NCBI RefSeq assembly: GCF_000420245.1
Contig: NZ_ATUO01000007.1
Location: 1 to 44,141, forward strand
Source of the DNA: Psychromonas hadalis ATCC BAA-638
GTDB lineage: Bacteria > Pseudomonadota > Gammaproteobacteria > Enterobacterales > Psychromonadaceae
DNA: 44,141 nucleotides
Direction of reading: 5' to 3'
The notes under the pieces: model-generated
Told to the model about the DNA's origin: nothing
The model's database searches: none
Seen by the model: only the letters and a program-made list of their open reading frames with translations
Part shown: one piece after another, positions 1 through 44,141 of the stretch
Numbering within the stretch: the first letter of the stretch is position 1
Layout of the letters: every line of letters begins with the position of its first letter
Translations under genes and position numbers: made by a program

Positions 1-129
1 CCATGTACAAAGTGTTGATACACCAACACCTAAAGACGCTGCAATTTCTGTCAATGTAGTATTATCATTTCGATTAAGCGCCTTTTCTACTGCTTGTATT
101 TTAAATGATGTTGAATAACTTCTCTTCAT
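1..129 (-). CDS. Transposase OrfA-type helix-turn-helix protein, cut by window edge
   Basis: Reading from the ATG at 127-129 gives 43 residues beginning MKRSYSTSFKIQAVEKAL and continuing off the window. The start, with an alternating helical pattern ending GVGVSTLCTW, is typical of the N-terminal HTH of IS3-type OrfA or related transposases, which bind the element's terminal repeats. An AGAGG ribosome-binding site lies 8-12 bases upstream of the ATG. No terminal inverted repeat is visible at this end, so whether the element is complete cannot be judged. The family call is from memory of OrfA N-termini, not from a search. Confidence 0.6.
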   Translation of the reverse strand, partial: MKRSYSTSFKIQAVEKALNRNDNTTLTEIAASLGVGVSTLCTW

Positions 130-140
130 TATTATTACCT

Positions 141-461
141 CTAATTAAATTTAGAGGCGACAACTATCCTGACACAGGGGGCAGTGCATAGTTCACACCC
201 TCGACCCCGACCGGTGCATTTAGGACAACGAGTTGCATTTTTCGCTATCTCCTGTGCATATTTATCTAATTTATCTTTCTCACTCTGAAGAATATAATTT
301 AACTGTTCAATTCTGTAACTATCTTCATACAATTCATCTAACTGATTTTGGATCTTAAGTTGCTCTTGCTTACTTCGCGTTGCTTCTGTTCCAAATCGTT
401 TATATAACGATTTTATTTTTTTGTGTTGGGTAACTAAAGGTTTATTTAAAAGAATTTTCAT
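141..461 (-). CDS. Hypothetical protein with coiled coil and C-terminal zinc-ribbon-like cysteines
   Basis: A 106-residue protein I do not recognise. Residues about 25-72 are charged and heptad-like (many K, E, Q, L), suggesting a coiled coil. The C-terminal part carries CPKCTGRGRGCELC followed by another Cys, resembling half of a DnaJ-type zinc finger and probably able to bind one zinc ion. It ends only 11 bases before the transposase start on the same strand. It may be cargo of the older island. Function unknown. Confidence 0.5.
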   Translation of the reverse strand: MKILLNKPLVTQHKKIKSLYKRFGTEATRSKQEQLKIQNQLDELYEDSYRIEQLNYILQSEKDKLDKYAQEIAKNATRCPKCTGRGRGCELCTAPCVRIVVASKFN

Positions 462-536
462 AATAATGATGGCAACTACATCATCGTGAATAAAGCCTGC
501 AGACTGGCATTGAATTTTTATCAGATTAAGTAATTT

Positions 537-740
537 TTATTTACTGCAAGCATCATTATTGAGGTACATAGATTTGATTATTAACATACCCAGATCATGC
601 TCGGTATTTGTTAAATCAAGCGTAGCAAAAAGCTCTTCTCGAGCTAAAGTATCATGATAATAACTGCCATGGCCAAAACTATTAATACCTGATGATTTCG
701 CTTCGTAGCATTTAATATATAGCTCAACTGCTTTATTCAT
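537..740 (-). CDS. Small hypothetical protein
   Basis: A 67-residue protein starting at the ATG at 738-740 (MNKAVELYIKCYEAK); an in-frame TTG sits two codons upstream. It is soluble-looking with no signal peptide or membrane segment. It lies on the same strand and directly downstream of the broken vWA gene, about 20 bases away, so the two may have shared a transcript. Not recognised. Confidence 0.5.
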   Translation of the reverse strand: MNKAVELYIKCYEAKSSGINSFGHGSYYHDTLAREELFATLDLTNTEHDLGMLIIKSMYLNNDACSK

Positions 741-761
741 ATCCAACCTTTTTACTTAATT

Positions 762-1444
762 TTATATTTCAGGTGCCTTGAGGCTAACAATCCCATTTTC
801 TGCAACTATGATCTTGGTAAAACTGTCACAAAACCATGCAAAGAGCTTATCAATTTGATTAACATTTATAACTAAAGGCGCTATAGATGAGAATTTAGCC
901 AGATCTTCATGCTCTTTACCAATATTTATAATAAAGACAATTAATTGCTTATCTAAACTATAGCGATGTAATTTTTTGCTGTTTCTTCACCATAATCATC
1001 GCCCAAACCATCTGTAACTAATATCAGCCAGGGACGTTTTACTTTTATATCGTTATTTTTTAGCTTGTGCTCGCGAGTGAGTAGCATATTAAACGCAACT
1101 TCCAACCCTTGCACCATTGCTAAATCTTTACCATAGGCTCCCAATAAAGGGATGGAATGAATATCTTGAACTGGTTTGAGGGAAGTAACCACTCGGCAAT
1201 AATCCGCAGTCTGAATTAATGCCAATTCAAGGTTTTGTTTTGTTTCAATGTGTTCTTTAAGATTTAAAATGAACGTTTCAATGGCATCGTTAATTGCTTT
1301 TATTGATTGCCCTTGTGCTTCTTTATTTACTGCCACTACAATAGCGACAGGCAATATTCTATCCTGCGATAAGCGTTGTTTGGCTTGCGCTTGAGAATTT
1401 AATTCATTCACTATTTCGAAGCCCTGTAAAATAGATTTATTCAC
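762..1444 (-). pseudogene. vWA-domain protein (TerY-like), frameshifted
   Basis: The open part (953-1444) encodes 163 residues of a von Willebrand factor A fold: an N-terminal strand region RILPVAIVVAVN where a DxSxS MIDAS would be expected, and a C-terminal strand PWLILVTDGLGDD carrying the conserved TDG. It stops early at NYIAIV. Reading one base differently at the run of six T's (972-977 on the plus strand) continues as KLHRYSLDKQLIVFIINIG and runs to a stop at 762-764, restoring a vWA length near 225 residues. This is most simply a one-base deletion in a homopolymer. TerY-like vWA proteins are metal-binding partners of tellurite-resistance and stress kinases. The first MIDAS motif looks degenerate (AIVVAVNKE). 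Confidence 0.65.
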
Positions 1445-1934
1445 GGAAACGTCCTGTTAAATAAGTAAGTTGTTGATGATTATGTCGTGACTGTAAAATA
1501 TATAAAGGATGTAATGCTCAAATTAAGTGTCTGAGAAATAATAATTGTGTGAAAGGTGCAATTGTTACTTCAAGCTATGAATGCGGTCATTTTATTACTG
1601 ATAAGGGGATGGGCGGTATAGGTTAGCCATTATTGCAATATGACCTATACCAGTAATCCAAAAATATTTATAAACTAAGTGATAGCAAGGGCTGTAGCTA
1701 TTTAAATAACTATTACTCTATTTATTATTATTTATATAAATAGTTGGTAAATAGGGCTGTAGCGCCTGTGGTTAAAGGGTTCGACCTGATTTGGTGCTGG
1801 TATAGGTCTGAAATAGACCTATACCAGCTGTAGCCCATGCTATTAAAGGGCTGCAGCATGGGTGGTAGTGCTGTCGATGGTTAGCTGTTTTGATAACCGC
1901 GAAATAGTAATGATTAACCCGCTTTAAATATGCA
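1445..1934. other. Non-coding spacer rich in palindromes
   Basis: No convincing gene in 490 bases. The segment holds a 14-bp perfect inverted repeat at 1796-1828, a related 9-bp inverted repeat at 1615-1651, an 8-bp one at 1834-1862, and two direct copies of AGGGCTGTAGC at 1688-1698 and 1753-1763. It separates the broken vWA gene from the broken integrase of the older island. Confidence 0.6.
1796..1828. repeat. 14-bp perfect inverted repeat with 5-nt loop
   Basis: GCTGGTATAGGTCT (1796-1809) and AGACCTATACCAGC (1815-1828) are exact reverse complements around the loop GAAAT. The core word GGTATAGGT recurs at 1615-1623 with its complement at 1643-1651. There is no T-run on either side, so it is not an obvious terminator. 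It could be a protein-binding palindrome or a REP-like element. Confidence 0.75.
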
Positions 1935-3190
1935 TTAACTGTTTACTACTTTGAGTTCTTGAGTGCCTGTTAAGCTCATATTGCCTATCGATGCTTGCTC
2001 GATATGATCACTCCACCAACTCATCACTTTTTGTCGTCTTTCAATATATTCACTGCGGTTATATGCTTTTCTCGCTTCATTAGCATCAATATGTGAGAGG
2101 CATGATTCTATAACATCACCATCAAACCCTTGTTCATTTAATGTGGTACTCGCTAGCGCACGAAGACCATGCGCAACTAATCGACCTTTAAACCCATTCT
2201 GCCTATGGCTACATTGGCTGTTGATTCATTGGCGTGTTTGCGTGGGTTACGATCCGCTGGAAATAAAAATTCACGGTGGCCACTGATAGGTTTGATAAAT
2301 GCAAGTAATGCGATGGTTTGATCGGTTAATGGAATGCTATGGGCACGATTCATTTTCATGCGTTCGGCGGGAATATTTCAAATTCTTGCTTCAACGTCGA
2401 TCTCTTCCCATCTTGCGCCGGCAGATTCATTGGGTCTGCATATGGTATGTAACTGCCATTCAATTAAACAACGGGTAATTATTTTAATACTGGCGGTATT
2501 AAGGGCTGCCATTAATTCAGGTAACTCATTTGGTTTAAGGGTAGGCATGTGGTTTTTCTTCGGTACCTCAAATGCTTTGTTAATACCAGCAAGCGCGTTG
2601 CTACTAACAAGGCCTGTATTTACGGCAAAAACCATCACTTCATTAATCCGTTGGCATAATCGTCTTACTGTTTCTAGGCTACCTTTTGCACTAACAGGGC
2701 GGATCACATCAATAACTTTTGGTGCAGTTAATTTGTTTAATGGGATGTTTCCCAGCTTAGGGAATATATGCAGTTCAAGCGATCGCCATGTATCAATCGC
2801 ATAGTTTTGACTTACTTTGGTCTTCTTTACTTCAAACCATTTTATAGCAGTATTTTGAAAGGTATTACTATTTGCTTCGTCTTCTAACTGCTCTTTTGAA
2901 TCTTTTTCATGTTTAGGGTTTAAGCCTTTGGCTAGAAGCTCTCTTGCAGATGTTCTTAATTTTCTGGCTTCAGCTAAAGATATTGCCGGATAGAGACCAA
3001 AACTCATCGAGGTCATTTTTTTAGTGTAGGGGCACTTGAAGTTTAAGATCCAACTTTTAGTGCCGTTGGACGCTATTTTTATTTGTAAGCCATCACCATC
3101 AGAAAGCTTCTTGGCGATTAACTTACCATCTTTCAAAGTGGGCTTTGCTTGTTTAACTTCTGTATTGGTTAGGGGAGTAGTTCTAGCCAT
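1935..3190 (-). pseudogene. P4-family tyrosine integrase, inactivated
   Basis: The N-terminal 270 residues (MARTTPLTNTEVKQAKPTLK..., stop at 2378-2380) show the DUF4102-like domain of P4/CP4 integrases and a catalytic Arg region (ICRPNESAGARWEEID). The stop is a TGA where TGG (Trp) is expected, and the same frame continues as NIPAERMKMNRAHSIPLTDQ down to about 2190. There a missing T in TTTAAAG (around 2189-2192) shifts the frame. The next frame resumes as GRLVAHGLRALASTTLNEQG (HxxR box) and ends with KAYNRSEYIERR, containing the nucleophilic Tyr, at a stop at 1935-1937. Two independent lesions mean no full-length enzyme. Its 5' end points toward the ssrA-derived repeat at 3351, as for islands integrated at tmRNA genes. 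Confidence 0.88.
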
Positions 3191-3241
3191 TATCTAGTAC
3201 CGCCTTTTACTTAACTGATGTGGTACTAGATATAGTACTAG
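3191..3241. promoter_or_regulatory. Repeated CTAGTACC half-sites upstream of the P4-type integrase
   Basis: TATCTAGTACC (3191-3201) and GGTACTAGATA (3222-3232) form an 11-bp perfect inverted repeat, followed by a third related copy AGTACTAG (3234-3241). They lie just upstream of the integrase ATG (3190), where P4-like elements carry integrase or excisionase arm sites and an autoregulated int promoter. Assignment as arm or operator sites is inference. Confidence 0.5.
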
Positions 3242-3285
3242 TTAAAATGCTGGATGTCAGCAATGCCCCTCGTACCCTACAGACA

Positions 3286-3326
3286 TAAAAAAACCCGCAA
3301 AGTGAGTGGTAATCAGCTTTGCGGGT
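3286..3326 (-). terminator. Intrinsic terminator beside the left ssrA fragment
   Basis: ACCCGCAAAG (3293-3302) pairs with CTTTGCGGGT (3317-3326). On the minus strand the stem is followed by a run of T (plus-strand A's at 3287-3293). Its position relative to the ssrA 3' fragment matches the terminator at 40071-40111 next to intact ssrA. It was probably the tmRNA terminator before the prophage inserted. Confidence 0.7.
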
Positions 3327-3350
3327 CTTAGTCGGTCCTTAACAGACCTA

Positions 3351-3380
3351 TAGGTGGTGGAGATGGGGGGAGTCGAACCC
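3351..3380. repeat. attL: direct repeat of the ssrA 3' end
   Basis: Thirty bases identical to 40141-40170, containing TGGAGATGGGGGGAGTCGAA, the T-arm and acceptor end of tmRNA on the minus strand. Homology continues imperfectly leftward (TTAGTCGGT and neighbouring bases in both). Beyond the repeat the left copy diverges (CTGCCACACC), so this is a fragment and not a second tmRNA gene. The P2-like integrase starts about 100 bases inside the element. Confidence 0.9.
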
Positions 3381-3471
3381 TGCCACACCCCTTTAAATCA
3401 GTCACTTATCAGTACCTATGCAGGCTTGCAACGTCACCAAGTGCCATGTAACGCCATGTGATGCCACTAAT

Positions 3472-3489
3472 GTGGACACAATATGGTCA
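3472..3489. repeat. Candidate integrase arm site, left end
   Basis: GTGGACACAATATGGTCA matches 40009-40026 at 17 of 18 bases. The two copies sit about 90 and 115 bases inside the two prophage ends, so in the circular phage they flank the attachment core like arm-type Int sites. Smaller repeats (GTGCCATGTA, ACGCCATGTG, ATGCCACTAA at 3441-3470) lie next to it in 10-bp phase. Confidence 0.5.
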
Positions 3490-4485
3490 TTTATCCACGT
3501 CTGATAGCGGATTTAATCTAATCGCATCTTCTAAATGTGCAGGTGAAAAATGGGCGTATTTCATGGTGTCTGTAATGCTTGCATGACCGAGTATTTGTTG
3601 TAACACCAATATATTTCCCCCGTTCATCATAAAGTGACTCGCAAATGTATGCCTTAAAACGTGTGTTGACTGCCCTTTAGGGAGTCGAACCCCCGTCCGA
3701 TTTACTGCCATTTTGAATGACTTAATACAGTTGCTAAATAGTCGGCCACTGTTTTGTGGTAATTCGTTATACAGCGATTCGCTGATGGGTACGGCTCTGC
3801 GTTTGTTACCCTTGGTATGAATAAAGGTAATGCGATAGGGCGATAATTGCGATCCCGTTAATGATTCAGCTTCACCCCAACGGCAACCCGTAGAGATACA
3901 AATCTTAGAGATAAGGTAAGCATCAAAGTTACGGCCTTTCTTTAATTCATCAAAAACTAAGGTGATCTCATCTGGTTTCAGAAAGCCCATCTCAGGCTGT
4001 TTATATTTTAATGCACGTAGTTCAGAGAGGGGGTTGCCATGTGTCCACTCGCCTAATCGCTTTAGTTCGTTAAAAAGAGCATTTAAGTAAGTCTGGTCAT
4101 TGTTGGCAGTTTTGATAGAAACATCTTGAATACGCAGTTGTCGATATTTTGAAAAGTCGCTGGCGCTGATATTTTTAGCGATTGGATTACGCATCATTAA
4201 TGACAGTGCTAATAGTTTGTTTTTACGTTTCTTACCATCGCTGAGTGCTTGGCCGTGCAAACTAAACCACAATTCAATCAGTTCATCTAATCGGCGGTTA
4301 TCAACTTTCTCAGGTTGCCATGCCTTATCTTCCGATTTGGCTAATGTATATTGTACAAAACGTTTCGCTTCACCTTGAGTATCAAAACGCTTACGAACAC
4401 GTGCGCCTTTCGTACCAGTAGGGCGAAAATCGACAAGATATGTTCCATTAGATTGTTTTTTTACTGACACTTGGCAAACACTCAA
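3487..4485 (-). CDS. int: P2-type tyrosine integrase
   Basis: A 332-residue site-specific recombinase that integrates and excises the prophage at ssrA. An N-terminal arm-binding domain (residues 1-55) and a SAM-like core-binding domain (about 60-160) precede the catalytic domain. The catalytic set is visible: Arg202 in STGCRWGE, Lys225 in HTKGNKRR, the HVLRHTF box with His275 and Arg278, His301 in LGHAS, and Tyr310 in MKYAHF. Length and motif spacing fit the phage P2 integrase family. The stop lies beside the attL arm repeats. Upstream of the ATG, ATGGC/CATGGCAC words (4495-4521) mirror the GCCATG words near attL, suggesting Int or Cox sites at both ends. Confidence 0.93.
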   Translation of the reverse strand: MSVCQVSVKKQSNGTYLVDFRPTGTKGARVRKRFDTQGEAKRFVQYTLAKSEDKAWQPEKVDNRRLDELIELWFSLHGQALSDGKKRKNKLLALSLMMRNPIAKNISASDFSKYRQLRIQDVSIKTANNDQTYLNALFNELKRLGEWTHGNPLSELRALKYKQPEMGFLKPDEITLVFDELKKGRNFDAYLISKICISTGCRWGEAESLTGSQLSPYRITFIHTKGNKRRAVPISESLYNELPQNSGRLFSNCIKSFKMAVNRTGVRLPKGQSTHVLRHTFASHFMMNGGNILVLQQILGHASITDTMKYAHFSPAHLEDAIRLNPLSDVDK

Positions 4486-4651
4486 AAAGGGTTAATGGCG
4501 CTTTATGGTATCACATGGCACTTAATGACGTTATATAATCAAAGAGTGATTGCCTTTTGTGTTTAGGTTTCCTAAAATGGTCATATAAATATTTAAATAT
4601 TTACTTATTTATAAAACACTTAAAATTTATTTGCGTTCAAAGGAGAAGGTA

Positions 4652-4825
4652 ATGCAAAAAGTTAAATATACCTTACAAGCTAGCGTTGGTGGAGCAGGTC
4701 TTGGTCTTGCTATTTTAGGTGGATTATCATTTCTACCAGCCGTAAGTTTTTCTGAGGGTTTCGTTTTTGCTACAGCTGCAATTACATCACTGGGATTGGC
4801 TGTTTACACCCTTATCAAAGCGTAA
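4652..4825 (+). CDS. Small two-helix membrane protein
   Basis: A 57-residue protein from the ATG at 4652, chosen because AAGGAGAAGG lies just upstream; an in-frame upstream start at 4631 has no comparable site. Two hydrophobic helices are apparent: residues about 12-30 (SVGGAGLGLAILGGLSFLPA) and about 36-55 (EGFVFATAAITSLGLAVYTL). Its stop overlaps the next start (TAATG), so the two are translationally coupled. It belongs to the cassette between int and repressor, where P2-like phages carry non-essential genes. No known family recognised. Confidence 0.6.
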   Translation: MQKVKYTLQASVGGAGLGLAILGGLSFLPAVSFSEGFVFATAAITSLGLAVYTLIKA

Positions 4826-5157
4826 TGCTTTCGTTTCTATTTGATCCCCGAACAACAGAGCAACTGATTAAATTCTATTTTTCGTGGATTATTATCCTGT
4901 TTTTACTCCACATGTTATTCGACAAATTCAGTGAACATACCTCTGATCATAATTGGAAAAAGTTAAAAGACAAAATTAGCGAGTTATATACATCTGCATC
5001 AGTCGCTAGTTCTTTGTTGCTTGGCCTTATGATTTTACATGGATTTAAGAGTCACCCATTATTTGGAAATGACATCATCCTTATCCCGTTAATTTTAAGT
5101 GCACTTACGGGGATTATTGTTGGAATTGATTCCCTCATTCCCAAAGCGAAAAAATAG
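4825..5157 (+). CDS. Three-helix membrane protein, unknown
   Basis: 110 residues with three likely membrane segments: about 16-33 (FYFSWIIILFLLHMLF), 58-75 (ASSLLLGLMILHGF) and 84-102 (IILIPLILSALTGIIVGI). A charged cytoplasmic or periplasmic loop (HTSDHNWKKLKDKISELY) separates the first two, and the tail is basic. It is coupled to the preceding gene by TAATG and ends in a strong terminator, making a two-gene unit. Such pairs between int and repressor in temperate phages often act in exclusion or defence, but nothing in the sequence identifies that role. Confidence 0.6.
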   Translation: MLSFLFDPRTTEQLIKFYFSWIIILFLLHMLFDKFSEHTSDHNWKKLKDKISELYTSASVASSLLLGLMILHGFKSHPLFGNDIILIPLILSALTGIIVGIDSLIPKAKK

Positions 5158-5179
5158 CCCACAACTTAGTGGGCTTTTT
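5157..5179 (+). terminator. Intrinsic terminator after the two-gene membrane unit
   Basis: GCCCAC (5157-5162) and GTGGGC (5169-5174) form a 6-bp stem with a 6-nt loop followed by TTTTT. The stem begins inside the stop codon of the preceding gene. Confidence 0.8.
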
Positions 5180-5210
5180 ATTACCTTAAAACAATCAACA
5201 GGCATACATT

Positions 5211-5378
5211 ATGCGAAAGGTATTCTACGGGCTTATTTTAATTACATCGTTAGTAACGGTAGGGTTGCAGTATGCCTACATACAAAAACTAGAAGGTGAT
5301 GTTGCTTACCTTAAGGTATTGTATGAAAAGATTGAAAAGGAATTTAATGAGCTTAATTTACTTGGAAAAGATGTTTAA
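5211..5378 (+). CDS. Small membrane-anchored coiled-coil protein
   Basis: A 55-residue frame from ATG 5211 (MRKVFYGLILITSLVTVGLQ...), with one N-terminal transmembrane or signal-anchor segment (residues 4-22) and a charged helix after it (KLEGDVAYLKVLYEKIEKEF). Not recognised. The last 14 codons (EKEFNELNLLGKDV) are repeated nearly exactly at 5434-5480, showing a local duplication. The ribosome-binding site is weak (no clear AGGA). The layout resembles small i-spanin-like or inhibitor proteins, but that is speculation. Confidence 0.5.
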   Translation: MRKVFYGLILITSLVTVGLQYAYIQKLEGDVAYLKVLYEKIEKEFNELNLLGKDV

Positions 5379-5399
5379 TTAATTTGTAGGTAAAAAAGC

Positions 5400-5480
5400 A
5401 TGGGTGTCCTGCCTTTTTTGTTGTTTGATAACGTTGAAAAAGAGTTTAATGAGCTTAAACTCCTTGGTAAAGAAACATAA
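5400..5480 (+). pseudogene. 26-codon chimeric fragment: repeat start joined to a duplicated gene end
   Basis: ATG 5400 opens MGVLPFLLFDN and then reads VEKEFNELKLLGKET, the latter duplicating the C-terminus of the preceding gene. The first part (ATGGGTGTCCTGCCTTTTTT) recurs at 5554-5573 and, more loosely, at 39732 where it starts a real gene (MDVLSFFLDQ). This looks like a recombination footprint and probably not a functional gene. Confidence 0.5.
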
Positions 5481-5583
5481 GTCTACTCGTTAGACTTATA
5501 TCCTTTGATCTGAATTATTCAATCTCAGCTTTCAGAGTATTCAGATATAAGCTATGGATGTCCTGCCTTTTTTACTGCCTTTT

Positions 5584-5937
5584 TTACTTATAAAGCTTAG
5601 ATTTTGCGATTATTGCATCATCTAATTGAGCTTCTAATTTCGTTGTATCTAAACCATTACCTTTATGTTCTTCGATTTGTTGCCTTAAAAAAGAAATCGC
5701 TCTATCGACTTTATTGTTGACCGTTTTTTCTGCAATTGTTTCTCCATTAAAGTGTAGGAAAATCCAATAGCAAATAGTGACAGTACCACTTGCTATAATG
5801 GGAGACATTGCTGATAGAGCTTTTATTGAGTCAGCATCGAGTCCCATGAGGTTATATTGACACAGGCAGACTAAGATTGTTGAAACACCAGCTGCGGCAC
5901 CTACTAACCCTTTATTATTTTCAGTTTTATTTGCCAT
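5584..5937 (-). CDS. Two-helix membrane protein with C-terminal coiled coil
   Basis: 117 residues. Likely membrane segments span about 11-31 (LVGAAAGVSTILVCLCQYNL) and 44-63 (MSPIIASGTVTICYWIFL). The remainder is a charged helix (VDRAISFLRQQIEEHKGNGL onward) probably in the cytoplasm. It is the last gene of a minus-strand run, and its ATG touches the stop of the upstream 81-residue protein (shared base 5937), indicating coupling. Co-directional with the repressor, so it may be expressed in the lysogen. No family recognised. Confidence 0.65.
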   Translation of the reverse strand: MANKTENNKGLVGAAAGVSTILVCLCQYNLMGLDADSIKALSAMSPIIASGTVTICYWIFLHFNGETIAEKTVNNKVDRAISFLRQQIEEHKGNGLDTTKLEAQLDDAIIAKSKLYK

Positions 5938-6182
5938 CAGGAAATAATTCTCCCGTTGGAAGCAAGAATTGTATCAATCAGCTCTTTATTATTTTCAATA
6001 TTCACTTTTTTAGTGACGGTTTTTCCTGAGGCTAGCTTAATTTCAAAGGTAATTGTTTTTGGTGGGAAAAATCTAACGACAAAAGCTTCCCCTAGCGCTG
6101 TAAATAAACGCCATATAAAAGGGAGTGTTAGAAGTATTCCTAGCAGAAGGAATAAATCTAAATATGCTTTTTCGTCTGTCAT
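5937..6182 (-). CDS. Single-span membrane protein with soluble C-terminal domain
   Basis: 81 residues: one N-terminal membrane helix (about 8-28, LDLFLLLGILLTLPFIWRLF), then a small beta-rich domain (KTITFEIKLASGKTVTKKVN) and an Asn/Ile-rich tail. It starts one base after the stop of the 299-residue upstream gene and overlaps the downstream gene by one base, so the three are a tight operon. The tail domain somewhat resembles a ubiquitin-like strand-turn-strand, but this is not secure. Function unknown. Confidence 0.65.
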   Translation of the reverse strand: MTDEKAYLDLFLLLGILLTLPFIWRLFTALGEAFVVRFFPPKTITFEIKLASGKTVTKKVNIENNKELIDTILASNGRIIS

Positions 6183-6183
6183 T

Positions 6184-7083
6184 TTATTCCTGAGATTGAG
6201 ATTGCGTTACATTTCTTGTTACTTGGAGTATATACCTTTTATATGTCGTTTTTGATCCATGAAGCACTTTTTTTACTGTTCTTAATTTTACTGAGTATAA
6301 GTCAGATTTTGCGAATTGTAGCTGATTTTCATTAATCTTATTAATGAAAACGTTATCTTGCATTATGATTGGAACGATAGAGTTAGAAGAGTCTTGTAAT
6401 TCAACTTTCCAGCCTGCATGTCCATCAAAGTTAATATTCGTAAACCGCACGGTTGTTTGGTCTTCAGTATCAAATACTTGATCAACAACATTAGAGCTAA
6501 GCGATTTGAAGTATTGAGTTTCATCATTTATAAATTTAAGGACTTCGTTGTCTTGCTCATCTTTAATGATGAATTTTGGATTAGTGGCCCCATCTAACGG
6601 CGCACTAATTACTTTATCAAGACTGTCTCGAAAAACTTTATTAACAATAAGGTCAGCGATATGGTGAGGAAGTTCCATCTTTGAATCATCATCTAAGTGA
6701 ACGGTTGATATTCCACCGTCACCTTTTTCAATAAGCTTTACTTTTCTGGATTTGACTGCTTTTATTGCTCCAAATACCGTCGCGACTCCTGCTGCTACAG
6801 GGATAAGCCCTAGCGCAGAAAGTGGGTTGATACCCGTAGCGCTCAAGTAGGTAATAAATTCAACAACAAATGAACCTTCAGAATTGGCTTTAACTTCAAC
6901 TTTCAAGTCAGCATCTTTGGCATTTATGTATGCATCAGCATCTTTGATCACGTTAGCCATATTACTAATTGCATTACCAAGCGTTAATGCATCAATCGTG
7001 TGATCACTTGTTTCATCTGTATCATAAGAAATTTTAAAAATGCGCTTGTTGTCATCTTGTGTTTGAGAAATTAAAGTTGTCAT
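6184..7083 (-). CDS. Prophage membrane-hairpin protein, DUF7946-like
   Basis: 299 residues. The N-terminal domain (about 14-75) is alpha/beta with IDALTLGNAISNMANVIKDA and a GSFVVEF strand, a pattern I associate with a family of phage-encoded uncharacterised proteins (DUF7946-like; from memory, not searched). A membrane hairpin follows (about 78-108, NPLSALGLIPVAAGVATVFG). The C-terminal 185 residues are soluble and beta-rich, ending in YILQVTRNVTQSQSQE. It heads a three-gene block with two small membrane proteins, spaced 1 base or overlapping. A role in superinfection exclusion or membrane-linked defence is inference from layout only. Confidence 0.6.
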   Translation of the reverse strand: MTTLISQTQDDNKRIFKISYDTDETSDHTIDALTLGNAISNMANVIKDADAYINAKDADLKVEVKANSEGSFVVEFITYLSATGINPLSALGLIPVAAGVATVFGAIKAVKSRKVKLIEKGDGGISTVHLDDDSKMELPHHIADLIVNKVFRDSLDKVISAPLDGATNPKFIIKDEQDNEVLKFINDETQYFKSLSSNVVDQVFDTEDQTTVRFTNINFDGHAGWKVELQDSSNSIVPIIMQDNVFINKINENQLQFAKSDLYSVKLRTVKKVLHGSKTTYKRYILQVTRNVTQSQSQE

Positions 7084-7105
7084 TATTGCCTCTAAAGTTA
7101 GTTAA

Positions 7106-7555
7106 TTATTTACCCAAACTGTCAAACATTTCACCTGTAATTAATAGCTTTTGATTATCTAGCCTAAAGTATGACTTAGAGTCTTTTGTATTAATTAATT
7201 TTATAGAAACTTCAAGTGTTGCTGTCTTAGTATCTGCGGATAGAGTTGTAAAATATGCCGTTACTGTAGTGGAGTGTTTAGATGATTGGATGTAATAAAC
7301 ACCATCCCAATTACACTCGGTATTAAGCTTTTTATTGTTTTTGCTTTTAGACTTGGTTATCGTATTTGATGTTATAAGCTTATTGTTCAATGATATTGTG
7401 CAGTAGTTTTCATCACTTTCACCAAAGTAAATATCAGTCGTTGCTTGCCCGTTCAAGTTGCCATCAGTTACAAGCATTGTTTTTAATTCGCTAGATTGTA
7501 CAAAAGATGAATACAAGGCAATTACTGGTGCGAAAATTAAGAAAAACTTTTTCAT
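7106..7555 (-). CDS. Exported protein with signal peptide, unknown
   Basis: 149 residues. A classical Sec signal peptide, MKKFFLIFAPVIALYSSFVQ, is probably cleaved near QS-SE (about residue 22). The mature part is Ser/Thr/Lys-rich and beta-like with two cysteines (YCTISL and ECNWDG) that could form a disulfide. No lipobox, so it is periplasmic or secreted. Upstream and co-directional are the endonuclease I gene and the CI repressor, which suggests lysogen expression. It sits 22 bases before the membrane trio. Function unknown. Confidence 0.6.
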   Translation of the reverse strand: MKKFFLIFAPVIALYSSFVQSSELKTMLVTDGNLNGQATTDIYFGESDENYCTISLNNKLITSNTITKSKSKNNKKLNTECNWDGVYYIQSSKHSTTVTAYFTTLSADTKTATLEVSIKLINTKDSKSYFRLDNQKLLITGEMFDSLGK

Positions 7556-7611
7556 TAGTGGATCCTAAATAAAATTTCTACAGAGACTTCAAGCTAACTT
7601 CCCTTTGAAAA

Positions 7612-7734
7612 TCACATTCTCTGGCCTGACCAAACTACTTCGCCGATGATTTGAAAATCTTCGGTTTTTAGTTCGGTGCGGGTGAGTTCCCATACGGGGT
7701 AGCTGGCAACATTTAAACCGTGTTTACTATTCAT
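7612..7734 (-). pseudogene. C-terminal remnant of an S24/LexA-type peptidase
   Basis: A 40-residue frame whose ATG overlaps the stop of the nuclease gene (ATGA). It reads NVASYPVWELTRTELKTEDF then QIIGEVVWSGQRM. This matches the end of S24 repressor/UmuD-type domains (an N-x-x-YP strand followed by a closing IIGxVVW strand), and parallels the end of the intact CI here (NPNWPTPITP... IVGVVISAMRL). The catalytic Ser and Lys regions are absent. It is probably the tail of an earlier repressor left behind when the present repressor-nuclease pair was exchanged. Confidence 0.5.
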
Positions 7735-8462
7735 TGTGAGCACCTGTTATCAACAACCCTGTTTTTATTGCCCTGTAATTTAGCTATTCTTTTAGCTCGC
7801 TTACATTCCCATTTGCTTACTGGGTACATTTTATCCCACGCGTTCATTAGCTGTTTTTGCTGTTTGCTCATGCTGTACCGGTTATATGTTTCATCCATAT
7901 AAAGATAAGTTCGAGCGATGCGACCTCTAGCTGAAACAGGAGGCTCTGCCTTTCGGTTGGCTATTTTCATTTCGCATGAGCCAAAGCTACTTTTTCCGCT
8001 AGGTAGCATTGTGAAATTGTAATTGCTTCTTAATGCGTTCACTGCGCCAATAGCGGGGTAAAGATTAAACATATCGGCTTGCATATAACGATATTCTTTA
8101 TTTACCTTTTCAGCACAACGGCGACCCTTAAATGACTTCCCTTTACTATTTACACACTTCGCATCACCCTCACGCCACTCTTTGAATGTTCTACCAAAGT
8201 TTTCTGCAGGGACAACATGCTCCCATTCAACTTTTTTGGCGCGTTTAACATATTTAGTAGTAGCAAAACCATCAGGGGGAGAGATCTTCTTTTTAGAGTC
8301 AAAAGTTGCGTCACAGTACAGTGTAACTCTGTGATCATGGTAAACCTGTTTTTCTAAATTTTTTTTGGCGCGACTAAATGAATCATTTGTTTGATTCGAC
8401 GCAAAGGCTAAACAGGTAAAAAAGAGTAGAAAAAAGGAGGTAAATAAATTCTTCATTGTCAT
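7731..8462 (-). CDS. Secreted endonuclease I (EndA/Dns family)
   Basis: 243 residues. A Sec signal peptide (MTMKNLFTSFFLLFFTCLAF) is followed by the Endonuclease_1 fold: VEWEHVVPAENFG with the catalytic His, an N/H-rich metal-binding half (DMFNLYPAIGAVNALRSNYN), and several cysteines (YCDATF, KCVNSKGKSFKGRRC, GSCEM, ECKRA) that likely form disulfides, as in Vibrio Dns and E. coli EndA (about 230 residues). Such enzymes cleave double-stranded DNA non-specifically in the periplasm or outside. It begins two bases after the CI stop, so it is probably co-transcribed with the repressor. It may degrade incoming DNA or extracellular DNA; that role is inference. Confidence 0.85.
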   Translation of the reverse strand: MTMKNLFTSFFLLFFTCLAFASNQTNDSFSRAKKNLEKQVYHDHRVTLYCDATFDSKKKISPPDGFATTKYVKRAKKVEWEHVVPAENFGRTFKEWREGDAKCVNSKGKSFKGRRCAEKVNKEYRYMQADMFNLYPAIGAVNALRSNYNFTMLPSGKSSFGSCEMKIANRKAEPPVSARGRIARTYLYMDETYNRYSMSKQQKQLMNAWDKMYPVSKWECKRAKRIAKLQGNKNRVVDNRCSQ

Positions 8463-8463
8463 A

Positions 8464-9105
8464 TTAAAACAATCTCATCGCAGAAATAACCACACCGACG
8501 ATGGTGCAGTTTCCGTTGATGGGGGTGATTGGGGTTGGCCAGTTGGGGTTGGCTGCTTGTAAAAACTTCTGACCATCTTCAACAATGAGCTGTTTAAAGG
8601 TGGCTTGGTTTTCATCTTCTAAACGAGCGACGATATATTTTCCGTCTGTGGCTTGTACTTCGGGGTCTACAAAAATCAATTCTCCCTCTGTGAATACGGG
8701 GTTCATGCTTTTGCCTACCACTTTGAGGATAAAGGTGCTTTTTGAGCATTTGACGGGGCAGGGGTAATAATCGGCTTCATGTATTGATGTTAGTGAAATA
8801 TCTGACCAGTCGCCTGCTTGTACCCATGAAATTAACGGGAACGCACCTTGTGGTTTGAGGTAAACGGGTTCGACATTGTTATCCCATGCAACAGGCAAGG
8901 GTGAGCCTTGACCGTGTAAAAGCCAATCTGGATCACAATCTAGTGTTTTAGCTAATGCAATTAAACTCTCGCCTCTTGGGCGATTAACCGATTGCTCCCA
9001 TTGGCTTATAGACACTCTAGATACTCCCGAAGCCTTTCCTAATTGGGCTTGGGTGAATCTGTTTTCTTTCCTGAGTTTTAAAATTCTATCGCCTAGCGTT
9101 TCCAT
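8464..9105 (-). CDS. CI-type phage repressor, HTH plus S24 peptidase
   Basis: 213 residues. The N-terminal XRE helix-turn-helix (about 16-40, TQAQLGKASGVSRVSISQWE) binds the operators upstream. The C-terminal LexA/S24 domain has the self-cleavage bond Ala97-Gly98 (WVQAGDW), nucleophile Ser133 (VGKSMNP) and general base Lys171 (ATFKQL). Activated RecA would trigger autocleavage and induction. It is divergent from the cro-like gene across about 125 bases. Classical P2 C repressor is a small non-cleavable protein, so this lambda-like repressor in a P2-like early region is a mosaic feature. The nuclease and conversion genes follow on the same strand. Confidence 0.92.
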   Translation of the reverse strand: METLGDRILKLRKENRFTQAQLGKASGVSRVSISQWEQSVNRPRGESLIALAKTLDCDPDWLLHGQGSPLPVAWDNNVEPVYLKPQGAFPLISWVQAGDWSDISLTSIHEADYYPCPVKCSKSTFILKVVGKSMNPVFTEGELIFVDPEVQATDGKYIVARLEDENQATFKQLIVEDGQKFLQAANPNWPTPITPINGNCTIVGVVISAMRLF

Positions 9106-9114
9106 GTCAGCAAT

Positions 9115-9213
9115 CTTACATTGAATTAGTGAAAGCTACCTTACTTTTTTCATGTAAGTATATTGACAATGTAAGAGTTGAATTGTAATCTTACATTTAA
9201 GTAATGTTACTTA
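9115..9213. promoter_or_regulatory. Repressor/Cro operator region with ATGTAAG half-sites
   Basis: Copies of ATGTAAG or its complement CTTACAT lie at 9115-9121, 9152-9158, 9169-9175 and 9190-9196, with partial copies at 9140-9144 and 9206-9214. AATGTAAG (9168-9175) and CTTACATT (9190-9197) form an 8-bp inverted repeat spanning the spacer and -10 of the rightward promoter. The cluster lies between the divergent cI and cro-like starts, as in lambdoid switches. Confidence 0.75.
9163..9191 (+). promoter_or_regulatory. Early rightward promoter (cro/cox)
   Basis: A perfect -35 TTGACA (9163-9168), a 17-base spacer and a -10 TAATCT (9186-9191) predict transcription starting near 9198, about 30 bases before the cro-like ATG. 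Both elements overlap CI half-sites, so bound repressor would block it. Confidence 0.8.
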
Positions 9214-9229
9214 CGTTTTGGTAAAGGCT

Positions 9230-9436
9230 ATGAAAAAACAAGATGCAATTAAATATTTTGGTGGTGTGGGCAAAGTTGCCTCTGAGTTGGGTATTGCTCA
9301 CAACGCTGTTTCCCAATGGGGCGAAGAAGTGCCAATCCGTCGCGCGTTTGAATTAGAGCGCATCACTAACGGTGCGTTAAAAGCGGACTTCACCGCACCT
9401 GTGCCTAAAAAACTTTCCGCTACGGCTAAGGGGTAG
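9230..9436 (+). CDS. Cro-like DNA-binding protein
   Basis: 68 residues from ATG 9230 (MKKQDAIKYFGGVGKVASEL); a TTG four codons upstream is less likely. The helix-turn-helix is about residues 11-33 (GGVGKVASELGIAHNAVSQW), typical of the Cro/YdaS-like family that uses KVASxLGxxxxAVSxW. It is the first gene of the rightward early operon under the TTGACA promoter and should antagonise CI at the shared operators. Length fits Cro proteins (60-75 residues). Confidence 0.85.
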   Translation: MKKQDAIKYFGGVGKVASELGIAHNAVSQWGEEVPIRRAFELERITNGALKADFTAPVPKKLSATAKG

Positions 9437-9438
9437 TT

Positions 9439-9648
9439 ATGCACATGACCTTATCACTCGACGTTCCCATGCTCAGCATTGCTGAATATGCAAAACGCAC
9501 GGGCATTAGCGTTGATTCGGTAAAAAAGCAGTGTGTCAAAGGGCAGTTGCCTTTTATTCAAACCGAACTCCGTGGCACACGTTATATCAACATGGTGCAA
9601 CTCACACAGCGCTGTGCAGAAGCCAATGCTGATAAGGCTTGGAATTAA
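9439..9648 (+). CDS. cox: Cox-like excisionase/regulator
   Basis: 69 residues from ATG 9439, three bases after the cro-like stop; MLSIAEYAKRTGISVDSVKK is a winged-helix/MerR-like HTH and the GTRYINMVQLTQR segment matches the C-terminal wing of P2-type Cox proteins. Cox bends DNA at the attachment site for excision and represses the lysogenic promoter. Position directly after cro and before the CII-like gene supports this. Not verified by search. Confidence 0.65.
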   Translation: MHMTLSLDVPMLSIAEYAKRTGISVDSVKKQCVKGQLPFIQTELRGTRYINMVQLTQRCAEANADKAWN

Positions 9649-9741
9649 CCATAAATAGCAACCCATTTTACAGTCGGTGTCAGCCAATGATGTAAAACAG
9701 GAAAACTATTACTTATCTTTTCAACATGTTGAGTATGACCA

Positions 9742-10272
9742 ATGGAATGTCTTAATGAAACGGGCGGTTTTCGTGAGAACGCCCAACAAAAATACGATGA
9801 CGCATGCAATGCGTTTTCAGCTTCACAAAATCTCGCACAAGTGGAACGTTTCACTGGTGTTAAAAAACTGAAAGACAAGTTAAACCCTAGCCAGAGCCAC
9901 AAGCTTTCCGCCTTTGAATTGAAACTTATCACTAAAGCATCGGGTGACTACACGATAATTCATAGCATGTTGTTATCGCTCGATATGGTCGCGGTCAATG
10001 TTAACCGTGATGGCGATAAAATGACGTTAGTTCATCGCGCCTTAACCCACAGTAAAAACGCAGGCGACCTTGCCTCGCTCACCTTAGAAAACGGCGGTGA
10101 AATTCGTTTACCTCGCCGTAAAGCAAGGCAACTTTTAGACACAGTGAACGCAGGTATTGCCAACCTTGTTTTATTAGCCAACGACCTCGAAAACCGCACC
10201 AGTGGGGTGACTCCGTTCTTATCAATGGGCGTTGATTTTGTTGTTCAGAATGGTGGAGCGGGATTGATGTGA
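9742..10272 (+). CDS. CII-like phage regulatory protein (Phage_CP76 family)
   Basis: 176 residues (MECLNETGGFRENAQQKYDD...). The core GVKKLKDKLNPSQSHKLSAF (about residues 39-58) with a following THSKNAGDLASLT region fits the CP76/CII regulators of P2-like phages such as 186, where CII activates the establishment promoter. The N-terminal 35 residues resemble the helical lead-in of the same family. The ATG at 9742 is chosen from the track frame; a small overlapping frame in another register at 9677 is probably not real. The stop shares a base with the next ATG (10272). Confidence 0.75.
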   Translation: MECLNETGGFRENAQQKYDDACNAFSASQNLAQVERFTGVKKLKDKLNPSQSHKLSAFELKLITKASGDYTIIHSMLLSLDMVAVNVNRDGDKMTLVHRALTHSKNAGDLASLTLENGGEIRLPRRKARQLLDTVNAGIANLVLLANDLENRTSGVTPFLSMGVDFVVQNGGAGLM

Positions 10273-10385
10273 TGAATAGTGAAAAATTCAAAGTTGATTA
10301 TGCAATAAACCTTTACCGAAAATTACGCTGGTCTGGCTTAAATATAAATGATGCTTACACAGAGATTCGTCGTCACTTTAACTAA
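10272..10385 (+). CDS. Small phage protein
   Basis: A 37-residue frame (MNSEKFKVDYAINLYRKLRW...) starting in TGATG-style overlap with the preceding stop. Basic and helical, no membrane segment. Coupled position and absence of intervening space support translation. The ending YTEIRRHFN is reminiscent of short phage regulatory peptides but no family is recognised. Confidence 0.45.
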   Translation: MNSEKFKVDYAINLYRKLRWSGLNINDAYTEIRRHFN

Positions 10386-10401
10386 TTAGGAAACATTAAT
10401 A

Positions 10402-10440
10402 ATGACAATGAAAAAAATAGATAGAAAAAAGCTTATGTGA
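10402..10440 (+). CDS. 12-residue lysine-rich leader ORF
   Basis: ATG 10402 reads MTMKKIDRKKLM and stops at 10438-10440. Its last ATG/TGA overlaps the GTG (10437) that opens the next frame. It may couple translation of the downstream gene, or it could be the true N-terminus of that gene separated by a two-base change. An AGGAA site (10388-10392) precedes it at suitable distance. Confidence 0.35.
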   Translation: MTMKKIDRKKLM

Positions 10441-10583
10441 AAATTATTAACTTAATGATAGCTGGAGATAACAAAGGCGCATTTGATGCAATGAGAAATT
10501 TATGCGGTGAAGACTCTGGTTTATTTGTTTTGAGTAGTTACGAAGAGGTAAGAAAAGCATTTGAAGAGAATAAAGAGAAGTGA
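10437..10583 (+). CDS. Small phage protein
   Basis: 48 residues from GTG 10437 (KIINLMIAGDNKGAFDAMRN...), ending EEVRKAFEENKEK. An alternative start is ATG 10455. Soluble and acidic. No family recognised. It lies in the early operon between the CII-like gene and the hairpin at 10591. Confidence 0.45.
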   Translation: MKIINLMIAGDNKGAFDAMRNLCGEDSGLFVLSSYEEVRKAFEENKEK

Positions 10584-10590
10584 AAACAGT

Positions 10591-10622
10591 GTGATAACCA
10601 GAGCTCGAACTCTGATTATCAC
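10591..10622. other. Stem-loop between early genes
   Basis: GTGATAACCAGAG (10591-10603) pairs with CTCTGATTATCAC (10610-10622; one C/A mismatch) around CTCGAA. There is no T-run, so an RNA processing or regulatory hairpin, or a protein-binding palindrome, is more likely than a terminator. Confidence 0.6.
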
Positions 10623-10648
10623 GTACATAAATTAATAAGGAATCAATT

Positions 10649-10804
10649 ATGTCCAAAGAGTATAGCACTGCTTTAAAACTAGGAGCAACCGCTCCGTTTG
10701 CATTAATTATGAAATTAACCAACAAGGAGCGTGGCGCGTTTGTCGATGCGGTATCCCCTACCTTGTTACCTGCACTTAAACGTGCGCTATTAAAAGGAGC
10801 TTAA
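10649..10804 (+). CDS. Small phage protein
   Basis: 51 residues (MSKEYSTALKLGATAPFALI...). AAGGAATC lies just before the ATG. A weakly hydrophobic middle (GATAPFALIMKL) and basic C-terminus (LPALKRALLKGA). The stop is two bases from the next ATG (TAATAATG), so it is operonic with it. Not recognised. Confidence 0.5.
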   Translation: MSKEYSTALKLGATAPFALIMKLTNKERGAFVDAVSPTLLPALKRALLKGA

Positions 10805-10806
10805 TA

Positions 10807-11193
10807 ATGAATAAAACAGCCCAAAAAATGAAGTGCAACCGCCATCTATTACTCGTTGACCACGCTTTGCTCAGTGACAGTAGTGTTTTGCATCACGCCT
10901 TTAAACGTGATGAGGGTGCTCACTCTGTTTGTTCGATGGTGAGCGCGATAATGACATTAGCAATGTTAAGCAGTGATGTGTTGCATATCGAAGTTGCTTA
11001 TTCCCCCCATTGTGCTGATTTAGACGTGAAAGTATTTAATGTCGACACTAATTATTTCGGCATTTATAAACCCCTTTTTCGCCGTTGCGTGCATTTAGAC
11101 CAATCAACCAGTCTTGAATATTTAAAAGCGCTTGAAGATGAGCTGATTGAATTAGTTGGTAATGCCAAAGATAAATTAGTGGGGGCGGTATGA
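10807..11193 (+). CDS. Hypothetical phage early protein
   Basis: 128 residues, soluble, with cysteines at CNRHLL, SVCSMV, PHCADL and RRCVHL. AAAGGAGC precedes the ATG. The stop overlaps the next start by four bases (ATGA), so translation is coupled. It lies in the block between CII and the replication gene, where P2-like phages carry B-like and other accessory functions. No family recognised. Confidence 0.6.
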   Translation: MNKTAQKMKCNRHLLLVDHALLSDSSVLHHAFKRDEGAHSVCSMVSAIMTLAMLSSDVLHIEVAYSPHCADLDVKVFNVDTNYFGIYKPLFRRCVHLDQSTSLEYLKALEDELIELVGNAKDKLVGAV

Positions 11194-11492
11194 GTTATCA
11201 CGCGGTCACCGCTGATGTGGCAAGCAGAAAGATTGCTGACATCCATGCCATCTTCGCTGAATGTAATGAAACCGTGGAAGGACGTTATCAACAGGAGTGG
11301 TCATCACTGCGCACGGTCGAACGTGAGGCATTTTGTAAAGTAGCTGGATTGAAAGTTCGCCATGTGAATATGTCATTACGTGAGATGGATATTAAAGAGC
11401 GTGAGCAATTGCTTATTGCCATCAAAAGCATGAGCCGTGTTTCTGCACTTTTTGCTGATGCCGATGTTGGACGCATTAAGGGGTTTAATTGA
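11190..11492 (+). CDS. Hypothetical phage early protein
   Basis: 100 residues, highly charged and helical (IFAECNETVEGRYQQEWSSL, REMDIKEREQLLIAIKSMSR). Its ATG overlaps the previous stop and its stop overlaps the next ATG (TGATG). The compact overlaps mark an operon leading to the methyltransferase and gpA. Function unknown. Confidence 0.65.
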   Translation: MSYHAVTADVASRKIADIHAIFAECNETVEGRYQQEWSSLRTVEREAFCKVAGLKVRHVNMSLREMDIKEREQLLIAIKSMSRVSALFADADVGRIKGFN

Positions 11493-12022
11493 TGAGTTCA
11501 ACTAACGGAAAAACTATCCCTAAAGAGCTTTATCCAACCCCTGCTGTTGTGGTGGATGCGTTGATGAAGGTGATCACGTTTAGAGAGGGCGATAAATTTT
11601 TAGAACCTTGTTACGGAACGGGTGCAATCTTTAATAAAGTACCTTTGCCACGCATGACAAAAAGCCTTGCTGAATTGGCGTTTGGTATCGATTACTTAAC
11701 GACTGAGTTTGAGCAGAAAGATGTGATCATCACTAATCCGCCTTTTTCACTCACTGAGCAGTTCCTTGAAAAAAGCCTTTCTGAATTAGCCCCTGATGGC
11801 ACGTTAATTTACCTTCAACGCCTTAACTATTTAGGCTCTAAAAAGCGTGTGCCATTTTGGGCGCGCATTGGCTTTCCACATAAAACCCCTGTCATTGTTC
11901 CACGTCCTCGCTTTGTAGGTGGTGGCTCAGATAGCTGTGAATATGCGTGGTTTATTTGGGACTTTGGTAGTCGTGTTGCGCTACCACAAGGGTTGAGTCA
12001 TTTGATTAGTGAGGGCAAATAA
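11492..12022 (+). CDS. Phage DNA adenine-type methyltransferase
   Basis: 176 residues from ATG 11492. Motif I is FLEPCYGTGAI (AdoMet binding, about residues 33-43) and motif IV is the catalytic NPPF in VIITNPPFSL (about 81-90). This is the order of gamma-like or small phage N6-adenine methyltransferases. No target-recognition domain of usual length is present, so specificity cannot be read. It probably protects the phage genome from host restriction. It sits in the early operon directly before the 166-residue gene and gpA. The ATG overlaps the upstream stop. Confidence 0.8.
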   Translation: MSSTNGKTIPKELYPTPAVVVDALMKVITFREGDKFLEPCYGTGAIFNKVPLPRMTKSLAELAFGIDYLTTEFEQKDVIITNPPFSLTEQFLEKSLSELAPDGTLIYLQRLNYLGSKKRVPFWARIGFPHKTPVIVPRPRFVGGGSDSCEYAWFIWDFGSRVALPQGLSHLISEGK

Positions 12023-12023
12023 T

Positions 12024-12524
12024 ATGCAAAAGAATATTCATGAATTCACCCAAGTTATAAAAATTAAAGATAGATATTTTTGTAGATTTGGTAAGAAAAG
12101 TCGCGTCATGACCGCTCACAGCTTAACGGGTGCTACTACTTATCAAGAACACGAAGTGGTGGCTGTGTTTAAAAAACTGGTCGATTTGGGTAAGAAGCCT
12201 GTCGTTGTAACAATTGGTGAGGTTGATGATTCTTATCAATTTTATGGAAATGTTGAAGGGCTACATATTTTACTGTTGGAAAGTGACCTGAAGTTGATAG
12301 ACAGTTTTTTATCTCAGGGTTTAACGCTTACAGATTGGCGTGAACATACCAAAGATTATTTAAAATATACTAAAGAAGTTGTATCACCGGCTGAAGAACA
12401 ATCCGTGAACCCTTATCAGCACCAAGGGCTTATTCGTTCTGAAGTGTTTAAATTTCCGACCGATTTTAGCGTGATATTCAAGCTTCAACGACCGAATTGT
12501 TGGTGGGATGAGATCCCGTTTTGA
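12024..12524 (+). CDS. Hypothetical protein between methyltransferase and gpA
   Basis: 166 residues from ATG 12024, one base after the methyltransferase stop. Mixed alpha/beta: KDRYFCRFGKKSRVMTAHSL near the N-terminus and WREHTKDYLKYTKE mid-protein; it ends RPNCWWDEIPF. Its stop overlaps the gpA start (TGATG), so the two are coupled. A replication accessory role is suggested by position only. Confidence 0.6.
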   Translation: MQKNIHEFTQVIKIKDRYFCRFGKKSRVMTAHSLTGATTYQEHEVVAVFKKLVDLGKKPVVVTIGEVDDSYQFYGNVEGLHILLLESDLKLIDSFLSQGLTLTDWREHTKDYLKYTKEVVSPAEEQSVNPYQHQGLIRSEVFKFPTDFSVIFKLQRPNCWWDEIPF

Positions 12525-15010
12525 TGACTATGCAAATGGAACATGAAATCAAACGCACTCAAGCGGTTGATAGTAAATATCGTGAGCAACGAGATTACTT
12601 AAATGATCTGAATGATAAATTTAAGTATTACCGCGCAGAGCCCCAAAAGGCATTGCTGAATGAACAAGCTAACCAGCAATGGTTTATTGACAAAAAATGG
12701 GCTGTGACTGAATTAGTTGAAACGATGCCACGTGAATTGGCAACCTCAGTTTTTAAGCAGTATGTAAAGAAGTGGGAAAAATATGTACTTGCCAATGGCA
12801 GTGCGCGTAGTGCAAACATTTGGTTGCGTAAGCGTGTTGAGAAAACCCGTGTTGCCGTGAGCCGTTTTCCTGTACCGATTGATAACCTCTATTTTGAGTC
12901 TGGTCGAAAGGCGCAGGCTAATATTTGGTGTGATAAGTGCGTTCAGATTGTGACTGAGTGTGCTGAAAAGTCGATGAGCATTGCAGAAACAAAAGAGTTT
13001 GTGGTTGAAATTGCAAAGCAATGGGGCTTTGCTGTTAAAAAGTCTACTGAGCAGATTGAACGTCAATCACATGAGTGTGATGATGAATTTGAGCTACGTA
13101 AGGCAGATGAACTCGCATGGTTTGAGATGTTACGTTTACTAGATGAACAATGGTGGTTACGTAAGATAGATGTTGCGTTCCGACAGTATTATGAACATTG
13201 CCAGATTATCAATGGTCGTGTTCATCAAGGTTCTTCTCGCTATTTAAGCTGCCATGGTTTAACTGATTTCCGTGCGCGTAAAACTGCGTGTGAAATTGCG
13301 TTAAGCCAGATGCTGGTTGTGAACTCAGAAACGGGCGAAGAGATGGAGATGAGTGATGTTGTTAAAGCATCAATCGCTAATCCTGAGTTAAGACGTAATG
13401 AGTTAATGCTTCGCTTGCGTGGCTTTGAAAATATTGCTGATGAAAACGGTTTGATTGCTGGCTTTTATACGTTAACCGCTCCCTCTAAATTTCATGCTTA
13501 CAACAAACGAAAAAATGGTAAAGGTGCGTATCTAAATAAAAATTATAAAGGTGCAAGCCCACGAACAACACAAACTTACTTGTGCGGTGTGTGGGCTAAG
13601 GCACGTGCAAAACTGAAACGATTAGATATTGAGATAATCGGCTTTCGTGTTTGCGAACCTCACCATGATGGAACCCCTCACTGGCATGCGCTATTTTTCT
13701 TTCATCCCGAAGATGAGCAGATTATCCGTTTTGTGCTTGCTGATTACTTTACCCAAGAAGACCGTTCTGAGTTAAATGTCAGTGATGATGAGTTTCAATT
13801 GTGGGGCAAGATAATTGGCGGTGATGATTCACAGGTTGATCTCTTTGATATCGAGAAAATCAGGGAGAGTGAAAACTTAATTAAAAATGTTGCTGAACGT
13901 ATTAAAGCTCGTTTCCTCTATGAAAAAATTGATAAAGATAAGGGTTCTGCAACGGGCTACCTTGCCAAGTATATCGCTAAAAACATTGATGGCTTTAAGG
14001 TCGATGATGAAGAGGGGAAGCCTGCTAATAAATCCGCAGAGCTTGCTTGTGGTTGGTCGAGTACCTGGCGAATTAGGCAGTTTCAGCAGATAGGCGGTCC
14101 ACCTGTTTCTGTTTGGCGTGAACTGCGCAGACTTGAGCAAGATAAAGAGGTGGCAGAAGCAAAGGCGAAAGCGAAAAAAGAGGGCGTGAAGTACGAACCT
14201 AAAATACGTTCGCTTATAGATATTCAATCTGAACATGATCCCGTTGAGATAGCACGTATTGCTGCCGATTTAGGCAATTGGTCAATGTATATCGAAGCAA
14301 TGGGAGGGCTGTTTTGTAAGCGCGCAGGCTTCCCTGTGGGTGTTGTTTATAAGCAGGTTGAAAACGCTTATGGCGAATCAGTTAAGAAATTAAAGGCGGT
14401 GGGGTGTTCGTTTATCACCATGATTTCGAGAAGTGACGGCTGGTCGATAGTTAAGAAAAATGCAACGAAGGAGGGGTTTGACCCTAAAGCAAGCGCCAGC
14501 GCAGCACTTGGAGTTCTGTCACTAACTGTACGCGAACAGCAAATTATTAAGCAAGGTCGTCAATTAGGGGTATCAATTGATGGCCCTACCGCACGTATTT
14601 TAGATGCGGGTGGTAGCATTACCTTAAAAACTAGAGTGGTTAAAGGTGAAAAACGAGTTGAAAAGATGAAAATGGTGAAAACCTACCTTGATGTAGGTGG
14701 TGATCAGCTACAAATATGGGAAGAATCCGTTGATATTGATTCATTGCACCTTGAGTACATGATTAATGGTCAGCCAGATAAGAAAGGACGTGTTAATGAT
14801 CTTCAAAAATTACGTGAGGCACTACGAGAGCGTAAGGGCAATATGCAGATTTTGTACCTTGATACTGGATGGCGTACAACCGTGATGGTAAAAAATAGTG
14901 TTGGAGCTGAAAGTGAGTTAACCACTGTGCAACGCTTAGAGGCTGTTCAGGCTTGGGCTGATGAAAATAAAGTTAGATTGATAAAAGCGAAACAGGGAGG
15001 GGTGTTTTGA
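12524..15010 (+). CDS. P2 gpA-like HUH replication endonuclease
   Basis: 828 residues from ATG 12524. This is the rolling-circle initiator of P2-like phages. The HUH metal-binding motif is HHDGTPHWHALFF (about residues 380-392). Two catalytic tyrosines follow in GYLAKYIAKN (about Y479 and Y483), matching the paired Tyr (four residues apart) of P2 A. The FYTLTAPSKFHAY motif upstream (about 315-327) is the conserved first Rep motif. It nicks the phage origin, usually within the A gene itself, and forms a 5'-phosphotyrosine link. Length is close to P2 A (about 760). The last codons overlap the TTG-start gene that follows. Confidence 0.92.
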   Translation: MTMQMEHEIKRTQAVDSKYREQRDYLNDLNDKFKYYRAEPQKALLNEQANQQWFIDKKWAVTELVETMPRELATSVFKQYVKKWEKYVLANGSARSANIWLRKRVEKTRVAVSRFPVPIDNLYFESGRKAQANIWCDKCVQIVTECAEKSMSIAETKEFVVEIAKQWGFAVKKSTEQIERQSHECDDEFELRKADELAWFEMLRLLDEQWWLRKIDVAFRQYYEHCQIINGRVHQGSSRYLSCHGLTDFRARKTACEIALSQMLVVNSETGEEMEMSDVVKASIANPELRRNELMLRLRGFENIADENGLIAGFYTLTAPSKFHAYNKRKNGKGAYLNKNYKGASPRTTQTYLCGVWAKARAKLKRLDIEIIGFRVCEPHHDGTPHWHALFFFHPEDEQIIRFVLADYFTQEDRSELNVSDDEFQLWGKIIGGDDSQVDLFDIEKIRESENLIKNVAERIKARFLYEKIDKDKGSATGYLAKYIAKNIDGFKVDDEEGKPANKSAELACGWSSTWRIRQFQQIGGPPVSVWRELRRLEQDKEVAEAKAKAKKEGVKYEPKIRSLIDIQSEHDPVEIARIAADLGNWSMYIEAMGGLFCKRAGFPVGVVYKQVENAYGESVKKLKAVGCSFITMISRSDGWSIVKKNATKEGFDPKASASAALGVLSLTVREQQIIKQGRQLGVSIDGPTARILDAGGSITLKTRVVKGEKRVEKMKMVKTYLDVGGDQLQIWEESVDIDSLHLEYMINGQPDKKGRVNDLQKLREALRERKGNMQILYLDTGWRTTVMVKNSVGAESELTTVQRLEAVQAWADENKVRLIKAKQGGVF

Positions 15011-15234
15011 CAAATGATGATTTTAGTGAACATGTTAAAGGGTTAGATACTAACTCAGAAAAATATGATCAAGCAGAAAGAGAGTGGGTACAACGATTAA
15101 AGCGCACAGGTGTTACTCATGTTTCAAGTAAACCTTTTGGTGATCCTGAATTTCTTAAAAAGCATCGTGAGGATAATAAGTGGCGTGTTGAAGCTAAGTC
15201 TGCTCACAACACCTACGCCAACCGTAAAGGTTAA
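15007..15234 (+). CDS. Small hypothetical protein with TTG start
   Basis: 75 residues opening at TTG 15007, inside the gpA stop overlap (TTTTGA), with AGGGAGGGG eight bases upstream deciding this start. Charged and soluble (KYDQAEREWVQRLKRTGVTH). It ends the early operon; a structured non-coding region follows. No known family recognised. Confidence 0.6.
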   Translation: MTNDDFSEHVKGLDTNSEKYDQAEREWVQRLKRTGVTHVSSKPFGDPEFLKKHREDNKWRVEAKSAHNTYANRKG

Positions 15235-15241
15235 TTGACAA

Positions 15242-15322
15242 TGCGCCTAATTCGGGTTTATCCTAACAACGCACTTGCAAAATCAAGTGCCGGGATTAGT
15301 ACACCGATAATTAACAGGCGCA
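15242..15322 (+). other. Structured leader RNA, first stem-loop
   Basis: An outer stem TGCGCCT/AGGCGCA (15242-15248 with 15316-15322) encloses a hairpin GCACTTG/CAAGTGC (15271-15277 with 15284-15290, loop CAAAAT). The region has no gene. The layout resembles the non-coding segment before ash/icd-like small ORFs of P4-type elements, as I remember it. Confidence 0.55.
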
Positions 15323-15347
15323 TAGTCGCCAGCGATAAATATTTTGA

Positions 15348-15530
15348 ATGAAAACATCTTCAAAAATTTTAGTTGGTTTTTTTATGCGTGATGCACAGCT
15401 ATACCTCCCTTTCGAGCGATTGACGAAAAGTGTCAATCCTCTATCGGGTAAATATTTTGAGCTTAAACTCAAAAATTTTTTATGGTGGGCTGGGCGAGGC
15501 GACTTCGGTCGGCCGTTCCTGTTACGGTAG
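15348..15530 (+). CDS. Ash/Icd-like small ORF
   Basis: A 60-residue frame (MKTSSKILVGFFMRDAQLYL...) ending WWAGRGDFGRPFLLR. P4-like elements carry short ash/icd-like frames with an N-terminal MKTSS and a WAG-G-P motif at the end. In another frame the following DNA reads YGSTNLVQFTTSCLVPT, also an Ash-like pattern, so one of the two frames may be a relic. It may be a regulatory peptide or just conserved RNA. Coding status uncertain. Confidence 0.35.
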   Translation: MKTSSKILVGFFMRDAQLYLPFERLTKSVNPLSGKYFELKLKNFLWWAGRGDFGRPFLLR

Positions 15531-15580
15531 TACTAACCTTGTTCAGTTCACCACCAGTTGCTTAGTACCGACTTGTGGTG
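15497..15580 (+). other. Pseudoknot-capable leader of the Bro-N gene
   Basis: A CGACTTCGGTCG tetraloop hairpin begins around 15499. Downstream, GTACTAA (15530-15536) complements TTAGTAC (15562-15568), while CACCAC (15549-15554) complements GTGGTG (15575-15580). The two pairings interleave, which is an H-type pseudoknot. It ends about 30 bases before the Bro-N start, so it may control its translation. Confidence 0.5.
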
Positions 15581-15610
15581 ATTATAAAAATCATTAACAG
15601 GAGGTCAATC

Positions 15611-16159
15611 ATGACCAATCAATTATCGTTTCATAGCAAAACACTTACCCCAATTATTAAAGATGGCCAAACATGGCTAACCGCAAAGGACTTATCCTTA
15701 GCATTAGGTTACGCAACATCCGATGCAGTAACTAAAGTATTTAACCGTAATCAAGACGAATTTACAGCGGGTATGACCGAGACGCCCAATTTGGGCGTCT
15801 CGAGTAATTTGCGTTTGAATACTCGCATTTTTTCATTACGTGGTTGTCATCTTATCGCCATGTTCTCTCGAACAAAAGAAGCCAAAGCATTCCGCCATTG
15901 GGTATTGAACATCTTAGATAAAGAGATCCAACAACCCACACCTGAAAAGTTAGAAAATGAGTGTGTCAGTAAACACGGTTTTACCCGCGTACTGATGACA
16001 TTCAAAAATGGCATGCTCACCGAAAGCACTCCCGTTCCTTTCACATCAGGCATCGTTTCATTTGAATCACCCGAAATACTCCAAGAAATGATCCGCGACA
16101 CCATGCCTGGTTATGCGTTGGTTAACAAAGAAGAGCTAATTAAAGCGTTTGGTTTGTAA
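15611..16159 (+). CDS. Bro-N domain antirepressor
   Basis: 182 residues from ATG 15611, preceded by AACAGGAGGTC, which decides this start over an upstream in-frame codon. The N-terminal BRO-N fold is seen in TWLTAKDLSLALGYATSDAV and SLRGCHLIAMFSRTKEAKAF (about 16-110), with the usual FRHWVLNILDKEI end. The C-terminal part (about 115-182) is unassigned. BRO-N proteins bind DNA and act as antirepressors or regulators in phages. It stands behind the structured leader. Confidence 0.85.
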   Translation: MTNQLSFHSKTLTPIIKDGQTWLTAKDLSLALGYATSDAVTKVFNRNQDEFTAGMTETPNLGVSSNLRLNTRIFSLRGCHLIAMFSRTKEAKAFRHWVLNILDKEIQQPTPEKLENECVSKHGFTRVLMTFKNGMLTESTPVPFTSGIVSFESPEILQEMIRDTMPGYALVNKEELIKAFGL

Positions 16160-16209
16160 TAGGGTGTAATAGTTATTAATTTCAAATTAACTAGACTCAA
16201 TATTTATGA

Positions 16210-16238
16210 TTATTAGACAGGATGATTCTGTCTAATAA
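16210..16238. promoter_or_regulatory. 11-bp inverted repeat upstream of old
   Basis: TTATTAGACAG (16210-16220) and CTGTCTAATAA (16228-16238) are exact complements with a 7-nt loop. It is 25 bases before the old start codon, with no T-run. It could be an operator or a 5' UTR hairpin controlling the nuclease gene. The core resembles neither the CI nor the LexA site. Confidence 0.6.
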
Positions 16239-16263
16239 GCTGTTAGATCACAAGGAGAGTTAA

Positions 16264-18063
16264 ATGAAGCTTCATGAATTGGATATTGAAGGCTTTAGAA
16301 GAATTAAAAAAGCAAAAATTATCATGGGCGACGCGACATTTTTAATCGGTGCAAATAATGCTGGAAAAAGTTCTGCATTAAAGGCGATTGATTATCTTTT
16401 GTCAGATAAAAAACAACTTGACCAAAGAGATTTTTATTCTGAGATAGATGAGGAAACAGGAGAAACTAAAGTTGTGAATACCAAAGTGGTATTTGAGGCT
16501 GAATTTCGTAACCTACCTTTAAATTCGGAAGATTGGAGAGGCTTTAAAGGACGAATATTTCAATATGCTGAGCCTATTGAAGGAGATACTGGTCTAGCGA
16601 TTTATTATCGGAAAACATTTGAAATAGGTAAAGATGTAATTGTTGAATTAAAAAGCCTGAAGCGCGAATTGAAAGATGAATTTAAAACTTGTAAAAATCC
16701 ACAACAATTCATTGATGCTGGTTTAGATTCTGATCTCGTAGCGGAAATATTTTCCGGTTTAGATAAAAATATTTCTGCAAAAGACAAGATAAAACTTGAG
16801 GCGCTGGATGTCTGGAATATCCTTGCTGATGAAGAGTGGTTTGTAAATCCAGGTGGTATCCCTGGCAATGTACTCAGTAAACTACCTAGGTTTCTTTTGA
16901 TACCTGCAGAATCGTCTTCTTATGAGATTAACGATATTAAAAATGGTGTTTTAGGTAAAACACTAAATGAACTGTTTGAAGATGTTAGATCTTCGTCCGT
17001 TCATTATAAAGAAGCTCAAATCCATTTGGATAAACTCGCGAAAGAACTTGATCCCAGCGATAAAGACTCTGAATTCGGAAAAATGATGAGTTCTTTAAAT
17101 TCAGTATTGTCGAGTGTATTTCCTGACTCAAAAATACACGCTACAGCTGATTTAAGCGATCCCAATAAAGTACTTAAACCTTCATTTCAGATAGAAATGT
17201 CAAGTAACATAAGGACAACTGTTGAGTATCAAGGAACAGGAATGATTCGAGCAGCTGTTTTTGGACTGTTAAGATTTCGACAACAATGGCTAAACAAAAA
17301 GTCTGATAATGAGCAAAGAAGCTTAATTATTGGTTTTGAAGAACCGGAAATATATCTTCATCCAAGTGCTGCAAATCAATTGAGAGACACGATCTATGAC
17401 CTGTCCGCTGATAATTCTCAAATTATAGCAACGACGCATTCTCCATATTTAATAGATATTTCACGTAAGCCTAAACAAGTGTTAAATCGGTTTCATTTTG
17501 ATAACAAACATACAACAGTTTATCCGTTTTCAGTTTCGGAGGAATATAAAAAATTAGAAGGAGATGATAAGCAGCATGTAAAAATGTTGTTGAAATTAGA
17601 TGATTATGTTTCAAGAGTGTTTTTTACTAAAAAGGTAATTATCGTTGAAGGTGATACTGAAGATATTGTTTTGCGTGAAGCTATTAGTCGCTTGCCTGAG
17701 GATATTAAGCGTAAAATTATGTCTAACTGTGAAGTAATTAAAGCTAGAGGTAAGGCATCTATTATTGGGTTAGTTAAATACTTGAACGCTTTAAATGTTA
17801 ACTGTTTCGTCATACATGATCGTGACCAAGGTTGTGCCAATGCCGTAAAGTATAACCAACCTATTGTAGATGCAGTAGGCGACCCTGACAAAGTTATTAT
17901 GCTCGAAGAATGTATGGAGGACATTTTGGGATATACGGCTCCATCTTCAGAAAAGCCATTTAAAGCATTTAAAAACACGCAAACGTGGGGGGAAACTTGG
18001 GATGATGTGCCAGAAAAATTAAGAACAGTACTTACTAAAGCCTTTTCTGAGTATATAAACTAG
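16264..18063 (+). CDS. old: OLD-family ATPase/TOPRIM endonuclease
   Basis: 599 residues, matching class 1 OLD proteins (P2 Old is 586). Walker A is GANNAGKSS (about 29-37); Walker B is IIGFEEPEIYLHP (about 354-366); the His switch is TTHSPYLID. The TOPRIM half begins at VIIVEGDTED (about 458) with the acidic pair in VIHDRDQG (about 516-523). Old from P2 excludes lambda and kills recBC hosts. Genes of this kind in prophages defend the lysogen. AAGGAGAG precedes the ATG. It has no partner UvrD helicase gene next to it, so it is stand-alone class 1 and not Gabija-like. The 16210 palindrome lies upstream and a terminator follows. Confidence 0.92.
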   Translation: MKLHELDIEGFRRIKKAKIIMGDATFLIGANNAGKSSALKAIDYLLSDKKQLDQRDFYSEIDEETGETKVVNTKVVFEAEFRNLPLNSEDWRGFKGRIFQYAEPIEGDTGLAIYYRKTFEIGKDVIVELKSLKRELKDEFKTCKNPQQFIDAGLDSDLVAEIFSGLDKNISAKDKIKLEALDVWNILADEEWFVNPGGIPGNVLSKLPRFLLIPAESSSYEINDIKNGVLGKTLNELFEDVRSSSVHYKEAQIHLDKLAKELDPSDKDSEFGKMMSSLNSVLSSVFPDSKIHATADLSDPNKVLKPSFQIEMSSNIRTTVEYQGTGMIRAAVFGLLRFRQQWLNKKSDNEQRSLIIGFEEPEIYLHPSAANQLRDTIYDLSADNSQIIATTHSPYLIDISRKPKQVLNRFHFDNKHTTVYPFSVSEEYKKLEGDDKQHVKMLLKLDDYVSRVFFTKKVIIVEGDTEDIVLREAISRLPEDIKRKIMSNCEVIKARGKASIIGLVKYLNALNVNCFVIHDRDQGCANAVKYNQPIVDAVGDPDKVIMLEECMEDILGYTAPSSEKPFKAFKNTQTWGETWDDVPEKLRTVLTKAFSEYIN

Positions 18064-18105
18064 TTGTTATCTAACAAGAAAGGTAGGAAATCCAAAAAAT
18101 AAACA

Positions 18106-18128
18106 GCCCACAAAACGTGGGCTTTTTT
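18106..18128 (+). terminator. Intrinsic terminator after old
   Basis: GCCCAC (18106-18111) pairs with GTGGGC (18117-18122) across AAAAC, followed by TTTTTT. The A-rich left flank allows weak function for the minus-strand gene ending at 18144. Confidence 0.85.
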
Positions 18129-18143
18129 AATGGGGTTAAATAA

Positions 18144-18344
18144 TCACAACAACGAAAGCTGAGACTTCAACGCTTCCTGCTGATTAGGTGCTAATGTTTT
18201 TAATAACTCAAAGGCCAACTGCGTTGATGTTTTAGCGGATGGACTAAGCGAATGACTGAAGCCAAGGCCATCTGTCAGGCTTACAGTTTGCTCGTATAAA
18301 CCTTGAAACAACGATAGAAAGACATGGTGTGCAACGTGTTTCAA
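18144..18344 (-). CDS. Small protein divergent from the methyltransferase, possibly SOS-controlled
   Basis: 66 residues if the TTG at 18342-18344 is used (KHVAHHVFLSLFQGLYEQTV... ending KTLAPNQQEALKSQLSLL); the frame stays open about five codons further upstream without an ATG. The C-terminal helix (QLAFELLKTLAPNQQEAL) looks like a real coding segment. A LexA box lies about 56 bases upstream. By position it recalls the SOS-controlled tum antirepressor of phage 186, but there is no visible sequence similarity. The start is uncertain. Confidence 0.45.
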   Translation of the reverse strand: MKHVAHHVFLSLFQGLYEQTVSLTDGLGFSHSLSPSAKTSTQLAFELLKTLAPNQQEALKSQLSLL

Positions 18345-18399
18345 CGATTGATGTTGAAGCTATTCCTTATAAGAAAAATATACAATAAGAATTTAACTA

Positions 18400-18415
18400 C
18401 TGTTTTTATATACAG
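18400..18415. promoter_or_regulatory. LexA (SOS) box
   Basis: CTGTTTTTATATACAG within TACTGTTTTTATATACAGCT fits the gammaproteobacterial LexA operator CTGT-N8-ACAG with an AT-rich centre, and the flanking TA matches on the left. It overlaps a candidate -35 for the rightward direction. Confidence 0.7.
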
Positions 18416-18437
18416 CTTGTGGCGTGAAATATATACT
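18409..18437 (+). promoter_or_regulatory. Candidate promoter for the methyltransferase
   Basis: TATACA (18409-18414) as a weak -35 and TATACT (18432-18437) as -10 are 17 bases apart. The LexA box overlaps the -35. Confidence 0.4.
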
Positions 18438-18502
18438 GGTTATGTTTTTGATGCCTTGAGTACCTGAGACCCATTTTTATGGAGAGGAAGCAACAAAAAT
18501 AC

Positions 18503-18528
18503 AAGCAAGCTACACCTGTAGCTTGCTT
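18503..18528 (+). other. Strong leader hairpin before the methyltransferase
   Basis: AAGCAAGCTAC (18503-18513) and GTAGCTTGCTT (18518-18528) form an 11-bp perfect stem with loop ACCT, 36 bases before the ATG. AATAC and GTATT just outside can extend it. It is not followed by a clean T-run; it may attenuate or protect the transcript. Confidence 0.6.
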
Positions 18529-18563
18529 ATTCCTGTATTCAAGGCTCTTTTAAAGGAGCTAAA

Positions 18564-19610
18564 ATGCACGAACATATTATGAAAAATGGGCAATTAAGAT
18601 TGGTTAATGCAGATTGTCTACAATATTTAAAAACACTTCCAGATAACCACGTAGATTTAATTTTAACAGACCCTCCATATTTTCAAGTTAAAGCTAATGC
18701 ATGGGATAACCAGTGGCCAGATGTAGAAACATTTTTAGCATGGCTTGATGAAGTTCTTGTTGAATTTTGGCGCGTATTAAAGCCGTCGGGTAGCTTATAT
18801 CTTTTTTGCGGTTCAAAATTATCAGCCGAAACAGAGATATTAATTAAAAGTCGTTTTAATGTGTTAAATCATATCGTCTGGGCTAAACCTTCAGGTATTT
18901 GGAAAAGAACGCATAAGCCATCGTTACGTTCATTTTTTCCCGCAACAGAAAGAATTATCTTTGCCGAACACTATGGTGCAGAAGGATTTGCAAAAGGAGC
19001 CTGTGGGTATGCAACAAAATGTAGCCAATTAAAAAAAGAGGTCTTTAAGCCACTGATTGATTACTTTAAAAATGCGCGCGAAGCACTGAATATATCAGCC
19101 AAAGACATTAACCAAGCGACAAACACCCAAATGTGTTCACATTGGTTTTCATCAAGCCAGTGGAAACTTCCCACAGAAAAACAATACAAACAGCTACAAA
19201 AATTGTTCTCGTTACGTAGTGATGAATTATCTCGAAGCCATGGAAGCCTTGTAAAAGAACGCTCTGAGCTACTTAATAAATATGAGCATTTGCTATTGGA
19301 GTACCAGGACTTAAAAAAACAATACGATGATTTAAGAAGGCCTTTTGGTGTAACAAGTGAAGTGCCTTATACGGATGTATGGTTATATCCTCCCGTCCAA
19401 TATTACCCTGGCAAACACCCCTGTGAAAAACCTGCTGATTTACTTGATCATGTTATTTTAACAAGTAGTAAAGAAGGACAGTTGGTACTTGATGCTTTTA
19501 TGGGATCAGGTTCTACAGGTAAGGCGTGTTTAAAATTAAATAGAAATTTCATCGGTATCGAGATGGAAGAACCTACGTTTAACAAAACGCTAATTGATTT
19601 AGAAAAATAA
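18564..19610 (+). CDS. Beta-class DNA methyltransferase
   Basis: 348 residues. Motif IV TDPPYF (about 33-38) comes first and motif I DAFMGSGSTG (about 308-317) last, with EKP before it (HPCEKPADLL), the beta-class order of N6-adenine or N4-cytosine methyltransferases. The middle region (about 170-270) with charged coiled-coil segment ELLNKYEHLLLEYQDLKKQY is the target-recognition part. AAGGAGC precedes the ATG. No restriction partner is next to it, so it is a solitary (orphan) enzyme, probably for genome protection or gene control. Confidence 0.88.
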   Translation: MHEHIMKNGQLRLVNADCLQYLKTLPDNHVDLILTDPPYFQVKANAWDNQWPDVETFLAWLDEVLVEFWRVLKPSGSLYLFCGSKLSAETEILIKSRFNVLNHIVWAKPSGIWKRTHKPSLRSFFPATERIIFAEHYGAEGFAKGACGYATKCSQLKKEVFKPLIDYFKNAREALNISAKDINQATNTQMCSHWFSSSQWKLPTEKQYKQLQKLFSLRSDELSRSHGSLVKERSELLNKYEHLLLEYQDLKKQYDDLRRPFGVTSEVPYTDVWLYPPVQYYPGKHPCEKPADLLDHVILTSSKEGQLVLDAFMGSGSTGKACLKLNRNFIGIEMEEPTFNKTLIDLEK

Positions 19611-19623
19611 AAATGTAACAAAA

Positions 19624-19645
19624 GCCTACAAAATGTGGGCTTTTT
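19624..19645 (+). terminator. Intrinsic terminator after the methyltransferase
   Basis: GCCTACA (19624-19630) pairs with TGTGGGC (19634-19640; one G-T pair), followed by TTTTT. Confidence 0.8.
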
Positions 19646-19846
19646 CATTCCCTAAATTCCCCATCAAAACTAGAAGATATCCACCTCTGAACTGGTTATA
19701 ATAACAACTGTTAATTTAATCAGTTCCGTTTCTCTTTTATTACCCGTTTCGGCACTGAAATTGATTTTATATCCCACCGTTAAATAACTGCTTTGATTCA
19801 ATTTACTTTGAATTCGTTATTATTAATTTATGGAAAAGGAGGCTTT

Positions 19847-20110
19847 ATGTTAATTCGTTGTCCGAGCTGTTTGTGTAAATCGAGAATCGCTGCATCTGAG
19901 CAATTATCCAATGAAACACGGCGCACTTATAATCAATGTTTGAACTTTAATTGTGGTGTTACGTTTACGCAATTAACCTCTTTAGAGAAGATCATAAGAT
20001 CACCCTCGCAAGGATCACACCCGCCCGATAGTACGAAACAACCCGAATTATGCCTAAACCCTAATCAAATGGATCTTTTAGTGGGTGAGCCCATGCCCTG
20101 TATAGGTTAA
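19847..20110 (+). CDS. ogr: Ogr/Delta-like late-gene activator
   Basis: 87 residues from ATG 19847, chosen for AAAAGGAGGC just upstream and because it begins MLIRCPSCLCKSRI, like Ogr. The zinc-binding pattern is CPSC at residues 5-8, then CLNFNC 22 residues later, with TRRTYNQCLNFNCGVTFTQL matching the core of P2 Ogr and P4 Delta. These proteins activate phage late promoters. The remaining 35 residues (SPSQGSHPPDS...) are a variable tail. It lies directly before the baseplate operon it would activate. Confidence 0.88.
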   Translation: MLIRCPSCLCKSRIAASEQLSNETRRTYNQCLNFNCGVTFTQLTSLEKIIRSPSQGSHPPDSTKQPELCLNPNQMDLLVGEPMPCIG

Positions 20111-20128
20111 GCGATAGTCATCTATACA
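20099..20128. promoter_or_regulatory. Inverted repeat, possible late activator site
   Basis: TGTATAG (20099-20105) and CTATACA (20122-20128) are exact complements 16 bases apart. P2 Ogr sites are TGT-N12-ACA dyads, so the ends match but the spacing is longer. It lies about 120 bases before the first baseplate gene; the terminator at 20176 lies in between. Confidence 0.35.
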
Positions 20129-20175
20129 CAGTTTCGGCTTCGCTAATTTCCGAAAATGATTGATGGTGATTTCAG

Positions 20176-20203
20176 AGCACCGGGGGAGGGGTGCTGTTTT
20201 TAT
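20176..20203 (+). terminator. Intrinsic terminator after ogr
   Basis: AGCACC (20176-20181) and GGTGCT (20190-20195) with a G-rich loop, then GTTTTTATT. Confidence 0.75.
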
Positions 20204-20247
20204 TGGATTTGAATGGTTGTGCAGTTATATGAATAGTGAGGCTTTTA

Positions 20248-21402
20248 ATGTGGGAACGTAAGACGAAAAAAGCAAAGTGGAATGGCAAAGTGTTGCATAT
20301 CCAAAGCACTACGCTTGATGGCGGTAAGCGTCTGTATGTTGCTGAAATGCCTTATCGAGATGATCCACATATTAAAGTGATGGGGGCTAAGTCTCGTAGC
20401 ATTACTATTGAAGCGGTGTTTGTTGGAATTAACTCATTGGTTGATGCCAATGCGTTGATTGCTGAGTTGGAAAGCAAACCTGAAGGCAAGCTTGAGCATC
20501 CCTATTTGGGTGAACTGTCTTTAGTTTTTGATAGCTCATCGCAGAAGTTCACCACCAAGAAAGGGTTGGTTACTTTATCGTTGAAGTTTCTGCGCCAAGG
20601 TGCGCCTGTTGTACTGGCTCGACTCGATGAAAAAACGCCACCAGAATTGGTTAAGCGTGTGCTTGATGAAATAGATAAAGATCTCGAAAAGAAGATAACA
20701 CAAGCCTCACCCGAACAGATTGATAGCATGAAGTTTGATTTTACGACTGTGCTGAATGCACTGCGTAACATCGCTAACCGCGCTACCTTATCGAGCTTTA
20801 AACTGGCGCGTTTACACAGAGAGATTGAAGATGCGTTCACTGCCATTGAGATGATAAGCAATGCACCCTCTGCTTATTCAGCCCATTTTTCAGCGATCAT
20901 TAATAGCTTAAAAGGTGATTCTAATAGTGAGTCATCTATCAATAAATTGGTATCAACAATTAATCCTATTGCTGAATTCCCTCACTGTAATATTCACATC
21001 ACTTTTGCCGTGGTGTTGCTAAGCAATGAGATGGCAACACTCAGCCATGTTGAGATTGTTGATGCGCAAACACTTTCTACGCAGTCACTAAGCAAGATGC
21101 AAAGCAATATCAACATCATTCAAATGCAGTTAAGCGCGCGTGTAAATGATGTCACAAAGTCTGCTACTTTTGAAAGTTTGGCGTTAGTTGATGCAGTAGA
21201 AGCTTTACATGCAAACGTTAACAAACAAGCCAATAAACTCACGCAATATCAGCAAACATTAAAAACGGTTGAGGTGGTCAGTGCGCGCCCACTGCTATGT
21301 ATTGCTCAAAGTGAAGAGTGTGGTTTCAAAGCACTAACACGGTTAAACAGTATTAAGCACCCGTTGTTTGTTGTGGGTGAACTGCAGGTGGGCAATGTCT
21401 GA
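20248..21402 (+). CDS. Mu gpN-like DNA circularisation/tail protein
   Basis: 384 residues from ATG 20248. The N-terminal 110 residues carry the DNA_circ_N pattern: WNGKVLHIQSTTLDGGKRLY, then SRSITIEAVFVG and ANALIAELESKPEGKLEHPY with LGEL. In Mu, gpN is a baseplate hub protein needed for tail assembly. The remainder is helical, as expected for this family. It starts the baseplate operon just after ogr, overlapping the next gene by eight bases. Confidence 0.82.
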   Translation: MWERKTKKAKWNGKVLHIQSTTLDGGKRLYVAEMPYRDDPHIKVMGAKSRSITIEAVFVGINSLVDANALIAELESKPEGKLEHPYLGELSLVFDSSSQKFTTKKGLVTLSLKFLRQGAPVVLARLDEKTPPELVKRVLDEIDKDLEKKITQASPEQIDSMKFDFTTVLNALRNIANRATLSSFKLARLHREIEDAFTAIEMISNAPSAYSAHFSAIINSLKGDSNSESSINKLVSTINPIAEFPHCNIHITFAVVLLSNEMATLSHVEIVDAQTLSTQSLSKMQSNINIIQMQLSARVNDVTKSATFESLALVDAVEALHANVNKQANKLTQYQQTLKTVEVVSARPLLCIAQSEECGFKALTRLNSIKHPLFVVGELQVGNV

Positions 21403-22327
21403 ATTAACCCTGTTTATTAATGGTCAACAGATCCCTTTTAGCAAAGCTGATATTGCCTTTAGCACTGAGCAATTAGCACATAGCTTTTCTGCAACGGTTC
21501 CTGATCTTAATATTGATAGCCCACTGCCTGTGCAATTTAAGTTAGATGGAAAATTAATTTTTAATGGTCAGATTGATAGTGCCGGTGATGATGTGAATAG
21601 CAGTAGCGAGCAAACTGTTATTACAGGGCGTTCGCTTTCTGCCAACCTGATTGATAGCCGTATTAAATTAGATGCGATTTATAACCAACGCTTTGATCAA
21701 CTGTTAAAACTCGTTGTGTCTGACTTCGGTTTGACTGTTCGCAGTGATACCGACGCATTACCAGAGATTCCCGAATTTCAAATAAATGCAGAATCCCCCC
21801 TGGCGAATCTTGCACAAATTGCCAAACAGCAAAACTTAATGATGATTGAAGACAACGGTGAAATTGTGATTCAACAGCCTGGGCAACATCATGAGCAGGG
21901 GATCATCTTAGAGGTGGGGAAAAACTGTGAAAGCTTGAGCATTAAACGCAATTTTGCTCAGCAGTTTTATCGCTATGAAATTCAAGGCGCTTGGGGTGAG
22001 GAGTCTTTTGCGGTAGTTAATGATGAGTCTGTGAACAAGTGCCGAATCAAAGTGATCATTGCCGATAAATTGCAATATACCGAGGCGTGCAAAACCCGAG
22101 CGTTATATGAAAAAAACCTAGCGATTGCCAAGGGGTTACATGCCAGCGTTAAAGTAGCAGGGCTTCATGCACTGTTAACGGGTCAAAGCCTGAATAAAAC
22201 ACTACGTGTTAAACATTACAGAAAAAAGTTTGATGAAACATTACTGATAAAAACAATCACACTCTCTGTGGATGATAAAAGTGAAAGCACTCGTGTTGAA
22301 TTTTTTCGTCCTTTTGGAGTGCAATGA
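21395..22327 (+). CDS. Mu gpP-like baseplate hub protein
   Basis: 310 residues from ATG 21395 (MSELTLFINGQQIPFSKADI), which overlaps the previous stop. The beta-rich N-terminus, FNGQIDSAGDD and RSLSANLIDSRI segments fit the gpP/gp44-type hub (T4 gp27-like fold) of Mu-like tails. The C-terminus ends SESTRVEFFRPFGVQ. Order after gpN and before the spike supports the assignment. Confidence 0.82.
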   Translation: MSELTLFINGQQIPFSKADIAFSTEQLAHSFSATVPDLNIDSPLPVQFKLDGKLIFNGQIDSAGDDVNSSSEQTVITGRSLSANLIDSRIKLDAIYNQRFDQLLKLVVSDFGLTVRSDTDALPEIPEFQINAESPLANLAQIAKQQNLMMIEDNGEIVIQQPGQHHEQGIILEVGKNCESLSIKRNFAQQFYRYEIQGAWGEESFAVVNDESVNKCRIKVIIADKLQYTEACKTRALYEKNLAIAKGLHASVKVAGLHALLTGQSLNKTLRVKHYRKKFDETLLIKTITLSVDDKSESTRVEFFRPFGVQ

Positions 22328-22953
22328 TGTCTGAAGTTTTGATGAATCGCATTAAAAATATCTTTGGTACTGGCCTCGCAACCCGAGTAGAAACAGGCAT
22401 TGTGCAGTTAAAACTTGCCACTGGCATTCTTAACGATCGCATCAAACGGGTGCATAACTACGGTTTTATGAGCAGGCCATTGCCTGGTGCAAAAGGTTAT
22501 ACGCTGTTTATCGGTGGTGATACATCACGTGGTATTGCTGTTTGTATTGAAGATGAACGTCATCAAATGGAACTTGCGCCTGGCGATGTTGCCATGCTCG
22601 ATGACAAAGGCAATCTCATTCACTTTCACAGCGGTGGTATCAAGGTTATCACTAAGCAAACCTTTGATTTAACAGCCAGTAAAGATGTCAATATCAGTTG
22701 TAAAAATGCCACCATTGACGCCACTAAAACCACGATTAATAGCGAAACGGAAATCAACGGCAACACCACCATTAATGGCAATGCCAACATTACTGGCATT
22801 TGCGCGGTGGGTGGATTGGCTGCAATTGGTGGTGGGGCTGTTCCTGCAACGGGTGGCATGACCATGACGGGCGGTGATATTACCGCTGATGGTATTAGCT
22901 TTAAGTATCACTTCCACATTGAAACGGGTGAACAAACAGGATGGGCGCAATGA
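22324..22953 (+). CDS. Mu gp45-like baseplate spike
   Basis: 209 residues. An OB-like N-terminal domain (about 20-115) with GGDTSRGIAVCIEDE precedes repeated hexapeptide-like strands (KDVNISCKNATIDATKTTIN) forming the triple beta-helix needle. The end SFKYHFHIETGEQ supplies the His-x-His that binds iron at the tip in gpV-like spikes. It punctures the outer membrane. Its ATG overlaps the previous stop. Confidence 0.88.
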   Translation: MMSEVLMNRIKNIFGTGLATRVETGIVQLKLATGILNDRIKRVHNYGFMSRPLPGAKGYTLFIGGDTSRGIAVCIEDERHQMELAPGDVAMLDDKGNLIHFHSGGIKVITKQTFDLTASKDVNISCKNATIDATKTTINSETEINGNTTINGNANITGICAVGGLAAIGGGAVPATGGMTMTGGDITADGISFKYHFHIETGEQTGWAQ

Positions 22954-23330
22954 GTCATTTTCAATTAAGTGCATTAACAGAGCCTGTGAGTAGTGAAAAT
23001 GGGCTAAAACATGCGGTATTACAAAGCCTGCTCAACTGGGAAAAAGCACAAAATAATGATCCGTTAGATGAGGACCAGGACAAACAAGGTTGGTGGGCAA
23101 GTGAGTTTGTACAAGCAGTGGGTTGCCGAGATTGGACACTAGCAAGAGCCAAGCAAACACCCGACACCCTAAACCGTGCCAAGCGTTATACCGAGCAAGC
23201 CTTGCAGTGGTTGATAGATGAGAAAGTGGCAACACAGATTGATGTTAATGTCAGTTTTAAGGGTGATCGTTTAAACCGAGTAATCGAGTTTACCCTTGTA
23301 GATAATAAAAAATATCAGGTGACAGTATGA
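22950..23330 (+). CDS. Mu gp46-like baseplate protein
   Basis: 126 residues from ATG 22950, overlapping the spike stop. QGWWASEFVQAVGCRDWTLA and LNRAKRYTEQALQWLIDEKV are characteristic of the GP46 family of Mu-like baseplates, ending with the VxVxFKGDRLNRVIEFTL strand pair. The protein is a wedge/hub component between spike and gp47. Confidence 0.85.
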   Translation: MSHFQLSALTEPVSSENGLKHAVLQSLLNWEKAQNNDPLDEDQDKQGWWASEFVQAVGCRDWTLARAKQTPDTLNRAKRYTEQALQWLIDEKVATQIDVNVSFKGDRLNRVIEFTLVDNKKYQVTV

Positions 23331-24340
23331 GTAAAACGCCCAGTTTAGAAAGTTTAATATATCGAGCAAAAACAACATTAAAAAACAACACTGGGGTAGA
23401 TAATCCTGCGATTAATGCCTTAGCTTGTGCGGTGGGAGGTGTTGCTTTTGGTCAGTATGCTTATGCCGATTATCTGTTTAAACAGATGCACCCTGAGACC
23501 TGTAATGAAGAGTGGTTATACCTGCATGCACAACGACTGAAAGTTGATCGCATCTCACAGTTTTTTGCGACAGGGACAATCAACTTTTTACAAACTAGTG
23601 GTGTTGTATCTATTCCGACTGACACTATAGTGAGAACTTCAGATAATAAAGAGTATAAAGTTACCACCGCTATCAACTCAGATATCTCTGTTCCTGTTAA
23701 AGCACTATTACCTAATGTGGAGGGTAATTTACCTTCAGGTGAAATACTCTATTTAGTGACAGCGGTAACTGGTTTACACCCTGAAAGTATCAGCAGTAAT
23801 GAAATTAATGGTGGGGCTGATATAGAGAATGTGGAGCATTGGCGCGATCGAGTTGTTCAGGCATTTAATGAAAAACAGATCGTTGGTCGCTTAGTTGATT
23901 ATGAGTTTTGGGCGAAATCTGCACATGCTAATGTTGATTATGCATGGGGCTTAGATAACACCCCATTATTGGGGCAAGTCACGGTGTATATTGGTCAACG
24001 AGAAAGTGATCCCCTAGTAGATGAACAAATCAGGGTCATTGTTCAAAATTATATTGATGCTAATCGTTTAGCAGGGTGTCATGTTTTTGCAACGTTGCCG
24101 ACATTGAAGCCTGTTGCTATCGTTATTTCAGGCATTTCTGATCTTACCGTTCGCAAAAATATTGATATTGCGTTACAGCAATTTTTTAATAATCGACTAG
24201 ATAATCGAAGCCCGATGATGGCCAATGAAATCTCAACCATTATTAGTGCAATCACCACTAACTTTACATTCAACTTTCCGAATAATACAACCACCTTTGC
24301 GGATAATGAGCTGTTAACTTTTGGTGGTGTCACATGGTGA
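23327..24340 (+). CDS. Baseplate J-like protein (Mu gp47-like)
   Basis: 337 residues. SLESLIYRAKTTLKNNTGVD at the start and GATGTINF-like FATGTINFLQTSGVVSIPTD with EGNLPSGEILYL follow the Baseplate_J pattern. EHWRDRVVQAFNEKQIVGRL and the AYGAWGL-type NVDYAWGLDNTPLLGQVTVY are the conserved core. It connects the central hub to tail-fibre bearing proteins. It overlaps genes on both sides by four to seven bases. Confidence 0.9.
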   Translation: MSKTPSLESLIYRAKTTLKNNTGVDNPAINALACAVGGVAFGQYAYADYLFKQMHPETCNEEWLYLHAQRLKVDRISQFFATGTINFLQTSGVVSIPTDTIVRTSDNKEYKVTTAINSDISVPVKALLPNVEGNLPSGEILYLVTAVTGLHPESISSNEINGGADIENVEHWRDRVVQAFNEKQIVGRLVDYEFWAKSAHANVDYAWGLDNTPLLGQVTVYIGQRESDPLVDEQIRVIVQNYIDANRLAGCHVFATLPTLKPVAIVISGISDLTVRKNIDIALQQFFNNRLDNRSPMMANEISTIISAITTNFTFNFPNNTTTFADNELLTFGGVTW

Positions 24341-24792
24341 TAGAGCAACAACTTTACTCAAAAGATAACTTTAAACAAGCTATCTCCGCTTTGTTACCTA
24401 CAGGGCAATATTGGCAGTATCAGCAAGGTGATGCGCTGGATGGAATATTGGAAGGGATGGGGGTTGAATTTAAAACAATTCATGACGAAACCAAGTTAGA
24501 TTTTTTAGATGTGCCAGATAATAACAATACAGGTTGGAAGTTGTCTGATTACCAAACACTATTAAACACTAGTGAGGTGGTAGGCAATGTTTATGATGAT
24601 AGCAGTACACCAAATTTAATCTATATCGACTTTAGCGCGGGTTATACGGTGGGTGACTTAATGAAAAAGTTAGATAGTTATCGGTTACCACATACTAATT
24701 TTTGTTGTACCTATACCCACCAAAAAACAATATATATAGCAGTGTGTAGGCAATCATTACATATTAATCGAAGAGTATTGAGGGCTGTTTAA
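24334..24792 (+). CDS. Mu gp48-like tail protein (DUF2313/YmfQ)
   Basis: 152 residues. LLPTGQYWQYQQGDALDGIL near the N-terminus and the FLDVPDNNNTGWKLSDYQTL region match the gp48/YmfQ family that follows gp47 in Mu-like phages. The C-terminus is basic (LHINRRVLRAV). It is coupled to the fibre gene by TAATG at 24790-24794. Confidence 0.75.
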   Translation: MVIEQQLYSKDNFKQAISALLPTGQYWQYQQGDALDGILEGMGVEFKTIHDETKLDFLDVPDNNNTGWKLSDYQTLLNTSEVVGNVYDDSSTPNLIYIDFSAGYTVGDLMKKLDSYRLPHTNFCCTYTHQKTIYIAVCRQSLHINRRVLRAV

Positions 24793-25304
24793 TGTCATTA
24801 ATCATTACAGAAATTGGGCTTGAGAAAGCCATGCAAGCAGATGAGCAAGGCGTGAGCTTTAAAATTACTCATGTTGGGGTAGGGCTAAATGGTTATACAC
24901 CCGATAAAAAAATGAGTGCATTACAAAATGAATTTAAACGCGTTGAAATCGCTGGAGGAACACAAGTAGCCGGTAATCAAATTCATTTAACTGCACTCTT
25001 TGATGGTGATGAAGAGATTAATGGCCGTGAACTTGGTTTTTATTTAAAAGACGGCACATTGTTTGCCATTGAGAGCCACCCGACGAATTTGCTTACTTAT
25101 AAAAGTCCGAGTTCAAAAGTCATTGAAGCATTTGACTTGATTTTAGAGGGAGTCCCACCGAATAGTATTACTGTTGATAGTACCGGTGACTTAAGCCTGT
25201 ATTACGCAGATACATTTGCGGTGATGGGAACAGCACAAATCAACAATATGCGCAGAACATTAAGCAATTTAGTACAACTTTCAGAATTAAAATTATTGCA
25301 TTAG
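24792..25304 (+). CDS. Tail fibre N-terminal/collar protein
   Basis: 170 residues with the phage tail-collar fibre N-terminus: SLIITEIGLEKAMQADEQGV, TLTHVGVG-like KITHVGVGLNGYTPD, and REIGFYL-like GRELGFYLKDGTLFAIES, as in P2 gpH N-termini. It lacks a long distal shaft, ending NLVQLSELKLLH, so it is probably an adaptor onto which the lectin-like protein downstream is mounted. Confidence 0.8.
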   Translation: MSLIITEIGLEKAMQADEQGVSFKITHVGVGLNGYTPDKKMSALQNEFKRVEIAGGTQVAGNQIHLTALFDGDEEINGRELGFYLKDGTLFAIESHPTNLLTYKSPSSKVIEAFDLILEGVPPNSITVDSTGDLSLYYADTFAVMGTAQINNMRRTLSNLVQLSELKLLH

Positions 25305-25315
25305 GAAAACTGATT

Positions 25316-26341
25316 ATGAGTACAGAGCAAGATATACAAGATTTAGTAAAAGCTACAAATGCACTGACGTTAGTTGCTGAGGGCATAATTGCAAATGGTG
25401 GAGGGTACATTAATTTTGAGAAATCAATTTCAAATGATCCTGCATTTTCTAATGTAGTTAATGTGGTTTCACTAGCTTGCGATGTTGATGTTGATATTAG
25501 TGGGGTCACATGTAACTTTGCCAGTGGCGTAAACATAACTATGCCAGCGTTAACAGTCGGGACAGATTACGCGATTTATGCTACTGAAACTGAGTTAATA
25601 GCCAGCGCAAACTTCACGGTGCCAGATGGCTACACAGCCCAAAACTCGCGCAGAATAGGCGGTTTTCATTACGGAGATAACCGTATTTATCCGCGCTCAT
25701 TTTGGGATCTGAAATTTAAACCTGAATGTAATGACCCACGCGGAATGGTGCGTACATTTCAAGGTTTTTGGGCTGATATTTATCTGCTTAATACCACGCC
25801 TGATTTATTGGGAACGTCAGCCTATAACGCACAAATAGCAGATGGTGCAAGCACTCCAAAAAAACCTGCTGTATTAGGCGGTGATGGAGTTAGTCAGTAT
25901 GCTAACTTTACTCAGTATACCGCTACAAAAATAGCATATGCATATGGGAAAAGGTTGCCTGCACCCGCTGAGTTTTATGCGTTAGCGCTAGGGGCTGTTG
26001 GAGGTCATTCCGCTGGTGTAGATTCAATTAAAACTATTTTTGATGTTGATTCACGTAGTGATATTGATTGTGAGCAAGTGTCTGGCCATTTATATCAATT
26101 TGGTTGCTCAATGGCATCGTTTAACTCAGGCACTATAAGTTGGAAAACCCATGATCCAGAAGAAAATGCAAAGACTTACGTTCATGATTTAAAAGGCGTA
26201 ATGTTTGGTGGGAATTGGAGTGATTACAATGGGGAATCTGGAACATCTGGCGCATCTTGCACGTACTGGATCAGTGTTATCCTACAGTCCCAGGAAAGTA
26301 TGGGTGCTCGATGTATTTGTAACCATTATCAAGGTGTTTAG
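25316..26341 (+). CDS. Receptor-binding tail protein with C-type-lectin/FGE-like domain
   Basis: 341 residues. The N-terminal 110 or so are beta-rich with little similarity. The C-terminal half has a formylglycine-generating-enzyme/C-type-lectin pattern: RLPAPAEFYALALGAVGGHS, then VMFGGNWSDYNGE, and a terminal GARCICNHYQGV. This is how the variable receptor-binding proteins of diversity-generating retroelement (DGR) phages end (GGxW...G(F/A)RC). No reverse transcriptase or template repeat is seen here, so it should be fixed in sequence. AGGAAAAC precedes the ATG. Host recognition is inferred. Confidence 0.72.
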   Translation: MSTEQDIQDLVKATNALTLVAEGIIANGGGYINFEKSISNDPAFSNVVNVVSLACDVDVDISGVTCNFASGVNITMPALTVGTDYAIYATETELIASANFTVPDGYTAQNSRRIGGFHYGDNRIYPRSFWDLKFKPECNDPRGMVRTFQGFWADIYLLNTTPDLLGTSAYNAQIADGASTPKKPAVLGGDGVSQYANFTQYTATKIAYAYGKRLPAPAEFYALALGAVGGHSAGVDSIKTIFDVDSRSDIDCEQVSGHLYQFGCSMASFNSGTISWKTHDPEENAKTYVHDLKGVMFGGNWSDYNGESGTSGASCTYWISVILQSQESMGARCICNHYQGV

Positions 26342-26350
26342 GAGAAAGTT

Positions 26351-26587
26351 ATGCGCGGACAAACAAAAATAATCAACACGGTAACCGATAAACAAACAGC
26401 GGGTATTTCACAAGCTGATATCATCAAACAAGCAACAATCAACGTGCGTTATGACGATGCAATTTATCCAGATGACTACGACCACATGCAGATAAAAGAG
26501 GGTGATGAGGGATACATTGAGCCTATTTATCGCTTTGAAAAAGAAATTGACCAAGGCGTATTAGACCGATTTGAAATCACGTTATAG
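26351..26587 (+). CDS. Tail fibre accessory protein, hypothetical
   Basis: 78 residues, acidic, soluble (YDDAIYPDDYDHMQIKEGDE). Nine bases after the lectin-like gene with AGGAGAAAG before its ATG. Position suggests a chaperone or cap for the receptor-binding protein. Family not recognised. A terminator follows. Confidence 0.6.
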   Translation: MRGQTKIINTVTDKQTAGISQADIIKQATINVRYDDAIYPDDYDHMQIKEGDEGYIEPIYRFEKEIDQGVLDRFEITL

Positions 26588-26601
26588 TTATTCTTAAATA
26601 A

Positions 26602-26634
26602 AAAGGGAGTAATTTCTATCTCTTTTTATTTCCC
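26602..26634 (+). terminator. Intrinsic terminator after the fibre genes
   Basis: AAAGGGAG (26602-26609) pairs, with two G-T pairs, with CTCTTTTT (26620-26627), and a T-rich stretch follows (ATTTCCC). Weak but in the expected place. Confidence 0.5.
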
Positions 26635-26686
26635 ACTTTTATAACCATTTACTAAAATATCAACCCCTCGCAACATCTAATAAGCT

Positions 26687-26736
26687 CCGTTATCTTACTC
26701 ATAGTAAAAGCAATTAACTAAAAAGTGAGATAACGG
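26687..26736 (+). promoter_or_regulatory. Inverted repeat covering the lysis-cassette ribosome-binding region
   Basis: CCGTTATCTTAC (26687-26698) and GTGAGATAACGG (26725-26736) match at 11 of 12 positions and the second arm touches the ATG at 26737. The folded transcript would bury the only purine-rich start signal (GTGAGA). It likely tunes or delays translation of the first lysis gene. Confidence 0.6.
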
Positions 26737-27012
26737 ATGCCACCGCAAGACTCAGTAAAAACACAGCTCGCTATTCAGGCTCTGGAACAAGGGCAACAAG
26801 ATAGCCGAAAAGTATTAGATAAAGTCTCTGACTCATTAGATGAGCTGATCAATATGCAAAAGTCTCATGAGGTTTTTCATGCAAAAGTAACAGGGAAATT
26901 GGACTCCTACAAAGAACGCATCAATAAAATAGAAACCAATCAAACGTGGGTGACCCGTTTAGTCGTGGCTGCCGTTGTTGTTAAAGTCCTTTCAATAGTA
27001 TGGAGTATGTAA
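26737..27012 (+). CDS. Coiled-coil membrane protein, lysis cassette
   Basis: 91 residues. A long charged helix (about 10-65, VLDKVSDSLDELINMQKSHE and more) ends in one membrane helix (about 70-88, TRLVVAAVVVKVLSIVW). This is the XhlA/holin-associated layout. It opens the lysis cassette and its TAATG stop-start overlap couples it to the peptidase. Whether it is a holin, an antiholin or a scaffold cannot be decided from sequence. Confidence 0.6.
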   Translation: MPPQDSVKTQLAIQALEQGQQDSRKVLDKVSDSLDELINMQKSHEVFHAKVTGKLDSYKERINKIETNQTWVTRLVVAAVVVKVLSIVWSM

Positions 27013-27404
27013 TGCCCAAATATTCAACGCGTTCACAAACAAAATTAGCGCAGTGTCACCCATTGCTTCAACAGGTATTTAACCAGGTGATTAAAACAGT
27101 TGATAACACCATTATCGAAGGACATCGTCCTAAAGCCAAACAAAACAGCCTGTTTTCCGAGGGGAAGAGCCAGCTTAAATACCCCAAAGGTAAGCATAAT
27201 TCACTCCCTTCATTGGCAGTGGATGCCGCGCCTTATCCCATTAATTGGAATGACCGAGAGCGTGCCACTTTGTTTGCAGGGTACGTTTTAGGTGTTGCTG
27301 CTGAAATGGGTATTAAATTGCGTTGGGGAGGTGACTGGAACATGAACTTTGAAACCAAAGATAACAATTTTGATGATCTCTGGCATTTTGAGTTGGTGTT
27401 ATGA
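27012..27404 (+). CDS. M15-family peptidoglycan peptidase (endolysin)
   Basis: 130 residues from ATG 27012 (MPKYSTRSQTKLAQCHPLLQ). The M15 zinc site is readable: SLAVDAAPYP (His-to-Asp/Ser type, with preceding GKHNSLPS supplying His), then WGGDWNMN and DLWHFELV with the second His. It resembles phage L-alanyl-D-glutamate or D-Ala-D-Ala peptidases (about 130 residues). It degrades the cell wall for lysis. Confidence 0.85.
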   Translation: MPKYSTRSQTKLAQCHPLLQQVFNQVIKTVDNTIIEGHRPKAKQNSLFSEGKSQLKYPKGKHNSLPSLAVDAAPYPINWNDRERATLFAGYVLGVAAEMGIKLRWGGDWNMNFETKDNNFDDLWHFELVL

Positions 27405-27628
27405 CATGGGCGGAAGCGTTCAACAACTGGCGCATTTTTCCCAGGCTAATTGCATTTTTCATGGCGTATATGTGGTTGCAGTTTAACAGCTACTTTTTCT
27501 CTATACCGATGGCAGAGCAAGCGGAATGGGCGCTAGTGCAATATGGTGTTATCACCGCCACCTTTATTGGTTTTGCAAAATTCTACATGGAAACAGGAGG
27601 CAAACATGCCAATCACAATACTCCTTAG
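27401..27628 (+). CDS. Putative holin, two membrane segments
   Basis: 75 residues. Membrane helices lie at about 13-33 (FPRLIAFFMAYMWLQFNSYF) and 43-62 (WALVQYGVITATFIGFAKFY). It overlaps the endolysin stop (ATGA) and precedes the spanins, the usual holin place. It ends KHANHNTP. NNWRIFPR at the start is a motif I associate with a family of small phage holins. Confidence 0.7.
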   Translation: MTWAEAFNNWRIFPRLIAFFMAYMWLQFNSYFFSIPMAEQAEWALVQYGVITATFIGFAKFYMETGGKHANHNTP

Positions 27629-28061
27629 TTTGTTAACAGGAAAAGCTAAAAAGCCATTCATTATTATATTGCTCATTGGCGCGGTACTCACTGCATTAAC
27701 CGCTGGTTACTTTTATGTAAAAGCGCAAGGTTATGAAAATGGCTATACCGTTGCAGAGCATAAATATCTACAAGAAAAACAGAAAGCGGTGATCAGTGCG
27801 ATTAAACAGGTTAATCGCAAAAATCAAACCAATAGCGACATAGCCAAAGCCTACTGGCAAAACGAACTGGCTAAAAAACCCAAGATAGAAACCATAGAAA
27901 AAAGGATCATTGAATATGTTGAAGTTAATAATAGTGATGAGTGTTTGCTTAATGATGATGAGTTGTTCATCCTCACCGACCTTATCGATATTGCCAACGG
28001 AACTACAACCGCCCAAGCCGACCATCGACCAAGCCCTGTTGCAACCTTGCCAACCAATTAA
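27606..28061 (+). CDS. Rz-like inner-membrane spanin
   Basis: 151 residues from ATG 27606 (MPITILLSLLTGKAKKPFII). One N-terminal membrane anchor (about 17-37), then a periplasmic coiled coil (YTVAEHKYLQEKQKAVISAI onward), the i-spanin layout. The o-spanin is encoded in the +1 frame inside its 3' third, a pattern seen in many Rz/Rz1 pairs. The last residues are PVATLPTN. Confidence 0.8.
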   Translation: MPITILLSLLTGKAKKPFIIILLIGAVLTALTAGYFYVKAQGYENGYTVAEHKYLQEKQKAVISAIKQVNRKNQTNSDIAKAYWQNELAKKPKIETIEKRIIEYVEVNNSDECLLNDDELFILTDLIDIANGTTTAQADHRPSPVATLPTN

Positions 28062-28182
28062 AGCCCCGACCGCTAAACGTAGAAGTGGTCACCTGTTATG
28101 GAAAAAGCAGTTAATCTTAAATTATGGTGCATGTCGAGACAGACATAATGCACTGGTTGAAATTGTAAAAGGGGCTGATTAG
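27916..28182 (+). CDS. Rz1-like outer-membrane lipoprotein spanin
   Basis: 88 residues from ATG 27916 (MLKLIIVMSVCLMMMSCSSS). The lipobox MMSC gives a lipidated Cys; the mature protein is Pro-rich (PTLSILPTELQPPKPTIDQA), typical of o-spanins. Its reading frame lies partly within the Rz-like gene. Its stop is inside the terminator stem (GCTGATTAG). Confidence 0.82.
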   Translation: MLKLIIVMSVCLMMMSCSSSPTLSILPTELQPPKPTIDQALLQPCQPIKAPTAKRRSGHLLWKKQLILNYGACRDRHNALVEIVKGAD

Positions 28183-28194
28183 CCCCTTTATTTG
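28168..28194. terminator. Terminator after the lysis genes
   Basis: AAAGGGGCT (28168-28176) and AGCCCCTTT (28181-28189) with loop GATT. Both directions have A/T runs, so it can serve the lysis operon and the minus-strand portal/terminase operon. Near-identical sequences stand at 37397 and 39676. Confidence 0.85.
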
Positions 28195-28216
28195 TATCGA
28201 TGATAGTTAGATTTAT

Positions 28217-29179
28217 CTATGCTTCAGCTACATTTAAATTTTCATACTCTTTCAGCTTGATCACCTCAAATCCTGCAAAATCATTTAGCTCTAATAAAAT
28301 TTCACCAATCGGTTTGATCTCATTTTTATAGAACATTTTATCAACCTTGTTCAGGTCACCAACGGGGCTAAACCCTTCACGGACAATGCTCATTAGATCC
28401 AGTGGAATACGGTGAGCGGATAAAATATCCCCCGTGGTGACGTTCTTCATCTTGCTGAATTCATCTTTAGCATCTAACTGGCCAACAGGAATTAGCTCAG
28501 GTTTCTCGCCATCTTTGCCTTTACCGTTAATAAACATGTTTTTAAAGTTGCCTAACCCTTTGGCACTGTTTAGCTTGGCGATGATCTCCTTTTCCTGATC
28601 ATCGGTTAAGTTGGGGTTATTCATGTAAAGCAAAAATCCAGAGTGTGCGCCATTGAGATAATACTTACGGCGGAACAAAGTAGCATCTTCGTTTAACCAC
28701 ACACTGCTCAGTGATGCAAAGTATTGCGGAATGCCGTAAATCTCTTGGGTTACGTCATACTCCATCAAATGGAATACTTGCCCCTCTTTGTAATCGATTG
28801 TTTGGCTTTCTGTTTTATAAGAGTAACAATCAACTTTCTCTCGTCTGCGCATATACATGGCAGGTAGGTGTTTAAAACTAATGTCACCCAGCCCATTAAC
28901 GACTCTCAAAAGATAAGCATTACCAAAAACACCAAAGTCAAATAACCAACGGTTGCAATCACGTTTACTTAACTTGCCTTTGATTAACTCAAGGGTAGCA
29001 CTGACCATATTACGTTTGGCATAAATAGCGGAGGAGTGCATTGCATTGGCGCGCAGTGTTTTGGCTAATCCCTCCAATGAAACGGGAGGCTCAAAGTAAC
29101 CATCTACTAATGCGCTTTCTACATAGTCCATAATATCGGACTTTAATACCGACTGTGGCTCGCCAAATTCAATCATCAT
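28217..29179 (-). CDS. Q: Portal protein (P2 gpQ-like)
   Basis: 320 residues, near P2 gpQ (344). Features include NRWLFDFGVFGNAYLLRV, FHLMEYDVTQEIYGIPQY and NEDATLFRRKYYLNGAHSGF, then DILSAHRIPLDLMSIVREGF, the conserved C-terminal core. It forms the dodecameric DNA-entry channel in the head. It follows terminase by five bases on the same strand. Confidence 0.93.
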   Translation of the reverse strand: MMIEFGEPQSVLKSDIMDYVESALVDGYFEPPVSLEGLAKTLRANAMHSSAIYAKRNMVSATLELIKGKLSKRDCNRWLFDFGVFGNAYLLRVVNGLGDISFKHLPAMYMRRREKVDCYSYKTESQTIDYKEGQVFHLMEYDVTQEIYGIPQYFASLSSVWLNEDATLFRRKYYLNGAHSGFLLYMNNPNLTDDQEKEIIAKLNSAKGLGNFKNMFINGKGKDGEKPELIPVGQLDAKDEFSKMKNVTTGDILSAHRIPLDLMSIVREGFSPVGDLNKVDKMFYKNEIKPIGEILLELNDFAGFEVIKLKEYENLNVAEA

Positions 29180-29184
29180 TTTTG

Positions 29185-30924
29185 TTAATCTCCCATCGAC
29201 ACGGTTGGTGTGACATCTTGGTGAATATTTATCCCCTCTAAACTCAGCAACTGCATAATCGCCATTGCTAAATCTGCGTGAGAGGTATCTTTTGTTCGTT
29301 GTGCGGTAAAAGTGGGTTGGTTGCTGTTTTTAGTGACACTGCGTTTTACCATCAAAAATGCGTGTACTACGTCATCCCACGTCACATCAAATTGCAAGCG
29401 ACCTGCGCCAATCACCTCACGGGCTTTGTAGGTCATGTGTGCTTTGGTATTAATACTGTATTGAATCAGCGTAACCCGTGGAAAGAACACCTCGACCAAT
29501 TCAGACACGGGGCCGCCGATGCCTGAAACATCCATGGCAATTTCAGTGACATTGTATTTGTCACAGAGCGCTTTTAACTCATCGGCTTGTCCTTGGTAAC
29601 TGACCCCTGATAAACGCAATTTTTCAATCAATCGGAATGCACCACCTTTTCGTTTTGGTGGCAGGGCAACCACAACGGCCGCTTCATCACCTACGCCAGA
29701 TGGGTCGTATCCAATCCAAACAGGCATGCGACCAACAGGACGAGGCGAATCCATCTCGACATCTTTCCAATCGCTGGCATCGACTTTGCAATTCATTAAA
29801 TCTTTTACGTTGAAAGCGGATTGCGCATCATCCAAAAATACACAGCGCAGTAAGTTATCAAACACCTCTTTAAGCGGATATTTTTTGTGTAGTCTTTTCA
29901 GATTAAAGAAAGTTGCACCGCCCTCAATCGCATCATCCACGGTGATCATTTGGCGATAGATATCATCAACGCCCAATAGCCCGTCTTTTAATGCTTCATG
30001 ACTGATATCAATATTGTCGGCTTTGTTGCCTGCCCATTTGGGATACGCTTCATGGCCAATGCTTGAGGGTGTAGAAAGATAGGTAGTGCGCCATTTATCG
30101 TGAATGGAAACGCCACCGATTAAATCATCAACTTGTTTAAATCTTGGTATCCAAAAAGCTTCATCAATATACAGATGACCGTTAAAGCCTTGACCTGTGC
30201 GCGCATTGGTAGAAAGAAAGTTTAAAATTGCACCGTTGCTCAGATGGATTTCGTCTTTACCGCGCAGGTCAACATCACCAATCTCTAAGGCAAACATGCG
30301 GATGTAGTTTTTGAATATTTCAGATTGCTTTTTAGACGCAGATAAAAAGACTTGGTTATCACCCGTCAACACCGCATCTTCAAAGGCTTCAAACGCAAAT
30401 AGATAGGTTAAGCCGATTTGACGCGATTTAAGATAAAAACGCATCCAGTTTAGGGCAGGGTCGTTTTTAGTTTCAATTATTTTTAATTGGTATTTGAAGA
30501 ACGTTTTGTTTTTGTACTCATCAAGCATCTCTTTAGTGATGCTTGAAATATCATTTTTTACTTTATTGTTTTTACGCCCTTTGTTGGTCCCATCTTTAGC
30601 ATTGCCACCATGAAACACTTTTTTCGGATTACCCATATGAAACTTCAATAGCAAATCTAACTCTTTAAGTTGCCTGTCGGTTTTCTCATCAACCCATGTT
30701 AAATAAACAATACGCTGACGGGTAACTTGCTCAGGTGGTGCATCATCACGCAGAGCTTTCCAGCCAAATTTAGCAATCCAACTTTGTACCGTGCGGTCGG
30801 TGATGCGTATCTCTTGTGCTATTTCGTTGGCGGTTCGCTGGCACAGGTATAACCCCAACGCTTTTGTTTGTTGCGTTGTGTAAAGGATGTTTGTGTTTTC
30901 GAGTGGTGGGTTTAATTCTGGCAT
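29185..30924 (-). CDS. P: Terminase large subunit (P2 gpP-like)
   Basis: 579 residues from ATG 30922-30924 (MPELNPPLENTNILYT); a GTG ten codons further upstream is possible. The N-terminal HTH-like region (QRTANEIAQEIRITDRTVQS) precedes the ATPase: degenerate Walker A KSRQIGLTY and Walker B GHLYIDEAFW. The nuclease domain starts WIGYDPSGVGDEAA, with Asp in the usual place. It packages DNA into the prohead. Divergent from the capsid scaffold gene. Confidence 0.93.
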   Translation of the reverse strand: MPELNPPLENTNILYTTQQTKALGLYLCQRTANEIAQEIRITDRTVQSWIAKFGWKALRDDAPPEQVTRQRIVYLTWVDEKTDRQLKELDLLLKFHMGNPKKVFHGGNAKDGTNKGRKNNKVKNDISSITKEMLDEYKNKTFFKYQLKIIETKNDPALNWMRFYLKSRQIGLTYLFAFEAFEDAVLTGDNQVFLSASKKQSEIFKNYIRMFALEIGDVDLRGKDEIHLSNGAILNFLSTNARTGQGFNGHLYIDEAFWIPRFKQVDDLIGGVSIHDKWRTTYLSTPSSIGHEAYPKWAGNKADNIDISHEALKDGLLGVDDIYRQMITVDDAIEGGATFFNLKRLHKKYPLKEVFDNLLRCVFLDDAQSAFNVKDLMNCKVDASDWKDVEMDSPRPVGRMPVWIGYDPSGVGDEAAVVVALPPKRKGGAFRLIEKLRLSGVSYQGQADELKALCDKYNVTEIAMDVSGIGGPVSELVEVFFPRVTLIQYSINTKAHMTYKAREVIGAGRLQFDVTWDDVVHAFLMVKRSVTKNSNQPTFTAQRTKDTSHADLAMAIMQLLSLEGINIHQDVTPTVSMGD

Positions 30925-31076
30925 GTCGGCAGTATGCAAGCTCAGCCAACACACCGCGCTAAGCGTTTATTTTATATTCCCCCCCTAAAACCACAGTAGA
31001 TATAAACAGTGTCAAAACCTAGTTAAAGTGAAACTCAATAAAAAGCGAACCCCATTCATTAGCTAGTAGGTGTTGT

Positions 31077-31880
31077 ATGTTCAAAACTGATTTTATTTGT
31101 ATTTTAACGGCAGGGCATACGGTAGATGGGCGTGAAATTGCACAAGAAATTTTAGACCAAATTGCTGAAACCTATAACCCTGAAACCTATAACGCACGCA
31201 TTAATATTGATCACAGCTCATACAGTTCAAAACTGGGTAGCGTGTTAGCGGTAAAAGTTGACGGTAATAAATTATTAGCGCAACTCAAGCCGAATGATTT
31301 TTTCTTATACCTGATTCAGCAAGGGCAGTATCTACATACCTCTTGTGAAATTGTGATGGACTTTGCCAAAACAGGTAAAGCGTATTTAACAGGGTTAGCC
31401 GTCACGGATGAGCCTGCAAGTTTAGGTACGACTGAATTACATCTTTCAAATAAACAGTCTGGTACGCAATTATTTAATACCGATGATGGCATCACGCCAC
31501 CCAAACCAACCCTGTTAAATAAATTACTTAATAAAAAGGACGATGAAATGAGCGATAAAGCGACGCTTGAGATGCTGTCTCAAATGCAAAAAACCAATGC
31601 AGAGCAAACAGTGGCATTAACTGAATTAGCGTCAGGCATGACTTTATTAACTGAAAAGTTAAGCGTTAAGCCTGAAACGGAAGAAAAGCCTGACGGTGAT
31701 AAAAATGAAAGCGCTGAGCTTAAAGAAGTCAAAGAACAGCTTTCTACACTCGCTAGTAAATTTGAAACACAGGGTGAAGAGTTAACTGGCTTTAAAGAAA
31801 CACTTTCAAAAATGACCGATGAACAAGATCGTGATGAAGCCACTGGTGGTGACAAAGATGATGAAGAAGAGATTCTTTAA
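31077..31880 (+). CDS. O: Capsid scaffolding protein/protease (P2 gpO-like)
   Basis: 267 residues. The N-terminal protease domain has AGHTVDGREIAQEILDQIAE, YNARINIDHSSY and ASLGTTELHLS, with the catalytic His and Ser in NIDHSS/GTTEL-type segments of GPO. The C-terminal scaffold part (about 170-267) is acidic and coiled coil. It directs capsid shell size and cleaves the gpN N-terminus. A 152-base divergent promoter region separates it from terminase. Confidence 0.9.
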   Translation: MFKTDFICILTAGHTVDGREIAQEILDQIAETYNPETYNARINIDHSSYSSKLGSVLAVKVDGNKLLAQLKPNDFFLYLIQQGQYLHTSCEIVMDFAKTGKAYLTGLAVTDEPASLGTTELHLSNKQSGTQLFNTDDGITPPKPTLLNKLLNKKDDEMSDKATLEMLSQMQKTNAEQTVALTELASGMTLLTEKLSVKPETEEKPDGDKNESAELKEVKEQLSTLASKFETQGEELTGFKETLSKMTDEQDRDEATGGDKDDEEEIL

Positions 31881-31922
31881 GGTTCATTAACCCATAATTT
31901 TAATTAGCTAGAGAGTAAATAA

Positions 31923-32957
31923 ATGGAAAATTTTACCCGTAAGCAGGTCAGTGCGTTAGAACTCGCAGTGGCTAAGCAGTTTGGTGCGGAAAACGTATCT
32001 CAAACATTCAGTATTACCCCCCAAAAAGCCCAGAAAATCATTGCTGCCGCACGACTAGAAAATAGCTTTCTAGGGCGCATTAACGTCATCATGGTGAGCA
32101 ATCAGCAAGGTGAAGCGTTAGCACTTGATGCAACAGGCATGATTGCAGGGACAACGGATACCAGTTCAGAAGACCGTATTCCAAAAGACCCGCATTCAAA
32201 AGGTGGCACAAGTTACCACTGTCAGCAAATCAACTTTGATACGCTGATCAAGTACGTCACGCTAGATGCATGGGCGCACAACAAAAAATTCAAAAGCTTA
32301 GTGGCAGTGCAAACCCGTAAGCAGATTTCAACTAACCAGATCCAAATTGGTTTTTACGGTAAATCACGCGCGGCAACGTCTAACCCTGTTAATAACCCGA
32401 AAGGTCAAGATATTGCCATTGGTTGGCTTGAAAAACTGCGCACTCAAAATGCAGAAAACTGGCTAGATGAAGGTGAGACTGCAGGTGAAATTCGTATTGG
32501 TGAAAAAGGTGATTATATCAACCTTGATGCTGCCGTGAATGATACCAAACAGATGATTGATCCTGTTTATGAAGATGATGGCGATTTAGTTGCCATTATT
32601 GGTAGTGAACTGTTGGCCGCTGAAAAAGCGAAATTTTATGATCTGCATGGTAATACCCCGTCGGAAAAATCTAAAATTGAAGATCGTCAAATCATTGGAA
32701 CTTATGGTGGTTTACCCGCCTTTAAAATTCCACACTTTCCAAGCCGTGGCATCTTAGTGACCTCGTTTAAGAACCTGTCTATCTACATTCAAAAAGACAG
32801 TGTTCGCCGGCGCATGGAAGATAACGCAAAACGTGATCGTTATGAAACATACCAATCACAAAACATGGATTACGTTATTGAAGAACTAGGCAAAGCAGCA
32901 GCGCTTAACTTTGAAAACGTAAAACTCAGCACAGACGGTGGCACGAATTGGGCGTAA
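31923..32957 (+). CDS. N: Major capsid protein (P2 gpN-like)
   Basis: 344 residues, close to P2 gpN (357). It shows the P2 major-capsid signature FLGRINVIMVSNQQGEALAL, then AWAHNKKFKSLVAVQTRKQI and QIQIGFYGKSRA. It builds the T=7 HK97-fold shell. Start ATG follows a short spacer with GAGAG. Confidence 0.93.
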   Translation: MENFTRKQVSALELAVAKQFGAENVSQTFSITPQKAQKIIAAARLENSFLGRINVIMVSNQQGEALALDATGMIAGTTDTSSEDRIPKDPHSKGGTSYHCQQINFDTLIKYVTLDAWAHNKKFKSLVAVQTRKQISTNQIQIGFYGKSRAATSNPVNNPKGQDIAIGWLEKLRTQNAENWLDEGETAGEIRIGEKGDYINLDAAVNDTKQMIDPVYEDDGDLVAIIGSELLAAEKAKFYDLHGNTPSEKSKIEDRQIIGTYGGLPAFKIPHFPSRGILVTSFKNLSIYIQKDSVRRRMEDNAKRDRYETYQSQNMDYVIEELGKAAALNFENVKLSTDGGTNWA

Positions 32958-32978
32958 CACGGTAACAAACAACCTCCT

Positions 32979-33053
32979 AAAGGCTTGCGCCAGCTTATTG
33001 AAAAACGAGACTTGTCTCAGCTTATCAATAACCTAAGCGCAACGCCTTTTTCA
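32979..33053 (+). other. Long nested hairpin between capsid and head-completion genes
   Basis: Four nested stems: AAAGGC/GCCTTT (32979-32984 with 33044-33049), TTGCGC/GCGCAA (32985-32990 with 33037-33042), TTATTGA/TCAATAA (32995-33001 with 33025-33031) and GAGA/TCTC (33007-33010 with 33015-33018). The last arm is followed by TTTT. It may be a terminator or attenuator within the head operon. In P2 the gene M would be here; it is absent from this place. Confidence 0.7.
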
Positions 33054-33080
33054 TCACTTTTTATAACATCAGGAAACATC

Positions 33081-33533
33081 ATGGCCAGTTTAGTCGCAAA
33101 TAAAGAGACAAGTTACAGCAGTGTATTACCTGCCACTGATTTCTACCCTGAATTAAAAATCTCAGAGTTTCAGGCTCTATTTCATTTTTTAGAAGATGAA
33201 ACAGAAGCTGGTATTTTGCACTGTGCAAGCGTCGAACGTATTGCTATTCACCGTGAATTAAAAGTATTAACCACCCAATACACCGCGCTAAGCGCCTATT
33301 CGCAAACGCTATTTGATGACAATGTTTCAGCACTCACACTCTATAAGCAAGCCGTTTTTTGTAAAACCGCTTACGCATTAATTACTAACCGTTTAGCAAC
33401 CGATGCAACCAAAGAGGCAGCTGGTCGCCAAGAGGCATTAATGCAACGCGCTGATAAGCAATTAACCAACTATCGCGCTGCTATTGTTTCACTCCTGCCA
33501 GACGTTTCTGGCTATACCTTTGAGATGGTCTAA
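33081..33533 (+). CDS. L: Head completion protein (P2 gpL-like)
   Basis: 150 residues from ATG 33081 (MASLVANKETSYSSVLPATD), with AGGAAACATC before it. FYPELKISEFQALFHFLEDE and HRELKVLTTQYTAL, then LYKQAVFCKTAYALITNRLA, follow GPL, the connector that closes the head after packaging. An in-frame extension to 32985 would run through the hairpin and is disfavoured. Confidence 0.82.
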   Translation: MASLVANKETSYSSVLPATDFYPELKISEFQALFHFLEDETEAGILHCASVERIAIHRELKVLTTQYTALSAYSQTLFDDNVSALTLYKQAVFCKTAYALITNRLATDATKEAAGRQEALMQRADKQLTNYRAAIVSLLPDVSGYTFEMV

Positions 33534-34006
33534 TGGAATATTTACAAAGCCTCACTAAGCACCTTATCAAAAATCTTGTAAAAAAAGATGATTTAGAAGC
33601 ATGGGCGGAAGGTGGGGAGTTGATAGCAAGTTCTCATCAATCAGAAGATGGTTTTGAAACGCAATATACCTGCTGTTTTGAGATGTCTAATGTAGAGATT
33701 GAGCCTAAACGCCTGTTTATGTTGGTGCTGAGTTGGTTGAACAAAGTGAACCCTGAGCGCGATAGCCAAGGGCTTGCACGACCACAGTTTTTTAATGAGC
33801 CACTCGCCAAAGGGCGTTATGACTTGGGTATTAAAATCGAGTTTAGAGAGCAGTTTGATTTTACACCTGATCCACAGGGTGATTGGGAGGTAAACGGGGT
33901 ATTGATGAGTCTTAAAAGTGACTTTGATAACCTGCTTGATGTTGACCAATGCGACACCCTTAAAATTGTTGATAGCCATACCCAAGATAATAGCCTGCAA
34001 AACTGA
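33533..34006 (+). CDS. R: Tail completion protein (P2 gpR-like)
   Basis: 157 residues, one-base overlaps on both sides. ASSHQSEDGFETQYTCCFEM and SWLNKVNPERDSQGLARPQF followed by FNEPLAKGRYDLGIKIEFRE are typical of P2 gpR, which caps the tail for head joining. The end is variable. Confidence 0.8.
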   Translation: MEYLQSLTKHLIKNLVKKDDLEAWAEGGELIASSHQSEDGFETQYTCCFEMSNVEIEPKRLFMLVLSWLNKVNPERDSQGLARPQFFNEPLAKGRYDLGIKIEFREQFDFTPDPQGDWEVNGVLMSLKSDFDNLLDVDQCDTLKIVDSHTQDNSLQN

Positions 34007-34518
34007 TGGAGATTAAAACGCCTGAGCAGTTAGTTGCGCTACTTGAGCAAGTGACATTAACAGGTAAAGCCAAGCAGGAATTAAATCGCGTACTTGCAAA
34101 CCATACCCGTCGATTTTTTAGAGGACAGATAAGCTCACAGCGTGATGTAGAGGGTAAAGCCTATAAGCCACGCCAAAGAGAAGTAAAAAAAATAGATAAA
34201 AACGGCAAGATAACGACCAAGCTAAAAATGTTTATGGGTATCAATAAAAACCTTAAAACAGAGGTATCAGCAGATAATTTTAGTGTTGGCTTAGCTGGCG
34301 GTGTTGGACGCATTGCCATGATACATAACGAAGGTGATGCGGTTAATTACAGCGTTAGAGTTGGCGGTTTTTTTAATAAAGAGTCACGTCAATGGGAAGG
34401 GGGAGACAAACGCACGGGTACTTACCAAATGCCCAAACGGACAATGGTAGGTTGGACACCTGAATTACAGCACAAACTCACCCAAATTATCTTTCAACAT
34501 ATGCAACCTAAGGGCTAG
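34006..34518 (+). CDS. S: Tail completion/virion morphogenesis protein (P2 gpS-like)
   Basis: 170 residues. HTRRFFRGQISSQRDVEGKA, YKPRQREV, and MFMGINKNLKTEVSADNFSV match the phage tail S/virion morphogenesis family. HNEGDAVNYSVRVG-type segment is also conserved. It follows gpR directly, as in P2. Confidence 0.82.
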   Translation: MEIKTPEQLVALLEQVTLTGKAKQELNRVLANHTRRFFRGQISSQRDVEGKAYKPRQREVKKIDKNGKITTKLKMFMGINKNLKTEVSADNFSVGLAGGVGRIAMIHNEGDAVNYSVRVGGFFNKESRQWEGGDKRTGTYQMPKRTMVGWTPELQHKLTQIIFQHMQPKG

Positions 34519-34520
34519 CA

Positions 34521-34691
34521 ATGCAAACATTCAACATCAAACCAAAAGTGGCAGGGGAAAAGATATTAGATCCACTCTCGTTCACGCCACTTGAAGACAA
34601 AGGGGAAGTAAAACCTCGTAGTGAGTATTGGCTTCGTCGCATTTTAGACGGTGACGTTATTGAAATTAAAACAAAAGGTAAGAAATCATGA
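34521..34691 (+). CDS. DUF2635-like small tail protein (Mu gp38-like)
   Basis: 56 residues (MQTFNIKPKVAGEKILDPLS...), with conserved DP and WLRRILDGDVIEI near the end, the pattern of DUF2635 proteins that precede the sheath in Mu-like phages. The stop overlaps the sheath start (ATGA), and GGCTAGC lies before its own ATG. Confidence 0.75.
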   Translation: MQTFNIKPKVAGEKILDPLSFTPLEDKGEVKPRSEYWLRRILDGDVIEIKTKGKKS

Positions 34692-35824
34692 GTATTAGCT
34701 TTAATGAAGTACCGGCTAATGTACGCGTCCCCGGTGTTTACATCGAAATTGATAATAGCCTCGCGAACAGCGCCGAAGATTTACAGCGTGTATTGATTGT
34801 TGGTGCAAAAGGCTCGGATGGTGATACCGCTGAGAATACGGTGGTGTTAACTGTTAACCCTGATGCTGCTGCTAAACGTTTCGGCATTGATAGCCAGATT
34901 CACAAAATGGTCACTGCTTTTTATGAGCAAAATATTTCATTACCCATTTACGCAGTATCGGTATTGACCAACGATGTGGCCACTGCATTGGCATCAACAG
35001 GGGCAGACCAATATCATCATATTGTTTGTGCGTTTAACGATGAAACCAATGTACGTGCATTGGGTGATTTTTTACAAGCGCGTTACCACGCACTGCAACA
35101 AATTCCCGGCTTGGCTTATATCGCTAAAAAAGCGACCCATTCCGCATTGGTTGCCTATGGTGAGCTGTTTAATAACCCGTTTATCAGTGTGATGTCTGTA
35201 AATGGTTTAGGTGATGCTGCAAACAATGATTTAACCGAAGCGCAATTAGCGAGCGCATGGGCTGGGCAAATTGCAGGCAGTTTAGCCATTGACCCTTGTC
35301 GTCCCTTGAAAACCTTGCCGTTGAATAAGGTTTACAGCAAAGCCCCGATTGATTGGGATTATTCAGAGCGTAATTTACTGCTCTATTCAGGCATTGGCAC
35401 ATACAACACCAACAACGCCAAACAGGTGTTTATCGAAAGACCAATCACCACTTACAAAGAAAATGCAGCAGGCACAGCAGATGACAGTTATTTAGATATT
35501 ACCGTCCCTGCCACGGCCATGTATTTTCGTCAAAAACAGCGATCACGTATTTTAAGCAAATACCCACGTTCAAAACTGGCAAAAGACGGCACCAAGTTTG
35601 CGCCTGGTCAAGCCGTGGTGACACCTGCAATTATCAAAGGTGAACTGTTGGCGCTATATCGAGAACTTGAACTTAAAGCGATTGTGCAAGATTTTGACGG
35701 TTACAAAGATAGCCTGATTGTTGAATTGGATGCTGATAACAAATCACGTATCAATATTTTAGACAGTCCGCAGTTTGTCAATGGCATGTTGATTTACGCG
35801 GGCAAAGTGCAGTTTCGTAAATAA
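34688..35824 (+). CDS. Contractile tail sheath protein (Mu gpL-like)
   Basis: 378 residues beginning MSISFNEVPANVRVPGVYIE, the Mu-type sheath start. GVISVMSVNGLG-type segment (FISVMSVNGLGDAANNDLTE), RPLKTLPLNKVYSKAPIDWD and NLLLYSGIGTYNTNNAK are conserved in Mu gpL homologues. It is shorter than Mu gpL (495). It marks the change from P2-like head genes to Mu-like tail genes. Confidence 0.88.
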   Translation: MSISFNEVPANVRVPGVYIEIDNSLANSAEDLQRVLIVGAKGSDGDTAENTVVLTVNPDAAAKRFGIDSQIHKMVTAFYEQNISLPIYAVSVLTNDVATALASTGADQYHHIVCAFNDETNVRALGDFLQARYHALQQIPGLAYIAKKATHSALVAYGELFNNPFISVMSVNGLGDAANNDLTEAQLASAWAGQIAGSLAIDPCRPLKTLPLNKVYSKAPIDWDYSERNLLLYSGIGTYNTNNAKQVFIERPITTYKENAAGTADDSYLDITVPATAMYFRQKQRSRILSKYPRSKLAKDGTKFAPGQAVVTPAIIKGELLALYRELELKAIVQDFDGYKDSLIVELDADNKSRINILDSPQFVNGMLIYAGKVQFRK

Positions 35825-35879
35825 TTAAATTGGGTGGTTTTGCCACTCCATTATTCATTTAAAAAATAAGGAATATCGC

Positions 35880-36242
35880 ATGGGAGTAATAACATCACGC
35901 TGTTTTATCGATGCAGGGAACCTTGGTCGATTACCCGGTAAAGAGGGGGCAACCCTTGGTTTTGGTAACCTCAAAAAAGAGGCTGTCATGGGTGATGAAG
36001 GTGTATTAGGTCACACTGAAATCTTTGAAGGTGCACCGTTTATCAAAGTCACCTTGGTTGATTCAGTAGCAAGTGATAAAGCTAAGTTGATTAAATTCGT
36101 TAGCCAAAACGTACTGTTAACCACCAATAACGGCCAACAATTCACACTCACCGATGCGTGGGTAGGAAATGTATTAGAGTTAAACGTCAAAGAAGGCACG
36201 ATGGATGTTGAATTCTTTGGTACTGAGTTAATTCCGCAATAG
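35880..36242 (+). CDS. Tail tube protein (Mu gpM-like)
   Basis: 120 residues, the family length. GRLPGKEGATLGFGNLKKEA and HTEIFEGAPFIKVTLVDSVA are seen, with C-terminal VLELNVKEGTMDVEFFG as in phage tail tube PF10618. It follows the sheath after 55 bases that hold a small GTGG/CCAC hairpin. AAGGAATATC precedes the ATG. Confidence 0.82.
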   Translation: MGVITSRCFIDAGNLGRLPGKEGATLGFGNLKKEAVMGDEGVLGHTEIFEGAPFIKVTLVDSVASDKAKLIKFVSQNVLLTTNNGQQFTLTDAWVGNVLELNVKEGTMDVEFFGTELIPQ

Positions 36243-36251
36243 GGGGAAAGC

Positions 36252-36995
36252 ATGAGCCTTGCATTAAAACATAAACGTAAAATAATCGCACAACGTGAGC
36301 AACAAGCTAAGCAAGATAAAGCATCAGAAGTGGGCATTCAAATTGTAAGCCTACTATCTGGCAAAAGCTTATCAACGGAGCCCGTACCCACTGAACTGCA
36401 AAAACTTGAAAAACAGTTTAATGGTGATCTGGAAACACTGGGTATTTTAAAAGGCGATCAGCAACGTGACCCTTTGAAAAAAGATCTCATTGAAAAATAT
36501 CGCCCACTGTGTGAATGGTACATGGCGAGTTTTCAAGACTGGGGGCATCTGCAAAGCCTTGCATGGTGGCTTGTTTGGCGTGTTGATACAGAAGCCTTTT
36601 GTGATGTCGAGCCCATGCTTTACAAGGGAGTGCAACGTGGTTTAACCGCGCCGACTAAGTTCCAAAGTGATTGGCAATCTTGGTACTGCGATCAAGTAAA
36701 AAACTATTATGCAGATATGCTAAAAGAAGAAAAAACACCACTGCCCATGATGATAAGCAAAGTGATTACCGATATTGTCAATGGTGATTTAGTGTTGCAC
36801 GCACCCCTGAAAGCGAAACTGTTTGCCCTGTATGGCAAAGTGGCACTGTTGGGTGATGATCATAAAACGGCCGTTAAAGCCTTTGATAAAGCACTGGGTT
36901 TTGATGAGAAAGCAGGTGTCAAAAAACTACGTGAAAAAAGTGTAGCCATTTTAGAAGAGCAAAAAAATGAGCAGGGAGAAGATAATGGTGAATAA
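36252..36995 (+). CDS. M: Small terminase/endonuclease (P2 gpM-like), displaced
   Basis: 247 residues, as in P2 gpM (247). DWGHLQSLAWWLVWRVDTEA, PLKAKLFALYGKVALLGDDH and KTAVKAFDKALGFDEKAGVK closely follow the gpM core, including the C-terminal TPR-like end. In P2-like phages M lies between N and L. Here it sits between tail tube and tail chaperone. It binds and cuts cos with gpP. AGGGGGAAAG precedes the ATG. Its end overlaps the chaperone start by 11 bases. Confidence 0.75.
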   Translation: MSLALKHKRKIIAQREQQAKQDKASEVGIQIVSLLSGKSLSTEPVPTELQKLEKQFNGDLETLGILKGDQQRDPLKKDLIEKYRPLCEWYMASFQDWGHLQSLAWWLVWRVDTEAFCDVEPMLYKGVQRGLTAPTKFQSDWQSWYCDQVKNYYADMLKEEKTPLPMMISKVITDIVNGDLVLHAPLKAKLFALYGKVALLGDDHKTAVKAFDKALGFDEKAGVKKLREKSVAILEEQKNEQGEDNGE

Positions 36996-37269
36996 AATAA
37001 CCAAAAAAGTGGAACTGATTAAACCGATTGACGTTGAAGAGGGCGAGCCAATCAAGAGTGTAGAGCTACGTGAACCACGTGCTGGTGAAATGCGTGGTTT
37101 ATCGTTTACCAACATCATGCAGTTAGATGTTGATACCATGACCGTGTTAATCCCACGTATCAGTGACTTAACAGAGCGCCAAATGCTCAACCTCAGCCCT
37201 GTAAACATGACCCCTTTATTTACAGGTGTAGTCGGTTTTTTCGTGCATATCGACTCCCCGAGCGAATAG
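36985..37269 (+). CDS. Tail assembly chaperone (Mu gp41/P2 gpE-like)
   Basis: 94 residues from ATG 36985, chosen for AGGGAGAAG just upstream; an ATG at 36967 is also in frame. PRAGEMRGLSFTNIMQLDVD and RISDLTERQMLNLSPVNMTP match the gp41-type tail assembly chaperones. It coats the tape measure during tail assembly. The C-terminal end (FVHIDSPSE) lies after the slippery site. The gene starts inside the gpM-like gene. Confidence 0.82.
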   Translation: MVNKITKKVELIKPIDVEEGEPIKSVELREPRAGEMRGLSFTNIMQLDVDTMTVLIPRISDLTERQMLNLSPVNMTPLFTGVVGFFVHIDSPSE

Positions 37270-37394
37270 AGTCGATTTATGCTGATTTAGCGATCATCTT
37301 TCACTGGCAACCCAGCGAGATAGACAGATTAAGTTTAAGTGATTTGTTGTTATTTCGAGAAGAAGCTGAAAAACGCAGTAAAACAGAAGAATAA
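36985..37394 (+). CDS. Tail chaperone -1 frameshift fusion (E+E' type)
   Basis: Slipping one base back at T TTT TTC (37236-37242) continues as RAYRLPERIESIYADLAIIF and ends SKTEE at 37392-37394, giving a 136-residue fusion (86 codons before, 50 after). The -1 extension has no stop codon between the slip site and 37392 and contains the conserved HWQPSEIDRLSLSDLLLFRE tail. The downstream frame has no convincing start of its own. P2 gpE/E+E' uses the same type of heptamer. Confidence 0.82.
37236..37242 (+). promoter_or_regulatory. Slippery heptamer for -1 frameshift
   Basis: TTTTTTC in zero frame phase (GG-T TTT TTC). The P2 E gene uses TTTTTTG, one base different. The zero frame stop is nine codons downstream (TAG at 37267-37269). 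Confidence 0.8.
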
Positions 37395-37396
37395 TA

Positions 37397-37424
37397 AAAG
37401 GGGCTAATTAGCCTCTTTTTTTTG
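37397..37424. terminator. Bidirectional terminator after the chaperone gene
   Basis: AAAAGGGGCT / AGCCTCTTTTTTTT (37397-37420) with loop AATT. It can end the chaperone transcript, and the minus-strand membrane gene ending at 37404 runs into it. Same family as at 28168 and 39676. Confidence 0.8.
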
Positions 37425-37616
37425 CTCATATTCTTGAACCAACCGCTCAGTATCAAGGCGCTCTAATCGCTGTTCCTGCGTTTCTGGTCGCTCCTTGCTG
37501 ATGTAGTCAAGCCCATAAAGAAGTGCAATAACTACAGCAAAAGCAGGAAATGCAAAAGCAAGAATGATCATCAAACCAATAAAAACAGCATTAAAAAGCA
37601 GATGAAATAAACCCAT
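37404..37616 (-). CDS. Small antisense membrane protein (moron)
   Basis: 70 residues from ATG 37614-37616 (MGLFHLLFNAVFIGLMIILA), with GAGG eight bases upstream. One long hydrophobic stretch (about 4-36) may span the membrane twice; the C-terminus is a charged helix (ERPETQEQRLERLDTERLVQ). It stands alone on the opposite strand between the chaperone and the tape measure, the usual layout of a lysogen-expressed moron. No family recognised; exclusion is only a guess. Confidence 0.6.
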   Translation of the reverse strand: MGLFHLLFNAVFIGLMIILAFAFPAFAVVIALLYGLDYISKERPETQEQRLERLDTERLVQEYEQKKEAN

Positions 37617-37683
37617 GAAACACCTCGTTAATGACCAGAGCAATTAATAGTATAAAACAGAACATCGTAAAAAGGACAGCAAC

Positions 37684-39672
37684 ATGAAAATGAAACTTTC
37701 AGTCGTGTTGGGCATGATAGACAAAATCAGCGCGCCCACCAAAGGCATCGTGAGCCAGTTCGACCGATACAACAAGCAAATCAAAGCTGTAAAATCAAAA
37801 CTAAAAGACAGCTCCGATGCAATGGCGATGATAAGCCAACAGAAAAAAATGCAAAAAAATCTCACGCTGACCAATGCCAAGTACAGCGCGACACAAGAAA
37901 AGTTAGATAAGATACGTGCCAAAATAAAAAAAGCAGGGGCGCCGACCGCTGCCTTAACGCTTGCATTTAAACAGCAACAGCTTTCCCTGCAAAAATTACA
38001 ACAAGAGCAATCAGGCTATCGTGATGAATTGGGTAAAAATGGTCGCGCTCTAAAAAAAGCAGGGATTAACACCAAAAAATTAGGGTCTGAAAATGTCAGG
38101 CTTAGCCGTGAACATGACAAAAATGGTGCCTCTCTGGTAAAAATGACCAAACGTTATTCACGTTTACAAAAAGTATTAGGACCGCTTAATAAACTACACC
38201 GCTCTATTCGGATGCCAACCTTTGGACAAATGAAAGGCGCAGGCATGGGATTGTTAGGTATTGGTGCAACGGTTGGTGGTTTCATGAGTATTATTAACCG
38301 CACTGCAGGCGAGATGGATAAACTGGGTAAAACCGCTGCTAACCTAAAAATGCCTGTTGCCGACTTGCAAGCGATGCAAAGCCAAGCCGAACATGCAGGG
38401 GTGAGCGCTGAAACCATGAGTGGCTCACTGATACGTTTCACTAAACGCTTAGGTGTATTGCAAACAACAGGCTCAGGGGCATTGGGTTCATTTTTAAAAC
38501 AGGGTAAAAACCCCGTTTTTAGAGAGTTAAAAAAAGCCAAAACAACCGAAGAAGCTTATCGGCACCTGCTCGACTCATTCTCCAAGCTGACCTCTCAGCA
38601 GGAGAAAATGGCCTTTGCTGATGCTGCCTTTGGTGATAGCGGTCGCAGAATGTTAATTATGCTCGAAGAGGGCACCGCGGGGCTCGACAATGCTAAGAAA
38701 GAGCTAAAAGAGATGGGGGCTATCACCCCAGAAGAAGATATTAAGCAAGCTGAAGCGTATAACGATGCGATGCAACGTATCGGTGAAGTGTTCAAAGGGT
38801 TGCAGTTTCAGGCATTAACCCCTGTGATGAAAGAGTTAACGGGTTTAATGGGCAGTTTCACCGATAAAATGAAAAATGCCGACTACAAAGAGGCCATATT
38901 AGAAAAAGTAAAAGAGGTGATAAAAGGAATATTTACAGGCATAAAATACCTTGGCAAAGCCCTCTATTTTGTATCGCAGAACCTGCCTGAACTACTCGCA
39001 GGGTTAGCGCTATTTAAAATTGCATTGATAGCAATAAATGCGTTATTAGTGATGAACCCAATCGGTTTGATTATTGCGGGCATTGCTGCCTTAACGGTTG
39101 GCATTGTTTACCTGCTTGCTAAAACAGGATTTTTAATGCCTGTATTAGAAGGTTTGTGGGAACTGTTTAAACGGATAGGGGCTATTGTGGGTGCGGTAGC
39201 GAGTGCCATCGCCTCCTTTTTTATCATGATAGGGAAAAGCATTTTAAGTCTAATGGATTTGATCCCCGATGCACTGTTACCAGACAGTTGGATTGATGGC
39301 ATTAAGTCAGCTCAAAGTGGTTTAGATGAGTTAGGTGATTCAGTCGCCAATTTTGGTGACAAAAGTGCTAACTATGCTGTGAATGGTGAGTTTAAAGAGA
39401 CGCATCTAAAAGCAGAGATAGTCAGACGTAAAATAGAGGATGCACAGCCAGCACCACAAACCTACCATGGTCGCGGTAAATCGTTAGCTTCAACACAAAC
39501 AATGGGCTACGGAGGATACGGCGGTATGTTGCGAAACCAAGCAACTCAAAGTAAATCACTCGTTGAAGTACGCATTAAATCGGATAAACCTGTTGAGATA
39601 GCCAATGTGCAATCAGATAAACACACGGATATGATGATTGATACGGGTGATTTATTGGGTGATGGGTTTTAG
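37684..39672 (+). CDS. Tail tape measure protein
   Basis: 662 residues. N-terminal charged coiled coil (about 1-165, KDSSDAMAMISQQKKMQKNL...), then the conserved tape-measure core MDKLGKTAANLKMPVADLQA with FADAAFGDSGRRMLIML (about 320). A hydrophobic part (about 430-545, LPELLAGLALFKIALIAINA and later helices) may act in DNA passage. The length sets the tail length, about 0.15 nm per residue by the usual rule giving near 100 nm. It is the last big tail gene here, near attR. Confidence 0.93.
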   Translation: MKMKLSVVLGMIDKISAPTKGIVSQFDRYNKQIKAVKSKLKDSSDAMAMISQQKKMQKNLTLTNAKYSATQEKLDKIRAKIKKAGAPTAALTLAFKQQQLSLQKLQQEQSGYRDELGKNGRALKKAGINTKKLGSENVRLSREHDKNGASLVKMTKRYSRLQKVLGPLNKLHRSIRMPTFGQMKGAGMGLLGIGATVGGFMSIINRTAGEMDKLGKTAANLKMPVADLQAMQSQAEHAGVSAETMSGSLIRFTKRLGVLQTTGSGALGSFLKQGKNPVFRELKKAKTTEEAYRHLLDSFSKLTSQQEKMAFADAAFGDSGRRMLIMLEEGTAGLDNAKKELKEMGAITPEEDIKQAEAYNDAMQRIGEVFKGLQFQALTPVMKELTGLMGSFTDKMKNADYKEAILEKVKEVIKGIFTGIKYLGKALYFVSQNLPELLAGLALFKIALIAINALLVMNPIGLIIAGIAALTVGIVYLLAKTGFLMPVLEGLWELFKRIGAIVGAVASAIASFFIMIGKSILSLMDLIPDALLPDSWIDGIKSAQSGLDELGDSVANFGDKSANYAVNGEFKETHLKAEIVRRKIEDAQPAPQTYHGRGKSLASTQTMGYGGYGGMLRNQATQSKSLVEVRIKSDKPVEIANVQSDKHTDMMIDTGDLLGDGF

Positions 39673-39675
39673 ATG

Positions 39676-39700
39676 AAGGGGCTGATTAGCCCCTTTATTT
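39676..39700 (+). terminator. Terminator after the tape measure gene
   Basis: AAGGGGCT / AGCCCCTT (39676-39694) with loop GATT, followed by TATTTTTATTT. Confidence 0.8.
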
Positions 39701-39731
39701 TTATTTAACGCGGAAATCTATTCTAAAAAGT

Positions 39732-40001
39732 ATGGATGTTCTGTCTTTTTTTCTTGATCAAATCATCACCGAATTAGACGCTAGCCCATCCAATAAACGT
39801 TATTTAATCTCAGTTGACCACAATGGTCATGTTCTAGACAAGCAAGGTATAAGCGGTAAATCATTAGTAGATGCACAAGCCGCAAGATATTTACGCAGAG
39901 ATGTTGCCCAAATGGCAAAACGAATGAGTGAACTCACCAGAAGAGTCGGCATATTAAGTGGTGATATGGGTTTAAATGAGATGAAAACAGGTATTCATTA
40001 A
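39732..40001 (+). CDS. Small phage protein next to attR
   Basis: 89 residues (MDVLSFFLDQIITELDASPS...). Soluble after a short hydrophobic start (VLSFFLDQII). QAARYLRRDVAQMAKRMSEL is a basic helical segment. It stands after the tape-measure terminator, so has its own promoter or leaky read-through. Its first 20 bases are nearly repeated at 5400 and 5554 on the other side of att. No function recognised. Confidence 0.6.
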   Translation: MDVLSFFLDQIITELDASPSNKRYLISVDHNGHVLDKQGISGKSLVDAQAARYLRRDVAQMAKRMSELTRRVGILSGDMGLNEMKTGIH

Positions 40002-40008
40002 AATAACG

Positions 40009-40026
40009 GTGGACACAATGTGGTCA
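40009..40026. repeat. Candidate integrase arm site, right end
   Basis: GTGGACACAATGTGGTCA, 17 of 18 bases identical with 3472-3489. It lies 115 bases inside attR, opposite the copy beside int. Confidence 0.5.
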
Positions 40027-40070
40027 CACTACAAAATACACCTAACAAATAAAGCATAAATCGAAGACAT

Positions 40071-40111
40071 AAAAAAAGCCCTCAAGCCAGTTGGTAACAG
40101 GCTTGAGGGCT
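40071..40111 (-). terminator. Terminator of ssrA
   Basis: AGCCCTCAAGCC (40077-40088) pairs with GGCTTGAGGGCT (40100-40111), followed on the minus strand by seven T's. As it lies inside the attR core, it is phage-supplied after integration. Confidence 0.85.
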
Positions 40112-40140
40112 TTAGTCGGTTCTTAATGCTTTAGAACCTG

Positions 40141-40170
40141 TAGGTGGTGGAGATGGGGGGAGTCGAACCC
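40141..40170. repeat. attR: ssrA 3' end
   Basis: The right copy of the 30-base repeat (3351-3380). It contains the ssrA 3' CCA and T-arm. Intact ssrA continues to the right. Confidence 0.9.
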
Positions 40171-40498
40171 CCGTCCGAAAAACCTACATCCTCGGTACTA
40201 CATGCTTAGTCAGTCTTTTGGTTAACTCGTTGATCTCCGACAGACAGGATACCAAAAAGCGAGTCCGATACTATTTCGCGGTTCACCCTCGAACAAGGTT
40301 CCCTCGCTATCCAATGTAAATGACCTTCCGAATCCCTGCCCATGGGAAAAGCGTGGGTGGAAGGCTAGCTAGCCTAAGCTGCTAGAGAGTAGTTAGAGTC
40401 GTTTGCAACTATAACGTTGACGGCTTTTTACGAGGCCAGCCGTCACCTCGGCATGCACCTTGGGTTTCAAGAATCTCGTCGAGTCCTAAATCATCCCC
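40145..40498 (-). ncRNA. ssrA: tmRNA
   Basis: 354 bases; rescues stalled ribosomes with SmpB. 5' end GGGGATGATTTAGGACTCGA and 3' end CCCCATCTCCACCA pair as the acceptor stem (GGGGAUG with CAUCUCC). The tag frame (40374-40406, minus) begins at GCA and reads ANDSNYSLAA then TAG, the usual gammaproteobacterial style ending in the degradation signal LAA. The tag and pseudoknot-rich downstream region are full length. The prophage copy of the 3' end keeps the gene whole. Confidence 0.96.
40374..40406 (-). other. tmRNA tag reading frame
   Basis: Codes ANDSNYSLAA, the resume codon being GCA (40404-40406), and stops with TAG (40374-40376). Confidence 0.95.
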
Positions 40499-40608
40499 AC
40501 AGGTTATAACATTAGACACTTAGTATGACAGCGTCTAACGAAATAAGTTTAACAAAACATTGACCAACAAGATAGCGCTACCTTGCATCTTGTTGCTCAA
40601 CTGCTTAT

Positions 40609-41094
40609 TTATCGAACACTGTGTTTCATCATGCGCTCTTTTTGAACTTTCCATTCTCGGTCTTTTGCATCGGAACGTTTGTCGTGATCTTGTTTACCTT
40701 TTGCCAGTGCAAAGGAAATTTTAACCCACGCTTTTTTCCAATATAAAGAGATTGGGATAATTGAATAACCTTGACGCTCAACTTTACCCACGAGGTTATC
40801 GAGTTCACGGCGTTTCAATAGTAGTTTACGGTAACGGAGCGGATCACAAATTACATGTGATGACGCTGCAATTAAAGGAGGGAAAGTTGCGTTTAATAAC
40901 CACGCTTCTCCATTTTTCAGGAAAATGTAGCTATCAGCGATATTTGCTTTACCCGCGCGTAACGATTTCACTTCCCAGCCTTGTAGTTCAAGACCCGCTT
41001 CAAAGCGATCTTCTAGGTGGTACTCGTGACTGGCACGTTTATTTCGTGCAATCGTATTTTCGTTGTTTTTAGTTTTTGATTTTTTCTTAGCCAT
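40609..41094 (-). CDS. smpB: SsrA-binding protein
   Basis: 161 residues, the family length. [20 protein letters not shown] with HYH-type [16 protein letters not shown] and [20 protein letters not shown] plus [20 protein letters not shown] are standard. The basic C-terminal tail [15 protein letters not shown]-like ([17 protein letters not shown]) enters the decoding site. It sits next to ssrA on the same strand with about 110 bases between them. Confidence 0.96.
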
Positions 41095-41185
41095 AACCCT
41101 TATTGTAACCTTAAATAAATCAACATTGCTATTGAATTATTGGTTGATAGTGTAAACTATGCGTTTTTTATTTAAGAGTATGATA

Positions 41186-41623
41186 ATGGCTGAAGTATCA
41201 CGTAGTGCATTGCTCATGTATAGCGCAGATGAGATGTATAAACTGGTCAATGATGTAACTGCTTACCCTCATTTTTTGCCTGGTTGTGTGGATGCAAAAG
41301 TGTTAACACATGTTGATGATGTAATGAATGCATCGGTGACAGTTGCAAAAGCGGGTATTAAACAGGTGTTTACCACTGAAAATCGATTATCTGATGGGCG
41401 CTCTATTGAGATGAACCTGATTGATGGCCCTTTTAAACATCTCAGTGGCGGTTGGATTTTTATGCCCTTGGACAAACAAGCGTGTAAAGTGAGTTTAGAT
41501 TTGAAATTTGAGTTTAGCAGTAAACTGGTTGAGTTGGCTTTTGGACGTATTTTTAATGAACTGGTAGGTTCAATGGTGAAGTCGTTTGCTGAGCGCGCTA
41601 AAGTTGTTTACGGAGTGAGGTAA
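41186..41623 (+). CDS. ratA: START/Coq10-like protein RatA
   Basis: 145 residues from ATG 41186 (MAEVSRSALLMYSADEMYKL); an upstream in-frame ATG at 41159 is possible. AYPHFLPGCVDAKVL and FGRIFNELVGSMVKSFAERA match E. coli RatA (YfjG), which belongs to the polyketide cyclase/START fold and was described as a ribosome-association toxin or CoQ-binding protein. It is divergent from smpB and followed by ratB after three bases. Confidence 0.92.
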   Translation: MAEVSRSALLMYSADEMYKLVNDVTAYPHFLPGCVDAKVLTHVDDVMNASVTVAKAGIKQVFTTENRLSDGRSIEMNLIDGPFKHLSGGWIFMPLDKQACKVSLDLKFEFSSKLVELAFGRIFNELVGSMVKSFAERAKVVYGVR

Positions 41624-41626
41624 GTT

Positions 41627-41917
41627 ATGAGTGAGATGATTGAAATTGAAGTGGTGTATGGTTTGCCACATAAACAAGTTTTATTATCGTTACCCGTGCC
41701 AACGGGAAGTTGCATTGAAGAGTGTATTAAACTTTCTGGTATTGTGACTCATTTCCCTGAAATTATACCCAGTGAAGCAACAGTAGGTATATTTAGTCGG
41801 CCCGAGAAATTAGCATCTATTATCAAAGTGGGAGACCGCATTGAAATTTATCGACCATTAATTGCTGATCCAAAAGAAATGCGCAAGTTACGTGCTGCTA
41901 AAATGGCAAAAAAATGA
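41627..41917 (+). CDS. ratB: RnfH/RatB family ubiquitin-like protein
   Basis: 96 residues. IEIEVVYGLPHKQVLLSLPV and VGDRIEIYRPLIADPKEMRK are typical of RnfH/RatB (YfjF). Beta-grasp fold. Coupled to ratA. Function of this protein in the cell is not settled. Confidence 0.92.
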   Translation: MSEMIEIEVVYGLPHKQVLLSLPVPTGSCIEECIKLSGIVTHFPEIIPSEATVGIFSRPEKLASIIKVGDRIEIYRPLIADPKEMRKLRAAKMAKK

Positions 41918-42292
41918 TTTGTTTTCCATTCACTATTTATAAAATCCGGTGTTCTTGTCGTTAAAATCACATATCCACGATAAATATCAAAATTTCATAT
42001 TAAAATTGTTCGCTGTGAACTTGCCATATGTCCCCTACTAAAATTGTGCCTTTTGATGTCTGTAAGTTGTTGTTTTTAAGTTGTTTATCTGTTTTTTATT
42101 GGCTTTTAAAATACACTTGAAAATACCTTTGTTATGCTGTATTTTAGAACTTGCATTGTTAAATCTAGTACTTTTTTTAGATTGCATTTCCTCTGTGCAT
42201 TGTCATATTAACCAATTGAAAATTATGTGTTTTTTTATTTTTTCGTTTTATTGAACCTAAAGATAACAGACAACATAAAAAGGACTGAAATC
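41918..42292. other. Intergenic region before the adhesin gene
   Basis: 375 AT-rich bases without a convincing gene. No perfect promoter is visible. AAAAAGGACTG just before the adhesin ATG is the ribosome-binding site. A c-di-GMP or other regulator site might be here but none is recognisable. Confidence 0.6.
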
Positions 42293-44141
42293 ATGAGCGA
42301 TAATATTAATAACAGTAAAGATCTATTAAATGAGCCACAACAAGACTCTGATATAGTAAAAAACTTAGATAATATTATTGATCCGATTGAGGTCGATGAG
42401 CAGGTGCTTGCTGAAATTGAAGCGATTCAAGCCGCTATTGAAGAAAATGAAGCGCCAATTGATGAGGTTGAAACCGCTGCTGGTGAAGAAGGTGATGGTG
42501 GTAGTTCATCTGCTGTTAACTTCACGCGTGATGGTGTTGAAACGCTCGTTAGTTCCGATTTTAAAACCGCAAGTTTTGCTTTTGATTCATCTTCTCCTGA
42601 ATTTACCGATGCTAACAATTTACTTGTAAGTGAAACCGTGGATGTTACGGTCAATAATAATACGAATAAAGTGCCTACATTAAAAGTAGATAATGGTGCA
42701 CTTGATGAAGACAGTGGCAGTGTGACGGTTAAATTTGATGCACAAGACAGTGATGGTACGATTATTTCAACAACTGCCACCGTCCTCGCCGATCAAGGCA
42801 CGGTTATCGTTAATGACGATGGTACTTATACCTTTACCCCAGCAGAAAATTTCAATGGTGATGCTATTATCACTTTAGTGACCACGGATAATGATGGTGC
42901 AACGGCAACAACCACTTCCAAAGTAGTAGTGGGTGATGTTAATGATGGTCCAACCATTGTGGCCGACAATGGCACGATGTTAGAAGATGGTGCGCCAATC
43001 ACAGTGAGTTTTACTGCGAAAGATGTTGATGGCACGATTGAATCAACCACCGCAACCGTACCTGCAGTTCAAGGTGAAGTGGTTGTTAATAACGACGGTA
43101 CTTATACCTTTACCCCAGCAGAAAATTTCAATGGTGATGCAATTATCACTTTAGTGACCACGGATAATGACGGTGCAACTGCAACGATCACTTCAAAAGT
43201 TACCGTGGGAGATGTTAATGATGGGCCAACCATTGTGGCCGACAATGGCACAATGTTAGAAGATGGTGCGCCAATCACAGTGAGTTTTACTGCGAAAGAT
43301 GTTGATGGCACGATTGAATCAACCACCGCAACCGTACCTGTAGTTCAAGGTGAAGTGGTTGTTAATAACGACGGTACTTATACCTTTACCCCAGCAGAAA
43401 ATTTCAATGGTGATGCAATCATCACCTTAGTGACTACGGATGATGATGGTGCAACGGCAACGGCAACGTCTAAGGTATCCGTGGACGCTGTCACGGATGT
43501 GATGAGTGATGCCAGTGAGAGCATTACCGTGACGGAAGACATCGCAAAATCAGGCAATGTAATGAGTGTCACGGATGCTGACAGCGCAGAGCACTCGGTC
43601 ACAACCTTTACAGTCGCCGGTGATACATCAGGTGGCGATAATGGAGATGGCGTTTATACGGCAGGCCAAACGGCAACGATTGTGGGTGTGGGTACATTTA
43701 CCATTGCGAGCAACGGTGATTACACGTTTGATCCAGAAGATAACTACATCGGCGCTATTCCGGCTATCACGTACAACATGGTTGATGATAACGATGCATC
43801 TGATACAGATTCCTCGGTGCTTACACTGACGATGGACGCTATCACCGATGCTATCAGTGATGATAATGAAACACCGACGATCAACGAAGGTGAAGTGGCA
43901 ACGGGTAATGTACTTGATAACACAAGCAATGTTGACGGCAGCAGCTCGGTTACCGAGTTTACTGTTGACAATCAAACGGTGAATGCCGGCGAGACAGTGA
44001 CCATTGCGAATGTGGGTACACTAAGTATTGCCGTGAACGGTGCTTACACCTTTACGCCACTTGAAAACTACAACGGCAACATGCCACAGGCAAGCTACAC
44101 GGTTCAAAATGACACGGATACAGCCGACACGGACAGCTCTA
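42293..44141 (+). CDS. LapA/BpfA-type giant biofilm adhesin, N-terminal part
   Basis: At least 616 residues from ATG 42293, open to the window end. The N-terminal 60 residues are acidic (MSDNINNSKDLLNEPQQDSD...) and lead to TAAG at 61-64, followed by EEGDGGSSSAVNFTRDG, which matches the di-alanine LapG cleavage motif of LapA-type retention modules. Then come cadherin/VCBS-like domains: near-identical 92-residue repeats with GTYTFTPAENFNGDAIITLV, and less similar units further on. Such proteins are secreted by type I systems, held in the outer membrane and released by LapG when c-di-GMP is low. The C-terminal RTX signal is outside. Calcium binding is likely through DxD and NDG loops. Confidence 0.85.
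   Translation, partial: MSDNINNSKDLLNEPQQDSDIVKNLDNIIDPIEVDEQVLAEIEAIQAAIEENEAPIDEVETAAGEEGDGGSSSAVNFTRDGVETLVSSDFKTASFAFDSSSPEFTDANNLLVSETVDVTVNNNTNKVPTLKVDNGALDEDSGSVTVKFDAQDSDGTIISTTATVLADQGTVIVNDDGTYTFTPAENFNGDAIITLVTTDNDGATATTTSKVVVGDVNDGPTIVADNGTMLEDGAPITVSFTAKDVDGTIESTTATVPAVQGEVVVNNDGTYTFTPAENFNGDAIITLVTTDNDGATATITSKVTVGDVNDGPTIVADNGTMLEDGAPITVSFTAKDVDGTIESTTATVPVVQGEVVVNNDGTYTFTPAENFNGDAIITLVTTDDDGATATATSKVSVDAVTDVMSDASESITVTEDIAKSGNVMSVTDADSAEHSVTTFTVAGDTSGGDNGDGVYTAGQTATIVGVGTFTIASNGDYTFDPEDNYIGAIPAITYNMVDDNDASDTDSSVLTLTMDAITDAISDDNETPTINEGEVATGNVLDNTSNVDGSSSVTEFTVDNQTVNAGETVTIANVGTLSIAVNGAYTFTPLENYNGNMPQASYTVQNDTDTADTDSS
42821..43460 (+). repeat. 276-bp tandem repeats in the adhesin gene
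   Basis: The word GGTACTTATACCTTTACCCC starts at 42821, 43097 and 43373, exactly 276 bases (92 codons) apart. Units are nearly identical at DNA level, with single changes (e.g. GTAGTT for GCAGTT). The third copy is followed after about 90 bases by divergent sequence. The pattern shows recent expansion by recombination. Confidence 0.9.

What the first reader, a model, noticed from the sequence alone, without database searches (positions are those of the whole stretch)
4652..7555. Lysogenic cassette of unrecognised membrane and exported proteins
Six small genes between int and repressor encode mainly membrane proteins: a coupled two-gene unit on plus and, on minus, an exported protein with a three-gene membrane block headed by a DUF7946-like protein. 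Position and direction (downstream of CI) are those of superinfection-exclusion or defence genes, but no known system matches. Best candidate here for an undescribed system.
Basis: inference. Interest (0 to 1): 0.72.

Follow-up and report, generated by a model that had tools for sequence, protein, structure and literature searches.

The report
Three-gene prophage anti-phage defence cassette
A dormant virus in this bacterium carries a small three-gene unit, one toxin-like protein plus two membrane proteins, that recurs on many mobile elements and looks like a new version of a known system by which infected cells stop other viruses.

Summary
The genes are real. On the minus strand, A (299 aa, 6184-7083), B (81 aa, one membrane helix) and C (117 aa, two membrane helices) overlap or nearly touch and recur as a unit: 30 of 55 A-family loci carry B and C. 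In samples of 295 genomes of the order, 11 of 12 genomes with a B match and 10 of 11 with a C match have it beside an A gene. Carriers include lambdoid-type and Mu-like prophages, a Zot-encoding element, a PM2-like virus and plasmids.

B and C match neither gp30 nor, convincingly, any library family.

Best reading: a three-gene variant in which A, held at the inner membrane by B and C, stops growth on infection. Phenotype untested. The plus-strand pair and the exported protein were not seen beside other copies. New variant of a known kind.

The parts
6184..7083 (-). A, 299 aa: gp29-type / LAPAL / PDC-S42 family protein; N-terminal alpha-beta domain with GSF motif, hydrophobic Gly/Ala-rich stretch, middle domain, C-terminal OB-like barrel
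5937..6182 (-). B, 81 aa: one N-terminal membrane helix, predicted cytosolic C-terminal tail
   Evidence: C-terminal side more basic in 16 of 16 members; no convincing family match: weak ones only, best NF033708 E 0.0034, below its cut-off; 16 members, 0 PADLOC matches
5584..5937 (-). C, 117 aa: two membrane helices plus cytosolic helical hairpin
   Evidence: model of four helices, pLDDT 82.9; both ends predicted inside in 15 of 16 members; no convincing family match; 16 members, three stray PADLOC matches of one member each, E 0.007-0.009
7106..7555 (-). X, 149 aa exported protein upstream of A; possibly co-transcribed, not a conserved member of the unit
   Evidence: phrog_25845 E 1.2e-6; no relative in other loci held
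4652..4825 (+). p57, small membrane protein; neighbour, not part of the trio
   Evidence: phrog_13406 E 1.9e-5
4825..5157 (+). p110, membrane protein overlapping p57; neighbour, not part of the trio
   Evidence: phrog_36716 E 5.8e-10; no tblastn match in phages at E 0.01
5211..5378 (+). p55, short ORF after a terminator-like hairpin; doubtful gene
   Evidence: no relative in other loci held

Best explanation
A-B-C is a lysogenically expressed anti-phage defence unit of the MMB_gp29_gp30 kind in a three-gene form. A is the growth-stopping component. B and C form an inner-membrane complex that shows cytosolic parts to A (B's tail, C's helical hairpin) and keeps A inactive or positioned. Infection by another phage disturbs the complex; A then acts, directly or by opening the membrane, so growth stops before progeny are made (abortive infection). 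Shown by calculation: A's homology to gp29, the conserved unit, the predicted topology, the spread over unrelated mobile elements, purifying selection. Taken from papers: toxicity of gp29, putative membrane nature of gp30, abortive infection by the MichelleMyBell prophage. Inferred: expression in the lysogen, that this trio defends, that A is its toxic part, that B and C bind A, and the trigger.
For: A versus MichelleMyBell gp29: hhalign probability 98.7, E 3.8e-16 over 270 columns; hmmsearch E 1.7e-22 against a background of 2841 ORFs; gp29 itself fits PDC-S42, E 1.6e-16. MMB described as toxic gp29 plus putative membrane gp30, mechanism unknown (PMC11856565 passage); MichelleMyBell defence typical of abortive infection (PMC6426606 passage), Tweety plating down four to five orders (PMC8549241 passage). 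Unit conserved: 27 of 57 A loci have both B and C by profile, 16 of these 27 used in neither profile; 30 of 55 after three were added by architecture. Setting fits cargo: directly beside the integrase in Vibrio phage PE001; on an IncC plasmid, two genes from an integrase; in six prophage loci between antiterminator Q and holin or lysis genes, on the strand opposite to both (L034, L063, L065, L066, L083, L085; gene calls partly by eye, checked by Pfam only in L062 and L063); 33 plasmid-collection records with A, two of them chromosome-sized Proteus records. Some copies lie near other defence genes: FRG/PDC-S15 and AbiH in L059, KAP/PDC-S20 in L088.
Against: gp30 (67 aa, two predicted membrane helices) is not matched by the B or C profile (E 88 and 54), so the partners are not shown to be homologous. 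25 of 55 A relatives show no B and C (two of them, L051 and L074, have under 800 bases downstream), so A can exist without them; some lie among ordinary chromosomal genes, by eye. No phage-challenge or toxicity data for any trio copy came up in the searches made. Sparse: 3 of 99 genomes, the window's own included, matched by single-sequence search. The OB-like barrel has no consistent positive charge (net -12 to +7), which gives no support to a nucleic-acid sensor. The proteus copy (L053) is on the same strand as the lysis genes beside it, and two contexts are inside structural genes. Defence neighbours were noted only where I happened to see them; no enrichment test was made. The promoter scan found no more sites than shuffles, so expression in the lysogen rests on position alone.
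Confidence: 0.68

Rival explanations
1. Superinfection exclusion: B and C, with A on the cytosolic face, alter the inner membrane so that incoming phage DNA is not injected; no cell death.
For: Two of three proteins are small membrane proteins; location downstream of the repressor; the cluster N prophage Charlie excludes DNA injection of Che9c with a single membrane protein (PMC6426606 passage).
Against: A is the best conserved part and its relative gp29 is reported as toxic, MichelleMyBell defence as abortive; A genes without B and C exist.
Confidence: 0.14
2. Toxin-antitoxin or addiction module that stabilises its mobile element, with defence at most a by-product.
For: gp29 reported toxic; found on plasmids; overlapping genes; fold match of A to a DUF6575 protein; two DUF6575 proteins match PADLOC's PD-T4-10_B, a toxin (PMC9519451 passage).
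Against: Many loci lie among phage genes (by eye). The PD-T4-10_B match covers residues 21-116 of the DUF6575 proteins, not the part that resembles A; the hhalign link of A to DUF6575 is weak (best E 0.017, probability 2.6).
Confidence: 0.12
3. Virion structural protein, as the NCBIfam name 'LAPAL motif-containing putative phage structural protein' says.
For: NF053583 E 3e-56; two trio contexts lie among head or baseplate genes (L003/L086, L012/L078).
Against: Plasmid copies, copies antisense to late genes, a copy next to an integrase, a PM2-like and a Zot-encoding element; membrane partners.
Confidence: 0.02
4. Lysis regulator, since several copies sit beside holin and lysozyme genes.
For: L053 (with methyltransferase on its other side) and L034, L063, L065, L066, L083, L085 (with Q on the other side) lie next to holin or lysozyme genes (by eye except L063).
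Against: In the six loci with Q the trio is on the strand opposite to the late genes; plasmid copies have no annotated lysis genes in the stretches read.
Confidence: 0.04

Closest known systems
MMB_gp29_gp30 (Mycobacterium phage MichelleMyBell genes 29 and 30)
   Same: A is a full-length relative of gp29; a small membrane protein follows and overlaps it; carried between lysis genes and integrase of a temperate phage
   Different: Here two membrane proteins B and C follow, neither matched to gp30; Gram-negative hosts; low sequence identity; also on plasmids and non-tailed elements
PADLOC PDC-S42 (phage defence candidate)
   Same: 41 of 41 A-family members match at E <= 0.01
   Different: That PDC means phage defence candidate and S single-gene is my recollection, not from a call; the models matched here cover A only, and no paper on it was found
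Lambda RexAB and Sbash gp30/gp31
   Same: Cytosolic protein plus membrane protein, abortive-infection model; lambda rexAB is expressed with cI (passages)
   Different: RexA is RdgC-like with DUF4747; A matched DUF4747 at no E <= 1, and RexA is not among the 50 PDB fold matches shown of 1004
PD-T4-10 (two overlapping genes, toxin B) and DUF6575 proteins
   Same: A's model matches a DUF6575 protein in BFVD, E 3.2e-8; the best hhalign segment with an enlarged DUF6575 set falls on a shared GSF motif
   Different: Sequence link not significant; different partner; no DUF6575 match in A
NCBIfam NF053583 LAPAL family and Pfam DUF7946
   Same: Same protein family
   Different: Name says structural; the literal LAPAL motif is absent from the window protein (sequence)

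Membership tests
MMB_gp29_gp30 | gp29 homologue | tested here: met
   both also fit PDC-S42; note in the PE001 record
MMB_gp29_gp30 | gp30 homologue next to it | tested here: not met
   B and C profiles do not match gp30 (E 88, 54); B and C are membrane proteins in the same place, which is analogy only
MMB_gp29_gp30 | toxicity and abortive infection | not testable with these tools
   reported for MichelleMyBell only (passages)
PADLOC PDC-S42 | match to the model | tested here: met
   E 2e-31, residues 13-291 of A
RexAB | RexA-type protein (DUF4747 / RdgC-like fold) | tested here: not met
   no DUF4747 at E <= 1; RexA not among the 50 fold matches shown; no direct comparison with the RexA structure was made
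RexAB | four-helix membrane partner | tested here: not met
   B has one and C two predicted helices
PD-T4-10 / DUF6575 | DUF6575 domain in the toxin | tested here: inconclusive
   no Pfam match; fold match E 3.2e-8; hhalign probability 0.4-3.4
Phage structural protein (NF053583 name) | location in structural operon | tested here: not met
   not so in the window nor in the loci; seen in two contexts (L003/L086, L012/L078)

The most novel reading that the evidence does not exclude
A gp29-type toxin is controlled by a two-protein membrane device (B plus C) unrelated to gp30. This makes the trio a separate, widely mobile defence system of Gram-negative elements, present even in a PM2-like virus, a Zot-encoding element and conjugative or megaplasmids, and shows that one toxin core has been coupled to membrane partners at least twice.
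Probability: 0.5. Interest if true: 0.65.

Novelty: new variant of a known kind. Interest (0 to 1): 0.5.

Why it matters
It links an actinophage defence pair of unknown mechanism, an untested candidate (PDC-S42), a probably misnamed 'structural' family and an unnamed Pfam domain (DUF7946) into one family, gives it a new genetic unit in Gram-negative bacteria where laboratory tests are easy, and points to two membrane partners for which the four libraries searched gave no convincing match.

Tried and rejected
Rejected: structural protein and lysis regulator (see rivals). Nucleic-acid sensing by the OB-like barrel is not supported by charge. DUF6575 kinship was tested in five calls and stays inconclusive. 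Butters gp30/gp31 is a similar pair, but no ORF of the 8 kb Butters stretch matches the A profile and only a weak B match appears (E 0.3). A fold search with C in the viral library gave nothing at E <= 0.001; C was not searched in PDB. PDB sequence search with A gave nothing better than E 0.15. The genome-contig scan gave only two loci, its patterns being narrow. tblastn with p110 and X in phages found nothing at E 0.01.

Literature. PDC-S42 and DUF7946: no paper. LAPAL: 17 papers hold the word, 10 were listed, none of those on this family. NF053583, PF25678, phrog_3243, PDLC05015, WP_065285140: none; DUF6575: one. A six-term search for a like system: none. 'Phage defence candidate' with PADLOC: four papers listed, not opened. 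The PADLOC web-server paper does not contain 'PDC'. Of all papers cited I saw outlines or passages only, none whole.

Rows and limits. Before the tree L005 (truncated copy of L076), L023 and L049 were dropped and L076 added: 57 to 55. L054, L060 and L076 were set as trio by hand from architecture; the profiles missed B and C in L054 and C in L060. L051 is a weak match. Loci from near relatives (L034/L061/L064/L065, L063/L066/L067, L083/L085, L088/L090) are not independent. In some searches only up to 14 and 18 candidates per genome were scored, and one search missed the C gene of G084 (seen as L038), so absence of B or C elsewhere is not proven. An earlier check of p57, p110, p55 and X used ORFs of 60 aa or more and a capped list; one search replaces it.
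Full report
What is there. The window is a 44 kb contig (G000:C7), also held as a viral contig. Between a tyrosine integrase (3487-4485) and an S24/HTH repressor (8464-9105) lie a plus-strand pair (p57, p110), a doubtful short ORF (p55), and on the minus strand C, B, A and the exported protein X; an Endonuclease I-like gene sits next to the repressor. The minus-strand genes run in the same direction as the repressor and downstream of it, so read-through is possible but not shown; the promoter scan found no more sites (15) than shuffles give (mean 19.0).

What A is. A matches NCBIfam NF053583 (E 3e-56), PHROG 3243 (1.4e-82) and PADLOC PDC-S42 (2e-31), and Pfam only at chance level (SLED, E 0.12). 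Of 41 family members, 41 match PDC-S42 at E <= 0.01 and 7 match DUF7946 at E <= 0.1. The predicted structure (pLDDT 87.3, pTM 0.71) has an N-terminal alpha-beta part and a C-terminal barrel. PDB fold matches: none at E <= 0.001; the most plausible to me are OB folds such as Rim1 (6cqo_B, E 0.02, probability 1.00, target TM 0.64). A hydrophobic Gly/Ala-rich stretch near residues 88-107 has at most one charge in 35 of 41 members; its median best 19-residue hydropathy is 1.58, against 0.96 for the best stretch elsewhere. It reaches 1.6 in 19 of 41, other stretches in none; in a few members (such as L037, L038, L072, L073) it is not the most hydrophobic stretch.

The unit. Profiles of A, B and C run on all ORFs of 91 loci gave 57 distinct A-family loci; 27 have B and C by profile, 16 of them outside both training sets. 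After the adjustments told in Tried and rejected, 30 of 55 carry the trio: 27 of the 28 leaves of one clade, plus L037, L038 and L054 (single quick tree, supports not examined). Searches of 295 genomes of the order with the C and B profiles gave 11 and 12 genomes; 10 and 11 have the match beside A (positions compared). The others are a match inside a long ORF of another kind (G475) and a weak match with a stop (G584), with no A beside it. All 10 of these C copies and 10 of the 11 B copies are in the profiles, so their recovery is by construction; the informative part is that little else was found, within the scoring limits told in Tried and rejected. Topology: B's C-terminal side is the more basic in 16 of 16; C has both ends predicted inside in 15 of 16.

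Where it sits. In six prophage loci between Q and holin or lysis genes, antisense to them (L034, L063, L065, L066, L083, L085); in L062, L064 and L067 beside Q, with other genes on the far side (Q confirmed by Pfam in L062, holin and lysozyme in L063, the rest by eye). In a Proteus mirabilis record between a methyltransferase and lysis genes, same strand (L053, by eye). In Mu-like settings (L003/L086 beside a virion morphogenesis gene, L060 beside Mor). Among baseplate-like genes (L012/L078, by eye). In Vibrio phage PE001, with PM2-type capsid annotation, directly beside the integrase. In a Vibrio coralliilyticus stretch with a Zot-family gene. On a Shewanella IncC conjugative plasmid, near an integrase and a type I modification gene. 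33 plasmid-collection records hold A: 30 Pseudomonas, 2 Proteus (chromosome-sized), 1 Shewanella; one Pseudomonas record was read and has the trio.

The link to a tested system. A fold match to a 184-aa Pipsqueaks protein led to Pipsqueaks gp31, identified by its length, which matches the C-terminal part of A (E 4.4e-16 among 239 ORFs); a separate upstream ORF in another frame matches the N-terminal part (E 5.5e-5). Relatives of gp31 are in 37 phage records, 33 of Mycobacterium and 4 of Gordonia, 30 of them at 99% identity or more. In MichelleMyBell the protein is one 310-aa gene, gp29, followed by the overlapping gp30. A and gp29 align over nearly full length. The MMB system is described as toxic gp29 plus putative membrane protein gp30, mechanism unknown; the prophage's defence as abortive infection, with Tweety plating reduced four to five orders. 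I saw passages of these papers only, and none is the original report. gp30 is not matched by B or C; gp29 scores about equally with a profile of the trio-clade A proteins and of those without B and C (57.2 and 58.6 bits), so it does not side with the trio form.

Judgement. A works most likely as the growth-stopping part of a defence unit whose membrane partners are B and C. It is not filed as a member of MMB_gp29_gp30, since the gp30 feature was tested and not met; it is a three-gene variant of that kind. The plus-strand pair, p55 and X were not found beside other copies and are treated as neighbours. How A is triggered and what it harms are not known from anything done here.

Noticed in passing
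window 7731-8462, minus: Endonuclease I-like protein (PF04231 E 6.1e-31) with a signal-peptide-like start (by eye), directly downstream of the repressor; below the NCBIfam cut-off for deoxyribonuclease I (187.8 against 372 bits).
   Followed up: no
window 5337-5378 and 5437-5480, plus: The end of p55 seems to be partly duplicated downstream, and a 'gtcctgccttttt' stretch recurs near 5407 and 5560; a small duplication, seen by eye.
   Followed up: no
window 2177-3190, minus: A second integrase-like ORF (270 aa) and a short ORF in another frame, perhaps a disrupted integrase; by eye only.
   Followed up: no
L151:5395-6304 (Pipsqueaks): The gp29 relative lies in two overlapping frames, whereas the MichelleMyBell copy is one open frame.
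   Followed up: partly
L059:6566-11295: Trio lies between an FRG-domain (PDC-S15) gene and an AbiH gene, perhaps a small defence island on a viral contig.
   Followed up: partly
NCBIfam NF053583 (window 6184-7083): The family name 'putative phage structural protein' is probably misleading; plasmid and antisense copies argue against it.
   Followed up: yes
window 18601-19198: Only stretch of window 1-24000 similar by megablast to a phage record: dpnA methylase of Vibrio phage ST2-1pr, 71.5%.
   Followed up: no
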